DNA of 50,376 nucleotides from assembly GCA_913055745.1 (NCBI GenBank), contig CAJXJZ010000009.1:1-50376 (forward strand), given 5' to 3'. This stretch comes from an uncultured bacterium. GTDB taxonomy: Bacteria; Hydrothermota; Hydrothermia; UBA1063; CAJXJZ01. The notes under the pieces were generated by a model. It saw only the letters and a list, made by a program, of their open reading frames with translations, was not told the DNA's origin and ran no database searches. This document shows, piece after piece, positions 1 to 50,376 of this stretch (the stretch's first letter is position 1; every line of letters begins with the position of its first letter). Both the position numbers and the translations under genes were made by a program.

Positions 1-66
1 CCAAGGGGGATAGTAAGAGAAATTCCCCCTTCTTTAGAAGGGGGTGTCCCGAAGGGACGGGGGATG
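1..66. repeat. G/C-run inverted-repeat cluster
   Basis: Three short inverted repeats are nested here. AAGGGGGA (3-10) pairs with TCCCCCTT (24-31). CCCCCTT (25-31) can instead pair with AAGGGGG (38-44). GTCCC (46-50) pairs with GGGAC (54-58). The alternative pairings and the G/C runs in an AT-rich genome look like a dispersed palindromic element or MITE-like fragment at the window edge. I cannot tell whether it continues to the left. No gene is supported between 67 and 124. Confidence 0.55.
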
Positions 67-124
67 TTTCAACCGCATCTCCTCTTTCAATTTTCTCAAC
101 ATAAGACTCATTCTCACCTTAATG

Positions 125-210
125 TATTTTAAGGAATGGGTACCCTTTTGGTCAATATTTATTTTGAGGAAACGATGGCCAACGCGGAGATTATTTTTGA
201 GGAATCCCGA
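125..210 (+). repeat. Degenerate ~34-bp repeat; matches right window end
   Basis: A TATTTTRAGGAA-like motif occurs three times, at 125-136, 160-171 and 192-204, with 33-35 base spacing. Bases 155-210 align without gaps to the reverse complement of 50321-50376, with 49 of 56 positions identical by my count. The copy points toward the MATE gene and ends 34 bases before its ATG. The function is unknown. A dispersed intergenic repeat or a regulatory element are both possible. Confidence 0.7.
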
Positions 211-231
211 TTTAGTACCCTTATTTTCCCT

Positions 232-243
232 TATACTAAATAA
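232..243 (+). promoter_or_regulatory. Possible -10 box of MATE gene
   Basis: TATACT at 232-237 lies 6 bases before the ATG at 244. No convincing -35 box and no Shine-Dalgarno sequence are visible. The geometry matches better-supported leaderless promoters elsewhere in the window. Confidence 0.35.
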
Positions 244-1590
244 ATGGCAAAGGGGGATGTTGAAAAACTCTTCAAAAATCCCGAAAAAGTACTCTTAAAA
301 CTCGCGACTCCTGTAATACTGGCCAACGGTTTCCAAACCCTTTACAACTTTATGGATGCCTTCTGGGTATCCTTACTGAAAAACTCTCAATACGCCCTCT
401 CGGGTATAGGCCTTGTGATGCCATTTGCCTTTTCTCTCATTGCATTAGCAAACGGCATTGGTATTGGTACAAACTCATTAATCTCAAGGAGCATTGGTAA
501 AAAAGATAAGAAAACCGCGGATAAGGCTTCAACTTCTGGCTTTGCCTTGAGCATTATAGTTGGCATTTTCTTTGGGCTTTTGCTTTTTATCCTCTCTGTA
601 CCTCTTTTTAATGCCATATCCCATGGAGAATCTTCAGAAAATGCCATAAAATATGCCAAAATACTCTTTATAGGTGCACCATTCCTTTTTATATCAAACC
701 TCCTTGCTGCCATTCTAAGGGCAGAAGGTGATATGAAAAGAAGCATGTTTGCCCTTGCAATGGGCTCTATCCTCAATGTACTCTTGGACCCTTTATTTAT
801 CTTTGGATTCGGCATGGGAATAGAGGGTGCTGCACTTGCTACCATTATATCAAGAGCAATTACCATTTATCCACTCTACTTCTGGATATTTAAAGAGAGA
901 AGTTCCTATGTACATCCATCATTAAACATCACTCGTCTTGATTTAAAACTCTGTATTGAAATTTTCAAAGTGGGTATACCTGCGTCATTATCACTTCTTT
1001 TATTGTCCTTAAGCATATTTTTGTTTAATACGCTTATTCAAAAGGTATATGGACCCTTAGGCGTTACAGTTTATATAACAGGAAGCAGGATAGGTTCTTT
1101 GGCCGTTTTACCCGCACTTGGCATTCAAGCAGCAGTTATAACTCTCACAGGTATATGGTATGGAGCAAAAAGGCATGATATGGTAAAAAGAACGGTTATA
1201 TACGCTTTTAAAGTGGGTATTTTAATGGAGGGTATAATAGGTATATTAATTTTCTTATTTTCTCGCCCAATAGGTAGCATCTTTATTCATAATGCATATA
1301 TGAAAGACCTTTTACCAGAAATATCCCGATATTTAAAAACAACAGCCATTGGGTATCCATTTATGCCCATATCCATGTTCTCTGTTGGAACATTTAATGG
1401 CATAGGAAAATCCATATATGCGTTTTTAATTACTACATTCAGGGTGATAATTATTGCTTACGCCTTTGCCCTCTTGTATGCAATATTATTTCATATAGGC
1501 CTTTTTGGGGTATGGCTTGGGATGTTAACCGGAACAATCGCAGCATCCTTCTTTGGTATATTCCTATTGAAGGTAAAGAATATACTTTAA
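244..1590 (+). CDS. MATE family efflux transporter
   Basis: This 448-residue membrane protein belongs by overall pattern to the MATE (NorM/DinF-like) cation-coupled multidrug exporters. It has about 12 hydrophobic segments in two halves and the usual N-terminus: a short charged cytoplasmic start, then a helix near residues 15-40 with the family-like LATPVIL and NFMDAFWVS stretches. Length is normal for the family. The substrate cannot be told from sequence. The ATG at 244 is preceded by a -10-like TATACT six bases upstream and no ribosome-binding site, so the mRNA may be leaderless. It is monocistronic as far as seen; the next gene has its own strong promoter. Confidence 0.9.
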   Translation: MAKGDVEKLFKNPEKVLLKLATPVILANGFQTLYNFMDAFWVSLLKNSQYALSGIGLVMPFAFSLIALANGIGIGTNSLISRSIGKKDKKTADKASTSGFALSIIVGIFFGLLLFILSVPLFNAISHGESSENAIKYAKILFIGAPFLFISNLLAAILRAEGDMKRSMFALAMGSILNVLLDPLFIFGFGMGIEGAALATIISRAITIYPLYFWIFKERSSYVHPSLNITRLDLKLCIEIFKVGIPASLSLLLLSLSIFLFNTLIQKVYGPLGVTVYITGSRIGSLAVLPALGIQAAVITLTGIWYGAKRHDMVKRTVIYAFKVGILMEGIIGILIFLFSRPIGSIFIHNAYMKDLLPEISRYLKTTAIGYPFMPISMFSVGTFNGIGKSIYAFLITTFRVIIIAYAFALLYAILFHIGLFGVWLGMLTGTIAASFFGIFLLKVKNIL

Positions 1591-1619
1591 TGATAATAGC
1601 ACTTCCTAAATGTAAGCAC

Positions 1620-1648
1620 TTGACTTCGCGTTAGTTTATCCTTATAAT
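1620..1648 (+). promoter_or_regulatory. Strong sigma-70-type promoter, leaderless geometry
   Basis: TTGACT (1620-1625), a 17-base spacer and a perfect TATAAT (1643-1648) lie directly before the small lipoprotein. Only 7 bases separate the -10 box from the ATG at 1656, so transcription should begin at or within a base or two of the start codon. Confidence 0.8.
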
Positions 1649-1655
1649 AGTTAGT

Positions 1656-1850
1656 ATGAAAAAATTCATTCCATTTTTTGGGATACTTCTGGTATTTAAC
1701 TTATCCGGGTGTAAAAAGAAGAAAAACGACATTATTGAACAGGCATATGGACAGCCCTTAAAGACATACAAAAGGGCGAAGAAAAAGATAAAGAGCATAG
1801 AGAAAGAGCATCTTAAAAAACTAAAATCCATAGAAGATAGTTTAGAGTGA
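1656..1850 (+). CDS. Small lysine-rich lipoprotein
   Basis: This 64-residue protein has a lipoprotein signal: a KK start, a hydrophobic stretch at residues 5-16 and a lipobox ending LSGC, with Cys19 as the predicted lipidated residue. The mature part is only about 45 residues, very rich in Lys and Glu and probably a single helix. No family is recognised. A strong promoter with a leaderless start precedes it. The stop codon overlaps or abuts the DUF72 gene, so the two are probably cotranscribed. Lgt, which would lipidate it, is encoded at 22651. That it is a real gene is supported by the promoter and lipobox; its role is unknown. Confidence 0.72.
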   Translation: MKKFIPFFGILLVFNLSGCKKKKNDIIEQAYGQPLKTYKRAKKKIKSIEKEHLKKLKSIEDSLE

Positions 1851-1852
1851 AT

Positions 1853-2551
1853 ATGCGATTTTATGTAGGTACATCCGGATGGAGTTATTCATGGAATAGA
1901 GAGCGTAGTTTAATCTGGTATCTTGAGAATACGCCCTTTAATACAGTTGAACTTAATGCAAGTTTTTATAGGTTCCCTTATAAGAGTTATATAAAATCAT
2001 GGAAGATGATTGCAGAGCAAGGTATAAGGTTTTCTATTAAAGCACATAGATTGATTACCCATACTTACCATTTCGATGAAAGGTCTTTTGATGTATGGGA
2101 TAAAATCAAGCGTACCTTTGAGGTTCTTGATGAACACATCTATTTTTATCTTTTCCAATTACCACCATCATTTAAGCCAGATAAAAAACATATAGAAAGA
2201 ATAAAAAGGTTTGTTGAATATACAAAGATTGGAAAGCGATTTGCCCTTGAATTTAGAAACAATCTATGGTTTAATAACGACTTACTCAAAGATTTTGAAG
2301 ACATAACATTGGTTTCTGTAAGTGCACCAAAACTGCCAGAGATTATATTCCACAATAACAAAACAGTTTATATGCGTTTTCATGGAAGAGTGAACTGGAA
2401 CAAATACACATACTCAAAGGATGAGTTAATGGAGATATATCATAAGATAAAGAACCTTGACAATGAGGTTGAAGAGGCATACCTCTATTTTAATAATGAC
2501 ACTGGGATGTTTGATAACGCAATAATGATGTCAAAAATATGCGGTTTATAA
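1853..2551 (+). CDS. DUF72 family protein (YecE-like)
   Basis: A 232-residue member of the DUF72/YecE family, which folds as a TIM barrel and has no established biochemical role. The family signatures are clear: YVGTSGW at the N-terminus, FNTVELNASFYRFP near residues 30-45, FSIKAHRLITH around 65, and a C-terminal FHGR...YLYFNND segment. The length is at the lower end of the family. The ATG at 1853 is chosen because it gives the standard MRFYVGTSGW start; a GTG at 1847 overlapping the preceding stop is the alternative. It is cotranscribed with the small lipoprotein and ends at a bidirectional terminator. Confidence 0.88.
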   Translation: MRFYVGTSGWSYSWNRERSLIWYLENTPFNTVELNASFYRFPYKSYIKSWKMIAEQGIRFSIKAHRLITHTYHFDERSFDVWDKIKRTFEVLDEHIYFYLFQLPPSFKPDKKHIERIKRFVEYTKIGKRFALEFRNNLWFNNDLLKDFEDITLVSVSAPKLPEIIFHNNKTVYMRFHGRVNWNKYTYSKDELMEIYHKIKNLDNEVEEAYLYFNNDTGMFDNAIMMSKICGL

Positions 2552-2563
2552 TAAAAAAAGCAT

Positions 2564-2593
2564 AAAAAAGCGGGGCATTCGCCCCGCTTTTTT
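2564..2593. terminator. Bidirectional intrinsic terminator
   Basis: GCGGGGC (2570-2576) and GCCCCGC (2581-2587) form a 7-bp GC stem with a 4-base loop, flanked by an A-run on the left and a T-run on the right. It serves the DUF72 gene on the plus strand and the C25 protease gene on the minus strand. Confidence 0.92.
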
Positions 2594-2594
2594 C

Positions 2595-5500
2595 TTATTT
2601 TACCATTATCATCTTTTTGGATTTTCTGAATCTTCCAGCCTGTAATACATAGAAATAGACGCCGCTTTTTACTTTCTTGCCATTCTCATTTCTGCCATTC
2701 CATACCACTGTGTAGTATCCTCTCTTAAGATTACCATTTATAAGGGTCTTCACCTTTCTTCCTGTTATATCAAAGATACTCAATTTTGCTCTCGTTTCCT
2801 TAGGGATTGCAAACTTTATAGTGGTTGCATGAGCAAATGGATTGGGGAAATTACCCATGAGTTCAAATCTTGTAGGGCCTAAACTTACAGCGTGTTCATC
2901 TATTCCAGTGTAAACTGGAGTATCCGTTGTAAACTTAATGGCAAATTGGGCTCTTATCTCATTTGCATGCACATCATAGGTGCCATCGTACATATATTGT
3001 AGCCCAACTGAGCCATCCTGATTCTCTATACCAACTGTCACATCACTCTGTCCAAGTGGTGATGCATACATGACAACTATTTCACCATCCCCTGTAAGCG
3101 TAGGATTATATGCGGGGTCATAGAGGATAACCTCAGCTTTCTCTGGGGTCGAACTACTATAATGATAAACACTGTCCCACTCTACAATAAACATATGATT
3201 TGTGGTATCAGCATAGTAGTATATCTTACCACTACCCGTTGCTGTCGGGCTAAGGTCATCCCAGAAAGGTGCTATAACATTGTTTGGCGAAGAGGAGTTA
3301 GGTATATAAGTGTTGCTATAGGTATGGGATGAATCAATCCCTAATGCCATCCAGCCATTTGAACATATAGAAACCTGATTATAATCTGTTCCGTAATACT
3401 TAAATGTGAATGGGAGAGAAACAACTTCTGTAGAATCATCACCATCTGCTACTACGGTACCATTCTGTGATATTTCTATCCAGTTATAATTAGGCCTTTC
3501 AGAATAGGCATCATACATATCATATGCATAGTATCCATAACTATCAGGTCCTGTATAGATAAGTCTTGGGTCTCCTATGGTTAGGGTAAAGCCAAATGTA
3601 TCCACATAAGTGCCTGAATTAGCACTTACCACTAAGGAGAATTGTGCAGAACTTCCTATGGGGGCATCCTGTGACACACTTACACTGAAACTACCTACCT
3701 TTGTTGAATCTGTGTGTATATCACCAAAATTGTAATCAGCATTGTCTATGGTTATGTAAGAAGAAGAAGTTTCCAATGCTCCGCTTACACCAGAAGCATC
3801 CTGTCCCATATTAGAAAGATATATATTTAATGTTACTGTCTCTCCAGGGTCCATAATCCCGTTGCCATTTCCCTGCGTGGTGTCAACAATAGTCATATCC
3901 TTCATATAGATACTGGTTGGCGCCTCTGGTGGGGTTACTCTAATATCATCAATATACCACCCCTCATGCTGCACGCTACCATCACTTGTCCCCCTAAACC
4001 TTATGAGAATACTTGTGCCTGGCGCGATATCTGATAGGTCAAGAACCATCCTTTGCCAGTCAGATGCTCCATTTATACTTTGAAGCACTTGCCATGTTGC
4101 ACCGCTGTCTGTGGAATACTCAACATATCCATAATCGTAATTGGTCTCAAAATCATACCATGTCCAGAATTTGAGTTTGGCATTTGGTCCTACTGTTATA
4201 TAAGGACTTGTGAGCGACGCATTGGCATTATTGGGATACTGTCCTGTACTATCATTGCCAAAATAGAATGAATGGGAAGCAGAATGATATCTTCTCTGTG
4301 ATACATGCCATGGACTTTCCATAGTCCAGTTTATGGTATCTGTATCTTCAACATCTGTGAAATAACCTGTATTACCAATAAAGAGTTTTACAGTATCTAC
4401 AAAGGTATATCCATCACCCTGAAAGGTTACATATAAATCTGCTTGATGTGGGTCAGGGCATGTATTATCTATAACCAAGTTAAATGGATTCGAAGGCTGC
4501 ATAGATGAACTCGCGCTTATATCTCCATAGGTTGTATTGGAGGTATTTATTGTTATATATGGATCATTGCTTGTAAGGGTTGCATTCACGCCGTGTATAT
4601 CCTCATGTCCTGAATTTACAGCACTAAAAGATAGGTCAATCTCCTCACCAGGCTGTGCAACATTATCATGGTTATCCTGAGAAAATGTATCTAAGACTGT
4701 AAGCGCACCTGCATTTATAATGGGTGCATAGACTGTTAAATTGAGATTGGAAGATGTGGTATCTATGGCTCCTGTATCCTGAAAAACAGATACAATCTGG
4801 AAGTTTAATACCTCCTGGTCCTGGGCATTCTGAGATACATCAAAGATAAAGTCTGAATCGCCCCATGCAGAATCCCCGGGATATATATCGCCAAATGAAC
4901 TTGTATCCTGGATAATGTTGACATCAGAAGATGATGTGACAAGTTTTGCTAATACATTGTATGCTGTGTCCTGTCCCCAGTTTTTAAGAAGCGTCTTAAG
5001 TTCGATCTCTTCACCTGGATTTATTCTACCATTATTGTTCCCCTGGGTATCTATGATATTTGCCTCAAGAAGTGAAACATACGCCCCCTGTCCTGAGGGG
5101 ATCACATAACTTACAGAAGGCTTATGGTTATAACCTGTTACAGTGATGTACACTGTATCAGGTGTTGTCACAGAAAGGGTCAATGTTGCCACGCCTGTCG
5201 CATCAGTATACTTTGCATCAAGTAGATTACCGTTTTGAACGGCTGAGACCAATGCTCCCTGGACATTTCCATTTACATCAGATACGGATACATTAAAATT
5301 CACAGTTCCAAATGGTATTGTGAGAGCATGTGAAACAGAAAACTCATAAGGGACATGGGTATATATGTACATTGATGGGTCGCCAAAGAGATTATATTGC
5401 TGGAAGTACCTTAATGTACCGACATTGCCTGTATTGTCTCCATAATGCGCATAAAAATCCATTTTAGCAGCATTTATGGCGCCCATTACCCATACATAAC

Positions 5501-7097
5501 CACTATCAAAAATCTCATCAAACATCCTTCTCTGTAAAATGTCGTCTTCATCCCACAAAGATGTGACAGAAGAGCCAAATGCAGCGGCTGCGCCTTTATC
5601 CGGCGCCCTTTGCCATGCCTCCTGATAGCACTCATCAGTGTTTGCATAAGAGCCTGTAAGACAAGCATAGGTTTGCTCAAACGGTGTTTTTACACCATTT
5701 GTAAGATTAGAGTATATATCACTTACGCTGTACTGAAGGTCACTGTAATCTGCCCAACCTGTCTCACTCCCATGTCCTGAATAGGTGACAAGTGCACGCC
5801 CATCGTTAATGGTATTCGTTATGATAGTTGGAGCACCACTTGTATAGTATGCAAAAAGGCTATCTGCAATCATGCCATAATTTCTTACAATATTCATACA
5901 GTAAAGGTGTGTTCCCTCTGCTGTCTGGTGATTACCATTGTCAGCACTTGCTATGAAAAATGCCTTCTGAGCCCATAAGGTATCCTGACCCCAGAGGGTC
6001 TTTTCATAGGTTATAACCTTTCTTGCAATCACACCTACCATGGAATCGGTTGTGGCAGAAAATCTGCCCACATATACATCAGGAAAGTAATCATTACCAT
6101 CTAAAAGCGCATATCCAAGGTCATTGGCAGGGTTGTCGGCCTGGTCTGACCACCAGTTCCCAATTTGAGCAACATCTCCCACCAAAAGCACAAATGTAGG
6201 AGGCGAAGTCCAATTATTATAGGCATCCTGAATGTACTGTTTTACTGTGAGTGTGTCTCCTGATGGTATTGAATCAGGTATTGTTGCCACATGCACATGA
6301 TAACCCATCTCTCTCTTCCATGTTATAAAGTTCTGAAGGCTGTCCAAAAGCGCAGTAGGTGTTATAATAAGGTAAACAACAGGGAGGTTGGGATTTGCTT
6401 TTGACTCAAATACGCCATAATTTATAACCTTCTTTGATAGGTTCTGTTCAAAGAAAGGAGAATACTTATTTTGTATCTTATTCGTTGTGTATCCTGCATT
6501 TCCTCCACTATAGTTTATCTTTAATGTTATATCCTTTATAACTTCCAGTTTGCCTTTTACAGGATTGTATCTTACAGGGAAGAATTCCACCATATAGAGA
6601 TTATGTCCTCTTACAATGCCAGCCTTTTTTATAGAGACAATGTTCTTGGGCCAATAGGCATCTGTTTTATAAAGTGCCTTATCTATTACGAGTTTAGGCC
6701 TCGCACCCTTTATCTTTGGAACAGGTGGATAAGATGGCATTATGGGATGTAAAATACCCTCTTCTTTCATGGATATTTCTTTCTTATGGAATGATACAAT
6801 CTCATAGGAGACCTCTGCTCCATAAGGCACCTCAATAAATCTCCTTATAGCAGGTAAATTCGGCTTTCCAACCTCATTGATCTCTCCCATACCCCTATCT
6901 CTTAGGTAGAACCTTGTAAACTCTTTTCCACCGAGTTCGTAAGTGCTATATCTCAGTTTATCTACACCAATACGCATTGTCATCCCTATGCTGGATTTTT
7001 CCAGCACCTCTGCGTTTTTAGGCCCTCCTATATTTAGAGTGCCTGCATGGAGTATGCTCACAATGAGCACACTCAGTACTACCTTGTACCACCTCAT
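2595..7097 (-). CDS. Secreted C25 (gingipain-family) cysteine protease with C-terminal sorting domain
   Basis: A 1500-residue exported multidomain protease. A signal peptide covers residues 1-19 and a gingipain-type propeptide runs to about 235. The peptidase C25 domain covers about 240-590. Its catalytic dyad is visible as His442 (SGHG) and Cys479 (YACLTG). Next come an Ig-like domain (590-655), two beta-sandwich repeats with a G-N-x-x-G-x-x-x-PGE-like calcium-type loop (675-790, 795-905), a MAM-like sandwich ending GWYIDDIRV (910-1055), a third PGE repeat (1065-1165) and a NIDO-like region with NGWMALG and APFWDDLSP. The last 90 residues (NFPNPF, FDITGRKV, SGVYFYVL, KKMIMVK) are a FlgD-like/type IX-secretion sorting domain. 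An AGGAGG ribosome site lies 8 bases before the ATG. It is the last gene of the M42-panBCD run, 10 bases after panD, and ends at a strong terminator. The substrate is unknown. Confidence 0.93.
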   Translation of the reverse strand: MRWYKVVLSVLIVSILHAGTLNIGGPKNAEVLEKSSIGMTMRIGVDKLRYSTYELGGKEFTRFYLRDRGMGEINEVGKPNLPAIRRFIEVPYGAEVSYEIVSFHKKEISMKEEGILHPIMPSYPPVPKIKGARPKLVIDKALYKTDAYWPKNIVSIKKAGIVRGHNLYMVEFFPVRYNPVKGKLEVIKDITLKINYSGGNAGYTTNKIQNKYSPFFEQNLSKKVINYGVFESKANPNLPVVYLIITPTALLDSLQNFITWKREMGYHVHVATIPDSIPSGDTLTVKQYIQDAYNNWTSPPTFVLLVGDVAQIGNWWSDQADNPANDLGYALLDGNDYFPDVYVGRFSATTDSMVGVIARKVITYEKTLWGQDTLWAQKAFFIASADNGNHQTAEGTHLYCMNIVRNYGMIADSLFAYYTSGAPTIITNTINDGRALVTYSGHGSETGWADYSDLQYSVSDIYSNLTNGVKTPFEQTYACLTGSYANTDECYQEAWQRAPDKGAAAAFGSSVTSLWDEDDILQRRMFDEIFDSGYVWVMGAINAAKMDFYAHYGDNTGNVGTLRYFQQYNLFGDPSMYIYTHVPYEFSVSHALTIPFGTVNFNVSVSDVNGNVQGALVSAVQNGNLLDAKYTDATGVATLTLSVTTPDTVYITVTGYNHKPSVSYVIPSGQGAYVSLLEANIIDTQGNNNGRINPGEEIELKTLLKNWGQDTAYNVLAKLVTSSSDVNIIQDTSSFGDIYPGDSAWGDSDFIFDVSQNAQDQEVLNFQIVSVFQDTGAIDTTSSNLNLTVYAPIINAGALTVLDTFSQDNHDNVAQPGEEIDLSFSAVNSGHEDIHGVNATLTSNDPYITINTSNTTYGDISASSSMQPSNPFNLVIDNTCPDPHQADLYVTFQGDGYTFVDTVKLFIGNTGYFTDVEDTDTINWTMESPWHVSQRRYHSASHSFYFGNDSTGQYPNNANASLTSPYITVGPNAKLKFWTWYDFETNYDYGYVEYSTDSGATWQVLQSINGASDWQRMVLDLSDIAPGTSILIRFRGTSDGSVQHEGWYIDDIRVTPPEAPTSIYMKDMTIVDTTQGNGNGIMDPGETVTLNIYLSNMGQDASGVSGALETSSSYITIDNADYNFGDIHTDSTKVGSFSVSVSQDAPIGSSAQFSLVVSANSGTYVDTFGFTLTIGDPRLIYTGPDSYGYYAYDMYDAYSERPNYNWIEISQNGTVVADGDDSTEVVSLPFTFKYYGTDYNQVSICSNGWMALGIDSSHTYSNTYIPNSSSPNNVIAPFWDDLSPTATGSGKIYYYADTTNHMFIVEWDSVYHYSSSTPEKAEVILYDPAYNPTLTGDGEIVVMYASPLGQSDVTVGIENQDGSVGLQYMYDGTYDVHANEIRAQFAIKFTTDTPVYTGIDEHAVSLGPTRFELMGNFPNPFAHATTIKFAIPKETRAKLSIFDITGRKVKTLINGNLKRGYYTVVWNGRNENGKKVKSGVYFYVLQAGRFRKSKKMIMVK

Positions 7098-7107
7098 AAC
7101 ACACCTC

Positions 7108-7428
7108 CTAAAATGTTATGATCTTTGGTTTATATGTCTTTGCCTCTTCCTCTGTCATAAGTGCATAGGATGCTATTATAAGGGCATCCCCTATCTCACC
7201 CTCTCTTGCTGCGGCGCCATTTAGCACTATCTCATTACCTTTTCCTTTTATAACATAGGTTGAAAAACGCTCTCCATTGGTCATATTGTAAACCTCAACC
7301 CGCTCTCCTTCAAAAAACCCCGCTTTTTTAAGAATTTCCTCACCAATGGTAATACTACCATTATAATAAAGGTTCTTGCCCGTGATCTTCACATTATGTA
7401 TCTTTGCCCTCAGCATAAAAACCATCAT
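7108..7428 (-). CDS. panD: Aspartate 1-decarboxylase (proenzyme)
   Basis: PanD makes beta-alanine from L-aspartate for pantothenate and CoA synthesis. It is a pyruvoyl enzyme formed by self-cleavage of the precursor between Gly24 and Ser25. The YNGS motif is present with Ser at residue 25 when translation starts at 7428, matching the E. coli numbering, although starts at 7425 or 7416 (MLRAKIH) are possible. Downstream landmarks include GERFSTYVI and NGAAAREGEIGDALIIASYA. The 106-residue length is slightly short of the usual 115-130. The start codon overlaps the panC stop (ATGA), so it is translationally coupled to panB-panC, completing the three pantothenate genes. Confidence 0.96.
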   Translation of the reverse strand: MMVFMLRAKIHNVKITGKNLYYNGSITIGEEILKKAGFFEGERVEVYNMTNGERFSTYVIKGKGNEIVLNGAAAREGEIGDALIIASYALMTEEEAKTYKPKIITF

Positions 7429-8282
7429 ATCTGGACCTCCATATTATCTATGAGGCGTGCCTTACCAACATAAACGGCAAGGGCTATGAGTTCTCTACCC
7501 TTAATCTCACTCACAGGCTCTAAGGTATACTTATCCACTATCTCAATGTAGTCTATTTTACGCACACTTTCAAACCCCATAATAAACTCTTTCATGGCGT
7601 CAATAATACGTTTTGTATTATATTCCCCATTTTTAATGAGTTTATCTGCAAGCCTGAGGGATTTATAGAGACAGGTTGCATCCTTGCGTTCCTTCTCTGA
7701 TAGGTATATATTCCTTGAACTTGCTGCAAGACCATCTTCTTCTCTTATGATAGGACAGGGGACAACAGAAATAGGAAAATTTAGATCCCTTACCATCCGC
7801 TCAATCACACGGTATTGCTGATAATCCTTTTTTCCAAAATATGCCCTATCTGGATTTACTATGTTAAAGAGTTTGGACACAACAAGGCACACACCATCAA
7901 AATGCCCCTTTCTCTTTGCACCACAGAGGTGCTCGGTAAGTTTTTCTACATGGATAGTTGTAAGGGTTTCTTCTGGATACATCTCTTTTACATCTGGGGC
8001 AAAGACGGCATGGACCTTCTCATTTTCTAAAAGCGAAATATCCCTTTCCATATCCCTTGGATAGTCCTTGTAATCTTCTGATGGACCAAACTGCGTGGGA
8101 TTCACAAATATAGAAACTACAACAACATCATTTTCAGACCTTGCACACCTTACGAGTGAAAGATGCCCCTCATGTAGATAACCCATTGTTGGAACAAATC
8201 CCACACTCTTGCCTTCTCTTTTTGCAGATTCAACAAACGCCCTTATATCTTTGATTTTCTCAAATACCTTAATCATAAACAT
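7425..8282 (-). CDS. panC: Pantothenate synthetase
   Basis: PanC condenses pantoate and beta-alanine with ATP to give pantothenate in the cytoplasm. The 285-residue sequence shows the ATP-binding HxGH signature within PTMGYLHEGHLSLVR (His37, His40), the FVNPTQFGPSEDY block, YFGKKDYQQ, and the DGLAASSRN substrate/ATP loop. Length is normal. The start at 8282 overlaps the end of panB by 14 bases; an internal ATG at 8276 (MIKVFEK) is equally plausible. It lies in the panB-panC-panD run, and its products would feed CoA needed by the many acyl-CoA enzymes of this window. Confidence 0.97.
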   Translation of the reverse strand: MFMIKVFEKIKDIRAFVESAKREGKSVGFVPTMGYLHEGHLSLVRCARSENDVVVVSIFVNPTQFGPSEDYKDYPRDMERDISLLENEKVHAVFAPDVKEMYPEETLTTIHVEKLTEHLCGAKRKGHFDGVCLVVSKLFNIVNPDRAYFGKKDYQQYRVIERMVRDLNFPISVVPCPIIREEDGLAASSRNIYLSEKERKDATCLYKSLRLADKLIKNGEYNTKRIIDAMKEFIMGFESVRKIDYIEIVDKYTLEPVSEIKGRELIALAVYVGKARLIDNMEVQI

Positions 8283-9069
8283 TCTCCTCTGCCGGGAATT
8301 TGCCTTCTTTTACCTCATTCACATACTGTTCAACAGCCTGTTTAAAGATATCATACCCTTCTATATACTTTTTCACAAACCTTATATTAAGGTCTTTGTA
8401 AAGCCCAAGTATGTCATAGAGCACAAGGATCTGGCCATCCGTATATCTTCCTGCTCCTATCCCTATGGTAGGAACGCTTATTCTTTCTGTTATCTCCTTT
8501 CCGAGACTCTCAGGTACCATTTCAATGACAATAGAAAAAACACCTGCATCTTCTAAGGATATGGCATCATTTAAAATCTTTTCTCTTGTAGGTTCATCCC
8601 TCCCCCTCAACCTGTATCCACCAAAAGCGTTTTTATACTGTGGTGTCATGCCAACATGTCCCATTACAGGTATGCCAAAAGACACAAGTTTTTCAATGAA
8701 AGGAGCAATTTCCTCCCCACCTTCAACTTTCACAGCATCTGCGCCACTTTTTATAAGGTATATAGCATTCCTTATGCCTTCATCCTGTGATACCTGATAA
8801 CTACCAAAAGGCATATCTGCTATTATAAGAGACCTCTTTGCTCCCTTTTTGACACATTTTACATGATATGCAGCCTCTTCTATGCTGACACTTAGAGTAT
8901 CACTTTCTCCTTTTATAACCATACCAAGGGAATCACCTACAAGGATACCATCTAATTTGCCCACACTATCAAGAATGCGGGCAAAGGTGTAATCGTATGC
9001 TGTAAGGAGTGCGAGTTTTTCGCCCTGCTTCTTCTTGTTTTTGAAATCAATTACTGTTATTTTTTTCAT
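8269..9069 (-). CDS. panB: 3-methyl-2-oxobutanoate hydroxymethyltransferase
   Basis: PanB transfers a hydroxymethyl group from methylenetetrahydrofolate to 2-oxoisovalerate, giving ketopantoate. The family pattern is clear: LTAYDYTFARI near the N-terminus, the metal-binding GILVGDSLGMV segment, VKVEGG around residue 113, VMGHVGMTPQ and TIGIGAG. The 266-residue length is typical. The ATG at 9069 overlaps the stop of the M42 peptidase gene (ATGA). PanE, which would reduce ketopantoate, is not in the window. Confidence 0.97.
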   Translation of the reverse strand: MKKITVIDFKNKKKQGEKLALLTAYDYTFARILDSVGKLDGILVGDSLGMVIKGESDTLSVSIEEAAYHVKCVKKGAKRSLIIADMPFGSYQVSQDEGIRNAIYLIKSGADAVKVEGGEEIAPFIEKLVSFGIPVMGHVGMTPQYKNAFGGYRLRGRDEPTREKILNDAISLEDAGVFSIVIEMVPESLGKEITERISVPTIGIGAGRYTDGQILVLYDILGLYKDLNIRFVKKYIEGYDIFKQAVEQYVNEVKEGKFPAEENVYD

Positions 9070-10136
9070 TTGAATGGGATGAAATCCTCTACGCTTTTAA
9101 CCCTTCTGATGAATGCAGAGAGCAATTTAATGATGTTGTCAAGGTCATCAAGATTAACAAGTTCACAGGGAGTGTGCATGTACCTATTTGGGATTGACAC
9201 AAGTCCTGTTGCAACACCCTCGCGCGTAAGTTGTATAGCATTGGCATCTGTTCCTGTTCCGCGCGGTATTGCTTCAATCTGATAGGGAATCTTTTCCTCC
9301 TCTGCGGTTTTCACTAAAAGTTCAAACACTTTTGGATTTATATTGGGTCCCCTTGCAATAACAGGTCCACCACCTACTTTTATATCACCAAATTTGTTCT
9401 TGTCCATTCCAGGGAAATCTGTTGCAAATGTAACATCCACTGCTATGCCTATGTCAGGAGCAACACGAAAGGCACTGGTTTTCGCTCCCCTTAGGCCTAC
9501 CTCCTCCTGCACAGTGGCAACAGCATATAAAGACACATTTAGACTTTTCGCTTCTTTTGCAAGTTCGCCTAAGGTTTCAAGCACTATAAAAGCACCCGAC
9601 CTATTATCAAATCCCCTCGCTATAGCCACTTCTTTCTGTAATCTTTCATAATAGTAATCTATTACAGCCGGTGCACCAACATCAACAATCTCTTCTGCTT
9701 CCTTTTTTGAAGATACCCCTATGTCAATATGCATCTGGTCAATATCAACTACCTTTTCCCTCTCAGCACCTCTTAAGAGATGAATGGGCTTTTTCCCCAC
9801 AACACCTTTAATAGTACCTTTCTTTCCCTTAATAACAACCCTTTGACCCTGTATTATCTGTGGATCCCAACCACCTATTGGTGCAAAGTGAAGATACCCT
9901 TTATCATCTATATAAGTTATCTGAAGACCTATTTCATCTATATGTCCTGCAAGCATTATCTTTGGCCTCTTGCCTTCATTTAGTACGGCTATGGAGTTGC
10001 CATGTAGATCACTTCTCACATCATCTGTATATTCCTTTGCCTTCTCTCTCCATATCCTTACAGTATCTTCCTCATATCCTGAAGGACCTGTGGCATTTAC
10101 GAGATTTTTAAGAAATTCCTCTCTTTCTCTTTTCAT
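9066..10136 (-). CDS. M42 family glutamyl/aminopeptidase
   Basis: A 356-residue cytoplasmic dinuclear-metal aminopeptidase of family M42 (TET-peptidase/FrvX-like), trimming peptides from the N-terminus. Metal and catalytic residues are visible in order: His65-x-Asp67 (AGHIDEIG), Asp177 (RGFDNRSG), Glu211-Glu212 (VQEEVGLRG), Asp234 (AVDVTFATD) and the C-terminal MHTPCE histidine. An AGGAGG site lies 4 bases before the ATG, and a promoter lies just upstream. It is first in the run leading into panBCD and the C25 protease, so two proteolytic genes flank the pantothenate genes; no functional link between them is obvious. Confidence 0.94.
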   Translation of the reverse strand: MKREREEFLKNLVNATGPSGYEEDTVRIWREKAKEYTDDVRSDLHGNSIAVLNEGKRPKIMLAGHIDEIGLQITYIDDKGYLHFAPIGGWDPQIIQGQRVVIKGKKGTIKGVVGKKPIHLLRGAEREKVVDIDQMHIDIGVSSKKEAEEIVDVGAPAVIDYYYERLQKEVAIARGFDNRSGAFIVLETLGELAKEAKSLNVSLYAVATVQEEVGLRGAKTSAFRVAPDIGIAVDVTFATDFPGMDKNKFGDIKVGGGPVIARGPNINPKVFELLVKTAEEEKIPYQIEAIPRGTGTDANAIQLTREGVATGLVSIPNRYMHTPCELVNLDDLDNIIKLLSAFIRRVKSVEDFIPFK

Positions 10137-10159
10137 ATATCCTCCTTGCGTTTTATATA

Positions 10160-10188
10160 ATTTTAAAGCAAACCCTAACTTTGAGCAA
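10160..10188 (-). promoter_or_regulatory. Promoter of the M42-panBCD-C25 run
   Basis: On the minus strand, TTGCTC (10183-10188), a 17-base spacer and TAAAAT (10160-10165). This predicts a short 5' leader of about 20 bases carrying the AAGGAGG ribosome site of the M42 gene. Confidence 0.6.
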
Positions 10189-10320
10189 ACAAAAACCTAA
10201 ATAATTGAACCATTTTAAAAGGTCAGTATTAAGTACTTTATGGAACATGGGCATTAAAAGATACGAAGGTGTGGGCACTTGAGTAATTTTAAAGGATTTT
10301 ATTTTACGCACTTTATAGAT

Positions 10321-10333
10321 TAAAATACCCATT
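10321..10333 (+). promoter_or_regulatory. Possible -10 box of accC, leaderless
   Basis: TAAAAT at 10321-10326 ends 7 bases before the accC ATG, with no Shine-Dalgarno sequence between. The hexamer at the -35 position (10298-10303, TTTATT) is weak. Confidence 0.4.
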
Positions 10334-11668
10334 ATGTTCAAAAGGGTATTGGTTGCAAATAGGGGTGAAATAGCACTAAGGGTCATTTATGCCCTTAAGG
10401 AATTGGGTATTGAATCAGTTGCTATATATTCTGAGGCTGATAAAGACGCCCTTCATGTTAATATTGCTGATTATGCTGTGTGTGTTGGCCCTCCCTCTCC
10501 AAAGGATAGTTATCTTAATATTCCAAGAATTATAAGCGCTGCAGAGGTCTCAGGTGTAGATGCCATACATCCTGGTTATGGGTTCCTTGCAGAAAATCCG
10601 GATTTTGCAGAGATTGTTGAAAAGGCAGGGTTTACATTTATAGGTCCATCAAGCGATGCTATAAGGCTCATGGGAGATAAGATTGAGGCCAAAAGGGTGA
10701 TGAAGGAGGCAGGGGTTCCCATACTTCCTGGTACTCTTGAGCCTGTTTCCACTTATGAAGAGGCAAAGTCCGTTGCGTTAGAGATAGGTCTTCCTATTAT
10801 AATTAAGGCGGCAGCCGGTGGTGGTGGAAGGGGCATGCGTGTTGTTGAAAACATAGAAGACCTAAAGACCCAACTTGAGATGGCCCAAAAGGAGGCAGAA
10901 GTAGCGTTCTCTGATGGTAGGGTTTATATTGAAAAGTTTATAAGAAGGCCAAGACATATAGAGGTGCAACTACTTGCAGATAAATACGGGAATATAGTTC
11001 ACCTTGGGGAGAGGGAATGCTCCATCCAGAGAAGGCATCAAAAACTCCTTGAAGAGAGCCCTTCGGTAGTGGTAGATGAAAAAACAAGAGAAAAACTCGG
11101 TGAGATTGCTAAAAAAGGAGCCTCTAAGATAGGGTATTACTCGGCAGGCACAATGGAGTTCATAAGGGATGAGGATGGAAATTTCTATTTCATGGAGATG
11201 AATACAAGGATTCAGGTGGAGCATCCTGTAACAGAGTGGGTTACTGGCATAGACTTAGTAAAGGAACAGATAAGAATAGCCTCCAATGAAAAACTATCCA
11301 TTACCCAAGATGATGTTAAACTTAAAGGACATGCCATTGAAGTGAGGGTCAATGCAGAAGACCCTGAAAAAAACTTTGCCCCATCCCCGGGTAAGATTAC
11401 CTTCCTTCATCTTCCTGGAGGACCTGGCATACGCGTTGATTCTGCAATTTATCATGGATATGTGATCCCATCAAATTATGACTCCCTTCTTGCTAAACTA
11501 ATAGCCCGCGGAAGGGATAGGAATGAAGCCATTGCCCGAATGAAAAGGGCTCTTTCTGAGTTTATAATAGAAGGGGTGAAGACTACATTGCCCTTGTATA
11601 AAAAGATTCTTGAGCACCCAGATTTTATTAAGGGTGATATTGATACACGGTTTTTAGAAAGACTCTGA
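10334..11668 (+). CDS. accC: Biotin carboxylase (acetyl-/acyl-CoA or pyruvate carboxylase subunit)
   Basis: AccC carboxylates biotin on its carrier protein using ATP and bicarbonate. The 444-residue sequence is standard: LVANRGEIALRV at the start, HPGYGFLAEN, the ATP-grasp glycine loop AAAGGGGRGM near residues 160-170, ERECSIQRRHQK, and the catalytic EMNTRIQVEHPVTE segment. Length is normal for the free subunit. No biotin carrier (accB) or carboxyltransferase gene is in the window, so whether it serves acetyl-CoA, another acyl-CoA or pyruvate is open. It heads a run with the lipid transporter genes mlaE and mlaF (stop/start overlap TGATG). Confidence 0.94.
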   Translation: MFKRVLVANRGEIALRVIYALKELGIESVAIYSEADKDALHVNIADYAVCVGPPSPKDSYLNIPRIISAAEVSGVDAIHPGYGFLAENPDFAEIVEKAGFTFIGPSSDAIRLMGDKIEAKRVMKEAGVPILPGTLEPVSTYEEAKSVALEIGLPIIIKAAAGGGGRGMRVVENIEDLKTQLEMAQKEAEVAFSDGRVYIEKFIRRPRHIEVQLLADKYGNIVHLGERECSIQRRHQKLLEESPSVVVDEKTREKLGEIAKKGASKIGYYSAGTMEFIRDEDGNFYFMEMNTRIQVEHPVTEWVTGIDLVKEQIRIASNEKLSITQDDVKLKGHAIEVRVNAEDPEKNFAPSPGKITFLHLPGGPGIRVDSAIYHGYVIPSNYDSLLAKLIARGRDRNEAIARMKRALSEFIIEGVKTTLPLYKKILEHPDFIKGDIDTRFLERL

Positions 11669-12420
11669 TGTTAAAATATCTGTATCTTGCAGCACGAGGC
11701 ACAGGTCAGGCGTTTATTCTATTATGGGACTCCATTCTATCACTTAGAGAATTAAGAAAAATTAAAAGGCCATTTGTTGAGCAACTTGAATTTTTTGGAA
11801 CAAGATCTCTTTTTCTTGTTGCACTTGCATCCTCATTTGTTGGAATGGTATCATCCGTTCAAACTGCTTATCAAATAAAGGATTACGCACCTTTAGACCT
11901 TCTTGGAATGGGGGTTGCAAAGGTTGTTATGATGGAACTCGGTCCTGTTATAACAGCCCTCATTGTTGCAGGAAGGGTTGGGGCTGGCATGGCAGCCGAA
12001 CTTGGCACCATGAGAATAACTGAACAGATTGATGCACTTGAGACATTGGGGATAGATTCTATAAGACATCTTATTCTTCCAAGATTACTCGCTGGCATTA
12101 TTATGATGCCCCTTTTAGTAGTCCTTGCTGACTTTGTATCTATAATGAGTTCGGCAATAGTTTCTGCACTTTATTTAGACATCCCTTTTTCAACCTTTTT
12201 TTCTGGAATAAGGATGTATTTTTATCCCATTGATCTTTTTGGGGGTCTTTTGAAGAGTGTTGCGTTTGGATTTCTAATAGCCTTTGTTTCAAGTTCTTTT
12301 GGATATTACGCAAAAGAGGGAGCAAAGGGGGTTGGTATTGCAACAACTCAGGCGGTTATGTACTCTTCTCTCTTTGTTCTTATGGCAGATTATATCCTTG
12401 GGGTTATTCTTTACGGATGA
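11668..12420 (+). CDS. mlaE: MlaE-family lipid ABC transporter permease
   Basis: A 250-residue inner-membrane permease of the MlaE/YrbE family, the membrane part of ABC systems that move phospholipids between inner and outer membranes. About five hydrophobic segments are visible, with family landmarks VALASSFVGMV, ALIVAGRVGAGMAAELGTMRITEQIDALETLG (cut here for length in the motif core MRITEQIDAL) and the C-terminal GYYAKEGAKGVG. The ATG overlaps the accC stop and the gene overlaps mlaF by four bases, so the three are one transcript. The periplasmic MlaD partner is not encoded next door. Confidence 0.93.
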   Translation: MLKYLYLAARGTGQAFILLWDSILSLRELRKIKRPFVEQLEFFGTRSLFLVALASSFVGMVSSVQTAYQIKDYAPLDLLGMGVAKVVMMELGPVITALIVAGRVGAGMAAELGTMRITEQIDALETLGIDSIRHLILPRLLAGIIMMPLLVVLADFVSIMSSAIVSALYLDIPFSTFFSGIRMYFYPIDLFGGLLKSVAFGFLIAFVSSSFGYYAKEGAKGVGIATTQAVMYSSLFVLMADYILGVILYG

Positions 12421-13148
12421 TTGAAGTTATCAATCTGAAAAAGAGATTCGGTGAAAAAGAAGTGTTAAAGGGGGTAAATCTCACCATTGAGGATGGGGAA
12501 GATATTGCCATACTTGGAAAAAGTGGTGAAGGTAAATCTGTATTTTTAAAGCATATTATAGGCCTTTTAAAGCCAGATGAGGGAAGTGTTTTGGTAGATG
12601 GAATAGATATCACAAAACTTTCAAAAAGGGAACTTTACCAAATAAGAAGGAGTTTTAGTTATGTTTTTCAGGGTGCTGCATTGTTTGATTCTTTGACAGT
12701 ATTTGAAAATATTGCACTACCTTTAAGAGAGCGTGCTTTCTCAGAGCGTGAAATTAAAGATAGGGTAAAAGAGGCTCTTTCCTTGGTTGACCTTGATGGA
12801 ATAGAAGAGTTATATCCTGCAGCATTATCAGGCGGGATGAAAAAAAGGGTTGGATTGGCGAGAGCGATTGTGTCAAAACCTCGGTATCTTTTGTACGATG
12901 AGCCTACAACAGGGCTTGATGTTATTACGGCATGGAGAATCAATAAGTTGATAAAAAAGATAAATAAAATGGAAGGCACAACAGGGATTCTTGTTACGCA
13001 TGATATAAGGGGCGCTCTTTATACATCAGATAAGATTGCCCTGTTAAGCGATGGCGTTATTGTAGAGATAATAGAAAGTTCAAGATACAAAGAGGCAAAA
13101 ACAGAAAAACTAAGAGAGTTTCTTGAGGCGGGTGGCTTTTTGGATTAG
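12417..13148 (+). CDS. mlaF: MlaF-family lipid ABC transporter ATPase
   Basis: The 243-residue ATPase partner of the MlaE permease. Walker A is GKSGEGKS at residues 34-41. The Q-loop (YVFQGAALFDS), the signature LSGGMKKR, Walker B LLYDEPTTGLD and the switch histidine (VTHD) all follow in order. The FDSLTVFENIALP stretch is typical of the MlaF/Mkl subfamily rather than of export ATPases. It overlaps mlaE by ATGA and ends convergently against the minus-strand gene at 13145, overlapping it by 4 bases, with no visible terminator. Confidence 0.94.
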   Translation: MIEVINLKKRFGEKEVLKGVNLTIEDGEDIAILGKSGEGKSVFLKHIIGLLKPDEGSVLVDGIDITKLSKRELYQIRRSFSYVFQGAALFDSLTVFENIALPLRERAFSEREIKDRVKEALSLVDLDGIEELYPAALSGGMKKRVGLARAIVSKPRYLLYDEPTTGLDVITAWRINKLIKKINKMEGTTGILVTHDIRGALYTSDKIALLSDGVIVEIIESSRYKEAKTEKLREFLEAGGFLD

Positions 13149-13897
13149 TAAAGGTTCAAAAATGTTATTCCCTTTTTAAGAACAAGAAAATATGGCGGTA
13201 TGGGCTTTTTTATCCCCTTAGGTTCCTTTGTAGCAATAAATATTTCTGGAAAAACCTCCTCTACTTTTTCCCTTGGGTCATCTGCAAGTATTAAAACTTT
13301 ACCAGGCAATATACCCCTTAGGTATTCTACCCTCTCTACGCTTGAAGACATGATAAAACTCAATGAATCCCTTATAGGTTCTATGCCTTCAAATTCTACA
13401 GTAGCATTATACCTATGAAAAAAATCAATATAATAAATAAGTTTTTCAGTGTTTTCCAATAACTCCTCATACAAATCTCTTTTGGGTACTACAAAGATTT
13501 TTTCAGGAACCGCTTTAAACTGCTTGAGAAAATAGAACATATGCACGAATTTTTTCTGGCTTTTGCCATCTTCCCCGACCTTACCCAAGAATACAACTAC
13601 ATAAGGCTTTTCTTTTAGAGTAAGCATGAGCATCCTGCGGAGGGCAAGTTTGCTTTCAGAGAGTTTATCAAAATCAGTAATGATTTCAACTCTAAGTGGG
13701 TTCTGCTTTTTTGCAAGAGATGAATGCTCTTTTCCATAAGTTGAGATATCACATGATGTTGTTTTAACCTGCATAGTCCAAAGGGGAATAAGTTGCTCTG
13801 CGAAAAAAAGAATAAGTACTATAAACAGTAAAAAAACTATACCTACGAAAAGATAGTTGACAAAATTGAAACTTGACTTACTCTTTAAGTTTGGCAT
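13145..13897 (-). CDS. Membrane-anchored protein of unknown function
   Basis: A 250-residue protein with one clear N-terminal membrane helix (about residues 16-37) after a short positive cytoplasmic tail; the remaining ~210 residues are predicted to be outside the inner membrane. The soluble part alternates beta-like segments (VEIITDF, PYVVVFLGKV, KVLILAD) with charged helices and looks like an alpha/beta fold, but I do not recognise a family. It overlaps the end of the DUF3108 gene by 20 bases and is last in the minus-strand run from 19580, which supports it as a real gene. Its position next to DUF3108 suggests an envelope role, as inference only. Confidence 0.65.
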   Translation of the reverse strand: MPNLKSKSSFNFVNYLFVGIVFLLFIVLILFFAEQLIPLWTMQVKTTSCDISTYGKEHSSLAKKQNPLRVEIITDFDKLSESKLALRRMLMLTLKEKPYVVVFLGKVGEDGKSQKKFVHMFYFLKQFKAVPEKIFVVPKRDLYEELLENTEKLIYYIDFFHRYNATVEFEGIEPIRDSLSFIMSSSVERVEYLRGILPGKVLILADDPREKVEEVFPEIFIATKEPKGIKKPIPPYFLVLKKGITFLNLY

Positions 13898-14600
13898 CAG
13901 ATGATGGGATATACTCTATCAATTTTGCCTTAAGCGTACCAAAATAGAGCCTACTACTAAAAGTTATTGGCAATCTTAAACTATCATAAGATATGAGTAT
14001 CTCTGCTTTTCCACCACCCTTTATAATCCCTCCGTCTAAATCTGGTATAAGGTCATAACACTTTGTTTTTACACCATTGTATCCGCATTTTTTTACACCT
14101 CGTACAAATATATGAACCTGTTTGTTCCGTCTATCAACATGATATGGCACAGTTATTGTATCCCCTGGATTTATATCCAATCTACGAATAAGGTAATAAA
14201 GGCCAAGAGGGTCTATAGCACCTTTTAAAAGTTTTTCCTTTTTTTTGCCTTTGGAATAAAGGGCAAAACCACTGTCTGGAAAATAGTTTATAACAAGAGA
14301 GTCCCTAAAATGACCCTCTTTGAGTTTTTTCTCATACTTTAAGGTATACATACTATCAGAAGAAATATAGGAATAAATGGTGTCCGCCACAGTAAATAAT
14401 GCACCCATGCCACGGGTTTCTGCAGTCATCCTAAGAACATATACATCCCTGCCCCTCAATGTATCTCTGCCAATTATTTCCATTTTAAGAATACCAAGGG
14501 GGAGAAATCCATAGGATACATCAAAAATAAGTTTCTCCCCCTTTTTAAACGGAGATGGCAAAAGAAAGGAAACTAATAGGTGAAAAATAAAAAGGTTCAA
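13878..14600 (-). CDS. DUF3108 domain exported protein
   Basis: A 240-residue protein with an N-terminal signal peptide (about residues 1-17) and a body matching DUF3108, a periplasmic/outer-membrane-associated beta-rich family of unknown role. Supporting stretches are GEKLIFDVSYGFLPLGIL near the mature N-terminus, MTAETRG, FTVADTIYSYI, IDPLGLYYLIRR and a C-terminal LRLPITFSSRLYFGTLKA. The only fitting start is TTG at 14600, overlapping the ackA stop (TTGA) with a GGAG-rich stretch just upstream. It is cotranscribed with ackA and overlaps the following unknown gene. Confidence 0.75.
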   Translation of the reverse strand: MNLFIFHLLVSFLLPSPFKKGEKLIFDVSYGFLPLGILKMEIIGRDTLRGRDVYVLRMTAETRGMGALFTVADTIYSYISSDSMYTLKYEKKLKEGHFRDSLVINYFPDSGFALYSKGKKKEKLLKGAIDPLGLYYLIRRLDINPGDTITVPYHVDRRNKQVHIFVRGVKKCGYNGVKTKCYDLIPDLDGGIIKGGGKAEILISYDSLRLPITFSSRLYFGTLKAKLIEYIPSSDAKLKE

Positions 14601-15904
14601 TGCATATTCTCCATCTCCTTCTTGTATGCAAGTTCTCTTAATTTATTTACATAATCAGGAGACTCAAAACTATAGGTGTATTTCTCTGGCACATCGTATG
14701 TTCCTTCCACAATGGCAACAACATCCTCTGTGAATACCATCTCCTCATCAGTCGGAATAACGAAGACCTTTACAGGTGAATCGTCCTTTGAGATTACAAA
14801 TTCTTTATTTCTACTTATGGCTTTATTATTTTTGTCTCTGTCAAGATATATACCAAGATTTTCAAGTCCAGAAAGCGCCTTTTCCCTTATTATAGGGCTT
14901 CTTTCTCCCACACCTGCTGTAAACACTATAGCATCAACCCTTCCAAGTACAGCATAATAAGCACCTATGTATTTTCGTATGCGGTATGCCTCCATTTCAA
15001 TAGCCAGTTTTGCGAGTTTATCCCCCTTCTCTGCTGCAATCTCAACATCCCTTCTGTCTGTGTACTTCCCTGTAATGCCAAAAATACCACTTTTCTTGTT
15101 GAGTATATAAAGAACCTCATCTGCCGTTATATTCTCCTTCTCCATAACATATGTTATAATGGCAGGATCAAGGTCTCCTGAGCGAGTTCCCATTATAAGA
15201 CCCTCAAGTGGAGTAAATCCCATAGAATGATCAACGGATTTCCCGTTTTTTATGGCTGTCATACTCGCACCGTTGCCAATATGACATGTGATGAGATTTA
15301 CCTCGTGCGCCTTCTTACCAAGCATTACAGCAGCCCTTCTTGAAACATAGAGGTGTGATGTGCCATGGAACCCATATTTTCTTACACCATAGGCCTCATA
15401 CCATCTCCTTGGCACTGCATAAAGGTATGCGTATTCAGGCATGGTTTGATGAAAGGCTGTGTCCATAACAGCAACATGAGGGACATTGGGCAAGACTTTC
15501 ATAGCCGCCTTTATACCCTTCACATTGGCAGGATTGTGAAGAGGGGCAAGAGAGGAAAGTTCGGTGAATGTCTTTATCACCTTATCATCTATTAGCACAG
15601 ATTTTGTAAACTCTTCTCCACCATGTACAACCCTGTGACCAACAGCATCAATCTCTGAAAGGTCTTTGATTACACCGTAATCAGGATGGGTTAATGTATC
15701 CATTATGAGTTTAATAGCCTCTTCATGGTCAGGACACTCATGGGATATCTTTACAGGATCCTTCCCAAAGGGTGTGTGCTTTATGAAAGAGTCTCCGATT
15801 GTCACCCTTTCTACAACCCCTTGAGCGAGTGGAACCTTCTCCTCCCAATCATAGACTTGATATTTAACAGATGAACTCCCACAGTTTAATGTTAGTATTT
15901 TCAT
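14597..15904 (-). CDS. ackA: Acetate kinase
   Basis: AckA interconverts acetyl phosphate and acetate with ADP/ATP in the cytoplasm. The 435-residue sequence shows the ASKHA fold signatures: LTLNCGSSSVKYQ at the N-terminus, GHRVVHGGE (phosphate-binding), VAVMDTAFHQTMP, KYGFHGTSH, CHIGNGAS and the C-terminal FTAGVGERSP. It is about 35 residues longer than usual because of a charged C-terminal extension after IPTDEEMVF. It follows ptb by three bases in a run that also holds buk, giving two acyl kinases in one transcript. Confidence 0.96.
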   Translation of the reverse strand: MKILTLNCGSSSVKYQVYDWEEKVPLAQGVVERVTIGDSFIKHTPFGKDPVKISHECPDHEEAIKLIMDTLTHPDYGVIKDLSEIDAVGHRVVHGGEEFTKSVLIDDKVIKTFTELSSLAPLHNPANVKGIKAAMKVLPNVPHVAVMDTAFHQTMPEYAYLYAVPRRWYEAYGVRKYGFHGTSHLYVSRRAAVMLGKKAHEVNLITCHIGNGASMTAIKNGKSVDHSMGFTPLEGLIMGTRSGDLDPAIITYVMEKENITADEVLYILNKKSGIFGITGKYTDRRDVEIAAEKGDKLAKLAIEMEAYRIRKYIGAYYAVLGRVDAIVFTAGVGERSPIIREKALSGLENLGIYLDRDKNNKAISRNKEFVISKDDSPVKVFVIPTDEEMVFTEDVVAIVEGTYDVPEKYTYSFESPDYVNKLRELAYKKEMENMH

Positions 15905-15907
15905 TTT

Positions 15908-16813
15908 TTATTTTCCTGCAACAAGAGCGGCAAGTGCTATGGAATAAAACTTTGAATCTTCACTGTCTGCCCTGGAAGTAAGTACACATGGAACATCTGT
16001 ACCTGTAACTACTGCTGCGATCTTGCCACCTGCAAGTTGCGTGGCTGTTTTGAAGAATACATTACCTGTCTCAATATTTGGAAAGATGAGGATATCAGCA
16101 TCACCTTCAAGCGGGCTATTAAGTCCCTTTATATCAAGACATTCTTTTGACACTGCAATATCAAGGGCAAGAGGACCATCAATGATAGCACCCTTAATTT
16201 GTCCACGCTCTCCCATAACCTTTAAAAGAGCCGCATCAATGGTAGACGGCATCTTTGGATTAACCTTCTCTACAGCACTTATTATAGCCACCTTCGGCAT
16301 GTCAATACCAAGGGCATTTGCCACCTCTATTGAATACTTTATCATCTCTATTTTCTGCTCAAGCGTTGGCTGGATAATGACTGCGACATCTGATACGACA
16401 AGGAGTTTATGGTGCATGGGAAATTCCACCACTGTAACATGTGATAGAACCCGTTTTTCTTTCAAAAGGCCTTCCTGTTTGTTTAAAATGGCGCGCATAT
16501 ATGTGGCTGTGTCCACAAGTCCTTTCATAAGGACATTACCCTTGCCTTCTCTAATAAGCCTTACCGCTACCTTTGCCGTCATCTTTGGGTCTTTCTCTTC
16601 AACTATCTCAAAATTGCTAATATCAACATCATGTTCCTTAGCAACTTCATTTATTTTATCCGGGTCTCCAACAAGGGTGACATCAACAATGCCCTCTTTA
16701 TATGCTCTTGATACCGCCTCTATGGTATGAGGGTCTTCCCCCCTTGCCACAACCAATCTTTTCTTCTCTCTACCCCTTATTACATCTAACATCTCATTAA
16801 GTCTTTTAATCAT
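15908..16813 (-). CDS. ptb: Phosphate butyryltransferase
   Basis: Ptb exchanges CoA for phosphate on butyryl- or branched-chain acyl-CoA, producing the acyl phosphate used by the neighbouring kinase. The 301-residue length fits Ptb rather than the longer Pta. Supporting stretches are RLVVARGEDPHTIEAV, GNVLMKGLVDTATYMRAIL, VVSDVAVIIQPTLEQK and PNIETGNVFFKT near the C-terminus, characteristic of the PTA/PTB superfamily. It sits 12 bases after buk and 3 before ackA. The acyl specificity cannot be read directly; the buk neighbour favours butyryl or branched-chain substrates. Confidence 0.9.
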   Translation of the reverse strand: MIKRLNEMLDVIRGREKKRLVVARGEDPHTIEAVSRAYKEGIVDVTLVGDPDKINEVAKEHDVDISNFEIVEEKDPKMTAKVAVRLIREGKGNVLMKGLVDTATYMRAILNKQEGLLKEKRVLSHVTVVEFPMHHKLLVVSDVAVIIQPTLEQKIEMIKYSIEVANALGIDMPKVAIISAVEKVNPKMPSTIDAALLKVMGERGQIKGAIIDGPLALDIAVSKECLDIKGLNSPLEGDADILIFPNIETGNVFFKTATQLAGGKIAAVVTGTDVPCVLTSRADSEDSKFYSIALAALVAGK

Positions 16814-16825
16814 TTTAAACCTCCT

Positions 16826-17896
16826 CTAATTATAAATCTTTGCCTTTTCTTCACCTTTTAATACCCTGAGCGCTCCTTCCATAAGCGCCTGCATCTCATC
16901 CTCCCCAGGAAATACCATAACCTGTGCAATAAATGATACCCGCTCCTTAATCCATGAGACAAACATCTCATCATAGGCAAGACCACCTGTTATTACGATG
17001 GCATCTACATCGCCACCTGTTACAGGAGCCATCATACCTATCCACTTGGCAATATTGTAAGCCATAGCCCGGTAAATAAATTCAGCATGTTTATCACCAT
17101 TTTTAACACGTTCTTCAACCTCTCTCATATCATTAGTGCCAAGATGGGCTACAATACCACCTTTGCCTGCCAATTTCTTCTTCCATTCCTCTTGGGTGTA
17201 CCTTCCACTCATAGCAAGACTTAATGTATCCCAAACAGGCAAAGAGCCTGCCCTTTCAGGCGCAAAAGGGCCATCTCCATTTAAGGCATTGTTTACATCC
17301 ACTACCTTTCCCTTTCTGTGCATCCCTATGGAAACACCTCCCCCCAGATGAACAACAATGAGATTTACATCTTCGTATGCTTTGCCTAATGCCTTTGCCG
17401 CCTTTCTTGCAACTTGCTTCTGATTTAGGGCATGAAATATAGACCTTCTCTTTATCTCAACAAGACCTGTAACCTTTGCTATCTCATCCATCTCATCAAC
17501 AACAACTGGGTCAACAATAAATGCGGGAATACCGAGTGGCTTTGCAATTCTATAGGCAATAATACCACCTAAGTTTGATGCATGCTCTCCTTGAAGGCCG
17601 TTTTTCAAATCCTCAACCATCTTTTCATTTACCTCGTATGTACCACCTGGTATGGGCTTTAAAAGGCCACCCCTTCCAACCACAGCATCAAGTTCTTTGA
17701 GTTTTACATCATGCTCATTTAACCATTTTTTCACAACATTTATACGAAAGTCTAACTGGTCAATTATCCTCTTATACTGCTTTATCTCATCTACAGGATG
17801 CTTTATGTTGTCCTTCTTCAAAAGATTGCCATCTTCATAAATGGCAATCTTTGTAGATGTTGAACCCGGATTTATAACGAGTATCTTGTAATTCAT
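16826..17896 (-). CDS. buk: Butyrate kinase
   Basis: Buk forms ATP from butyryl (or isobutyryl) phosphate. The 356-residue ASKHA-family protein has the ATP/phosphate-1 loop INPGSTSTKIA near residues 7-17, VGRGGLLKPIPGG, HASNLGG, VHLGGGVSIGMH and the C-terminal TGGLAYDEMF, all characteristic of butyrate rather than acetate kinase. Length is normal. It follows the Sua5-phosphatase gene by 11 bases and precedes ptb, the classic ptb-buk pairing with buk first here. Together with a 2-oxoacid:ferredoxin oxidoreductase elsewhere in the window it would give ATP from branched-chain 2-oxoacids, as inference. Confidence 0.94.
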   Translation of the reverse strand: MNYKILVINPGSTSTKIAIYEDGNLLKKDNIKHPVDEIKQYKRIIDQLDFRINVVKKWLNEHDVKLKELDAVVGRGGLLKPIPGGTYEVNEKMVEDLKNGLQGEHASNLGGIIAYRIAKPLGIPAFIVDPVVVDEMDEIAKVTGLVEIKRRSIFHALNQKQVARKAAKALGKAYEDVNLIVVHLGGGVSIGMHRKGKVVDVNNALNGDGPFAPERAGSLPVWDTLSLAMSGRYTQEEWKKKLAGKGGIVAHLGTNDMREVEERVKNGDKHAEFIYRAMAYNIAKWIGMMAPVTGGDVDAIVITGGLAYDEMFVSWIKERVSFIAQVMVFPGEDEMQALMEGALRVLKGEEKAKIYN

Positions 17897-17907
17897 ACCA
17901 TCCTCCT

Positions 17908-18924
17908 CTAATTATCAACAAAAGATTTGATAAACTCAAACCATCTCTGTTTTATTTCCGTTTCTATCATCCTAAAAACGAGTTCATGACTTTTCTCTCC
18001 TAAACCCACAGGATCAGGAATATCCTCATCAGAAAGCATGTATATCTTATCACCAAACATGGGAAAATTCTCTTTCAAAAACTCTATATGTCTTCGCTCC
18101 ATGACAAGAACAAGATCCGCCCAAAAAAGGTCATCATAACCTATCATTTGTGATTTTCCTATGATACTTTCATATCCCATCTTCTGAACAACCCTTTGGG
18201 CTATCTCGCTATAGGGTCTCTCACCGGGCAAAATGCCACGGGATTCAATATTAACAGGAAGACCTTTAAAAAGGCTTTTTGCAATAGCCTCTGCCATGGG
18301 ACTCCTCTCAGTATTGCCTGTACATAAAAATATAACATTGAACATATCTGTTTTAACATGGATTTTTTCTCTTAACTTCGCCAAAGGAATACTGCCTTTA
18401 CGCAAAGCATGCCAATATTCACCTTTATACTCAAGAACCGTAGAGGATAGATTGCCTGCCTTACCTTTAACTACAAACACCTCATCCCCGAATATAGACC
18501 TAACCTCTTCCCAGGTCTCAGGTACGCTCTCAGACGTTATATTGGCACTTGTTTGAACAAGAGGACCTGTCTTATCCATGATCTTTAATAGCAATGGATA
18601 ATCTGGCATCCTAAAACCTATCTTGCTATTTTTTTGCAGGAAGGGATAGACATCCCTTTTTACTGGTAGCACAAGGGTTAATGCACCTGGCCAAAAAGAT
18701 GTTGCATTTTCAATCTCTTTAAAATCAACACTTAAAAGCGGTCTTAATGATTCTTCATTACTTATAAATACACCAAAGGGCTTATCTTTTTCTCTATTTT
18801 TTAATGTATATAACTTTTGGACAGTGTTTTTTACTGGCACAACCACAAGGCCATAGACAGTATCTGTCGGGATAGCAACAATCTCTCCTTTTTTTAGTAC
18901 CTTTACGATTTCTTCTTCTGTCAT
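17908..18924 (-). CDS. Fusion: Sua5/YrdC/YciO-type domain plus low-molecular-weight phosphatase
   Basis: A 338-residue two-domain protein. Residues 1-190 match Sua5/YrdC (threonylcarbamoyl-AMP synthase for the t6A modification of tRNA), with IPTDTVYGL, KNREKDKPF, FWPGALTLV and the TSANITSE segment. Residues 194-338 match low-molecular-weight protein-tyrosine phosphatase or arsenate reductase-type enzymes: the C-x5-R-S loop CTGNTERS with Cys201 and Arg207, and the DP motif IPDPVG near the C-terminus. Met194 would be a natural start of a stand-alone phosphatase, so the join is clean, and the frame is continuous. The stop codon of the upstream lipoprotein overlaps its start (ATGA). The purpose of the fusion is unknown. 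Confidence 0.9.
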   Translation of the reverse strand: MTEEEIVKVLKKGEIVAIPTDTVYGLVVVPVKNTVQKLYTLKNREKDKPFGVFISNEESLRPLLSVDFKEIENATSFWPGALTLVLPVKRDVYPFLQKNSKIGFRMPDYPLLLKIMDKTGPLVQTSANITSESVPETWEEVRSIFGDEVFVVKGKAGNLSSTVLEYKGEYWHALRKGSIPLAKLREKIHVKTDMFNVIFLCTGNTERSPMAEAIAKSLFKGLPVNIESRGILPGERPYSEIAQRVVQKMGYESIIGKSQMIGYDDLFWADLVLVMERRHIEFLKENFPMFGDKIYMLSDEDIPDPVGLGEKSHELVFRMIETEIKQRWFEFIKSFVDN

Positions 18925-19580
18925 ATCTTAAACTGAAATCCCAAAAATATAGCAGGTTGTGATACGAGTGGAATACCGAACTCCATTGTAAGGGAGTAAG
19001 GTAATCTTTTTAAACCTTTTCTCACCTTAGATTTTCTTGAAAGTTCAACACCCATAAAAAGTTCCTGAAAATTTTCAAATTTGCTTATCGACCATATATC
19101 TTTACCTCGTGGTATACTTGTCCTATAATCTGGCTGATAACCATAATGAAATCCCCCATATAGCGATGCATAAGGTGATATCGCACGGGATAGAACAAGG
19201 TCTAATTTCCAAGAAATACCTTGCGCAAACGGATGATACGCAAAGCCTACAATAGTGCCAAATGACATAGGAAAAGAATACTCTGACAAAAGTAGAAACT
19301 TGCCAAATGGACCTATACCTTCACCAAGAGAGCCGTAAATACCAAACTCTGCATGGTGAGATGCACCATATGAAAGATGCCCCCCAAAGTTTGGGATAGT
19401 AAAGGCAGAATGTGCCTGTTTTTGTGATTCTCTGACATTCTTATTGGCATATAAAGGAATATTAACATACCAGCCAGAATCAACACTCCCTGGAGCAATG
19501 GGCCGTGCTGTTTGAAATGTCCCAAAGAAACATCCATTTAAGATAAGCAAGAATGGTATAAATAACAACGCTTTCTTCAT
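18921..19580 (-). CDS. Predicted outer-membrane beta-barrel lipoprotein
   Basis: A 219-residue exported protein with signal peptide MKKALLFIPFLLILNGC. The cysteine at residue 17 could be lipidated, although Asn at the -2 position is unusual for a lipobox. The mature part is rich in Gly, Tyr, Phe and Ser, with alternating-hydrophobicity stretches (HLSYGASHHAEFGIYG, SLTMEFGIPL, IFLGFQFKI) typical of a small barrel ending in an aromatic/hydrophobic strand. The ATG at 19580 is chosen over a longer start because AAAGGAG sits 8 bases upstream. It is first in the run with the Sua5 fusion, buk, ptb and ackA. No specific family recognised. Confidence 0.72.
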   Translation of the reverse strand: MKKALLFIPFLLILNGCFFGTFQTARPIAPGSVDSGWYVNIPLYANKNVRESQKQAHSAFTIPNFGGHLSYGASHHAEFGIYGSLGEGIGPFGKFLLLSEYSFPMSFGTIVGFAYHPFAQGISWKLDLVLSRAISPYASLYGGFHYGYQPDYRTSIPRGKDIWSISKFENFQELFMGVELSRKSKVRKGLKRLPYSLTMEFGIPLVSQPAIFLGFQFKI

Positions 19581-19802
19581 AATAAAGGCTCCTTTGTTCG
19601 TAATCAAGTTTAATGCATTGCTTATGAATTTTAAAGAAATCCTTTATGGGATTTTTGTATTACTTATATAATTGTGCAAAGATACATATTACAAAACGTA
19701 AGATATACTGGAAGTGGGATAAAGAGGGATTTACTCCACTAAGTCAAATGCGGATATACGAGACTACGGCGCATAAAATTATTTTTGATGTGTCCATGCT
19801 TT

Positions 19803-19830
19803 TTGCAATACATTTTTATCACATTATAAT
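19803..19830 (+). promoter_or_regulatory. Promoter of ppdK
   Basis: TTGCAA (19803-19808), a 16-base spacer and perfect TATAAT (19825-19830) give a ~20-base leader containing AAGGAGG (19844-19850) seven bases or so before the ATG at 19857. The rest of the gap back to 19581 shows only weak hairpins and no riboswitch that I recognise. Confidence 0.75.
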
Positions 19831-19856
19831 TATAGCACGTCAGAAGGAGGAGTAAA

Positions 19857-22532
19857 ATGGCTGAGAAGTTTGTGTATTTTTTTGGTAATGGTCATGCAGA
19901 AGGCTCAAAAGAGATGAGGAATCTTCTTGGGGGCAAGGGTGCAAATCTTCATGAGATGACAAGTCTCGGCATACCAGTTCCACCAGGATTCACCATAACA
20001 ACAGAGGCATGTGTTTATTACTTTAAGACAGGAAATATACCAGAAGGGTTAAAGGATGAAGTAGAAAACAACATCAAGAGACTTGAGGAAATTACAGGGA
20101 AAAAATTCGGTGATAATAAGAACCCTCTTTTGGTTTCTGTGCGTTCTGGTGCAAGGGTATCAATGCCAGGGATGATGGATACTATATTGAACCTTGGACT
20201 TACAGATGATAGTGTAAAAGGACTTGCAAAGCAAACAAATAATGAAAGATTTGCCCTTGATGCATACAGAAGATTTATACAGATGTTTAGTGAAACTGTC
20301 AAGGGAATAAAGCATGTACACTTTGAGGAAATACTTGACACCATAAAGAAGAATGCAGGCGTTAAAAACGACAGTGAACTCAATGCAGAGCATCTCCAAA
20401 CACTAATAAAAGAATACAAAACCATTTACAAAGAAAATACCAATGAGGATTTTCCACAGGATCCTTGGAAACAATTATGGGATGCTATATTGGCTGTATT
20501 TAATTCGTGGAATAGCGATAGGGCTATAACATATAGAAAGATAAACAAAATACCAGATGATTGGGGAACAGCAGTAAATGTTGTCGCTATGGTCTTTGGA
20601 AACATGGGAGAGGATTCAGGCACAGGTGTTGCATTTTCCAGAGATCCACTCACAGGTGAGAACAAATTCTACGGCGAGTTTTTACCCAATGCACAGGGTG
20701 AGGATGTGGTAGCAGGTATAAGAACTCCACACGCCTTAAATGAGTACTCCAAACAAGAGAAAAACAGAGACCTACCAACCCTTGAGGAGACTATGCCAGA
20801 TATATATAAAGAACTCTATGACATAGCAAAGAAGTTAGAGAGGCATTACAGAGATATGCAGGATATAGAATTTACCATAGAGAGGAAGAAATTGTATCTA
20901 CTTCAGACGAGAAATGGTAAAAGGACTGCTCGTGCTATGGTAAAGATTGCAGTTAATATGGCAGAAGAGGGCCTCATATCCAAAGAAGATGCATTAATGA
21001 GGGTGGATGCATCAAGAATCAACGAACTCTTACATCCAATATTTGACCCTAAGGCCGAGAAACATGTAATAGCAAAAGGGCTCGGGGCATCACCAGGTGC
21101 TGCTCATGGTAAAGTTATATTTGATCCAGAGGAGGCGGCAGAACTTGGATATAAAGGTGAATCTGTTATTCTCGTTAGAGAAGAAACATCTCCTGATGAT
21201 ATAAAAGGTATGGCAAAAAGTAAGGGTGTTCTTACTTCAAGGGGTGGAATGACATCCCACGCCGCGGTTGTTGCAAGGGGCATGGGAAAACCTGCAGTGG
21301 TTGGAGCAGAAGATATTGAAGTAGATTATGAAAAAGAGGAATTTAGAGTCCATGGTTTAACGGTTAAAAAGGGCGATTATATCAGTATAGATGGTAAAAG
21401 TGGTGAAGTAATGCTTGGCAAAGTAAAGACCATTGACCCAGAAATCTTTGAAGAGTTTGGTAAGTTGCTTGATTGGGCTGATGAGATAAGATGGATAGGC
21501 GTTAGGGCAAACGCAGAAACACCCGAGGATGCCAAAAAGGCAAGAGAGTTTGGTGCAGAGGGTATAGGACTTGCCAGAACAGAGCACATGTTCTTTAAGG
21601 GTGAGAGAATCTATGCCATGCAGGAGATGATTCTCGCAAACACGAAAGAGGAGCGTGAAAAGGCGTTGTCCAAACTCCTGCCTATGCAAAGAGAAGACTT
21701 TAAAGAACTATTCAAAGTTATGGATGGCTATCCAGTGATTATCAGATTACTTGATCCACCACTTCATGAATTCGTTCCTAAAAAGGATGAGCAGATAAAG
21801 GAACTCTCTAAAAGAACAGGGGTCTCTGAAGAAAAAATAAGAGAGATGGCAGAGTCTTTGAGAGAGGCGAATCCCATGTTGGGACACAGGGGTTGTAGGT
21901 TAGCGATCACTTACCCAGAAATAGCAGAGATGCAGGTAAGGGCTATAATAGAGGCAGCCATTGAAGCAAAGAAAGAAGGGATTAAGGTTAAGCCAGAGAT
22001 TATGGTTCCCATTGTGTCTCTTAAAACAGAAATTGATGTTATGAAAGATTTAATAGACAAGGTAGCACACAAGGTTATGGAGGAGAAAGGCGAAGAAGTA
22101 GACTACAAGGTTGGAACAATGATAGAACTTCCAAGGGCCGCACTCTTGGCAGATGAGATAGCAAAGACAGCAGAGTTCTTCTCCTTCGGTACAAACGACC
22201 TTACACAAACGACCTTTGGATTCTCAAGGGATGATGTGGGGAGGTTTGTACCTAAGTATATAGAAAATGGCCTGCTTAAAGATGACCCATTTTCTGTATT
22301 AGACCAAGATGGTGTTGGTCAACTTGTAAAGATAGGTGTAGAAAAGGGCAAAAGTACAAGGCCTGAACTTGAGGTAGGTATATGTGGTGAGCATGGTGGA
22401 GAGCCCAAATCTGTGAAGTTCTGCCATAGGATTGGCCTGGACTATGTTTCCTGCTCACCATACCGCGTACCAATTGCAAGGGTGGCAGCAGCACAGGCAG
22501 TAATTGAGGAAAAGAGAAAGAGAAGAAGATAA
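19857..22532 (+). CDS. ppdK: Pyruvate, phosphate dikinase
   Basis: PPDK interconverts pyruvate, ATP and phosphate with PEP, AMP and pyrophosphate, serving glycolysis or gluconeogenesis in anaerobes. The 891-residue sequence contains the N-terminal nucleotide-binding domain (LLGGKGANLHEM; SVRSGARVSMPGMMDT), the phospho-histidine domain with His468 in GGMTSHAAVVARGMG, and the C-terminal TIM barrel ending with FSFGTNDLTQ and the catalytic Cys843 in VGICGEHGG. Length is normal. It has its own promoter and an excellent ribosome site, and ends at an intrinsic terminator, so it is monocistronic. Confidence 0.98.
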   Translation: MAEKFVYFFGNGHAEGSKEMRNLLGGKGANLHEMTSLGIPVPPGFTITTEACVYYFKTGNIPEGLKDEVENNIKRLEEITGKKFGDNKNPLLVSVRSGARVSMPGMMDTILNLGLTDDSVKGLAKQTNNERFALDAYRRFIQMFSETVKGIKHVHFEEILDTIKKNAGVKNDSELNAEHLQTLIKEYKTIYKENTNEDFPQDPWKQLWDAILAVFNSWNSDRAITYRKINKIPDDWGTAVNVVAMVFGNMGEDSGTGVAFSRDPLTGENKFYGEFLPNAQGEDVVAGIRTPHALNEYSKQEKNRDLPTLEETMPDIYKELYDIAKKLERHYRDMQDIEFTIERKKLYLLQTRNGKRTARAMVKIAVNMAEEGLISKEDALMRVDASRINELLHPIFDPKAEKHVIAKGLGASPGAAHGKVIFDPEEAAELGYKGESVILVREETSPDDIKGMAKSKGVLTSRGGMTSHAAVVARGMGKPAVVGAEDIEVDYEKEEFRVHGLTVKKGDYISIDGKSGEVMLGKVKTIDPEIFEEFGKLLDWADEIRWIGVRANAETPEDAKKAREFGAEGIGLARTEHMFFKGERIYAMQEMILANTKEEREKALSKLLPMQREDFKELFKVMDGYPVIIRLLDPPLHEFVPKKDEQIKELSKRTGVSEEKIREMAESLREANPMLGHRGCRLAITYPEIAEMQVRAIIEAAIEAKKEGIKVKPEIMVPIVSLKTEIDVMKDLIDKVAHKVMEEKGEEVDYKVGTMIELPRAALLADEIAKTAEFFSFGTNDLTQTTFGFSRDDVGRFVPKYIENGLLKDDPFSVLDQDGVGQLVKIGVEKGKSTRPELEVGICGEHGGEPKSVKFCHRIGLDYVSCSPYRVPIARVAAAQAVIEEKRKRRR

Positions 22533-22559
22533 TTTTTATAAAAAGAATACATGCATAAG

Positions 22560-22592
22560 AAGGGAGCAGTTTATCTGCTCCCTTTTGTTTTT
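22560..22592 (+). terminator. Intrinsic terminator after ppdK
   Basis: AAGGGAGCAG (22560-22569) pairs perfectly with CTGCTCCCTT (22575-22584) around a 5-base loop, followed by a T-rich tail. Confidence 0.92.
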
Positions 22593-22596
22593 ATAC

Positions 22597-22625
22597 TTGT
22601 AAAACCGCATGTTTTGAAACATAAT
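22597..22625 (+). promoter_or_regulatory. Promoter of lgt-comF
   Basis: TTGTAA (22597-22602), a 17-base spacer and CATAAT (22620-22625), followed by a leader with AGGAG at 22639-22643 seven bases before the lgt ATG. Confidence 0.55.
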
Positions 22626-22650
22626 ACATATATAAAACAGGAGAGTTAAA

Positions 22651-23427
22651 ATGCATCCTATTCTGTTTAGAATCGGAGGACTTGAAATAAGGACATGGGG
22701 TGTGCTCGTCCTACTCGGTTTCCTTGCAGGACTTGAGGTAACATATTACTATGCCAAAAAGCATGGTATTACAAGGGATAGCGTCTATGACCTCGGATTC
22801 TGGGTTATTATCGCATCCATTATTGGTGCAAGGGTGTTCTATATTCTTTATAATTTTCATGAATTTAAACATAACCTATGGGAGATGTTCGCTATATGGC
22901 ACGGTGGTATGGTATTTTTGGGCGGTTTTTTCTTTGCTATACCCACAGCAATATACTATCTTAAAAAACACAACATTCCTATATGGAAATTTGCAGACTG
23001 GACCGCACCTGGCTTTGCATTAGGTATGTTCATTGGCAGATGGGGGTGCTTCTTTAATGGATGCTGCTTTGGGCATGCGTGTCATGGTACCTTCTGCGCC
23101 GTTTTTAAACCAGGGTCAGAGGCCTTCCAAGTATTTGGCAACACACCTATACATCCAACACAACTCTACGAGTCATTTGGTAATCTTATAATCTTCTTTA
23201 TTTTATTACCTATTATGAAGAAAAAGCCCTATGATGGCTTTGTTTTTCTCCTATATTTGATCCTCGGGCCACTTGTTAGATTTATCGACGATTTCTATAG
23301 ATACTACGAGTCATACAAGTACTATGGTCCCTTTGATGTCAACCAGTGGATTTCCTTAGGTATTATGCTAATATCTTTGATTTTAATGATATACCTATAC
23401 AAAAGGTCTAAAAGACAAAATGCCTGA
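22651..23427 (+). CDS. lgt: Prolipoprotein diacylglyceryl transferase
   Basis: Lgt moves a diacylglyceryl group from phosphatidylglycerol to the lipobox cysteine of exported prolipoproteins in the inner membrane. The 258-residue protein has about seven membrane segments, WHGGMVFLGG near residues 83-92, the Lgt signature around GMFIGRWGCFFNGCCFG with Arg130 and Asn136, and HPTQLYES near residue 168. The usual signature Asn after GRxG is replaced by Cys, seen in some deep lineages. Its substrates here include the lipoproteins at 1656, 19580 and 43363. The end overlaps comF by 8 bases. Confidence 0.96.
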   Translation: MHPILFRIGGLEIRTWGVLVLLGFLAGLEVTYYYAKKHGITRDSVYDLGFWVIIASIIGARVFYILYNFHEFKHNLWEMFAIWHGGMVFLGGFFFAIPTAIYYLKKHNIPIWKFADWTAPGFALGMFIGRWGCFFNGCCFGHACHGTFCAVFKPGSEAFQVFGNTPIHPTQLYESFGNLIIFFILLPIMKKKPYDGFVFLLYLILGPLVRFIDDFYRYYESYKYYGPFDVNQWISLGIMLISLILMIYLYKRSKRQNA

Positions 23428-24058
23428 ACTTTTAAAAAACATAGTACGTACTTTTTTGCCATCTACATGCTATGTGTGTGATAAATTATCAGACAATGCT
23501 GTATGTAAGGATTGCATGGAAAAATTCAATACCGTATATAAAAATGAAAAAAGGCTCTTTATTAAAAATCCCCAGGTTATGATTCAATCACCCTTTGTCT
23601 ATAAAGGTATTGTTAAGGAAATGATAGAGGACATAAAATACAGGGGCATATTCTTTCCTGTTCCATTCTTTGCTTCTTATCTTGCCTCCATGATAAGGGA
23701 AAATGCATACGACTTTTTAGTACCTGTCCCACTCCATTTTTTAAAAAGATGGAAGAGGGGTTTCAATCAGTCAGAGGAAATAGCAAAAGAGGTTTCAAAA
23801 CTTACTAAGATACCTATTTTAAAAAAGGTAAAACGGATAAGAAACACAAAATCTCAAACAAAACTCTCCAGAAAAGAGAGGATGTTGAATGTAAAAGGTG
23901 CTTTTCGTGTAGACATCTCTCTTAAAGGAAAAAGGCTTGCAATTATTGATGATGTCATTACCACTGGTGCAACAACCCTTGAACTTGCCATCATGCTCTA
24001 TAAAAAAGACGCAGAGAAAGTTGATATTTATGCAGCCTCTATGGCGGAAATGGATTAG
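23420..24058 (+). CDS. comF: ComF family phosphoribosyltransferase-like protein
   Basis: A 212-residue ComF-type protein, a family tied in some bacteria to DNA uptake and recombination, built from a zinc finger plus a phosphoribosyltransferase fold. The finger cysteines are in CYVCDKLSDNAVCKDC near residues 14-29. The PRPP-binding loop is IIDDVITTGATTLE near residues 174-187, preceded by the RNTKSQTKLSRKER segment typical of the family. Length is normal. It overlaps lgt by 8 bases and is probably cotranscribed; it runs convergently into the PorX-like gene, overlapping by four bases. Its own role in this organism cannot be read. Confidence 0.9.
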   Translation: MPELLKNIVRTFLPSTCYVCDKLSDNAVCKDCMEKFNTVYKNEKRLFIKNPQVMIQSPFVYKGIVKEMIEDIKYRGIFFPVPFFASYLASMIRENAYDFLVPVPLHFLKRWKRGFNQSEEIAKEVSKLTKIPILKKVKRIRNTKSQTKLSRKERMLNVKGAFRVDISLKGKRLAIIDDVITTGATTLELAIMLYKKDAEKVDIYAASMAEMD

Positions 24059-25497
24059 TATATTTTAACCAATGGAATAATCATTTCATCAATTGTTACA
24101 CCTCCATGCATAATCTCACCTTTGTATCTTTTGGCATATGCATGTGGGTCTCTGGGATAAACAAAGAAGTAATTATCCCTTGCCATGGCAAGTTTTCCCA
24201 TACCTTTTAAAAGCCCTACCTCCCATGGCCTTTCAAATATGACTGCATGTCTTGGGTTTTCTATCCTCAAAGATGTACCAAATTTAAATCTCAATGAGTC
24301 TGTGAGTTCTGTGCCTCCATAAACTAAGGAAGGCTTTGTTGCTTGAATCCATCCATGATCCGTGGTAAGATAAACCATATAACCCTGCTCTACAAGTTCA
24401 GTTATTTTGTCGTTAAATCTGCTTTTCTTTAAGAGAAAATGGATCATATCCTTAAATTCCTCTGAGGTTTTTGCTATGTCTTTCAAAGGCTTTACTTTAC
24501 CCCTTACATGTGCTAAAATGTCTGTAAAATTTACAGTACCTGCAATGATAGGAGAAGATGGCTTTATATCATCAGTATCCTGAGGTGAGTTTAATCTATA
24601 AAAGTTAAAATTTTTATGGATACCTTCCCTTGCAAGTTGTTCTTTAAAAAGCTCCATTTCGTGTAAATTATCTGAAAGCCAGCCCGGGTGTAACCTTTGA
24701 ATTTCAGATGGTAACCTGCCGGCAAAAATACTGTTTCTTGCATAAATGGTTGATGTTGGAAGGATTGCATAATAAAGTTCTATCAAAGGTCTTACATGCG
24801 TTGGCAGTTCCTTTATTAACGCCTTAAATTGTGAAGTTTTTACACAATCAAGTACAAAGAAAGCGACTTTTTTCCCATCTTTAATGTCTGGAATAACGCG
24901 ATTTTTCACAACATTATCCGATCTTATAATATTGGCATTTAGCATCTCTTTATAATTTTCCTGTACCCATTCGGCAAATTCATTATTGAGTTCTTCTATT
25001 TCACCCTGTAGTATCTCATCTTGCGGGTCCTTTGTACTTATAAGATCAGCAATCTTTAGCCAACCATTAATATCCCTCGGCACTTCTGAAAGCTCCTGGT
25101 ACAACCTTGCAAGTTCCATGCCCTTCTTTCTATTATACACCTCATCCCTTTGAATTTTTTTAATAATTGCAATTATCTGCGTTGGCTTTATAGGTTTTAC
25201 GATGTAATCAAAAACGTCCTCAGAAAAAGACTCTTCCATAATATCTGTATCCTGAACCATCGTAACCATTACATAATGGATATTGGGTGCTATCTTCTTA
25301 GCCATACGGATAAACTCGTTACCATTTAAAGAAGGCATTCTAAAGTCAACAAGAACAAGGTCATACTTATTGTTTTTTAAAAGGGAAAGTGCTTCCTCAG
25401 GATGGTCTGATGTATCAACAGAAAATCCCTGCCTTTCAAGAAAAATTTTGTGTGGAGTTAATGTCTCTACCTCATCATCAACCCAGAGGATACGCAT
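24055..25497 (-). CDS. porX: PorX-like response regulator with PglZ domain
   Basis: A 480-residue protein with a CheY-type receiver (residues 1-115: acidic pair Asp7-Asp8, phosphoacceptor Asp51, Thr79, Lys101) and a C-terminal PglZ (alkaline-phosphatase fold) domain from about residue 205. In the PglZ part, VLDC (Asp217), TSTIYARNSIFAG (around Thr248/Thr250) and TTDHGW (Asp380, His381) are the expected metal and catalytic positions. This order is that of PorX, the regulator and nucleotide phosphodiesterase controlling type IX secretion in Bacteroidota. No DNA-binding domain is present. It is translationally coupled (TAATG) to the lamin-tail gene. A PorY-type sensor is not in the window. The C25 protease with a sorting domain supports the assignment. 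Confidence 0.88.
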   Translation of the reverse strand: MRILWVDDEVETLTPHKIFLERQGFSVDTSDHPEEALSLLKNNKYDLVLVDFRMPSLNGNEFIRMAKKIAPNIHYVMVTMVQDTDIMEESFSEDVFDYIVKPIKPTQIIAIIKKIQRDEVYNRKKGMELARLYQELSEVPRDINGWLKIADLISTKDPQDEILQGEIEELNNEFAEWVQENYKEMLNANIIRSDNVVKNRVIPDIKDGKKVAFFVLDCVKTSQFKALIKELPTHVRPLIELYYAILPTSTIYARNSIFAGRLPSEIQRLHPGWLSDNLHEMELFKEQLAREGIHKNFNFYRLNSPQDTDDIKPSSPIIAGTVNFTDILAHVRGKVKPLKDIAKTSEEFKDMIHFLLKKSRFNDKITELVEQGYMVYLTTDHGWIQATKPSLVYGGTELTDSLRFKFGTSLRIENPRHAVIFERPWEVGLLKGMGKLAMARDNYFFVYPRDPHAYAKRYKGEIMHGGVTIDEMIIPLVKIY

Positions 25498-26060
25498 TAC
25501 ATCCTTTTATGAGCATCTCTGAATAGTGCTTTAATTCTGCTCCATGAAACAGGATCAAGCCCCATCGGCGCATTGGGAGAAAGTGGTGTTGGATGTTCTG
25601 TATTTTTAAAGTCCTCAGGAGAGTCTGTATCATGGCCATCGGGAATGCGTGAAAGGTTTGTATTAGCCATTGGAGCATCATCCCATAGATATGGGTAAGA
25701 GTTTTTCCACTCATCAGATAAAACACCCCAGTTCACAAAATCTATCACATGATTATTATTAACCAGTATGGCAAAGCCACCTGAATTGGAAAGTTCCAAA
25801 TTGATTTGAACATCCTTTTGGGAGACAATACAGTCTTTTGAAAGCAAAATATAGGAATTGGGTTCAATACTTACATTGTCAAGCGAATGTTCACCGCTTG
25901 GAGTAATAAGATAGTAATCATCAAGATGCATAACATATGGAGAGGTATTGTAAAGTTCAATCCAAACCTGAGGATAGAAATTTATCTCATTTATAACCAC
26001 ACCCGCATAAGCAAACGATGATATAAGTAAGATTATTAAAACCTTTATTATACCCTTCAT
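25497..26060 (-). CDS. Exported lamin-tail domain protein
   Basis: A 187-residue protein with a signal peptide (residues 1-19, ending AYA) followed by a lamin-tail domain: VVINEINFYPQVWIELYN at the mature N-terminus, LDDYYLIT and LSRIPDGHDTDSPEDF near the end, the usual LTD landmarks. Bacterial LTD proteins are secreted or surface-associated; the exact role is unknown. No C-terminal sorting domain is present. It lies directly before and coupled to the PorX-like gene, and has a near-consensus promoter six bases upstream of ATG, so both would be made from a leaderless mRNA. Confidence 0.85.
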   Translation of the reverse strand: MKGIIKVLIILLISSFAYAGVVINEINFYPQVWIELYNTSPYVMHLDDYYLITPSGEHSLDNVSIEPNSYILLSKDCIVSQKDVQINLELSNSGGFAILVNNNHVIDFVNWGVLSDEWKNSYPYLWDDAPMANTNLSRIPDGHDTDSPEDFKNTEHPTPLSPNAPMGLDPVSWSRIKALFRDAHKRM

Positions 26061-26066
26061 ATTTTA

Positions 26067-26095
26067 ATAATACAGCCTCACACATGAATTGTCAA
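26067..26095 (-). promoter_or_regulatory. Near-consensus leaderless promoter of LTD-porX
   Basis: On the minus strand, perfect TTGACA (26090-26095), a 17-base spacer and TATTAT (26067-26072); only six bases separate the -10 box from the ATG at 26060. No ribosome site fits in between. Confidence 0.85.
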
Positions 26096-26113
26096 GTATA
26101 AGAGCCCGAGTGC

Positions 26114-26142
26114 TTGGTAGAACACATATATTGCATTAAAAT
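26114..26142 (+). promoter_or_regulatory. Leaderless promoter of acyl-CoA synthetase
   Basis: TTGGTA (26114-26119), a 17-base spacer and TAAAAT (26137-26142) end 7 bases before the ATG at 26150. It is back-to-back with the LTD-porX promoter. Confidence 0.6.
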
Positions 26143-26149
26143 TTCTTAG

Positions 26150-27829
26150 ATGGAGGCATGGAAGAGGCTAAAAAAGAGGACTATCCCAGAACTTATAGAG
26201 ACAACAATTAAATTAAATCCAGAGAACAAGGCACTATCCCTTTATGGTGGAGAGACCATTACATACAAAGAACTTCACAGAAGGATCACGAAGATAAGTT
26301 CTATTTTAAAGAAAAAAGGGGTAGTTAAAAAAGATAAAATAGCGCTTATAGGTGCTAACTCCCCCAATTGGGTAATTGCATACCTTTCCACAGTTTTCCT
26401 TGGCGGTGTCATAGTTCCTATACTCCCTGATTTCCATCCAGAGGATGTCTCTAATATTTTAAGGCATTCAGAATCCATTGGACTTTTCGCCACTCGTGCC
26501 CAGATTATGAGACTTTCTGGATATGATTTAGGTAATGTTAGGTTTATAATAACTATTGATGATTTTGAGCCTTCAAACCTTGAACTTGAAATCAATACTA
26601 TTCATAGACTTTACGAGAAAGCAAGGGAAACCTTCTATGACCTTGCAGAAAAACTTGGGCTCTATGGAAACTGTGTGAGCGAAGAAGATCTTGCAGCCAT
26701 TATTTATACCTCTGGTACAACAGGAAACTCAAAGGGCGTTATGCTAACCCACAAAAATATTGTAACTAATGTCATACAAGTGGCCAAAATGTTTGACCTC
26801 TCTGATAAAGATAGGATCTTATCTATTCTACCCCTTGCACACGCCTACGAGTTTACCCTGGGCCTTTTATATCCACTTTCAGTAGGTGCACACATTACCT
26901 ATCTTGGTAAAAAGCCTGTACCTAAACTCATACAAAAGGCTGCAGCAAAAGTAAAACCTACAGTTATTGCTGCTGTACCCATGATACTTGAAAAGATCTA
27001 TAAAATGAAGATACAACCTCTGCTAAATAAGAGAAAAACGAAACTCCTTTTAAGATCACCGTTAAGACCCCTGATTTTACGAAAAATGAGAAAAGAACTA
27101 ATTGCTTTCTTTGGAGGAAAACTCCGAGCCATGACTCTTGGAGGAGCACCTTTTGCTAAAGACATAGAAGACTTTTATTTTAAAATCAAATTTTCATATG
27201 CAACTGGTTATGGCCTTACAGAGACATCACCACTTTTAAGTGGTTCTTTAACCTCAGAGACAAAAAAGGGAGCAAGTGGCAGGCTTGCAGAATGGGTTCA
27301 AGTGAAAATTAAAAATCCAGACCCTGAAACAGGCATTGGAGAGATCTATGTAAAAGGGCCCAATGTAATGCGAGGATACTACAAAAACAAAGAACTTACA
27401 AGAGAAGTTTTAAGTGAAGATGGATGGTTTAGAACAGGTGACCTTGGTTATGTAGATAATGATAATTTTATTTATATTAAGGGACGCTCTAAGAATATGA
27501 TACTGGGGCCAAGTGGAGAAAACATATTTCCAGAAATAATAGAAGAGAAATTGAATATGCATATATATGTCATTGAATCAGTAATATATGAAAAGGATGG
27601 AAAGATCGTTGGAAAGGTTTATTTGAATTACGAACTATTAAGGGATAAACTTGAAGGTCATTCCGAAAAACATCGGGAAGAAATTTTAAAAGAACTTCTC
27701 AAAGAGATAAGAGATGAGACAAACAAGCATCTTCCAAGGTACTCACAGATTTACAAACTATATGAGCATCCAGAGCCATTTGAAAAAACTCCAACAAATA
27801 AAATTAAAAGGTTTCTTTATATAACATAG
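26150..27829 (+). CDS. Long-chain acyl-CoA synthetase (AMP-forming)
   Basis: A 559-residue adenylate-forming enzyme of the FadD/long-chain acyl-CoA ligase group, activating a fatty acid with ATP and CoA. Motif A5-like YTSGTTGNSKGVMLTHKN lies near residues 188-205, TGYGLTETSPLL near 350, GWFRTGDLGYVD near 425 and IKGRSKNMI (hinge region) near 445, with the C-terminal PTNKIKR lysine loop at the end. Length fits the FadD15-like branch. It has its own promoter and is 108 bases before the lipoate operon. Whether it supplies octanoyl groups there is a guess. Confidence 0.92.
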   Translation: MEAWKRLKKRTIPELIETTIKLNPENKALSLYGGETITYKELHRRITKISSILKKKGVVKKDKIALIGANSPNWVIAYLSTVFLGGVIVPILPDFHPEDVSNILRHSESIGLFATRAQIMRLSGYDLGNVRFIITIDDFEPSNLELEINTIHRLYEKARETFYDLAEKLGLYGNCVSEEDLAAIIYTSGTTGNSKGVMLTHKNIVTNVIQVAKMFDLSDKDRILSILPLAHAYEFTLGLLYPLSVGAHITYLGKKPVPKLIQKAAAKVKPTVIAAVPMILEKIYKMKIQPLLNKRKTKLLLRSPLRPLILRKMRKELIAFFGGKLRAMTLGGAPFAKDIEDFYFKIKFSYATGYGLTETSPLLSGSLTSETKKGASGRLAEWVQVKIKNPDPETGIGEIYVKGPNVMRGYYKNKELTREVLSEDGWFRTGDLGYVDNDNFIYIKGRSKNMILGPSGENIFPEIIEEKLNMHIYVIESVIYEKDGKIVGKVYLNYELLRDKLEGHSEKHREEILKELLKEIRDETNKHLPRYSQIYKLYEHPEPFEKTPTNKIKRFLYIT

Positions 27830-27900
27830 AGCAGACACCCATTCTGTCACTTATTTAAGTTAAACATATTTTTCGTACACTTTACCAGCATTTATCTTAT

Positions 27901-27929
27901 TTTACTGGCTACAAGTTTTATGTTATAAT
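27901..27929 (+). promoter_or_regulatory. Leaderless promoter of the lipoate operon
   Basis: TTTACT (27901-27906), a 17-base spacer and perfect TATAAT (27924-27929). The ATG is only 8 bases further at 27938, so the operon's first gene should be translated from a leaderless mRNA. Confidence 0.7.
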
Positions 27930-27937
27930 GTTAATAT

Positions 27938-29527
27938 ATGCTAATTCATAAAAATACATTTAAACATTTAAACTTCAAACTTATTGACACAGGATTACAC
28001 GATGCCACATGGAACATCGCAATGGATCAGGCATTACTTGAGAAATCGCATATTTATGGACCTTTTTTAAGATTTCTCTCCTTTTCTCCAGAATGCGTTC
28101 TCATAGGATATTTTCAATCAGTTAATCAGGAAATAAGGATAGATTACTGCGAAAAAGAGAAAATACAAGTGCAGAGAAGAATTACCGGCGGTGGTGCCAT
28201 CTATTTTGACCCATCTCAAATTGGTTGGGAAATCATTGGTAGAATATCAGATTTTCCGTACACTCACAAGGAACTTTCATACATCTTTGGTAGTGCTGTT
28301 GCCTATGCCCTCTCTAAAATGGGTATAAACGCAGAGTTTAGAGAACGTAATGATATAGAAGTAAATGGGAAAAAGATATCTGGCATGGGAGGAGTAACAT
28401 ATGAAGGGAATTTTCTATTTCAGGGCACATTACTTGTAAAGGATAGAATAGAGAGAATGCTCAAAAGTCTAAAAGTCCCTATTGAAAAACTTAAGCCAAA
28501 GGAAATAGACTCGTTGAGAGAGAGGGTAACATGTATTGAGCATGAGTTAGGCTATGTGCCGAAAAGAGACGAACTAAAAGAAATACTGATTAGTGGCATA
28601 TCTGAGTATCTTGGTGTAAATATAACTCCTTATAGCATCCCCCCTGATATCAAAAAACGCCATAAGGAATTACTTCCGTATTTCAAAAGTGAAAAATGGG
28701 TAAATAAAATAGTCTTTAGAGAAGATGAGCAGGATGTACTTTCAGGTTATTACAGAACCCAAAATGGGACAATAAAGGTATCAATGATGATAAACACAAG
28801 ACAAAAAATGATTCGTAACGCCATTTTTACAGGAGATTTCTTTTTAAATCCAAGAGAAAGTATTTATGATATTGAAAGCCTTTTAAGAAATACAAGATTT
28901 GATTTAAAAAATGTGGAGAATATAGTTATTGATTACTTTAAGAGATACAAACTTGACGGTATAACAGCAACTGATCTTATCCTTGCTATAAAAGAAGTAT
29001 TCAAAAAATGGACACTGATAAAAGACGGACTTACGCCAAAAGAGGCAAATGATGTTTTTATGGTCAACTTAAACTCTCTTAAAGGTTTTGAGCCAAAGGC
29101 TTTTTTGCTCCCATATTGTGCCAAGGAAACCTCTTGCTCTTTACGATATAAAAAAGAATGTATATCCTGTGGCCTATGCACAGTGGGGGATGCGTACAAT
29201 TTTTCCTATGAATATGGACTTCGCCCAATTACCATTACAACATTTGAAGACCTGATGGAAACATTTGAAAACCTTAAAAGGGAAGGCATTTATGAGTACA
29301 TTGGTAGTTGTTGTGAGGCATTTTATGTTAAACACCAAGATGATTTTAATCAAAGTGGGCTTTCTGGAGTACTCATAAACATAGAAAATGCAACATGCTA
29401 TGACCTAGACAAGGCAAAAGAAGCGTACATTGGGAAGTTTGAAAGCAAGACCAACTTAAACCTTAGTTTGATAAAAAAGGTCCTTAAACTAATATTTAAA
29501 AAAGAGACAAAAGGAGCAAGAAAATGA
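27938..29527 (+). CDS. lplA: Lipoate-protein ligase fused to C-terminal DUF116 domain
   Basis: A 529-residue protein. Residues 12-235 are a lipoate/octanoate-protein ligase catalytic domain with RRITGGGAIYFD (residues 80-91) and the lysine motif NGKKISGMGG (Lys145/146). Residues 250-358 look like the LplB/accessory domain needed for acyl-AMP formation. Residues 385-490 are an in-frame DUF116-like domain with eight cysteines (394, 400, 408, 411, 414, 458, 459, 487), including ISCGLC, that could hold an iron-sulfur cluster. Family knowledge says such sLpl(AB) ligases load octanoate or lipoate on E2 or GcvH domains in organisms using LipS1/LipS2. It overlaps the next radical SAM gene by ATGA. 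The DUF116 role is unknown; the fusion is continuous with no frameshift visible. Confidence 0.9.
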   Translation: MLIHKNTFKHLNFKLIDTGLHDATWNIAMDQALLEKSHIYGPFLRFLSFSPECVLIGYFQSVNQEIRIDYCEKEKIQVQRRITGGGAIYFDPSQIGWEIIGRISDFPYTHKELSYIFGSAVAYALSKMGINAEFRERNDIEVNGKKISGMGGVTYEGNFLFQGTLLVKDRIERMLKSLKVPIEKLKPKEIDSLRERVTCIEHELGYVPKRDELKEILISGISEYLGVNITPYSIPPDIKKRHKELLPYFKSEKWVNKIVFREDEQDVLSGYYRTQNGTIKVSMMINTRQKMIRNAIFTGDFFLNPRESIYDIESLLRNTRFDLKNVENIVIDYFKRYKLDGITATDLILAIKEVFKKWTLIKDGLTPKEANDVFMVNLNSLKGFEPKAFLLPYCAKETSCSLRYKKECISCGLCTVGDAYNFSYEYGLRPITITTFEDLMETFENLKREGIYEYIGSCCEAFYVKHQDDFNQSGLSGVLINIENATCYDLDKAKEAYIGKFESKTNLNLSLIKKVLKLIFKKETKGARK

Positions 29528-30546
29528 AGGAAAGTCCTGAATTTATCAGAACCAGTCTTGCAGCGAGTATAACCCTCGGATTAAAAAATGGAAGATTCTA
29601 TAGAAATGCACGTCTTTATTGTATAAATCTTCTTATTCATTACGAGATAGGATGTTCAGCAAACTGCGCCTATTGCGGGCTACAGAATATAAGGCAGGGG
29701 AATTACAAGGAAAAATCCTTTATCAGAGTAGATTGGCCCCTTTATCCAACCCAGGATGTCATAAAGAGAATAAAAGAGAGAGAAGATAGGATTGAACGTA
29801 TCTGTATCTCTATGATAACAAGAAGAAAAGCCGTAAAGGACACGATGGTGATAGCAAAGTGGATAAAAAACGAAGTAGAAATCCCCATCTCCTTTCTCAT
29901 TTCACCAACTGTTATTCTACAAGGTGACCTTGAGCAATTTAAAGCATCAGGAGCCGATAAAATAGGTATCGCAATTGATGCCGCGACACCAAGTATTTTT
30001 GATCAATACAGGGGAAAGGGAGTAAAAGGTCCTCACAAATGGGAAAAGTATATAGAAGTCTTTAAAGAAGCCATCACTGTTTTTGGGAAAGGTAATGTAG
30101 GGAGCCATTTTATTGTAGGGCTCGGTGAAACCGAAAAAGAGATGGTAAAAGCCATCCAATATATCAAGGACATTGGAGGTGAAACGCATCTTTTCTCCTT
30201 TTATCCAGAAACTGGAAGTTTGCTTGAGCATCATACCCCTCCTCCTATAGGAACATATAGGAGAATACAAATCGCACGTTATCTAATTGATAATGAGATT
30301 TCAAGATATGAATCCATGAGTTTTAACGAAAAGGACCAGATAACAGATTTTGGTGTTGATATAACACCTTATGTCAATGAGGGAGAATGTTTTATGACAT
30401 CTGGATGTGTAGGCAAAAAGGGAAGGGTCGCCTGCAATAGACCGTATGCAAATGAAAGGCCTGGTGATAATATAAGAAATTACCCTTTCCCACCTGAGTC
30501 TCACGACATTGAGAAGATAAAAAAAGAAATCTTTTTATATGAATAG
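29524..30546 (+). CDS. Radical SAM protein, LipS-type lipoyl synthase component
   Basis: A 340-residue radical SAM enzyme related to biotin synthase. Cys44, Cys48 and Cys51 form the CxxxCxxC site for the catalytic [4Fe-4S] cluster. Three more cysteines near the end (289, 295, 304; TSGCVGKKGRVACNRPY) are placed where an auxiliary cluster could bind, which a sulfur-inserting enzyme would need. Tightly overlapping neighbours (lipoate ligase before, flavoprotein and a second radical SAM protein after) match the lipS1-lipT-lipS2 order reported for the alternative lipoyl synthase of Thermococcus and sHdr bacteria. On order alone this would be LipS1; I did not verify the numbering. Other biotin-synthase-like activities remain possible. 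Confidence 0.8.
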   Translation: MKESPEFIRTSLAASITLGLKNGRFYRNARLYCINLLIHYEIGCSANCAYCGLQNIRQGNYKEKSFIRVDWPLYPTQDVIKRIKEREDRIERICISMITRRKAVKDTMVIAKWIKNEVEIPISFLISPTVILQGDLEQFKASGADKIGIAIDAATPSIFDQYRGKGVKGPHKWEKYIEVFKEAITVFGKGNVGSHFIVGLGETEKEMVKAIQYIKDIGGETHLFSFYPETGSLLEHHTPPPIGTYRRIQIARYLIDNEISRYESMSFNEKDQITDFGVDITPYVNEGECFMTSGCVGKKGRVACNRPYANERPGDNIRNYPFPPESHDIEKIKKEIFLYE

Positions 30547-31507
30547 GTACGATGTTATAATAATAGGAGCAGGACCTGCTGGCCTTTCCCTTGCCTACGA
30601 ATTAATAAATGAAGGGAAAATCCTTATTATAGAAGCCAAAAAAGAACCTCACAAGCAGATTGCATGTGCAGAGTGGGTGCCTAAACTTAAGGTTTTCGCT
30701 CCTTACAAAATATCTCAAACTGACTTTATGGAAATTTTGATCGGAAAGGAAAAGATAAAAAAGAGGTTTCCTGGGTATGTTATAGACAGAGAGAAGTTCC
30801 AATCATCCATGCTTGAGGGGATAAAGGCTGATATACACACAGGTGAAAGGGTACTAATTGTGAAAAAAGATATAGTAATGACAACATACTCTAAATATAA
30901 AGCCGAATGGATCGTAGGGGCATACGGTCCTTATGGCCCACTCTCCAAACACCTAAGCATACATGATTTCATACCTGCGATAAATGTAAGAGTCGCGTTG
31001 AAAAAAAGACTTACACACTCTATTGTATACTTTGATAGAGAGATACTTTATGGTTATGCATGGTGTTTTCCTCGGGGGGATATGGCAAACTGTGGTATTG
31101 GAGCAAAAAGCAGAAACCTTAAGGTATTACTGAAAAAATGGCTACAATTCTTGTCAGAACATGATTATATTGATGGTCTATCATATACAAATGCACACGC
31201 TGGCCTTATTCCCACAAGTATATTACATAAAACCAACAATCCAAAACATATACTTATAGGTGATGCTGGTGGCTTCATAGACCCATTAACAGGTGCAGGC
31301 ATTGCATCCGGTATAGAATCCGCAAAAATTGCAGCGTCTTTAATTAAAGGAACAATAAAAATAAATGAGTATAAAGAATATCTTGAGAAGTCTTACCTTG
31401 CAAAATACCTTAAAAGAAGAAGAAAAAGAAGAGATATAATGGAGAGAAAATGGAACAACCTAAAAGAGGCAATAGAAAAGTCCTGGATATCTTCCTACCA
31501 GGGATGA
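30539..31507 (+). CDS. lipT: LipT-like FAD oxidoreductase (geranylgeranyl-reductase family)
   Basis: A 322-residue flavoprotein. A Rossmann FAD motif IIIGAGPAGLSLAYEL sits at residues 8-23, with acidic IIEAKK closing the fold, and the second FAD motif LIGDAGGFIDPLTGAGIASG lies near residues 240-260, as in geranylgeranyl reductases. The CAEWVP segment near residue 42 resembles the active-site region of that family. Context between two LipS-like radical SAM genes matches LipT, proposed to donate electrons to the lipoyl synthases. It overlaps the gene before by 8 and the gene after by 58 bases. A lipid double-bond reductase is the main alternative, but the neighbours argue against it. Confidence 0.78.
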   Translation: MNRYDVIIIGAGPAGLSLAYELINEGKILIIEAKKEPHKQIACAEWVPKLKVFAPYKISQTDFMEILIGKEKIKKRFPGYVIDREKFQSSMLEGIKADIHTGERVLIVKKDIVMTTYSKYKAEWIVGAYGPYGPLSKHLSIHDFIPAINVRVALKKRLTHSIVYFDREILYGYAWCFPRGDMANCGIGAKSRNLKVLLKKWLQFLSEHDYIDGLSYTNAHAGLIPTSILHKTNNPKHILIGDAGGFIDPLTGAGIASGIESAKIAASLIKGTIKINEYKEYLEKSYLAKYLKRRRKRRDIMERKWNNLKEAIEKSWISSYQG

Positions 31508-32373
31508 TAAACGTCTTCGGACACAGGGGAAGATTCCCAGCAATATCCATAACAGGATACGGGTGTGCACTATCGTGCGAGCACTGTAAGGGTACACTAT
31601 TGCGATCAATGTATCATGTCCGAACACCACAAGAACTGAAAAAACTCCTTTCTGAGTTTGAAGAAAAGGGCATGCACGGGGTTCTTCTAAGTGGAGGGTG
31701 TGATATAAATGGAAAAATGCCATGGGACAGGTTCCTACCTCATCTTATGGACTTTAATACAACACTCTACCTTATTGCACATGGTGGTTTATATGTTTCA
31801 AAAAACACAGCCAAGATGTTTAAAAATAGTGTTATAAGGCAGGTACTTGTAGATATAACCTGTGACCATGATACTTTGAAGGAAATTTATCACATAAAAG
31901 AGCCTTCAATAATGGTCAAGACCCTTGACAACCTTTATTGTGAGGGTATAGATGTTGCACCGCATATCATAATAGGTATATACAAGGGCAAGATAAAAGG
32001 TGAAATCCATTCACTTGACTTGTTATCCAGATACCAAAAGGAGAAGGTGATACTTGTCATCCTTATGCCAGAAGTGCTCGGAACATTGCCGCCTCCTTTG
32101 GATGAAGTAGTTGAAGTTTTCCGTTATGCGCGCAGTTTATTTAAAAGAGTGACGCTTGGGTGTGCAAGGCCCAGAGGAGAATATAGAAGGGCGCTGGAAG
32201 AGCGACTCATTTCTGAAGGCTTAATTGATGCCATGGCACTTTGGTCCAACGAAGCTATAAAAAAAGCAAAGGACCTTGGATACACCACTAATTTTTATGA
32301 AGGATGTTGCTCTATTCAGTTAAGAAAACATCTCCCAATCTTTGAGAAGTTTCATGGCATCAGGGTCTCTTAG
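31450..32373 (+). CDS. Second radical SAM protein, LipS-type (COG1856-like)
   Basis: A 307-residue radical SAM protein. The cluster motif is Cys39, Cys43, Cys46 (YGCALSCEHCKG), in the context FPAISITG...GVLLSGGCDINGKMPWDRF that I associate with the biotin-synthase homologue COG1856. Extra cysteines occur near the C-terminus in GCARPRG and YEGCCSI and may bind a second cluster. The start at 31450 has GGAGAG upstream and keeps a conserved-looking N-terminal LDIFLPG segment; a shorter start at 31504 would give the more usual ATGA overlap with lipT. It is the last gene of the lipoate operon and overlaps the opposing HAD gene by 54 bases. Expected to work with the radical SAM protein at 29524. Confidence 0.78.
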   Translation: MEQPKRGNRKVLDIFLPGMINVFGHRGRFPAISITGYGCALSCEHCKGTLLRSMYHVRTPQELKKLLSEFEEKGMHGVLLSGGCDINGKMPWDRFLPHLMDFNTTLYLIAHGGLYVSKNTAKMFKNSVIRQVLVDITCDHDTLKEIYHIKEPSIMVKTLDNLYCEGIDVAPHIIIGIYKGKIKGEIHSLDLLSRYQKEKVILVILMPEVLGTLPPPLDEVVEVFRYARSLFKRVTLGCARPRGEYRRALEERLISEGLIDAMALWSNEAIKKAKDLGYTTNFYEGCCSIQLRKHLPIFEKFHGIRVS

Positions 32374-33009
32374 AGATTTAAAAAGAAAATCAGGGTTTTC
32401 CTTGTAAAGATCATCCATAGAGTAATTTCCTGTAGCCACACCTACACTTATAAAACCTGCCTTTTGTGCAGCCTCTATGTCCTTGGGCGTATCTCCAATA
32501 ACATAAACCTTCTCAATCTCTTCATCTATTAATTTCATGGCACGTTCTTTTGCAATCTGTAGAACCTTTACCCTATCTTCTGAATCAGAGCCAAAGGCAC
32601 CAAATTTAAAAAACTTAAGCAATCCAGATGGCTTTAATTTGATCTTTGCTCCCATTTCGACATTGCCTGTGGCAAGCCCTGCAATATTCTTCTTTGAATA
32701 GTGAATCTTCTGTACAAACTCTTTTACACCTTCAATTACAATATAATCTGGATTTTCTATGGTGCTTTCAAGGTATTTAACATACATTGACACTATAAAC
32801 TCCACTATCCCATCATCAATTACATCAATATCTGTTTTCTTTGCCAATATCTCTTTAATGATCTCAATATCAGTCTTGCCGTCTGGCACAATGTCTGCCA
32901 TAGCGTTTTTCACCTCATATATCTCGTTAAATACACGTTCAAGGGCTTTTTTCCCCGCATTACCAGACTTTATGAGTGTCCCATCAACATCAAAGAGAAA
33001 AAGATACAT
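32320..33009 (-). CDS. HAD-family phosphatase (phosphoglycolate-phosphatase-like)
   Basis: A 229-residue haloacid dehalogenase-type hydrolase. The nucleophile motif FDVDGT gives Asp7 and the general acid Asp9; a helical cap follows (residues 15-95); LATGNVEMGAK is motif II; and VYVIGDTPKDIEAAQKAG near residues 168-185 is motif IV with the metal-binding aspartates. It resembles Gph/pyrophosphatase-type subfamily I enzymes; the substrate cannot be told. Its ATG overlaps the gatC stop (TAATG), and the 3' end overlaps the convergent lipoate-operon gene by 54 bases. Confidence 0.88.
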   Translation of the reverse strand: MYLFLFDVDGTLIKSGNAGKKALERVFNEIYEVKNAMADIVPDGKTDIEIIKEILAKKTDIDVIDDGIVEFIVSMYVKYLESTIENPDYIVIEGVKEFVQKIHYSKKNIAGLATGNVEMGAKIKLKPSGLLKFFKFGAFGSDSEDRVKVLQIAKERAMKLIDEEIEKVYVIGDTPKDIEAAQKAGFISVGVATGNYSMDDLYKENPDFLFKSLRDPDAMKLLKDWEMFS

Positions 33010-33332
33010 TACAGTTTATTTTCCTTACTCTTTATCTCCTTTATAGGACTCTTTGTTCTAACATATTCCCTAAATGTATCTGGAGCATTCTTCATTACAT
33101 CCAGTAAAGCAATGCCATCTTTTGGAACATCTTCATACATTTTTAAAGACACACCATCATGTGGATAAACGAGCATTTCAACATTTTCTGTATTTACCTC
33201 TTTAAGTTTAGAAACAAAATCATACATCTTTCTAAAATGCTCTATCATCTCCTTTTCTTTCTCTTCTGTTAATTCAATATATGCAAGTTCCGCAATACGC
33301 CTCACCTCTTTTTCAAAAAAGTTCTTCTCCAT
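33009..33332 (-). CDS. gatC: Glutamyl/aspartyl-tRNA amidotransferase subunit C
   Basis: GatC is the small stabilising subunit of the GatCAB complex that converts Glu-tRNA(Gln) and Asp-tRNA(Asn) to the amidated forms. The 107-residue sequence has the standard N-terminal helix (EVRRIAELAYIELTEEE-like, residues 8-24), KMYDFVSKLKEVNTENVE near 35-52, and a C-terminal tail with NAPDTFREYVRTKSPI. Length is slightly above the usual 95. gatA and gatB are not in the window. It overlaps the GlmU-like gene by 20 bases with GGAGG just before its ATG. Confidence 0.9.
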   Translation of the reverse strand: MEKNFFEKEVRRIAELAYIELTEEKEKEMIEHFRKMYDFVSKLKEVNTENVEMLVYPHDGVSLKMYEDVPKDGIALLDVMKNAPDTFREYVRTKSPIKEIKSKENKL

Positions 33333-34251
33333 CAGGCACCTCCATATCCTTTAATACTCTGTTAGGACCGATAATTGCATCCTGTCCAATGCGTGTTTTT
33401 CCTAAAAGTGATACAAAGGGATAAATTACTGCATCCTGTCCTATTTCTACATCAGACTCTATGTAAACAAGCCTTGGGTCAATAAATGTAACACCTTTTG
33501 AAAGCCAGTATCTTTTTATCTCCTCCTGCATATATACAGCTGCCTCAGAGAACTGCTCTCTTGTATTAACCCCTGTTATTTCACGATAGTTGTCAATCAT
33601 AAAGGCATACACCCTTTTTTCTCTTCTCTGCAATATCTCTATCACATCTGTAAGATAGTATTCACCCTGTTTGTTATCTGGTCTTATATCTTTGAGGGCT
33701 TTAAACAACTTTCCAGCCTCAAATACATATATACCAGAATTTATCTCCTTTATAGCCTTCTCCTCTGGAAATGCATCCTTCTCCTCAACTATCATGAGTA
33801 TTCTATCGCCCTTTGAACGAACTATTCTCCCATACCCCTCAGGTTTAGGATGCTCAACTGTCAAAACAGTAGCAACTGCCTTTTTCTCCCTGTGGAACTT
33901 GAGCATGGATTTTAAAGTGCTATCTTTGATTAATGGGACATCACCAGGCATCACTATAACATCAGCATCCTCTGGAATGTGCTTTTGCGTCCTCTTTACA
34001 GCATCACCTGTGCCCCGTGGCTCCGGCTGTTCAACAAACAAAGGATTATAACGCGAAAACCGCTTTACAATACAGTCTTCATGCGGTCCACCAACCACTA
34101 AAATTAACTTTTCTGGATTTAAGGACAGGGCTGCCTCTGTAGGATAAGCAAGAAGTTCTTTACCACAGAGTGGCAAGAGCAACTTACTCTTTTTTGAATT
34201 TATCCTCTTTGACTTACCTGCGGCAAGAATGACTACATATAAACCAGCCAT
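33313..34251 (-). CDS. GlmU-like sugar nucleotidyltransferase with short hexapeptide tail
   Basis: A 312-residue protein matching the N-terminal uridylyltransferase half of GlmU, which makes UDP-GlcNAc from UTP and GlcNAc-1-phosphate. VVILAAGKSKRINSKKSKLLLPLCGKE is the nucleotide loop (core AAGKSKR, Lys in LLLPLCGK), MPGDVPLI carries the metal aspartate, and INSGIYVFEAG, NKQGEYYLTDVIEI and GVNTREQ follow as in GlmU. The left-handed beta-helix is reduced to two or three hexapeptide turns (residues 255-305) and the acetyltransferase half, about 140 residues, is missing. The frame is intact to the stop, so this seems a natural short form rather than a broken gene. It overlaps korA (TAATG). Confidence 0.82.
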   Translation of the reverse strand: MAGLYVVILAAGKSKRINSKKSKLLLPLCGKELLAYPTEAALSLNPEKLILVVGGPHEDCIVKRFSRYNPLFVEQPEPRGTGDAVKRTQKHIPEDADVIVMPGDVPLIKDSTLKSMLKFHREKKAVATVLTVEHPKPEGYGRIVRSKGDRILMIVEEKDAFPEEKAIKEINSGIYVFEAGKLFKALKDIRPDNKQGEYYLTDVIEILQRREKRVYAFMIDNYREITGVNTREQFSEAAVYMQEEIKRYWLSKGVTFIDPRLVYIESDVEIGQDAVIYPFVSLLGKTRIGQDAIIGPNRVLKDMEVPDGEELF

Positions 34252-35375
34252 TAGGATTTAATGATATTCAATGTCCCATTTAAAAGTTCATCAAAGGTAA
34301 AGAGTTCTCCATCGTATCTATTTAATCTGGAAACCATAGAAGTTTTAAAATGCCTCTCTACTTCCTGAACTAATTGCCCTTGATTGAGTTCTGGAACAAT
34401 GACATGTGACACCTTCCCATCAAACTTTTTAAGTTCATGCCCTGGGAATGGCCAAACTATCTTGGGCCTGAATAAACCGATTTTTATCCCTCTTTTTCTC
34501 AAAACATCCACTACCTCTTTTACGGCACGCGCTGCTGTTCCAACTCCAACATACAATACTTCTGCATCATCTGTATTATAGAACTCAATATCTGTTAAAA
34601 GGTCAATATTATCCTCTATCTTCTTTTTGAACCTATCAAGATTCTTCTTTGCTACTTCAGGGTCATTGCTTGGAAATCCATCCTTTCTGTGAACGAGTCC
34701 TGTTATATGATACCTTTGACCTTTTCCAAATGGTATAATGCCAGTCCCATAAACATTATCATCGTCAAATGGGAAATACCTCTCACCCTTTTTAATCTCA
34801 GGTTCCCTCTCCCATATCTCAACCTCTCTATCAACAACAACCTTCTCACGCATATGTGATAGTATTTCATCAGTCAATACAACGGCAGGGAGTCTTAATC
34901 TCTCAGAGATATTGACAGCATCAATGGTTAAGTAAAATGCCTCTTCAACAGTACTGGGCATAAGAGCAACAACCGCATGGTCTCCGTGCGTTCCCCATCT
35001 TGCTTGCATAATATCTCCTTGTGATGTACGTGTGGGAAGACCTGTAGATGGGCCACCTCTCATGGCATCCACAATTACAACAGGCACCTCTGCCATTGCA
35101 GCATATCCAACATGCTCTTGCATAAGTGAAAAACCAGGTCCACTTGTGGCAGTCATAGACTTCCTCCCTGCAATTCTTGCACCTATACATGCTGCCAAAG
35201 AAGAAATCTCATCCTCCATCTGGATAAATACACCATCTCTTTTTGGTAATTCCCTCGCCATAATTTCTGCTATTTCAGATGAAGGTGTGATTGGATATCC
35301 GCCATAAAAAGAAACCCCGGCTCTAAGAGCCCCATATGCAACTGCCTCATTGCCTTGATACAATTCAATCTTCAT
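34251..35375 (-). CDS. korA: 2-oxoacid:ferredoxin oxidoreductase, alpha subunit
   Basis: A 374-residue alpha chain of a 2-oxoglutarate or branched-chain 2-oxoacid:ferredoxin oxidoreductase, which oxidises 2-oxoacids to acyl-CoA with reduction of ferredoxin. Landmarks are GNEAVAYGALRAG at the N-terminus, the YPITPSSEIAE pyrimidine-binding loop, MEDEISSLAACIGA, TATSGPGFSLMQEH and GGPSTGLPT, with a C-terminal VGVGTAARAVKE domain. The beta (TPP) and gamma subunits are not next to it, which is unusual. The ATG at 35375 is used; TTG at 35381 is a longer option. KorA versus VorB cannot be settled by eye. It follows the tandem-ACT gene. Confidence 0.88.
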   Translation of the reverse strand: MKIELYQGNEAVAYGALRAGVSFYGGYPITPSSEIAEIMARELPKRDGVFIQMEDEISSLAACIGARIAGRKSMTATSGPGFSLMQEHVGYAAMAEVPVVIVDAMRGGPSTGLPTRTSQGDIMQARWGTHGDHAVVALMPSTVEEAFYLTIDAVNISERLRLPAVVLTDEILSHMREKVVVDREVEIWEREPEIKKGERYFPFDDDNVYGTGIIPFGKGQRYHITGLVHRKDGFPSNDPEVAKKNLDRFKKKIEDNIDLLTDIEFYNTDDAEVLYVGVGTAARAVKEVVDVLRKRGIKIGLFRPKIVWPFPGHELKKFDGKVSHVIVPELNQGQLVQEVERHFKTSMVSRLNRYDGELFTFDELLNGTLNIIKS

Positions 35376-35865
35376 AACCAAAACCCTCTATTATATCCAA
35401 ACCAAGTGTATCTTGTAAAACCATATATGCATCATCCACCCTGTCCTCTGGAATGACAATGGATATGGCATCCACAGATGCACTCACCATTTCAATGTTT
35501 ATACCAGATTGTGCAAAAATATCAAAAATCTTTGCCGCGATTCCAGGCCTTCTTGAGAGCGTTTTATCACCATAAAGCACAAAAAGTGCAACCTTAGGTT
35601 CATACTTTATACCTTTTGCATCCACCTGAGAACAGAGTTCCTCCTGTTTGTCTTTTAATTTTAGATAATCGCTCTCCAGCACTAAAAAGGCTATATCCAC
35701 CCTCCCTTTACTTCCAGAGCCTGCAACTATGAGTTGGGCATTTATACCCCAGGATGCAAGTAATTCAAAAATCTCGGCAGCAATACCAGGCCTGTCCTTT
35801 GCACCCTTTAATACGACCTTTACAACCTTACGATTTAGCCATACCTCCTCTATAGGAATAGTCAT
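35365..35865 (-). CDS. Tandem ACT-domain protein (aspartokinase-regulatory-like)
   Basis: A 166-residue protein made of two ACT domains and no catalytic domain. The first runs about residues 14-85 (VKVVLKGAKDRPGIAAEIFELLASWGIN) and the second about 90-160 (FVLYGDKTLSRRPGIAAKIFDIFAQSGIN), together resembling the paired ACT module at the C-terminus of aspartokinase, which binds amino acids. The ATG at 35865, one base after the gcvPA stop, is preferred to a TTG at 35883. Placement between gcvPA and korA suggests a stand-alone amino-acid sensor for this run; the ligand is unknown. Confidence 0.82.
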   Translation of the reverse strand: MTIPIEEVWLNRKVVKVVLKGAKDRPGIAAEIFELLASWGINAQLIVAGSGSKGRVDIAFLVLESDYLKLKDKQEELCSQVDAKGIKYEPKVALFVLYGDKTLSRRPGIAAKIFDIFAQSGINIEMVSASVDAISIVIPEDRVDDAYMVLQDTLGLDIIEGFGYED

Positions 35866-35866
35866 T

Positions 35867-37198
35867 TTAGTTTTCCCCCACAATTTGTTTTGATAATTCT
35901 ACATATTCATCAATCTCCTTAAATGACCTCTTCTCAGTAACTGCAACAAGCAACCTGTTTCCACCAAGGTCTATCCCAGGGAAAATGCCTTTTTCAACCA
36001 TCTTATCAATAAACTCAGCAGCCTCTATATTATTAAGGTTAATAACAAATTCATTGAAAAAGGCGCCTTTAAACGCCCTATGTGCCACATCCAGAGATTC
36101 AAGTTTATCTAAAAGATAATGTGCCTTAGTAAAGGCTATCTTGGCAACCTTTGAAAGTCCTTTTTTCCCATAGATAGAAAGGTAAACAAGGACCCTTAAG
36201 GCACATAGATTTTGATTAGAACATATATTTGAAGTCGCCCTCTCTCTTCGTATATGCTGCTCCCTTGTCTGCAGGGTCATAACATAACCCTTGTTACCAT
36301 TTATATCAATCGTCTCTCCTACGAGTCTTCCGGGCATTTGCCTTACATACTCCTTCTTTGTAGAAAAAAGGCCAATATAGGGACCACCAAAATTAAGATG
36401 TATGCCAAAAGGCTGTCCTTCAGCAGTTGCAATATCCACCCCATAACAAGAAGGCTTTTTCAATAAGCCTAATGCAGTAGGATAATAGTGTTGCAACAAA
36501 AGAACATCCTGCTTCTTTGCTATACTCGCAACCCGTTCCATATCCTCAAGTACACCAAAATAATTGGGATGTTGTATTAAAAGAGCAGATGCATCTTTGA
36601 GGGCATCTTCAATCTTTTCAACATCTGTCATGCCACTTTCTTTGTCATAATCAACATATACGATCTCAGCACCAGGCCCATCAAGATAGGTTTCTATAAC
36701 CTCTCTATACCTTGGATTAATCCCTTTGCTTATAACTACCTTGTTTTTCCTTTTAATCCTTATAGCCATTAAAAGGGCCTCACCCAAAGCAGATGCACCA
36801 TCATACATAGACGCGTTTGTTACATCAAGACCAGTAAGGTTTGAAATCATTGTTTGAAACTCAAATATCACCCTCAACGTGCCCTGACTTACTTCTGCTT
36901 GATAGGGTGTATAGGCTGTGTAGAATTCAGGTCTTTTTGCGATGTAATCAACAACCTTGGGAACATAATGGTCATACGCACCACCCCCTGCGAAAACCTT
37001 AAGTGTTTTATTCATAGATGCGATATCTTTCAATAATGCTTCTACTTCTTGTTCACTAAGAGCATCTTCAAGTTCTATTTCACCATCGTAAAATAGGTCA
37101 TCTGGTATATCCTTAAGTAACTCCCTGAAGGAACTTACACCAAGTTCCTTCAGCATCTTGTCCCTGTCTTCATCGGTATTGGGTATAAAAGGATGCAT
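35867..37198 (-). CDS. gcvPA: Glycine dehydrogenase (decarboxylating) subunit 1
   Basis: The 443-residue alpha subunit of the split P-protein of the glycine cleavage system, which decarboxylates glycine and passes the aminomethyl group to lipoyl-GcvH. [16 protein letters not shown] at the start, [50 protein letters not shown] and the [21 protein letters not shown]-like region (here [18 protein letters not shown]) are family landmarks. The second subunit GcvPB, which carries the PLP lysine, is not adjacent, nor is gcvT. It lies one base after gcvH and is followed by the ACT gene. Confidence 0.95.
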   Translation of the reverse strand: [443 protein letters not shown]

Positions 37199-37199
37199 C

Positions 37200-37583
37200 T
37201 TATTCTTCCTCTATAATCTTTTTATACTCCTCTGCTGAAAGCAGTTCATTTATTTCGTCCGGGTTTGTGAGTTTAATTTTTACAATCCATCCCTCTGTGT
37301 AAGGATCCTCATTGATAAGACCTGGATTATCCTTGAGTTTTTCATTAACTTCCACTATCTCACCTGAAGCAGGAGCATAGACATCAGCAACTGTTTTTAC
37401 AGCCTCTAATGTTGTTAACACATCTCCTTTCTTTACGGTTTTGCCAACCTCTGGTAATTCAAGGTACACAATATCTGATAGTTCTTCCTGTGCATAATCT
37501 GTAATGCCTATATATGCAAAATCCCCTTCTACTTTGAGCCATTCATGTTCATTTGTATATTTAAGGTTTTCAGGTATGTTCAT
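37200..37583 (-). CDS. gcvH: Glycine cleavage system H protein
   Basis: The 127-residue lipoyl carrier of the glycine cleavage system, shuttling the aminomethyl group. KYTNEHEWLKVEGDFAYIGITDYAQEELSDIVY (core YTNEHEW and GITDYAQ) is the N-terminal signature, and Lys63 in LEAVKTVADVY is the predicted lipoylation site, followed by SGEIVEVN and a C-terminal EGWIVKI. It heads the run gcvH-gcvPA-ACT-korA-GlmU-gatC-HAD behind its own promoter, with a G-rich ribosome site. It is the one lipoyl-domain protein in the window and thus a natural client of the lipoate operon at 27938. Confidence 0.96.
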   Translation of the reverse strand: MNIPENLKYTNEHEWLKVEGDFAYIGITDYAQEELSDIVYLELPEVGKTVKKGDVLTTLEAVKTVADVYAPASGEIVEVNEKLKDNPGLINEDPYTEGWIVKIKLTNPDEINELLSAEEYKKIIEEE

Positions 37584-37608
37584 TTCATCCCCCTTTGTTT
37601 TAAATAAT

Positions 37609-37637
37609 ATTATAATTTACAATCAACAGAAATACAA
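37609..37637 (-). promoter_or_regulatory. Promoter of the gcvH run
   Basis: On the minus strand, TTGTAT (37632-37637), a 17-base spacer and perfect TATAAT (37609-37614). A leader of about 20 bases with a GGGGGA stretch precedes the gcvH ATG at 37583. Confidence 0.7.
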
Positions 37638-37684
37638 GAAGCAATCAGTTTTTTACTATATTCTGCGAGACGCACTAAAAACAT

Positions 37685-37696
37685 TAAAATTTTCCT
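37685..37696 (+). promoter_or_regulatory. Possible -10 box of yitT-like gene, leaderless
   Basis: TAAAAT at 37685-37690 lies six bases before the ATG at 37697. The -35 region is poor (a TTTACT at 37652-37657 is too far away for this -10 box), so this is tentative. Confidence 0.35.
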
Positions 37697-38545
37697 ATGA
37701 CACACAAAGATAATATTAAAAACTTCTTTTATATTACCATAGGGGCACTTTTGGCAGCAATTGGGCTTGATATATTCCTTGTCCCATCTAAAATTGCTGC
37801 AGGAGGCGTAAGTGGGATTGCTACAATACTCCATTATACAATCCATGTACCTGTAGGTATGTCTATGCTCGTGTTAAATATTTTACTCTTTATCCTTGCA
37901 TTTTTACTACTTGGTCCTTCTTTTGGTATTAAATCCATCTATGGAACCATCGTGCTCTCTCTATTCGTGGATATATTCGCAAGACTTTTTCCCATAACAT
38001 ACACCCACGACCTCATGCTCTCTGTTATCTTTGGGGATATTCTCACAGGCACGGGACTTGCAATGATTTTCTTACAGGATGCATCAACAGGTGGAACAGA
38101 TATAATTGCGATGTTATTAAATAAATACATTGGTTTGGATATAGGCCAGGGGCTTCTTCTGACAGATTTTACTGTTACACTCTTTGCAGGCATATTCTTT
38201 GGGTGGGAGAAAGGCATGTATTCGCTTTTAGCAGTACTTGTAAACACAAATACTATTGATTATGTTGTAGAGGGTATAAAGGTATCCTTTAAGGTGATTA
38301 TTATTTCGGAAAAATGGCAGAAGATTATGGAATATGTTAAGAGCAACCTTCAAAGGGGTGTCACAATCATTGATGCAGAAGGTGGATATGAAAGAGAGAA
38401 GAGAAAAATGTTATGGATAATCTTAAGAAGAAGGCGTGAACTGGTTAGATTAAAGGAATTTGTTAGAGAAATAGACCATAATGCCTTCTTAACTGTAACA
38501 ACTGTAAAAGATGTATTTGGAAAGGGGTTTTCGAGGATAAAATAA
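37697..38545 (+). CDS. YitT family membrane protein
   Basis: A 282-residue inner-membrane protein with a YitT/DUF161 membrane part (about five helices, residues 10-195) and a C-terminal soluble DUF2179 domain (about 205-280, with GVTIIDAEGGYEREKRKMLWIILRRRE; core TIIDAEGGYE). Landmarks in the membrane part are AAIGLDIFLVPSKIAAGGVSGIATI (core PSKIAAGGVSG) and ASTGGTDIIAML. The biochemical role of the family is unsettled. The gene stands alone between the gcvH promoter and a bidirectional terminator. Confidence 0.9.
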   Translation: MTHKDNIKNFFYITIGALLAAIGLDIFLVPSKIAAGGVSGIATILHYTIHVPVGMSMLVLNILLFILAFLLLGPSFGIKSIYGTIVLSLFVDIFARLFPITYTHDLMLSVIFGDILTGTGLAMIFLQDASTGGTDIIAMLLNKYIGLDIGQGLLLTDFTVTLFAGIFFGWEKGMYSLLAVLVNTNTIDYVVEGIKVSFKVIIISEKWQKIMEYVKSNLQRGVTIIDAEGGYEREKRKMLWIILRRRRELVRLKEFVREIDHNAFLTVTTVKDVFGKGFSRIK

Positions 38546-38574
38546 AAAGGCAGGGCACATAGCCCTGCCTTTTT
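38544..38574. terminator. Bidirectional intrinsic terminator
   Basis: AAAAAGGCAGGGC (38544-38556) pairs with GCCCTGCCTTTTT (38562-38574) around a five-base loop. It ends the YitT gene on the plus strand and the sucD/membrane-cassette run on the minus strand. Confidence 0.93.
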
Positions 38575-38585
38575 GAATCTTATAT

Positions 38586-39224
38586 TTATCTAAGCCAGGA
38601 CAAAAGCCCAAGCCATTTACCGAGAAGGAATTCAAATCGCCCAACAAGGAGTGAGAACCTTGCCATGACTGTATAACCAAAGGATGCGCCAAAACCAACC
38701 ATCAAGAACACTATACCTGTCTTTGTTATGGGTTTCATCACGCCTTCATGAGGCGTAGAAAAGTAAAAGTACAAAACCACAGTGATAACTCCTATAAAAA
38801 TTAAAAGGGCGTTTATGAAAAGCCCTATGCTCATGCCGTGGGGATTTGGTAAAATAGTGTACTTAATCTGTTCGACAAGGGATGCCTTGAATGCAAGAGG
38901 TATGGAAAGCCCTGAACCCACGCCAAGCAAAAAGGCAAAGGGCCATCTTATAAAATAGGAAAACTTTGGTACCACTACAGCAAGGTACATAAGCCCCAAG
39001 ATAAACGGAATAATAAACAGTAACTTATGCTCTACAAAGAGTGGCTTTAGTAGATTAGGATATATACCGTTGTTCCATGTGTAAACAAAACCGTATCCCG
39101 TGGCAACACCAACAAAGATATGCTCTGCCATCTTAAAGAAAGGATTATCTTTGTATAAAAAAGAAAAAATAGCCAATGTTAAAATGGCTGCCAACCATAC
39201 CCATGGGTCATGTGAAATATGCAT
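38586..39224 (-). CDS. Multi-spanning membrane protein of unknown function (cassette gene 4)
   Basis: A 212-residue integral membrane protein with about six hydrophobic segments, beginning MHISHDPWVWLAAILTL. Short polar loops contain HGMSIG and FSTPHEGVMKP. I do not recognise a characterised family. The start overlaps the previous gene's stop (TAATG) and has GGAGGG upstream. It is the last of four consecutive membrane genes (41783 to 38586) behind a lipoprotein gene, and ends at a strong bidirectional terminator, so it is a real member of that operon. Any function is inferred only from company: probably a subunit of one membrane complex. Confidence 0.75.
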   Translation of the reverse strand: MHISHDPWVWLAAILTLAIFSFLYKDNPFFKMAEHIFVGVATGYGFVYTWNNGIYPNLLKPLFVEHKLLFIIPFILGLMYLAVVVPKFSYFIRWPFAFLLGVGSGLSIPLAFKASLVEQIKYTILPNPHGMSIGLFINALLIFIGVITVVLYFYFSTPHEGVMKPITKTGIVFLMVGFGASFGYTVMARFSLLVGRFEFLLGKWLGLLSWLR

Positions 39225-40084
39225 TATGCCTCCCTCCTTTTCTTTGAAAGGAAATACCCCAGATTACCTATGATAATAAACAGCATTATTAGAAAATGTG
39301 CAATGGAGTTTGCCTCCATACCACGGACAGCAAAAACGCTTTTACCTTTTTCAAACCCATTCTTTTCTAATAATTTATTTACTTGATACTCATACTCAGC
39401 AGCGCCCTTCATCCCCATGAGGGCCCCTACGAACTGCCCTGTCTGAAGATAGGGATAAAAATCCGCTGCACTCACAGCCGTTACACCTGTCGCAAGTTTT
39501 TCGTTGTATTTGGTGTATGCATAGGTAACCCAGGCCAGAGGTGTACTTGCGCCTGATAATGAAACAGTAAGGGCAATATCCTTGTAATTCTTTACTCCTT
39601 TCATTGCAGGAATACTATCTAATGGAACACCACTATAATTTGTTGGGAATACCTTTTTTATATCCTCCCCTATACCTAAAATTACAGCACTAAAACCAGG
39701 CTTATATCCCAATACAACATAATCTGTATCAGGCCGTGCACCAAGTTCTTCCTTTGCCTTCTCGCATGCCTGAATGCCAAGACCTGTGCCTTCGGGATAC
39801 AAAGACATTACCATGGGAATAACGCCTCTTATTATTGCATGTTTTATGATTGCTTCAAGCATTGGCTGAAGTTCTGGCAATGTGGATGGATCATAGTCTG
39901 CAGAAATAAGTATATGTGAACCCTTAGGAAGAGTGTCTATATAGGTATAGAGATTTTCTGTTGGGGGAGACATCTTTTGACCAAGATTTAATGGCACCAC
40001 AAGTGGAGTGATAACACCTAAGGTAATTATGAGATAAATTATCGTCCTGTTAAGGTTTGCAAGCTTTATGAAAAACGCCCTCAT
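39224..40084 (-). CDS. Membrane-anchored protein with large extracytoplasmic domain (cassette gene 3)
   Basis: A 286-residue protein with one membrane helix near each end (about residues 14-35 and 258-278) and a ~220-residue domain between them, probably outside the cytoplasm. The domain has alpha/beta character (SHILISADYDPSTLPEL, TDYVVLGYKPGFSAVILGIGEDI, IALTVSLSGAST). The ATG at 40084 is chosen because GGGAGGATG precedes it and the longer form would need a TTG start inside the upstream gene. It lies one base after the stop of the gene before, and its end overlaps the gene after. No family known to me. Confidence 0.75.
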   Translation of the reverse strand: MRAFFIKLANLNRTIIYLIITLGVITPLVVPLNLGQKMSPPTENLYTYIDTLPKGSHILISADYDPSTLPELQPMLEAIIKHAIIRGVIPMVMSLYPEGTGLGIQACEKAKEELGARPDTDYVVLGYKPGFSAVILGIGEDIKKVFPTNYSGVPLDSIPAMKGVKNYKDIALTVSLSGASTPLAWVTYAYTKYNEKLATGVTAVSAADFYPYLQTGQFVGALMGMKGAAEYEYQVNKLLEKNGFEKGKSVFAVRGMEANSIAHFLIMLFIIIGNLGYFLSKKRREA

Positions 40085-40085
40085 C

Positions 40086-40700
40086 TCATCCTCCCAACCA
40101 GTTCCTTTCAATACCAAAAATAATCTTTAATGAAGTTGCTATACTACCGAGGGAAACACCAATGGCAATGCCCCTTTTGGATGCCATATTGGGAACTGCC
40201 ATTATCCATTCAAGTGTCTTAGGAATACCAGGAACATAATTTCCAAAGGTAGTGACACTGAACATAACCAAAAATGCAGTAATAAGAAGTAAGGTGGCCT
40301 CAAAACTCTTTGCTCTGAATGCCCTATACGATGCAGAAGCCATGTAATAAGAAAGAAGAGAGAACATGGTAGCCTGAAGTGGTGCTTGTACGTAATAGAA
40401 CATCTTTTGGAAAATAGACCCAGGTCCCATACCACCTATGAATCCCACAAGCGTCATAAATAAAAATGAAAGAATGGCAACAGCGCTATAAGGTGCATGC
40501 TCTTTTACTTTAAGCCTTACATAGTGATGGCGCAGAAAACTAACAAGGGCAAGAAATACCGCCATTGAACCCACACCAATCATCCATTTGAGCATGGTAT
40601 CGTAATACTCTTGCGACAGAGGATGTGGTACAAAATACTGAATGGCAGATATAATACCAAATACGAGTACTATTGCAAGTGGTATCTTTTTTTGAAGCAT
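40086..40700 (-). CDS. Multi-spanning membrane protein of unknown function (cassette gene 2)
   Basis: A 204-residue integral membrane protein with about five hydrophobic segments. Notable loops are GGMGPGSIFQKMFYYVQAPLQATM (core GGMGPGSIFQKM) and a C-terminal VPNMASKRGIAIGVSLG. GGAGG precedes the ATG at 40700. It is 12 bases after the DUF6754-like gene and directly followed by cassette gene 3. I recognise no characterised family. The tight spacing through four genes supports a single complex. Confidence 0.75.
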   Translation of the reverse strand: MLQKKIPLAIVLVFGIISAIQYFVPHPLSQEYYDTMLKWMIGVGSMAVFLALVSFLRHHYVRLKVKEHAPYSAVAILSFLFMTLVGFIGGMGPGSIFQKMFYYVQAPLQATMFSLLSYYMASASYRAFRAKSFEATLLLITAFLVMFSVTTFGNYVPGIPKTLEWIMAVPNMASKRGIAIGVSLGSIATSLKIIFGIERNWLGG

Positions 40701-40712
40701 AATAAACCTCCT

Positions 40713-41783
40713 CTAAAATAGTCCAAGTGTTATATGAATACCAAAAAGATTCAATACTGAGAGAATTCCCACAACAAGAAGAATAATTAGTTTCATTGCG
40801 TCCTGTCCCTTGAGCGTTGCTGTTAGCATAGGGTCCTTGGAAAGATATGCACTTGCGGCATATAACTCCTCACCCATTAATGTATAATCACATGTTACTA
40901 TGAAAAATGGCAACTGGGTTACAGCATCTGTACCTGCAATCTGAATGGCTCCTGTAGATGCCCCTGTCTCTGACAATATGAGTGACTCTGCATAGAACAT
41001 ACCCATAAAAAAGTTTGTTGCTGTCTTCTCCCTTATCATGGTACCAGAGACATGGGCAGCATACCCAAACTGGCTGTCCGTAGCAAAGAATACATCATCT
41101 TCACTATAAAGATCCGGGCGTCCAATAGAATAGTATGATTCCTTTACTATCTCCCTTGCAATTGTGTATACAATCGGGTCTCTCACTGGAACAAGAATCT
41201 TCGTCTCATACTCCCCTGCCTTCTTTGTAATATGAGAAAGTATGTTTAATGCAGCAATAGTAGCCACATCAGATAGGGATGAAAGCCCTGGCACATAAAG
41301 GATGGGTCTTCCCATCTCTGTTGCCCTTCCCACTGCTTCATCCAGTGCCTGGAGGCCTGCAATAGGCCTAAGATACATACTTTTTCCACTCCTTGCATGC
41401 TGTATATAAAAGAGCAAGAGTCCGGTGTAAAGTAGAACTACCAAAAACAGCGGAAACTGTGATGTATCAAACCAACTGGCCTTAGGACTTACAAGTCCAC
41501 TCTCAAACACCTTTTGGAGGGTATCACTATAGATAACAAGTTTGTATTTATAATGTCCCTTATATGAAAGTCCATCATCAATGAAGGCACCCTCATTATG
41601 TATTAGCCTATCTATCTTTACGCTCTTTTTCCCCTCAATCCTATAAATGAAAGCAGAATCAAACACTGCAAAGGGAATAGCATACTCTATCCTCAATTTA
41701 CTCCCATCATCATTAGGTACATCCTTTATGTTTAGTACTTCACCCTTTAAGGCGAAGAGAAGAAGTATCAATTTTAAGACCAT
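40713..41783 (-). CDS. DUF6754-like membrane protein (cassette gene 1)
   Basis: A 356-residue protein with a signal or membrane segment at the start (residues 1-14), a fibronectin-III-like region (about 15-105, beginning VPNDDGSKLRIEY), a membrane helix (about 112-130) and a ~200-residue alpha/beta region: GRPILYVPGLSSLSDVATIAALNIL (core YVPGLSSLSD), TKILVPVRDPIV, FFATDSQFGYAAHVSG, ASTGAIQIAGTDAVTQLPFF. A final helix ends the protein. From memory this matches DUF6754, an uncharacterised family in candidate phyla; that should be checked. GGAGGG precedes the ATG. It starts the four membrane genes following the lipoprotein gene. Confidence 0.78.
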   Translation of the reverse strand: MVLKLILLLFALKGEVLNIKDVPNDDGSKLRIEYAIPFAVFDSAFIYRIEGKKSVKIDRLIHNEGAFIDDGLSYKGHYKYKLVIYSDTLQKVFESGLVSPKASWFDTSQFPLFLVVLLYTGLLLFYIQHARSGKSMYLRPIAGLQALDEAVGRATEMGRPILYVPGLSSLSDVATIAALNILSHITKKAGEYETKILVPVRDPIVYTIAREIVKESYYSIGRPDLYSEDDVFFATDSQFGYAAHVSGTMIREKTATNFFMGMFYAESLILSETGASTGAIQIAGTDAVTQLPFFIVTCDYTLMGEELYAASAYLSKDPMLTATLKGQDAMKLIILLVVGILSVLNLFGIHITLGLF

Positions 41784-41794
41784 AAATCCCTCCT

Positions 41795-43363
41795 TTAATC
41801 AGTTTTTTCAGCCTGTTTTTGCGAGAAAAGTTTAACCCCGTCTTCTGTTAAAAGATATATAGAACCATCTGGGGCAGTTCTGACCCTTAATTTTTCCATC
41901 CTTGCTATATTAAAGGTATCTGCAATCACTTTTCCCGACGTTGTTGTTCTTTCTCTTATGTCAAATTGGTAATATAGAATAATAGAAGTTTTGCCTTGAA
42001 CCTCGTATTTTCCTATGCCTTTTGAGGGTGAGTTTAAACTTCTCCAGTAAAACTTCCCATTGGGTTTGAATCTGTATTCAACTATGCTACCTGTCTCATC
42101 AATCCATGGAACATCCGTAAGTTTATAGAGGGGGACAACAGCCTTTTGCTTTGAAAGTGGTAATGCTTCAAGTGGAATACCCTCTGATGCATCCAATATC
42201 ACTTTAACGACATATTTTGCAGATATCTTCTGAGGATACCCAACATTGTAATCTATAACAAAGGCAAGTCTCGCATCATCCTCCCAGTAAAACTCCTTTA
42301 CCCACTTGTCAATCTCTGGATGTATAGAATACTTTATAGGAGAACCTGCTATCTCGCTTGCCTTGTAAAACACAGCATCCATATCTATTTCATAAGAACC
42401 GAGACTTTCAAAGAAAATAGTATAATAATGTGATCTATAGCCATCGTTCGTTTTTAATAGCATGCCTAAAGAATTTGGTCTCCATTTATACCCTACAATC
42501 TTGCCATTTACACTATAAAGGCCTTTATTCCTGAGGTCATCAATGTATAGGATTTTTATACTATCCCCTTTAGCATATAGGAACTTCCCACTATCTGGAG
42601 ACATTGAAACAAAGGGCGTAATTATACCCAGATAGGAAGGAGAGGCAATGGTATCTAAAACCATAAATGTCTTTTTGTAATTAGGTAGGCCACTCAATAC
42701 ATAAAGCAGATTATCCGTAAGGGGTATAAACTCACCATCTTGTTGTATCATATATTCAGAATGGGTATATCCACCGAAATAAAAATCAAATTTCATATGT
42801 CTTTCTGAATAAAACTCTGCATCAAAATTAAAAGGAAGAGGACTTATGGCTTCCTGCACGCTGAGTAAAAGTTTACAGGTGCCAAGATATGGGCCTACAA
42901 AATTATGTCTTAAAATACCAGATACATTTTTGGTATAATACACGAAACCTGTTTTTGAGTACACTGGTCTCACGAACTTCACGTTTATGTTGCCTATGTC
43001 TTTGTATAAAACCTTTAAATTGTTATCATATACAGCCACAATACTCGTCTTGTGTTCTCTATCACCCGGAATGTAAAGAAGCAATTCACTTTTTTTATCA
43101 CCTGTTATGTCAAATGTATCTAAAACCCAGTTCATATTGAGCAAGACAGTACGCTTTGATATGCCAATATTTCCAAGGAGTGAATCTATTTTCGCAACCT
43201 CCTTCTCTTTTTCAGATGCTCTAAATTGCATAGCACTCTTGAGTTTTGAGTTTACATAACTATACGCATCAGAAAGTGGACGTTCTTTTTTGAATAAACT
43301 CTTTAACTTACCGCAAGATATGTTAAGTCCAATAAAAAATATGAATAACAGATATTTTTTCAT
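41795..43363 (-). CDS. Large lipoprotein of unknown function
   Basis: A 522-residue exported lipoprotein: signal [17 protein letters not shown] with Cys17 as the lipidation site (lipobox NISC, slightly atypical). The mature protein is beta-rich with recurring short strands and turns containing Asp/Gly (WVLDTFDITGDKKSELLLYIPG, VSMSPDSGKFLYAKGDSIKILYIDDL, IVGYKWRPNSLGMLLKT), which looks like a propeller-type fold, though I cannot count blades with confidence. The ATG overlaps the gene before by ATGA. It precedes the membrane cassette by 11 bases and is probably its periplasmic or outer-membrane partner. Confidence 0.75.
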   Translation of the reverse strand: MKKYLLFIFFIGLNISCGKLKSLFKKERPLSDAYSYVNSKLKSAMQFRASEKEKEVAKIDSLLGNIGISKRTVLLNMNWVLDTFDITGDKKSELLLYIPGDREHKTSIVAVYDNNLKVLYKDIGNINVKFVRPVYSKTGFVYYTKNVSGILRHNFVGPYLGTCKLLLSVQEAISPLPFNFDAEFYSERHMKFDFYFGGYTHSEYMIQQDGEFIPLTDNLLYVLSGLPNYKKTFMVLDTIASPSYLGIITPFVSMSPDSGKFLYAKGDSIKILYIDDLRNKGLYSVNGKIVGYKWRPNSLGMLLKTNDGYRSHYYTIFFESLGSYEIDMDAVFYKASEIAGSPIKYSIHPEIDKWVKEFYWEDDARLAFVIDYNVGYPQKISAKYVVKVILDASEGIPLEALPLSKQKAVVPLYKLTDVPWIDETGSIVEYRFKPNGKFYWRSLNSPSKGIGKYEVQGKTSIILYYQFDIRERTTTSGKVIADTFNIARMEKLRVRTAPDGSIYLLTEDGVKLFSQKQAEKTD

Positions 43364-43800
43364 TTCTTTCTTCCAAGATAAAAACGCACTTTTGTATCGC
43401 GGTTAATAAAATAAATAGAATCCATGTGAGTCCTCCCAAAAATAAAAAGCGTATCAGCATTTGTCGTATCTTTTGAAAAAATATTGCAACCACAATCAGT
43501 TTTTTTAATATTAAGTAAAGAATCGCTTTTTATACCTTCAAATAATAGTTTTACAAGGCCTTTTTTGTAAAAAGACTGCGTATCGCTTCCCATAATCATA
43601 TAGATACTATCCGAACGAAAGAGCCACAATTCGGTATCTGGATGTATCACATTTATTTTTATTGATTTTTTAGGTGACACATAAACATCGCCATAAAATG
43701 TATCCAACTTAGTAGAATTATGGATAAATTCTTTAAAATAAAATCTCCCTGTGTCCAAAACAGGACACAGGGAAAGAAGTGTAAAAAGCATCATTATCAT
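43360..43800 (-). CDS. Small exported protein, possibly LolA-like
   Basis: A 146-residue protein with a short N-terminal signal (about residues 1-11) and a beta-rich body: [37 protein letters not shown] resembles the first strands of LolA-type lipoprotein carriers (core [13 protein letters not shown]), followed by DTQSFYKK. It is shorter than LolA (about 180-200) and the match is only a visual one. Two cysteines (DCGC) are close together. The ATG at 43800 overlaps the sucD stop (ATGA), and it leads into the large lipoprotein gene. A strong hairpin lies within its first codons (43746-43773). Confidence 0.6.
43746..43773 (-). promoter_or_regulatory. Perfect 11-bp hairpin just after sucD (possible attenuator)
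   Basis: TCCCTGTGTCC (43746-43756) pairs perfectly with GGACACAGGGA (43763-43773) around a six-base loop. Read on the minus strand it begins 23 bases after the sucD stop and is followed by a T-rich stretch (GATTTTATTTTA). It falls inside the signal-peptide codons of the next gene, so it may limit transcription past sucD. Confidence 0.5.
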
Positions 43801-44666
43801 TTTAGAATATCCGAAAGGAGCATGGCCACCTCTTCTGGTTCTTTGGCTACATGAACACCCGCTTCCTCAAATGCCTTTATTTTCTCTTCTGCAGTGCCTT
43901 CACTACCCTGGATTATTGCACCTGCATGTCCCATCCTCTTTTCCTTTGGTGCAGTGCGACCCGCTATAAATGCAACAGCAGGCTTACCTAACTCATTCTT
44001 TATATACTCTGCTGCCTTTTGTTCGTCCGTACCACCTATCTCTCCGATAATGACAACAGCCTCTGTTTCATCATCTTCCTTAAAAAGTCTAAGGATATCA
44101 ATAAATCTTGAGCCTATTATAGGGTCACCCCCAATGCCTATGGCAGTAGATTCTCCAAATCCATAATTTGTGATATGGCTAACTATTTCATAAGTCAATG
44201 TTCCACTTCTTGATATAACCCCCACTCTTCCACGCTTAAAGATATGACCGGGCAGGATACCAACCTTTGCCTCTTCTGGTGTAATAAGTCCAGGACAGTT
44301 TGGTCCAATAAGCCTTACCCCCTTCTCCATCACATACTTCTTTGCCTTCATCATATCATGTACAGGAATACCTTCTGTAATAGCCACTATGAGTTTTACC
44401 CCACTGTCAGCAGCTTCTATAATGGCATCATAGGCAAAGGGCGCTGGCACAAAAATAACAGACGTATTTGCACCTGTTTCATTTACAGCCTCCTTCATGG
44501 TGTTAAAAACAGGAATCCCTTCAACCTGAAGTCCACCTTTTCCGGGCGTCACACCAGATACCACATTGGTGCCATACTCTTTCATCAATTTCGCATGGAA
44601 TGATCCATCCCTTCCTGTTATACCCTGGACAACAACTTTGGTATCTTTATTTACAAGTATAGCCAT
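43797..44666 (-). CDS. sucD: Succinyl-CoA synthetase (ADP-forming), alpha subunit
   Basis: SucD is the CoA-binding, phosphohistidine subunit that makes ATP from succinyl-CoA with SucC. The 289-residue protein has [13 protein letters not shown] near residues 12-24, TPGKGG, GPNCPG(L), [13 protein letters not shown], and the active-site His247 in RMGHAGAI. The ATG at 44666 is chosen since AGGAG lies eight bases upstream; a GTG nine bases earlier is possible. sucC is not adjacent. It is first in the run that continues with the LolA-like protein, lipoprotein and membrane cassette. Confidence 0.95.
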
Positions 44667-44687
44667 CCTACGCACTCCTTTTTCTAA

Positions 44688-44716
44688 ATTATACTATATG
44701 GCTGATGGTCAATCAA
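44688..44716 (-). promoter_or_regulatory. Promoter of sucD run
   Basis: On the minus strand, TTGATT (44711-44716), a 17-base spacer and perfect TATAAT (44688-44693), giving a leader of about 14 bases with the sucD AGGAG site. Confidence 0.75.
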
Positions 44717-44734
44717 AAATTAGCACATCAAAGT

Positions 44735-44763
44735 TTGAACCTACAATGTTCATATTGTATTAT
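44735..44763 (+). promoter_or_regulatory. Leaderless promoter of sbcD-sbcC
   Basis: TTGAAC (44735-44740), a 17-base spacer and TATTAT (44758-44763). The ATG at 44773 (MKILHTAD) is nine bases further. An ATG at 44764 directly touches the -10 box and so cannot be on the transcript. Confidence 0.72.
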
Positions 44764-44772
44764 ATGAGTGAT

Positions 44773-45843
44773 ATGAAGATACTACATACTGCTGATGTGC
44801 ATCTTAAATCAGATAAAGACGAAAGGTGGGAGACGCTCCTCAGGCTTATTAAATTAGCAAACAAAGAGCATGTTGATGTCTTTGTTATCAGTGGAGACCT
44901 ATTTGATGGTGAAAAAGAAGCAGAAATGTTAAGAACAAAGATACGCGAGGTCTTTTCAAATAACAACTTTCCAATTCTTTTAATCAGTGGAAACCACGAC
45001 AAAGATGTGTATAAAAAGGGGCTTTATTTTGGTGATGATGTTGTGGTCCTGTCATCATTGGATAAACCATTTGAGAAAGATGGGGTTCTTTTTTGGGGCC
45101 TTCCCTTTGATGACCTTAAAGGTGATGAGGTATTTTCAACATTATACTCACTTCGTGACAAGTTGCCACACGATAAGAAAAACATACTTCTATATCATGG
45201 GGAGTTGATTGATATTTCTTTTAAAAGGTCAGATTTTGGAGAAGAGGGAGAAAGGCGTTACATGCCAGTAAAACTATCCTACTTTAATGATTTGAATTTT
45301 AATTACATTCTGGCAGGTCATTTTCATTCAAGGTTTTATTCTATACTATCAGAAAGTGGCACATATTTTGTTTATCCTGGTTCCCCTGTGTCTATAACAA
45401 AAAAGGAAATAGGACAGCGGAGTGTGAACCTGTTTAAGTTGCCAGAAAAGCCTCATGAGTATGCCATTGATACACCACATTATGAGGAGGTCATCTTGGA
45501 TGTAGAGCCTTTTTCTGATAAAAACCCATTAGATATCTTAGAAGAACGCATGAAAAACCTACACCCAGAGGCACATGTGATATTAAAAATTAGAGGTTAT
45601 TTCAATGGTGTTAAACTTCACATGAGTGAAGCCGATCTCATAGAAAAAATAAAAACTATTACAAAGGACAGGGTTATTGAAACGCATTTTCAACTTAAAG
45701 ATATAGGTACTATATTAGAGGATGACCTATTTAAAGGGTTTATGAAAAAACTCAATGAAAGGTATGATGACGAAGAATTAAAGTACGAGTTGACAAAACT
45801 CGTAATTAGGGCAATGGCAAAGGCAAAAACAGAGGGCATATAA
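44773..45843 (+). CDS. sbcD: SbcD/Mre11-like DNA exonuclease (YhaO-like)
   Basis: A 356-residue metallophosphoesterase of the SbcD/Mre11/YhaO group, a nuclease paired with an SbcC/Rad50-type ATPase for DNA end processing. Metal-binding motifs are in order: Asp8-x-His10 (TADVH), ISGDLFDG, ISGNHD, YHGEL and AGHFHSR. The C-terminal ~100 residues form a cap-like domain. The start at 44773 is decided by the promoter and by alignment of MKILHTADVH with the family; upstream in-frame ATGs are not supported. The stop overlaps the start of sbcC (TAATG). Length is closer to YhaO/SbcD of short type than to E. coli SbcD (400). Confidence 0.93.
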   Translation: MKILHTADVHLKSDKDERWETLLRLIKLANKEHVDVFVISGDLFDGEKEAEMLRTKIREVFSNNNFPILLISGNHDKDVYKKGLYFGDDVVVLSSLDKPFEKDGVLFWGLPFDDLKGDEVFSTLYSLRDKLPHDKKNILLYHGELIDISFKRSDFGEEGERRYMPVKLSYFNDLNFNYILAGHFHSRFYSILSESGTYFVYPGSPVSITKKEIGQRSVNLFKLPEKPHEYAIDTPHYEEVILDVEPFSDKNPLDILEERMKNLHPEAHVILKIRGYFNGVKLHMSEADLIEKIKTITKDRVIETHFQLKDIGTILEDDLFKGFMKKLNERYDDEELKYELTKLVIRAMAKAKTEGI

Positions 45844-48149
45844 TGCGTATAAGAGAATTTTCAATAACACGCTATGGACCTGTATTGCATGATAAAAATA
45901 TAAAACTTAAAGGCTTTAATCTCATCTTTGGGAAAAATGAAGAGGGCAAAACACTCACCATTGATGCCCTCTTGAAGATGTTATTAAAAAAACGCACACT
46001 GCGCGATTTTAAAGATATAGACCGCGTGGATGAGAAACCAGAAGGGTATGTGATTATAGAACACAAAAATAGGGTTTTTAAATTGCCCGAAAAGGGTCAT
46101 CTGGATAAAATTACAGGCATTGGTGCTGATGAATGTCGCAACATCTTTGTCATAAGGAATAGCGACCTATCTATTGCAAAAGAAGCCTTATTTTACTCCA
46201 ACATCTTAGATAGACTCACAGGTCTTAAAACAGAGCAGATAAAAAGAATAAAGGATAACCTACTTGAAATAGGTAGGATAACAGAAACAGGGCGTTTTAG
46301 GGACACACAAAAGGAACATAACCTAAAAACAAGGATAGAAAAAGCAAAAAACATATTGCAAGGCATTAAAAATTTAAAAAACATAATAAAAGAACAAAAC
46401 CTTGATGAAATTGAGACAAAACTCATAAAAACAAAAAATTATATAGTAAACATTGAGAAGCGAATAAACGACTTAGAAATTGCACGAAAAAGAGAACTGT
46501 ATGAAAAGGGAGAAAACGCGCTCTCTGCGCTTTTAAACGCCAAAAATCGTTTGAATGATATGTACGATTTCACGAGGGAAGAATACGATAAATGGAGAGA
46601 GTTAAATAGAGATATTGAAACATTGAAAAAAGAGAAAAATGACCTTTTTGAAAAACTCTCTGACTACAAAAAGCACCAAAAAGAACTTACAGAAGAACTC
46701 AGAAGAAAGCAAAGAGATTTTAACATCCTTGAGCGTAGAAAGCATGAATTGGATGGAAAAATAAGGGCACAACTTATAAACTATCAAGAGGCGCGAAAAG
46801 ACTTAATAGAAAAAGAACAAGAGCATGCTTTTATTTCATTCTCCTTTATAGCATCTGTGATTTTATTGGGCATATCCCTCACAGGACTAATCATAAGAAA
46901 ATACCCTTTATTTTTATACGCTTTTATTGCCTTTTTTGTCTTAGCCTTTATTTTAGGTATCTTAAAACACCAAACAATCCACAAAAAAGCAAGACTCTGG
47001 AAAATGTTTGAAGAAATCAATCAGGAACTTTCCAAATTTGACATGTCAGGAGATAATCTCAGAGAGATTTCTCTTAACATTCAACAATTTGATGATGAAT
47101 ATGAGAAAGCAAAGGAAGAATTGGACAATTTAAAAAGAGAAAAAGAACAAACAGATTCAAAAATCAGAGAAATACAGGAGGAGAAATTACCAAAGGTGCA
47201 ATCTGGTATTGAATCTTTAAAAGCACAAATAGAGACACTCAAGACAAAGTCCAAAGTTCATACAGCAAAAGAGTATGAGGAAAGACTAAAAGACAGGGAA
47301 GGCCTTGAAATAACAATAAGAGAACAGGAAAATATCCTCAGAAATCTCTTTGGAGATAAAAAAAGTAACTCATTGTGGGAAGAAGAGATAAGGTCATTAG
47401 AAGAGTACAAAGATATATCAAAAGGTACCACGTTCAGTGAAAAGGTATACGCGCAATTAAAAGACGAAGAAGAAAAGATGAACGAAGACCTTATAACATT
47501 AGAAGATAAACTCTCATCTCTGAAAAGTAAGTTAAAGGACATAGAGGGAAGGGCCAATGAGGTCCTTAAATATGAAGGAGAAGTTTTGTATTGTGATTTT
47601 TTGGTTGACCTTGACATGGTTGAGAAAAAATTGCAAGATTTCATAAATAAAAACGAAAAAACGCGAAAAAATGTGATAAAAGTTATTGAGATTTTTGATG
47701 AGTTGGAAAAAGAGGAAAAGGAGAAAATATCCACACTTTTTAGCGAAGATAGTAATGTATCAAGGTATTTTCATCAAATTACAGGTGTGTATGATAAGGT
47801 GATCTTTGATGAAACAGAGGAAACCATAAAGGTAGAGCACATTCAACATGGACTGCTTGATGCAAAGAAACTATCTGCTGGCGCCTACGATGAGTTGTAT
47901 TTTTCTATTCGCCTTGCACTCGGTGAAAAACTTCTAAAAGGCGAAAAGGGATTTTTCATACTGGATGATCCATTTATAAAAGCGGACCCTGAAAGGCTTG
48001 AAACTCAAATAAATATGTTAAAAGATATTGCAAAAAGCGGTTGGCAGGTTATCTATTTTAGCGCAAAAGGAGAAGTAAAAGACCTCCTAAACGAAGACAT
48101 AAAAAAGGGCAAAATTAATTATATAAAAATAAAATCCCCCTCCTATTAA
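45843..48149 (+). CDS. SbcC/Rad50-like ATPase with central membrane segments (YhaN-like)
   Basis: A 768-residue ATPase of the Rad50/SbcC/YhaN group. Walker A is GKNEEGKT (residues 30-37); the ABC signature LSAGAYDEL and Walker B FFILDDP lie in the last 100 residues. Between them are long coiled coils (about 170-320 and 395-600). At the tip, in place of a CxxC zinc hook, are two strongly hydrophobic segments near residues 328-375 (SFIASVILLGISLTGLII and FLYAFIAFFVLAFILGIL). That pair is a feature of YhaN-type proteins and would tether the arm to the membrane. It overlaps sbcD by one base and is its partner. It ends convergently 11 bases from rplS with no visible terminator. Confidence 0.88.
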   Translation: MRIREFSITRYGPVLHDKNIKLKGFNLIFGKNEEGKTLTIDALLKMLLKKRTLRDFKDIDRVDEKPEGYVIIEHKNRVFKLPEKGHLDKITGIGADECRNIFVIRNSDLSIAKEALFYSNILDRLTGLKTEQIKRIKDNLLEIGRITETGRFRDTQKEHNLKTRIEKAKNILQGIKNLKNIIKEQNLDEIETKLIKTKNYIVNIEKRINDLEIARKRELYEKGENALSALLNAKNRLNDMYDFTREEYDKWRELNRDIETLKKEKNDLFEKLSDYKKHQKELTEELRRKQRDFNILERRKHELDGKIRAQLINYQEARKDLIEKEQEHAFISFSFIASVILLGISLTGLIIRKYPLFLYAFIAFFVLAFILGILKHQTIHKKARLWKMFEEINQELSKFDMSGDNLREISLNIQQFDDEYEKAKEELDNLKREKEQTDSKIREIQEEKLPKVQSGIESLKAQIETLKTKSKVHTAKEYEERLKDREGLEITIREQENILRNLFGDKKSNSLWEEEIRSLEEYKDISKGTTFSEKVYAQLKDEEEKMNEDLITLEDKLSSLKSKLKDIEGRANEVLKYEGEVLYCDFLVDLDMVEKKLQDFINKNEKTRKNVIKVIEIFDELEKEEKEKISTLFSEDSNVSRYFHQITGVYDKVIFDETEETIKVEHIQHGLLDAKKLSAGAYDELYFSIRLALGEKLLKGEKGFFILDDPFIKADPERLETQINMLKDIAKSGWQVIYFSAKGEVKDLLNEDIKKGKINYIKIKSPSY

Positions 48150-48160
48150 GCGTCTAATAC

Positions 48161-48535
48161 TTACCTTCTTTCCTTAATTCTTGCTGCCTTACCCCTTCTC
48201 TCTCTGAGATAATAAATCCTTGCCCTTCTTACCTTTCCTCTCCTTAGTACATCTATTCTCTCATAAACCTGGGAATGTATTGGTATAATCTTTTCAATGC
48301 CAATTCCTTGAGTCACCTTTCTTACAGTAAATGTAGCATTAAGGCCACTTCCTCTGCGGCGAATAACCACACCTTCAAAGGGCTGTAATCTTACCTTCTC
48401 TACCATCTTTTTGGTTTTTGGGTCCTCTTTCAACTCTTTTATTCTCAGCCAGACCTTTACAGTATCCCCAGGTCCAAAATCAGGCACATCATCTCTCGTA
48501 AACTGTTTTTCAATCTCTTTCATTATGTTGCTCAT
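48161..48535 (-). CDS. rplS: Ribosomal protein L19 (bL19)
   Basis: A 124-residue large-subunit protein at the 30S-50S interface. FGPGDTVKVWLRIKE, LQPFEGVVIRRRGSGLNATFTVRK, GIGIEKIIPIHSQ and the basic C-terminus KVRRARIYYLRERRGKAARIKE (core RRARIYYLRERRGK) are diagnostic. Compared with the usual family there is a charged insert of about eight residues (KEDPKTKKMVEK) between the first two blocks. AGGAGG six bases before the ATG at 48535 fixes the start, which overlaps trmD by 26 bases. Last gene of the rpsP operon. Confidence 0.97.
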   Translation of the reverse strand: MSNIMKEIEKQFTRDDVPDFGPGDTVKVWLRIKELKEDPKTKKMVEKVRLQPFEGVVIRRRGSGLNATFTVRKVTQGIGIEKIIPIHSQVYERIDVLRRGKVRRARIYYLRERRGKAARIKERR

Positions 48536-49250
48536 TTCTTGCCTCCTTTAAAATCTCAATAAGAAGTTTATAATCCTCTTCCATTAATTCTGCCTTAAGC
48601 AAAAGGTCAGGCCTTCTCAAAAGCGTCTCTTTTAAAGCCATCTTTCTTTTATACCTTGCTATTTCCTTATGGTTGCCTGACAAAAGCACAGATGGAACAT
48701 GCTTTCCCTCAAATACACCGGGCCTTGTATATTGAGGTTCTGATAGTATAAAGCCTTGAAAAGAGTCAGTCAACACGGAGTTTATATCTGAAGTTGCTCC
48801 TTCCAATAATCTAACCACAGCATCAACAATCACCATTGCAGGAATCTCTCCACCTGAAAGGACATAATCCCCAATAGAAACCTCAAGGTCAAATAGCTCC
48901 CTTACCCGTTCATCTATCCCCTTGTATCTTCCGCAGAAGATAATTAAATGGTCTTTTTGTGCAAGGGCATTTGCCATTTTTTGATTGAATTTTTTACCCT
49001 TAGGCGTTGTGAGGATTTTATACCCCTTCCCTGCTCTAAGTATGGACTTTTTTACAGGCTCTGGTTTTATGACCATCCCGGGGCCACCGCCATAAGGATA
49101 GTCATCAACATCTTTTGGCGTCTTTGCAAAATCCTTGAGATCAAGAAAATCTATGCTAACAAGGCCTTTATTTTTTGCAATCCTTATAGGGCCAAAATCA
49201 AATACGCCTTTAAAGAGTTCTGGAAAGAGGGTAATTATAGTTATTTTCAT
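48510..49250 (-). CDS. trmD: tRNA (guanine-N1)-methyltransferase
   Basis: TrmD methylates G37 of tRNAs using SAM, preventing frameshifts. The 246-residue protein has ITLFPELFKGV at the N-terminus, DDYPYGGGPGMV, IFCGRYKGIDERV, and the trefoil-knot SAM loop SIGDYVLSGGEIPA, followed by SYFQGF-like DSFQGFILSEPQYTRP. Length is normal. The ATG overlaps the rimM stop (ATGA). It is the fourth gene of the conserved rpsP-KH-rimM-trmD-rplS order. Confidence 0.98.
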   Translation of the reverse strand: MKITIITLFPELFKGVFDFGPIRIAKNKGLVSIDFLDLKDFAKTPKDVDDYPYGGGPGMVIKPEPVKKSILRAGKGYKILTTPKGKKFNQKMANALAQKDHLIIFCGRYKGIDERVRELFDLEVSIGDYVLSGGEIPAMVIVDAVVRLLEGATSDINSVLTDSFQGFILSEPQYTRPGVFEGKHVPSVLLSGNHKEIARYKRKMALKETLLRRPDLLLKAELMEEDYKLLIEILKEARNEQHNERD

Positions 49251-49756
49251 AAATTAACATATCCATCAGGAAGATGGACATAGATGATCTTTTTCTGCCA
49301 ATCAACACTATTAACAATGGGCCTTATAAATGGTATTAAAAGGCTCTTTTTCCCTTCAACATCAAGATACCATCTTCCATTTAAGTTAAAAAGTTCTCTT
49401 ACTTTCCCAATAATACCTTCAACCTCATCCATAACCTCAAGTCCCTCAAGTTCAAAGGCATAAAATTCATCAATATGATTCTTCTCCAAAAGTTCACTCT
49501 CTTTAATATAAAGGAATTTGCCCCTTAGTGCCTCTGCATCATCTCTTGATGCATAACCTTCAAATTTTACGATTTTACCCTGACCTCTTATGTTTTGTGG
49601 TACAAGCCTTTTTAAAAAAAACTTTTCTTTTATTAAAAATTCTTTGTATGAAAGAAAATCTTTTAAATCGGCTAAGAGGTGAAGTTTAACCTCACCCCTT
49701 AGCCCAAATGGTTTTATTATTCTTGCGACTGCAACAAGAGATACTTCACTATTCAA
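49247..49756 (-). CDS. rimM: Ribosome maturation factor RimM
   Basis: RimM assists assembly of the 30S head by binding S19. The 169-residue protein has the N-terminal [16 protein letters not shown] motif (residues 9-24), a RimM barrel to about residue 85, and a PRC-barrel C-terminal domain (about 92-167) with [13 protein letters not shown] and [14 protein letters not shown] (core PFIRPIV). The only suitable start is TTG at 49756, overlapping the KH gene by 8 bases. Position between the KH gene and trmD is the conserved one. Confidence 0.95.
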
Positions 49757-49988
49757 GTATCTCTAACACAGCCCTCTTGCCTTTCTTCATTGCAGCGGCT
49801 GCAATGATGGCTCTTATAGCCTTTGCTGTTCTACCCTCTTTACCAATCACCTTTCCGAGGTCACCATCTCCAACCTTGAGTTCATAGATGACGGTCTTTT
49901 CACCAGGTATTTCTTTTACAGATACAAGGTCTGGGTGGTCTACGAGTTCCTTTGCGATGTACTCTATGAGATCTTTTATCTCTCCCAT
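49749..49988 (-). CDS. khpA: KH-domain RNA-binding protein (KhpA/YlqC)
   Basis: A 79-residue single KH domain with the GxxG loop in [16 protein letters not shown] (about residues 45-60). Proteins of this family bind RNA, and in some bacteria pair with KhpB (Jag/EloR). Length is typical. It follows rpsP by 14 bases, with GGAGG-like TAGTAAG upstream (weak AAAGGAGGTAG), and overlaps rimM. Gene order rpsP-khpA-rimM is conserved. Confidence 0.95.
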
Positions 49989-50002
49989 CTTACTACCTCC
50001 TT

Positions 50003-50254
50003 TTAGGATTTTACCATCTGGGTTCTTTTAGTGTATATTTTTATGAGTGCTCTTGCTCTCGGAGAAAGTTGTGCTCCGAGAGATTGCCATCTTTCTACCT
50101 CTGGCAGATTTATCTGTATTTCATCTTTCAATGGATCATATGAACCTACTTTACCTAAGATTTTACCGCCCACTGCATTTCTTGAATCAATAACAACCAG
50201 CCTATAGTGTGGTCTATTTCTCTTCCCAACTCGCTGTAATCTTATTTTAACCAC
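50003..50254 (-). CDS. rpsP: Ribosomal protein S16 (bS16)
   Basis: An 83-residue small-subunit protein. [21 protein letters not shown] (core [14 protein letters not shown]) and the central [19 protein letters not shown] segment are diagnostic, as is the downstream RVERW-like [11 protein letters not shown]. The start is GTG at 50254 with AGGAGG ten bases upstream. First gene of the ribosomal/tRNA-modification operon, preceded by a strong promoter and the repeat at the window end. Confidence 0.97.
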
Positions 50255-50287
50255 TTATCAAAAACCTCCTCTTATGCAAGTTTTAAA

Positions 50288-50316
50288 ATTATAAACCCAA
50301 TTCAAAGTTGTTTCAA
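50288..50316 (-). promoter_or_regulatory. Promoter of the rpsP operon
   Basis: On the minus strand, TTGAAA (50311-50316), a 17-base spacer and perfect TATAAT (50288-50293). The leader is about 25 bases and contains AGGAGG. The repeat at 50321-50376 ends four bases upstream of the -35 box. Confidence 0.82.
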
Positions 50317-50320
50317 GTAT

Positions 50321-50376
50321 CCGGCGTTCCTCAAAAATAATCACCGCGTTGGTCATTGTTTCCTCAAATTAAATAT
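50321..50376 (-). repeat. 56-base repeat, inverted copy of 155-210
   Basis: The reverse complement aligns without gaps to 155-210 with 49 of 56 identical positions by my count, and contains two TTTGAGGAA motifs 33 bases apart. It reaches the very last base of the window, so it is probably cut there. Like the left copy it points to the next gene and lies directly upstream of its promoter. Confidence 0.75.

Follow-up and report, generated by a model that had tools for sequence, protein, structure and literature searches.

A PorX orthologue paired with a predicted exported lamin-tail-domain protein in candidate division WOR-3

PorX is the switch protein that controls protein secretion by the type IX secretion system (T9SS) in Bacteroidota, and it has been studied in two Bacteroidota models. 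PMC10951265 describes PorX as being phosphorylated by PorY, as binding SigP and PorL/GldL, and as having phosphodiesterase activity. In P. gingivalis, the exported PorA, a small Ig-like protein, is placed upstream of PorXY-SigP (PMC7712824), and the PglZ domain of PorX has been treated as homologous to BREX PglZ (PMC12839542). The earlier note on the DNA analyzed here had remarked that PorX homologues outside Bacteroidota are little studied, and the literature found is consistent with this: searches mostly without subscription papers returned nothing pairing 'WOR-3' with 'type IX secretion', and nothing pairing 'lamin tail' with 'type IX secretion' or with 'PorX'.

The window, that is, the whole stretch of 50,376 nucleotides analyzed here, corresponds to contig 9 of the draft genome G000 (1.79 Mb, 95% complete). 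The host organism belongs to candidate division WOR-3, as do the named PorX-family relatives L124-L129. Related genomes are grouped below under anonymous family codes (f-numbers). The PorX encoded in the window is a further member of a known family, and what is new is the conserved unit that its gene forms with a lamin tail domain (LTD) gene.

PorX homologue and its ancestry

24055..25497, (-) strand: PorX homologue of 480 aa, with receiver, helical linker and PglZ (ORF, models, alignment, structure model, tree)
25162..25491, (-) strand: receiver domain, aa 3-112, with D8, E9, D51, T79, Y98 and K101 (Pfam and alignment)
24334..24873, (-) strand: PglZ domain core, aa 209-388, with D217, T250, D326, H330, D380 and H381 (Pfam and alignment)

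The receiver (Pfam Response_reg, 7.4e-22) and the PglZ domain (Pfam, 2e-9, 38.1 bits, cut-off 25) were both recognized, and the receiver-linker-PglZ arrangement as a whole matched NCBIfam NF052313 (T9SS_RR_PorX equivalog) at 336.5 bits against a cut-off of 300, with residues 2-479 aligned to model positions 2-510. In a phmmer search of the PDB, PorX entries were matched over the whole length of the protein at 2e-63 to 4e-65, the best being 8ted (3.8e-65, residues 1-477). The AlphaFold2 model built from 19 rows reached a pLDDT of 91.3, and the 17 top Foldseek matches to it were all PorX chains (E 7.9e-49 to 4.8e-43, TM 0.64-0.70), followed by isolated receivers; since the whole-chain rmsd to the PorX chains is 12-14 Å, the orientation of the domains in the model is not matched. 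The protein thus resembles the PorX of P. gingivalis (7pv7/7pva/7pvk) and F. johnsoniae (8p6f/8ted) in domain order, full-length similarity, receiver and zinc residues, predicted fold and the T9SS genes in its genome, but differs in length (480 aa vs about 515), in its WOR-3 host, in its LTD gene partner and in having no kinase, sigma or motor partners identified.

Active-site positions were taken from the residue list for PorXFj in PMC10951265 and mapped via the PDB phmmer alignment. Receiver residues D8, E9, D51, T79, Y98 and K101 correspond to Fj D11, E12, D54, T82, Y101 and K104; D8, E9, D51 and K101 are invariant in both the 13-row and the 19-row PorX alignments, and T79 and Y98 are nearly invariant in the former. 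At the zinc site with its catalytic Thr, T250, D217, D380 and H381 correspond to Fj T271, D237, D414 and H415, and D326, H330 and H464, the last lying outside the PglZ domain core, correspond to Fj D360, H364 and H499; all of them are invariant in both alignments. As judged from these aligned positions, the phosphorylation site and the two-zinc phosphodiesterase site are intact. The order of the domains and the presence of Asp51 and of the metal residues are therefore as the earlier note had described them, and its wording of "PorX-like" turned out to be cautious, given an equivalog match over cut-off, full-length matches to solved structures, the tree described below and T9SS genes in the genome. 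The porX gene is the only PglZ gene detected in G000. It shares 4 bases (24055-24058) with a convergent comF-like ORF at their stops.

The same note had pointed to placement among phage-defence PglZ proteins as grounds for abandoning the PorX assignment. A tree of 63 PglZ regions was built with three BREX-3 PglZ rows as the outgroup, leaving out one haloarchaeal PglZ row that had fallen on a very long branch within PorX in a first tree. The 29 PorX sequences of the class form a single clade (100/100), two further WOR-3 sequences lie near it (support 68/24), and FCB PorX sequences surround them, with BREX-3 PglZ split off (100/100). The window protein hence falls with FCB PorX and apart from phage-defence PglZ. 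That it could be a BREX-type PglZ carrying a receiver is scarcely credible: it does match the BREX-3 PglZ model at 93.8 bits and the PADLOC PglZ model at 69.6 bits, as expected of a common domain superfamily, but the former score is far under the cut-off of 250, the PorX match covers the full length, and no BREX genes were recognized among the scanned ORFs beside porX. BREX-3 PglZ shares the PglZ/alkaline-phosphatase-type domain with the window protein, but it lacks the receiver, forms a separate clade and occurs in a different gene context. A BREX or phage-defence identity is rejected by the model scores and the tree, and these comparisons support the window protein as a PorX orthologue and a true relative of Bacteroidota PorX.

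Type IX secretion genes in the host and its relatives

Matches to SprA/Sov were present in all 41 genomes searched for T9SS genes (38 over cut-off; 409 bits in G000), and type A sorting tails likewise in 41/41, with 39 matches in G000. A PorU-like sortase scored over the strict cut-off in 7 of the 41 and just under it in many more. No complete PorU was found in the 95% complete G000 (best match 60.5 bits), and the same-genus G001 has one at 455 bits, so that either an assembly gap or loss may account for the absence. The GldL model exceeded its cut-off in none of the 41 genomes and gave three weak matches, none of them in G000, and diverged motors may escape this Bacteroidota model. The window itself also holds a peptidase gene 17 kb from porX, whose product is a likely T9SS cargo:

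2595-7097, (-) strand: C25-family (gingipain-family) peptidase of 1500 aa, with C25 propeptide and T9SS sorting tail (model matches)

Because SprA/Sov and the 39 sorting-tail matches are present in the genome, the T9SS context of this PorX is genuine. PorX itself scored over cut-off in 26 of the 41 genomes; in five more (G002, G011, G016, G033, G039) the PglZ-bearing match is lower-scoring, split or fragmentary, and the remaining ten lack one. Of these ten, seven (G004, G008, G010, G015, G020, G023, G026) are at least 94% complete and carry SprA over cut-off; as judged by the models, these seven are apparent exceptions to the rule that PorX goes with every T9SS. A search of G000 identified neither a PorY kinase nor a SigP equivalent, and found one ECF-type sigma with a 151-aa neighbor. 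In G000, sprA is followed by a histidine kinase and an NtrC-type regulator (L244:15769-18565), and a similar pair occurs in G001 (L245).

The LTD gene and its pairing with porX

25497..26060, (-) strand: predicted exported LTD protein of 187 aa, with a signal-peptide-like start MKGIIKVLIILLISSFAYA|G, an LTD domain and a conserved C-terminal tail (ORF, Pfam, alignment)
25725..26012, (-) strand: lamin tail domain, aa 17-112 (PF00932, 3.7e-8)
25521..25547, (-) strand: C-terminal tail motif SWSRIKALF, family consensus SW[GS][KR]IKA[LI]F (alignment and pattern search)
25495..25499, (-) strand: TAATG junction, in which one base is common to the LTD stop codon and the porX start codon (sequence)
26067..26095, (-) strand: promoter-like site TTGACA-17-TATTAT, 6 bases ahead of the LTD ATG and near-leaderless (11/12 consensus positions)

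The LTD domain scored 34.2 bits in hmmscan against a cut-off of 34.3, and 35.6 bits, over the cut-off, in the genome scan; on these scores it is borderline but real. The signal-peptide-like N-terminus was judged by eye from the sequence, no sorting domain or T9SS C-terminal domain (CTD) was recognized in the protein (0 NCBIfam families at E 0.01), and its structure model, built from 4 rows, is poor (pLDDT 55.5).

Both ORFs of the pair were recovered as the earlier note had them, and the translational coupling that it proposed is supported by the one-base overlap; an AGGA within the last LTD codons is a candidate ribosome site for porX. A candidate for its single near-consensus leaderless promoter was likewise found: the TTGACA-17-TATTAT site ranks first among 16 promoter-like matches in 2.4 kb, where shuffles gave a mean of 8.0. 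A TTGACA with a -10-like hexamer lies 6-9 nt before the LTD ATG in 4/4 same-genus genomes (G000-G003, the window included), in 3/3 f11 genomes with a weaker -10, and in the one f7 genome examined, and families f6 and f8 (4 rows) have a longer leader after TTGACA. Transcription probably starts at or beside the LTD ATG, and the LTD gene and porX would lie on one transcript.

A profile search with the LTD protein over 40 genomes of the class recovered one clear family member in each of 21 (at least 119 bits; next best 62); G008 adds a fragment, located where a contig ends. In 11 of the 21 genomes, which belong to four families (G000-G003, G012, G021, G017, G024, G031, G035, G037; the porX of G002 spans two contigs), the LTD gene immediately precedes porX on its strand, with spacings of -1, 0, +7, or, according to which start is used, 0/+12. 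Since this arrangement recurs in so many genomes and families while the genes outside the pair vary between families, the pairing is, by gene order, non-random. The coupling noted in the window is thus kept across 11 genomes, and the same survey found the LTD family away from porX as well. In eight f9 genomes (L085-L092) the LTD protein begins with a very short hydrophobic stretch, and its gene immediately precedes one for a 337-aa RlmD/TrmA-like protein (34.5 bits in the single case tested, cut-off 183.55); two f7 genomes have the LTD gene on its own, with neither porX nor the RlmD/TrmA-like partner beside it. In G036 the LTD gene is present where a PorX match is absent. Conversely, ten class genomes have PorX without the LTD family (three in f2, four in f3, two in f5, and G033, where PorX is a fragment).

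A survey of 147 genomes of the phylum found related LTD proteins with the tail TWGKIKAIY in three genomes of family f18 (G053, G055, G056), where a FecR-domain gene comes next (the domain was tested for in G053, L230; the neighbor is similar in the other two) and no PorX occurs in the 1.5-kb flanks. Among 80 named loci, this LTD family was found next to porX only in L125-L127, all of them WOR-3, and the L124 locus is cut off. In f2, a different, larger LTD protein of about 543 aa is encoded tail to tail with porX (L038:13917-15548; L128:7456-9177, which is WOR-3; L037). The 231-aa product of a gene preceding porX in f3 does not align as an LTD protein and was rejected as one. G000 also encodes, elsewhere, a 540-aa protein with two LTDs (L247:7963-9585).

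The C-terminal tail sets the window family apart from other Pfam LTD (PF00932) proteins, with which it shares the LTD domain. All 21 family proteins carry SW[GS][KR]IKA[LI]F a few residues from their C-terminal end, with a pattern match on the LTD gene in each, and the 14 aligned members all carry S-W-x-x-I-K-A-x-F close to the C-terminus. No function is read into the basic residues after the motif, because the ribosome site of the following gene may account for them in part. Beyond the family, WGxIKxxF-like ends were seen only in an unrelated small protein of G025 and G032 (ending WGEIKxxF). We make no claim for a general WGxIKxxF export tail, as the DNA pattern gave many scattered matches in 41 genomes, reversed-pattern controls were of similar order in many, and one of the sequence sets had been collected partly by that very pattern. 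Literature searches, which did not target the tail by sequence, turned up no paper on it.

The slot held by the LTD gene in the paired genomes of the class is held elsewhere by a histidine kinase gene. In G040 this kinase gene (L026:8047-9120) immediately precedes porX, and among the 71 named loci that extend 1200 nt or more beyond the porX start, a related kinase gene occupies the same position in three: L134 (Krumholzibacteriia), L144 (Zixibacteria) and L197. These kinases are candidates for PorY outside Bacteroidota.

Possible roles of the LTD-porX pair

Given that PorA acts upstream of PorXY-SigP and that a kinase elsewhere occupies the LTD slot, a PorA-like, input-side role is favored for the LTD protein. 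We suggest, tentatively and with rather less than even confidence, that a T9SS-bearing WOR-3 host expresses its PorX orthologue from a single transcript together with an LTD protein, which is exported and serves PorX as an envelope-side relay or sensor. A histidine kinase would phosphorylate Asp51, the phosphorylated PorX would dimerize, and its PglZ site would act on oligonucleotides and/or a protein partner and so set T9SS output. The LTD protein, once exported, would work at the envelope side of this pathway, most likely feeding the kinase as PorA may do in P. gingivalis; we infer this direction of signaling, and T9SS as its target, from gene context. Like PorA, the LTD protein is small, predicted to be exported and proposed to act upstream of PorX, a likeness that concerns role, not demonstrated homology, and is hypothetical; unlike PorA, it has no recognized T9SS CTD and carries an LTD instead of a FimH-like domain. 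The FecR domain represents another envelope-signaling class, and the f18 arrangement, in which an LTD gene precedes a FecR-domain gene, counts for the relay. Counted against it are the LTD genes with no link to porX (eight in f9 and two in f7), the LTD gene of G036 without a PorX match, the ten class genomes with PorX and no LTD family, the short hydrophobic start in f9, and the failure to identify PorY, a SigP equivalent or GldL in G000.

The two genes could also share no more than a transcript, their adjacency being historical and without joint function, which we regard as somewhat unlikely. Downstream of the LTD gene, f9 and f18 carry different partners and f7 carries no partner. Family f1 is the first branch of the class in the PorX gene tree, so that a single ancestral pairing followed by later losses would suffice; nevertheless, the pair has been retained, despite changed outer neighbors, in four families whose PorX proteins are about 42% identical, with spacings held between -1 and +12. 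The earlier note had instead hinted at a surface-structure function under PorX control, but no target came to light, and a place upstream of PorX is equally conceivable for the LTD protein. As an output, it would be a surface or envelope component, exported and produced along with the secretion-system regulator. LTD proteins with an apparent T9SS sorting tail do occur in the same genome (the L247 protein) and phylum (G052, L229, where an ordinary tail was read from the sequence), and the LTD gene and porX stand under a common strong promoter; however, the window protein is small and single-copy with no recognized sorting domain, and an output gene would not need translational coupling to its regulator. 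This makes the output reading unlikely in our view. It is also doubtful that the LTD protein is a dedicated envelope-side sensor or ligand of PorX that replaces the upstream histidine kinase, its tail being a short sorting or docking signal instead of the T9SS Ig-like tail. More doubtful still is that PorX of this class controls something other than T9SS, such as a cyclic-oligonucleotide signal: the seven near-complete T9SS-bearing genomes without PorX and the lack of any GldL match over cut-off, GldL being a known PorX partner, would fit such a role, but the Bacteroidota model may miss a diverged motor, and most T9SS genomes searched have PorX (31/41 with at least a PglZ-bearing fragment).

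With the input-side relay as the favored reading, a conserved partner, predicted to be exported and to be co-translated with PorX in another phylum, would be a concrete candidate for the extracellular input to this pathway. The class further supplies apparent counter-examples to the view that PorX accompanies every T9SS, and WOR-3 may provide a second, evolutionarily distant system for asking what is ancestral in T9SS control.
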